Notes under the pieces: generated by a model
What the model was told of the DNA's origin: nothing
The model's database searches: none
The model's input: the letters and a program-made list of their open reading frames with translations, nothing else
Part shown: in pieces, positions 1 to 5,918 of the stretch
Numbering within the stretch: position 1 is the stretch's first letter
Layout: every line of letters starts with the position of its first letter
Origin: Candidatus Cloacimonadota bacterium
GTDB taxonomy: Bacteria > Cloacimonadota > Cloacimonadia > JGIOTU-2 > B8-G9
Direction: 5' to 3'
Assembly: GCA_003647765.1 (NCBI GenBank)
Contig: QMNM01000104.1
Location: 1-5,918 of the forward strand
Length of the DNA stretch: 5,918 nucleotides
Position numbers and translations under genes: made by a program

Positions 1-36
1 ACCCGACTCGAGTTCAAAGAACCCGAGTCGAGTTTC
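1..36. repeat. GC-rich hairpin / 20-base-period direct repeat
   Basis: Positions 4-15 and 19-30 form a 12-position stem with one A-C mismatch (11/23) and a 3-base AAA loop. The same DNA also reads as two 14-base direct repeats (1-14 and 21-34, one mismatch) with a 20-base period. It is markedly GC-richer than its surroundings. It may be the end of a palindromic repeat or a terminator of a gene left of the window; the plus-strand tail AGTTTCTGTG is a poor U-tract. Confidence 0.6.
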
Positions 37-48
37 TGTGAAAAAAAT

Positions 49-117
49 CCCGTAGGCATGAAATACTCGTAGCAATAATTACAGTGTCAAATCATAGCTC
101 CGTAGGAGCGATATAAA
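49..117. repeat. CGTAG-type intergenic repeat fragments
   Basis: The best unit is GCTCC-GTA-GGAGC (97-109), a perfect 5-bp stem within CATAGCTCCGTAGGAGCGAT. CCCGTAGG (49-56) and CTCGTAG (66-72) look like decayed relatives. Short hairpins with a CCGTAGG core occur as multicopy intergenic elements in several uncultured or environmental bacterial groups. That is general recollection; copy number cannot be judged from this window. Confidence 0.4.
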
Positions 118-184
118 TCGCTTTAACCATTTTTACCACATTAGAAATTTGGATGTTGATATTTTATTAGACATTCTTGCCACG

Positions 185-257
185 TTGGATAAGTTTTTCT
201 ATCCAATGGGGTGAATAATTAGTTATTTTTAATTCCTTAGATAGTCCTTTTATCTAA
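185..257. repeat. Two related hairpins with a compensatory base pair
   Basis: Hairpin A pairs TTGGATA (185-191) with TATCCAA (200-206); hairpin B pairs TTAGATA (237-243) with TATCTAA (251-257). Both have 7-bp stems, loops of 7-8 bases rich in T, and a following GGG stretch. They differ in the stem by one pair, G187-C204 against A239-T255, so both arms changed together. A further GGGTGAAT-AATT block after hairpin A (209-220) recurs at 327-338 with 11 of 12 bases matching. Confidence 0.55.
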
Positions 258-401
258 CTGGGTTCATCCCGTGAAATATAAGTATATGAAAAAACATGAA
301 CAATTAGACAAGGAAGTTATTTCATAGGGTGAATGATTTATTAAATAAAGCATCTCAGAATGCCACTACTTATACAGGACTACCTAATATCTAATGAATA
401 A

Positions 402-439
402 AGCGGTTAGCTATTGATAGAAACCAGTGGCTAACCGCT
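402..439. terminator. Strong 15-bp hairpin, possible terminator
   Basis: AGCGGTTAGC (402-411) pairs perfectly with GCTAACCGCT (430-439). Five further inner pairs, two of them G-T, extend the stem to 416/425 around an 8-base loop. The flanks are T-rich on both strands (minus tail TTATTCATT, plus tail CCATTGTTTAATTT), neither a clean U-tract. On the minus strand it would end transcription 48 bases after the weak frame at 487-630; on the plus strand it would end an upstream gene outside the window. Orientation is undecided. Confidence 0.4.
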
Positions 440-481
440 CCATTGTTTAATTTATGAGAGAACATTTAATGAGAAAAAGTT

Positions 482-494
482 TTGATTTAATCAA
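482..494. promoter_or_regulatory. Small palindrome TTGATT-T-AATCAA
   Basis: This is a perfect 6-bp inverted repeat around one base, 121 bases before the regulator start. TTGATT (482-487) followed after 17 bases by AAAAAT (505-510) could serve as a weak promoter, which would put the palindrome over the -35. Operator function is only a suggestion. Confidence 0.2.
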
Positions 495-630
495 CATCTC
501 CATTAAAAATTGCTATTGTTGGTCCGTTTGTATCTATCGTAGCCACAGAAAGTAATGCGTAGTGCGATGAGCAAAAACTTTGAGGAATATACACAATTTT
601 TAAAATGGTAGAAAATGGATAAAACAACAT
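487..630 (-). pseudogene. Weak minus-strand frame of 47 codons, possible gene remnant
   Basis: On the minus strand, ATG at 630-628 opens a frame ending with TAA at 489-487. The C-terminal residues read like real protein (SVATIDTNGPTI then AIFNGDVD), whereas the plus-strand reading of the same DNA (Cys/Trp/Tyr-rich) does not. The frame overlaps the first 16 bases of the regulator gene in antisense, lacks an evident SD, and is followed by the hairpin at 402-439. I do not recognise a family. It may be the decayed tail of a longer gene or chance. Confidence 0.2.
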
Positions 631-3600
631 TACAAACTTTTCTTAATAATAATCATTTACCATACACAGTAATCTCTTTAGTCCATAAGACAGAACATCA
701 TAGCATTTATAAAGTAAAAAACCTGATTACACAAAAGATTGAGATTCTGAAATGGTTGAGTAAAACTGATTTGGATTCAATTAAACGAATAAGAAATGAA
801 TATAATATTCTGACATATCTTGATTTTCCAACACTTCCAAAAGCCAGCAGGTTGTTTTATATAAAAGAAGGGATTTTCTTTACGCAAGAATATTGTCCAG
901 GAAAAGCTCTAACGACTTTTGCGAATGGTCAAGAAGAGAATATTATTTGTGAGATTGCTGGAAAAATTATTCTCACTTTTGCTTATTTACACAGCCAACA
1001 AATCATTTATCGTGATGTTAAACCGAGTAATATTTTAGTATCTTCTGATGGAAAGATAAAGATAGTTGACTTCAATTTAGCAGTCAAAAGCAGAGAAATT
1101 GGAGAATCGCCTGATACTCACGGCACAATAGGCTATCTTGCTCCAGAAATCATAAATGGTGAAAAACCTAGTTTCCAGAGTGATATTTATGCTGTTGGCG
1201 TTTTACTAACCGAGATGTTAAGCGGAAGGAATCCGTTCTTATGTGATAGTATTGAAGATACAATAGATGCTCATCTTAATCTTGATTTTGAAATGCATTG
1301 TCCAGAATGGCAAAAGTTGACTCACCAATGGCAAAATATCTTGAAAAAAAACCTGCGTAAAAACCCTAAATATCGCTATAATTCCTTTTTACAAATGTAT
1401 GAGGAATATCAAAAAGCATTTCCTGAACAAGCATCAAACCTGACTGATTGGTATTTAAGAAATCTGAGTAATTCTTTGCCAGTTTATTTTGCAAGCAAAA
1501 ATGTAATCAAGGACTTTCAGAGAAGAAATTCCCATTACAAAATAATTAGTTCTTCTTCTATTGAGATGAGCGAGAAAGCATTACAACAATTAAGACCAAA
1601 ATTAGAGTCAGAAGGTGTTTTTATTTATCATATCTTTCCTCCATCAAAACATGATGCCTTACAATTTTTCTACAAAATCGTTAAAGACATACTGCTTTTG
1701 GCTGATTTGGAAAAATCAAAAAGAGAAAAGATAAATTCATTACTAAATGCGTTCATAGAACAGGAAACTAAGGAAAAAGAAAAACAATTTTATGAAAATT
1801 ATATAGTTGATCTTTTTGCAGAATTATTGGGATATTTACCAAAAAACTGTATGATTTTTATTCATCGCTTGAATGAACTGCCTACAAAGATTCTGAATAC
1901 ACTTGTGGAAAAAATAGATGGCTCACATCAAAATAAAAAGCAATCTATTATTTTTAGTTTATCGCAAAATGCTTCTAATAGTAAAGATATTATAGCAAAC
2001 ATTTACAGGTTATCATCTCAGAGCATATCGGAAAATCTTATACAAATTGAGGATTATACTCTGGAACAAATCCAAACTATTCTAAAAGATAAATTCAACA
2101 TCTCCAAAGAAGCGAGTTATAAAGTTGGTGAGAAATTATCAGAAGCAAGTGATGGTAATTATCTTATTTTATCAGAATCATTAAAACAGATACTTAATAG
2201 TAAATATTTTCATCTGACTAATGGAGAGTGGCAATGTGATTATCGTAAATTGTTCAAATATATCGGGACATCTAAGTATATCGGCATAGCATCTTTACAA
2301 GCATTCTATCAGGAAAAAATAGATAAATTAAGTGCGGATGAAAGAGAAGTTTTGGAATTAGTTGCCTGCTATAATGAGCCATTTAATTTAGAAATATTAT
2401 CTAAAATGAGCAAACAAGATTTACCAAAAATTAGCAGAATCGTTTATAATCTTATTCAGAAAAACTGCCTTATTTCAGCAGAAAAAGAGATAAAATTCAC
2501 AAGCAATATTTTTGCAGATTTTGTTAGAACTACTGCAACGACCTTAGAAGGTCGTTCTACCAGCCTAAAAAAGTATTATCAGTTGATTGCTGAATATCTG
2601 TCTTCTCAGCCCAAAATATCCAATGAAGAACATTTCACTATTGCTAATTTCTGGGAAAAAGCAGGAAATTTATCAGAAGCAAAGAGGCATTATTTTTGCA
2701 TAAATTATGATGATACTCTACTTGATAATCAACTACTTAATTCCATCTGGAGAAGAATGTTTAGCTGGAAAATATTGTCGGATGATGACAGGATTATAAT
2801 TATTAGAAAGATAATTAATACTGAGTTAAGTATGAGAAATTATAAAAATTTCAAAGAGGATCTAGAAACTTTCAAAAAATTAGTTAGCAAAAGCCCACAC
2901 AAAGAATTAAATGCAGAAATAGCATTCATAGAGTTTTATTATTATTTATTTGGACTGAATGATTTTGATAATGTAACAAAACTTTCTCCGGAAGTTATCA
3001 AGATTTGTAAGGAGTTTAATAGTAATGAATTTCTTTCCAAGACATATCTTGTGCTTTATTTAAAGAGTTTTTGGGAAGGGAATTATATTGAGGCAGAGAA
3101 ATACATAAAATCAGCATATAGAGTATCGTCAAAATATAGAATCACGAGTGCTACTATACTAAGTTTAAGATATATTGGACAATTATATCTGCGAATGCAT
3201 AATACAAAGAAAGCAGAGAAGTTTTTTAAAAAGTTATATGAATACTATGAACAAAATCCTAAAGGAATATTTCAGGATTATACAATAAATATACATAAAC
3301 AATGGAGTAAGATTTCTTGCTATAAATATAAGGACATACAAGAAGCCCTGTCAGAATGTGATAAGGGCTATAAAATGGCTGAAGAAGTATTTCTTAATGA
3401 TTATCAATTACAATTTATTATACTAAAATTATCTATTTTGATTGATAATAATAATTATAGAACTGCATTGTCTATCTTTCCGATTGCATACTCACTAAAA
3501 TTGAACATCTATTATGAACTTGCATTATTAGAGTTGAAAATTAGTTTATTCATAGGATTGGGTCTATTTGATTCTGCAATTCCTGAAATAAAACAAACAT

Positions 3601-5687
3601 TGGAAATATCTGAGAAGCACAGGTATTTTCTTACTTATATCAATACACTTCAAAAGTGGGGAAAAATTCTTGGTGAAAATGATTTTTCACAAGCAAGAGA
3701 TAAACTAAAAAAAGCAAAAGATATAGCAAAACAAATAAAAAACAAGCATGCTGAATATAGCATTATTTTACAAGAAATAGATATGCTACAAAGAGAAAAG
3801 AGATATAATAAAGCAATAAATCTATGCAAAACATTAATAGAGGAAAGCGAACAGATTCATAATCAATCATTATTGGCAAAGATATATTCAACTTATGGCT
3901 ATCTTTTAATGTTAAGAAACCAGCTAAAAGACGCACTTACTTATTCACAAAAAAGTTTGAATATAATAAAAAGAAGGGATGTATCTAAAAGCGAAATTGA
4001 GAGAATATATTATTATCATTATCTGATATTGCGATGCAGTAAAAATACTGATTTTGTTGAGAAAGGTAGAGAGTATCTAAAATGCGCGTTGGACGCACTT
4101 ATATTTAAATTAGACCAACTTAATGAGCCAGAAGAAAAGGAACATTTACTTCTTTTACATTTACCATCTCGGATTTGGGCTTCAGCATTACAAGAAAATC
4201 TAATTCAAACCAAGTATGATTTTAATCGCTCTTTATCAGCCATCCGCAACATTTTAACAGCAACCAATAATTTACCGCATTTATTGGACGAAATTATCAT
4301 CAGTATAAAGAACTTAACAGGAGCAGAAAGGTCTTTAATTGCATTAAAACAAGATGAGAAAATAACAATTGCAGCTCCACGAACTCATAAGGATAAATGG
4401 CAAAGAGAAATTAGTTTTGGCATCATAGAAAAAGTCATTAGCACGAGCAATCCAGTTTTTACCATTCATGCAAGTAATGAGGAGGCATTTCGTAAACACG
4501 AAAGCATAATCAGTCTGCAAATCTCTTCTATTATATGTGTGCCATTAAAATCTGGAAGGAAGTCCATTGGAGCAATTTATTTAGACGCAAGTCGTGTAAA
4601 TGCTTTTTCTTCACAGGATTATCTTTTCTGTCAGTCATTTGCAAATATTGCTGGCATTGCTATCAATAGATTAAAGCATCTAAAAAAATTGAGAGATGAG
4701 AACATATATTTAAGAGAAGAGATAGGCAAAAAATATGACTTTGATAGTTTAATAGGCAATTCCCCAGCATTTCGGCAAACTCTTGAACTTGTATCAATGG
4801 TTATACCTACGGAAGTAAGTGTTCTATTGAGTGGTGAGACCGGAACAGGAAAGGAGTTAATTGCCCGTGCAATTCACTTTAATGGACCAAGAAGGGATAA
4901 AAAATTTGTTACAATTGATTGTGGTAATTTGCCAGACACTATTTTGGAGTCAGAATTATTTGGACATATAAAAGGTGCGTTTACAGATGCAATTGAAGAT
5001 AAGAAGGGACTTTTTCAGGAAGCAGATGGTGGCACAATATTTTTAGATGAAATAGAAAATCTCTCACCCGGATTTCAGCAAAAACTATTGCGTGTTTTAC
5101 AATTCAACGAAATTAGAAAAGTTGGAAGCACACAAGTTATTCCTATTGATGTAAGGATTATTTCTGCGACCAATCATGACTTGCAGGAATTGGTAAAAAA
5201 TGGACTTTTTAGAGAGGACCTTTTCTTTCGTATCAATGTGTTCCAGATAACAATCCCACCGTTGAGAGAAAGAGAAAACGATGTGCTTTTACTTGCAGAA
5301 TTCTTTCTTAAACAGATAACAACAAAGATGAATAAAAAAGTAAAGGGATTAACTAAAGAATCTAAAATACAATTGCTGAAAAATGAATGGAAAGGGAATG
5401 TTAGAGAACTCCAAAATGTGATAGAAAGAGCAGTTATTATGGCTGAGAAAAATTCTTATATTGGTCCTGGTCTGTTAAATCTGCAAGAACAGACAACGGC
5501 TTTATCAATTGAGAATTTAATTGATTATGAGGGCTCTTATAATGAAATGGTTGATAAGTTCAAGTTAAAGATAATAGAAAGTGCCTTACAGCAAAATAGT
5601 TATAATAAATCAGCAGCAGCAAGACGATTGGGAATGTCTGTGCAGAATTTTAATCAAATATACAGTAGATTGAAGAGAAAAGGATGA
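615..5687 (+). CDS. Ser/Thr kinase - degenerate STAND ATPase - TPR - GAF - sigma-54 activator (AAA+/Fis) fusion
   Basis: This is a single 1690-residue cytoplasmic signalling protein; I see no signal peptide or membrane segment. Domains in order are: protein kinase (about 15-275), STAND/AAA-like module with lost Walker motifs (about 285-640), TPR-like helices (about 675-1165), GAF (about 1203-1352), sigma-54 AAA+ (about 1376-1625) and Fis-type HTH (about 1645-1690). The last three make a complete bacterial enhancer-binding protein, so the output is activation of sigma-54 RNA polymerase. The start is set by an in-frame TAG at 609-611, and ATG 615 is the only Met before the kinase domain. The nearest SD-like sequence (TGAGGA, 581-586) is about 28 bases upstream, too far for normal use, so initiation may be weak. 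A 5-codon out-of-frame ORF (605-622) overlaps the start. No frameshift is visible. Family precedent is PknK and Hstk-type kinases; the sigma-54 output is the unusual part. Domain calls are confident; signal and target genes are unknown. Confidence 0.97.
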   Translation: MDKTTLQTFLNNNHLPYTVISLVHKTEHHSIYKVKNLITQKIEILKWLSKTDLDSIKRIRNEYNILTYLDFPTLPKASRLFYIKEGIFFTQEYCPGKALTTFANGQEENIICEIAGKIILTFAYLHSQQIIYRDVKPSNILVSSDGKIKIVDFNLAVKSREIGESPDTHGTIGYLAPEIINGEKPSFQSDIYAVGVLLTEMLSGRNPFLCDSIEDTIDAHLNLDFEMHCPEWQKLTHQWQNILKKNLRKNPKYRYNSFLQMYEEYQKAFPEQASNLTDWYLRNLSNSLPVYFASKNVIKDFQRRNSHYKIISSSSIEMSEKALQQLRPKLESEGVFIYHIFPPSKHDALQFFYKIVKDILLLADLEKSKREKINSLLNAFIEQETKEKEKQFYENYIVDLFAELLGYLPKNCMIFIHRLNELPTKILNTLVEKIDGSHQNKKQSIIFSLSQNASNSKDIIANIYRLSSQSISENLIQIEDYTLEQIQTILKDKFNISKEASYKVGEKLSEASDGNYLILSESLKQILNSKYFHLTNGEWQCDYRKLFKYIGTSKYIGIASLQAFYQEKIDKLSADEREVLELVACYNEPFNLEILSKMSKQDLPKISRIVYNLIQKNCLISAEKEIKFTSNIFADFVRTTATTLEGRSTSLKKYYQLIAEYLSSQPKISNEEHFTIANFWEKAGNLSEAKRHYFCINYDDTLLDNQLLNSIWRRMFSWKILSDDDRIIIIRKIINTELSMRNYKNFKEDLETFKKLVSKSPHKELNAEIAFIEFYYYLFGLNDFDNVTKLSPEVIKICKEFNSNEFLSKTYLVLYLKSFWEGNYIEAEKYIKSAYRVSSKYRITSATILSLRYIGQLYLRMHNTKKAEKFFKKLYEYYEQNPKGIFQDYTINIHKQWSKISCYKYKDIQEALSECDKGYKMAEEVFLNDYQLQFIILKLSILIDNNNYRTALSIFPIAYSLKLNIYYELALLELKISLFIGLGLFDSAIPEIKQTLEISEKHRYFLTYINTLQKWGKILGENDFSQARDKLKKAKDIAKQIKNKHAEYSIILQEIDMLQREKRYNKAINLCKTLIEESEQIHNQSLLAKIYSTYGYLLMLRNQLKDALTYSQKSLNIIKRRDVSKSEIERIYYYHYLILRCSKNTDFVEKGREYLKCALDALIFKLDQLNEPEEKEHLLLLHLPSRIWASALQENLIQTKYDFNRSLSAIRNILTATNNLPHLLDEIIISIKNLTGAERSLIALKQDEKITIAAPRTHKDKWQREISFGIIEKVISTSNPVFTIHASNEEAFRKHESIISLQISSIICVPLKSGRKSIGAIYLDASRVNAFSSQDYLFCQSFANIAGIAINRLKHLKKLRDENIYLREEIGKKYDFDSLIGNSPAFRQTLELVSMVIPTEVSVLLSGETGTGKELIARAIHFNGPRRDKKFVTIDCGNLPDTILESELFGHIKGAFTDAIEDKKGLFQEADGGTIFLDEIENLSPGFQQKLLRVLQFNEIRKVGSTQVIPIDVRIISATNHDLQELVKNGLFREDLFFRINVFQITIPPLRERENDVLLLAEFFLKQITTKMNKKVKGLTKESKIQLLKNEWKGNVRELQNVIERAVIMAEKNSYIGPGLLNLQEQTTALSIENLIDYEGSYNEMVDKFKLKIIESALQQNSYNKSAAARRLGMSVQNFNQIYSRLKRKG
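657..1439 (+). other. Domain: Hanks-type Ser/Thr protein kinase (residues 15-275)
   Basis: This is the N-terminal kinase domain. Visible catalytic residues are the ATP-binding Lys46 (EILKWL), the helix-C Glu62, the catalytic loop YRDVKPSN with Asp134, Lys136 and Asn139, and the Mg-binding Asp152. The P+1 segment GTIGYLAPE (170-178) and SDIYAVGV (189-196) are also intact. Two departures stand out: the Gly-rich loop (about 20-34) has no glycines, and the DFG motif reads DFN. All residues needed for phosphotransfer are kept, so activity is plausible. The lost glycines could reduce it or turn the domain into a binding module. Substrates are unknown; autophosphorylation or phosphorylation of the attached domains is an inference from the fusion. 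Confidence 0.95.
1467..2534 (+). other. Domain: STAND/AAA_16-like module with lost Walker A and B (residues 285-640)
   Basis: The region following the kinase matches the layout of the AAA_16/PknK-type STAND ATPase. It has a strand where the P-loop should be (YKIISSSS, 308-315) and a hydrophobic strand at the Walker B position (CMIFIHRLNE, 412-421). These are followed by IQIEDYTLEQIQTIL (477-490), SDGNYLILSESL (512-523, the usual 'GNP-hl-ell' element) and a winged-helix-like segment (about 571-640, including LSADEREVLELVA). The P-loop GxxGxGK[ST] is absent and the Walker B acidic pair is missing. The module therefore probably cannot hydrolyse ATP and may act as a scaffold or sensor. The assignment rests on motif order, not on a profile search. 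Confidence 0.7.
2537..2556. repeat. Perfect palindrome inside the regulator gene
   Basis: AACGACCTT (2537-2545) and AAGGTCGTT (2548-2556) are perfect 9-bp arms around AG. It codes for residues about 642-648, the junction between the winged-helix-like part and the TPR region. The encoded residues fit the expected helix spacing, so it is not an obvious insertion. Confidence 0.5.
2637..4109 (+). other. Domain: TPR-like helical repeat region (residues 675-1165)
   Basis: About 490 residues are predicted to be almost wholly helical and show the TPR spacing of paired helices of roughly 34-38 residues. Clear units include 809-840 (ending GNYIEAEKYIKSAYRV), 847-880 (NTKKAEKFFKKLYEYY), 970-1001 (LFDSAIPEIKQTLEIS), 1006-1043 (DFSQARDKLKKAKDIA), 1046-1083 (RYNKAINLCKTLIEES) and 1085-1120 (QLKDALTYSQKSLNII). 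Divergent units lie between 679 and 800. Such repeats bind peptides or partner proteins, and in STAND regulators they usually act as the sensing or oligomerising arm. The ligand cannot be told from sequence. Confidence 0.85.
4221..4670 (+). other. Domain: GAF sensor (residues 1203-1352)
   Basis: A GAF fold is indicated by the N-terminal helices (LSAIRNILTATNNLPHLLDE), the strand TGAERSLIALKQ, the central segment ending IICVPLKSGRKSIGAIYLD (about 1306-1324) and the closing helix QSFANIAGIAINRL. GAF domains sit in the same place in NifA- and FhlA-type activators, where they bind small molecules or sense metal or redox state and control the AAA+ ring. No cysteine or histidine cluster points to a metal or haem site. 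A short charged, probably coiled-coil linker (about 1351-1372) joins it to the AAA+ domain. Confidence 0.85.
4740..5684 (+). other. Domains: sigma-54-interacting AAA+ and Fis-type HTH (residues 1376-1690)
   Basis: The AAA+ domain is complete. It has Walker A GETGTGKE (1407-1414), loop 1 GAFTDA (1454-1459), Walker B GGTIFLDE with Asp1478 and Glu1479, and sensor I ATN (1518-1520). Putative Arg fingers are Arg1533 and Arg1539 in FREDLFFR, and sensor II is GNVREL with Arg1597. Loop 1 keeps Phe1456 and Thr1457, which contact sigma-54, but has Asp for the second Gly of GAFTGA. The C-terminal segment 1645-1690, with NKSAAARRLGMS, is a Fis-type helix-turn-helix that would bind enhancer sites. The ring should be ATP-active, in contrast to the N-terminal STAND module. 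Between them, around 1626-1645, is a short linker. Confidence 0.97.
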
Positions 5688-5747
5688 GTTGTCGGAGTGA
5701 TGAATGGATTTGATTGTGAATACTGATTTTTTTTCTTGACCTGTAAA

Positions 5748-5779
5748 TTGGTTTTCAAATGTTTCGTATACGATAAAAT
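5748..5779 (+). promoter_or_regulatory. Possible promoter with embedded palindrome upstream of the 5834 gene
   Basis: A candidate sigma-70-type promoter is TTGGTT (5748-5753), an 18-base spacer and GATAAA (5772-5777). TAAAAT (5774-5779) is an alternative -10. A perfect 10-bp palindrome TCGTATACGA (5764-5773) falls in the spacer and touches the -10, the place expected for a repressor site. The GATA/TATC inverted repeat at 5772-5782 overlaps it. A TTGACC at 5736-5741 has no good -10 at the right distance. The promoter is weakly supported; the palindrome is directly visible. Confidence 0.35.
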
Positions 5780-5793
5780 ATCATAACATTACA

Positions 5794-5812
5794 AAAAAAC
5801 TGATAGTTTTTT
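5794..5812. repeat. AT-rich inverted repeat before the 5834 gene
   Basis: AAAAAACT (5794-5801) and AGTTTTTT (5805-5812) form an 8-bp perfect stem around the loop GAT, immediately before the SD. It could be an operator, a weak leader hairpin or an inefficient terminator for the regulator gene. With only two G-C pairs it is a poor terminator. Confidence 0.5.
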
Positions 5813-5819
5813 AATAAAC

Positions 5820-5825
5820 AAGGAG
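5820..5825 (+). promoter_or_regulatory. Shine-Dalgarno of the gene at 5834
   Basis: AAGGAG sits 8 bases before ATG 5834. It is a near-perfect SD and much stronger than anything before the regulator gene, which supports the 5834 start. Confidence 0.75.
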
Positions 5826-5833
5826 ATAGATAG

Positions 5834-5918
5834 ATGTTAGCAAAACAGTTTAAGAGGAAGTTATTTATAATGATTGACATATTACCCAAAGAGAAGGTAA
5901 TTGAATTATTTGATTTTG
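5834..5918 (+). CDS. 5' end of a small protein, possibly an antitoxin-type protein (truncated by window end)
   Basis: An open frame of 28 codons starts at ATG 5834 and runs off the window. A strong Shine-Dalgarno AAGGAG (5820-5825) lies 8 bases upstream, and an in-frame TAG at 5831-5833 excludes an earlier start. A second ATG at 5870 also has a good SD (AGAGGAAG, 5853-5860), so the true start could be there. The visible residues include ILPKEKVIELFDF. This pattern, a helix then 'LP-x-E/D-K-hhE-hhDF', recalls the N-terminus of small antitoxins of the DUF2281 or related types. That resemblance is from memory and the fragment is short, so the product is tentative. The gene is 146 bases from the regulator gene and appears to have its own promoter region. 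Confidence 0.6.
   Translation, partial: MLAKQFKRKLFIMIDILPKEKVIELFDF

Follow-up and report, generated by a model that had tools for sequence, protein, structure and literature searches.

A kinase fold and a STAND fold without ATPase motifs precede a sigma-54 activator in one Cloacimonadota protein

The locus studied here raises the question of how a sigma-54 activator is controlled when a kinase fold, a STAND-like region and TPRs are joined to it in a single reading frame. Such activators usually answer to a two-component partner or to a small GAF, PAS or ACT sensor. The window (the whole stretch of DNA that was analysed, 5,918 nucleotides from a Candidatus Cloacimonadota bacterium) comprises all of C130, a short contig from a fragmented MAG that is in 360 pieces (1.97 Mb in total, completeness 88.8%), and the gene has a contig end on either side. 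Below, G, C and L with a number denote a genome, a contig and a locus, and G000 is the window's own genome. A first-pass annotation of this DNA had read kinase, STAND-like, TPR, GAF and enhancer-binding protein modules in one unbroken frame, and the frame was found as described, with the following features.

615-5687, + strand: fusion-protein ORF of 1,690 aa with an ATG start (kinase fold, pseudo-STAND, TPR, GAF, sigma-54 AAA+, Fis HTH)
657-1424, + strand: Hanks-type kinase fold, aa ~15-270 (Pfam Pkinase, phmmer, AF2, motif table)
1455-2531, + strand: pseudo-STAND, a STAND-like NTPase fold with winged helix, aa ~281-639 (hhalign, AF2, Foldseek, VIA)
1548-1577, + strand: Walker A-aligned site SSSSIEMSEK, aa 312-321 (alignment with relatives)
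3072-3977, + strand: TPR region by Pfam, aa 820-1121 (TPR_12, 2e-14; TPR_MalT, 4e-10)
4269-4664, + strand: GAF domain, aa 1219-1350 (GAF_2, 1e-8; GAF, 2e-8)
4749-5249, + strand: sigma-54 AAA+ activator domain, aa 1379-1545 (Sigma54_activat PF00158, 5e-66; structure matches)
4974-4991, + strand: loop 1 (sigma-54 contact) GAFTDA, a variant of GAFTGA, aa 1454-1459 (motif search)
5265-5465, + strand: enhancer-binding-protein AAA+ lid, aa 1551-1617 (AAA_lid_14, 1e-19)
5568-5675, + strand: Fis-type HTH, aa 1652-1687 (HTH_8, 5e-5)

This ORF is the only one longer than 60 aa in the window, which holds no other complete gene. A stop-free run of 1,690 codons has a chance of about 2e-66 at the base composition of the window, and the GC content by codon position (0.39/0.29/0.24) is coding-like. 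Misassembly as the source of the fusion was considered and rejected, because the same architecture is found in other genomes, for example in G091 (34% identity over 776 aa). A scan of the flanks for a sigma-54 promoter gave no good -24/-12 site, and an Rfam search gave no match. Upstream of the gene, positions 392-449 form an inverted repeat with 25-nt arms (AGCGGTTAGC ... GCTAACCGCT) that resembles a terminator hairpin; downstream, at 5834-5918, a small further ORF begins (MLAKQFKRKLFIMIDILPKEKVIELFDF...) behind an AAGGAG-like ribosome site and runs off the contig end. The contig end at positions 1-35 carries two short, nearly identical copies, ACCCGACTCGAGTTC and ACCCGAGTCGAGTTT; a genomic repeat may have halted assembly here.

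We regard the protein, with slightly better than even confidence, as a one-component sigma-54 activator in which the kinase-fold, pseudo-STAND and TPR half is an allosteric sensing platform. The C-terminal half is the more conventional one. A domain search, the check that the first-pass annotation had proposed, found both the kinase (8e-41) and Sigma54_activat (5e-66); the HTH_8 match scored 23.4 bits against a cut-off of 22, and solved structures of NifA, ZraR and NtrC1 match the activator domain. Walker A, Walker B, sensor I and the Arg fingers are all present in the AAA+ core (GETGTGKE at aa 1407, IFLDEI at 1475, ATNHD at 1518 and FREDLFFRINV at 1532), and the same genome encodes the sigma-54 gene rpoN (PF04552, 8e-44, on G000:C116). 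The earlier reading of a complete enhancer-binding protein as the output was right, with the correction that loop 1 reads GAFTDA rather than GAFTGA, the one departure from an otherwise intact core. In such a protein the Fis HTH would bind an upstream enhancer, the AAA+ domain would hexamerise and remodel the sigma-54 RNA polymerase, and the ring would be gated in cis by the GAF domain, as is the case for NorR and NifA; for NorR it is established that GAF gates the AAA+ loop (PMC2941729).

The loop 1 variant may bear on this gating. NorR with this same substitution (G266D) is fully constitutive, escaping GAF repression, and it retains enhancer binding and open-complex formation (PMC2941729), so that GAFTDA at aa 1454-1459 could be taken to free the AAA+ domain from GAF, leaving a largely constitutive activator whose arm sets only DNA targeting, stability or location. 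We consider this improbable, because GAFTDA recurs naturally: in a codon-variant census of 121 genomes of the class, with patterns identical but for one codon, Asp (GAFTDA) gave 29 matches and Gly (GAFTGA) about 285, the latter being summed per-genome counts. Among the carriers are ordinary activators of ~450-480 aa, so the variant need not mean lost control, and the GAF-AAA+ interface of the window protein is unlike that of NorR. A second activator of the same genome, on contig C190, also has GAFTDA. The idea that GAFTDA marks a dead activator was rejected on the 29 matches; recurring as it does across the class, the variant is no evidence of a dead gene and is, as judged from sequence, a natural minority variant there.

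The first-pass annotation had called the region that follows the kinase a STAND ATPase, and this part of its claim was overturned. Among the 25 families listed, no Pfam NTPase model matched between the kinase and the TPRs, even at E 10; the STAND fold with its winged helix and TPR sensor was found by profile-profile comparison and structure prediction alone. The window and G091 together aligned by hhalign with the STAND regions of HstK-type proteins over 353 columns (probability 95%, E 1.6e-8); the window alone gave a short match, in the winged-helix part only. The AF2 model of aa 262-720 (pLDDT 76) had 6mfv as its best PDB match in Foldseek (E 1.5e-7), with Apaf-1 at E 4e-7, and VIA matched it to 2qen and CED-4 (Z 18.6 for both; rmsd 4.4 and 4.8 over 307 and 325 aligned residues, respectively). 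This model was built from an alignment that included STAND relatives and is therefore not fully independent of the profile-profile result. The window has SSSSIEMSEK in the Walker A position, where relatives have GEKGVGKT or GESGIGKS, and the Walker B motif is absent (CMIFIHRLNE at its site). Residues ~281-639 are thus a STAND fold without ATPase motifs and, with both motifs lost, are not to be called a STAND ATPase. The STAND P-loop is also absent from the G025, G026, G028 and G091 fusions and from the G000:C73 fragment. Among HstK-type proteins of the class, many (L096-L115) have the Walker A Ser/Thr replaced (GEKGIGKK, GGDGLGKD), which suggests that these, too, may be weakened STAND ATPases. 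The helical region probably starts near aa 690, and Pfam places TPR_12 at aa 820-880 (2e-14) and TPR_MalT at aa 984-1121 (4e-10).

The kinase domain is confidently a kinase fold. Pkinase matches aa 30-256 (E 8e-41), phmmer aligns the domain with StkP (E 1.6e-25), and the AF2 model is complete and bilobal (pLDDT 92.5, pTM 0.90). The VAIK lysine, HRD aspartate, catalytic lysine and asparagine and DFG aspartate are all present (K46, D134, K136, N139 and D152 in the motif table), and helix C contains a Glu; an alignment of 19 relatives shows no change at K46, D134 or D152 and hardly any at K136 and N139. The Gly-rich loop is missing (SLVHKTEHHSIYK at that site), as is the DFG glycine (VDFN, i.e. 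DFN for DFG). These two absences by themselves are no proof of inactivity, and the window kinase may be active with an unusual nucleotide loop.

Relatives of the protein show in which settings such an arm occurs. Within the class, a kinase and a sigma-54 domain share one frame in the window, G000:C73, G025:C33, G026:C2, G028:C131 and G091:C10, a tally of at least five genomes that is a lower bound drawn from the kinase proteins listed. The nearest full-length relative is that of G091, with 34% identity over 776 aa and 27% over the kinase. No close full-length orthologue was found in 124 genomes, a scan of genome contigs with the window protein alone gave no match, and class-wide tblastn with aa 273-1210 gave only weak TPR or cyclase-STAND matches (e.g. 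in G016). In a tree of the GAF-AAA tail the window pairs with G091 (98/96) and the G025, G026 and G028 proteins form their own group (100/100); the tree does not unite the two.

Nearly all sampled genomes of the class have a kinase-less P-loop-TPR-GAF-sigma54 protein of ~1,420-1,480 aa, and most have a kinase protein of ~1,810-1,930 aa as well. The window's own genome encodes a protein of 1,870 aa on contig C11 with the Pfam order Pkinase-TPR-GAF-HisKA-HATPase, which agrees with the earlier remark that proteins of this kind typically have a regulatory or histidine-kinase output. The relatives of this C11 protein can be aligned with it in their STAND regions; those checked are HstK-like. In G033, G100 and G117, adjacent same-strand genes encode a kinase-STAND-TPR protein that has its P-loop and then a GAF-sigma54 protein (Pfam domains shown for G033 and G117). 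The adjacent-gene and histidine-kinase versions therefore indicate the same arm joined to different outputs. On contig C95 of the own genome (L079), three consecutive ORFs encode a kinase/P-loop protein of 409 aa, a TPR protein of 840 aa and a GAF-PAS-PAS-histidine kinase-receiver protein of 813 aa; this row represents either an HstK-like system in split form or a gene that has been frameshifted.

The architecture also occurs far from this class. Among the best 80 loci of a GTDB profile search (GAF-AAA-HTH), a kinase was present in one of 83 ORFs, that of L135 (1,589 aa, Pkinase-TPR-GAF-Sigma54-HTH_8), and genomes related to that of L135, a lineage with a GC content of 0.61-0.75, carry fusions of 1,553-1,934 aa in 18 of 31 cases (20 distinct ORFs). 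These fusions are intact and 35-79% conserved over their full length, and the lineage includes pairs that share 78-79% identity from end to end. A GxxxxGK[ST] motif before the activator was found in none of the 20, and the VAIK lysine is replaced by arginine in 18, being kept in L210 and L220; in several, the catalytic-loop lysine is gone as well (HGDLSPHN, HMDVSLGN, HGDVSPGN). Their middle region matches the STAND profile weakly (E 4e-4, 132 columns), so that 'pseudo-STAND' is less certain for them than for the window. The first-pass claim of an unusual fusion was accordingly weakened, as the architecture is carried by five or more genomes within the class and by 18 of the 31 distant ones; the open-access literature yielded no description or characterisation of a kinase and sigma-54 fusion. 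The kinase-to-sigma-54 architecture is widespread, uncommon in its assembly but ordinary in its parts, which are a GAF-type sigma-54 activator and an arm of the HstK/PknK type.

These relatives also weigh on whether the kinase is the switch. If it were an active Ser/Thr kinase, phosphorylation of itself or of the GAF/AAA+ part, in cis or in trans, could turn on sigma-54 transcription, which is what the first-pass annotation had inferred; the five retained residues (K46, D134, K136, N139 and D152), the high-confidence bilobal model with its Pkinase match of 8e-41, and the intact look of the related split-gene and HstK-type kinases all speak for this. The split-gene kinases retain Gly loop, P-loop and HRD-like loop, which suggests working enzymes in the split form, and together with the window kinase, which with its helix C Glu may well be active, they count against the sensing-platform reading. 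We nevertheless judge the kinase switch unlikely, though the most serious competitor. The window kinase lacks the Gly-rich loop and has DFN for DFG, the catalytic loop of the full-length G091 relative is broken (HGDLTLEN), the paralogue on C73 is broken as well, and the ATP-anchoring lysine is absent in 18 of the 20 distant fusions. That paralogue (L051:2-3325) is a second kinase-fold/GAF/sigma-54 fusion in the own genome, with HFDLKPEH and IDWS at its kinase motifs, and meets its contig end.

The degenerate STAND and kinase motifs might instead mean that the gene is decaying, its arm an HstK/PknK-like relic under relaxed selection, with only the sigma-54 part, or nothing, still of importance; the lack of a close full-length orthologue in the 124 genomes and a MAG family of one genome would fit. 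This we hold to be very improbable, since the frame of 1,690 codons is intact with coding bias, the kinase fold is predicted at pLDDT 92.5, and the same losses are seen in the distant fusions, which are intact and conserved (35-79%) over their full length.

In most relatives of the same architecture the kinase is missing the lysine that anchors ATP, or else other catalytic residues, and this, with the recurrent loss of the STAND P-loop, suggests that the fused arm mainly senses or holds rather than catalyses; judged from its relatives, the evidence favours such a non-catalytic sensor role for the window's arm also. According to the sensing-platform model, the arm would be a cytoplasmic allosteric receptor whose state is relayed to the GAF domain, with the TPRs binding a protein partner and the kinase pocket perhaps binding a nucleotide. 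It would need neither an ATP-driven STAND switch nor a histidine-kinase partner, and kinase catalysis, if present, might tune the switch by autophosphorylation but would not be the ancestral job of the arm. We tentatively suggest, short of an even chance, that these proteins form a widespread family, so far undescribed, in which a non-catalytic kinase fold together with a nucleotide-free STAND fold gates a sigma-54 activator. Were this true, transcription activators would have turned two retired enzymes into their receptor, and the kinase of the window would be one that is not yet, or not fully, retired. A kinase-fold/STAND-fold/TPR receptor in two distant lineages offers a self-contained system for how such an arm sets a GAF-AAA+ ring, with the adjacent-gene and histidine-kinase versions as natural module swaps; it bears on whether Hanks kinases directly control sigma-54 transcription, and raises the question of why a STAND ATPase disappears once fused to another AAA+ motor.

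Several known systems share parts of this design. GAF sigma-54 enhancer-binding proteins of the NifA/NorR/FhlA type have the same GAF, AAA+ and HTH order and motifs; among solved structures the best match is that of a Nif-specific regulatory protein (9qq6, E 2e-81), and the NCBIfam NifA and NorR models match, far below cut-off. The window adds to these ~1,200 N-terminal residues (kinase fold, pseudo-STAND, TPRs) and the GAFTDA loop. In a Rhizobium jaguaris plasmid (L057:2524-5792), genes for a ClpV-like ATPase, a GAF-sigma54 activator and a PpkA-like kinase adjoin in a T6SS-like setting. Its H1 match was rejected as a fusion, being two genes of that locus; the kinase lies next to the GAF-sigma54 activator as in the window, but as a separate gene and with no STAND-TPR arm. 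The iSTAND proteins, which are catalytically inactive and form the third component in MoxR-vWA systems, resemble the window in having a STAND fold minus catalytic motifs (PMC7159879), whereas the window's pseudo-STAND sits inside a transcription activator as one of its modules. STAND proteins of the PknK/MalT type, which the MalT paper places in one group (PMC4381067), share with the window a STAND fold followed by a TPR sensor and a DNA-binding output. However, the window has neither Walker A nor Walker B, so the MalT ATP/ADP switch cannot operate as known, and its output requires sigma-54. The HstK-type dual kinases (kinase-STAND-TPR-GAF-HisKA-HATPase) share the order of kinase, STAND-like region, TPR and GAF, but many of them keep the GxxGxGK that the window has wholly lost, and in place of their C-terminal HisKA and HATPase the window has a sigma-54 activator as its output.
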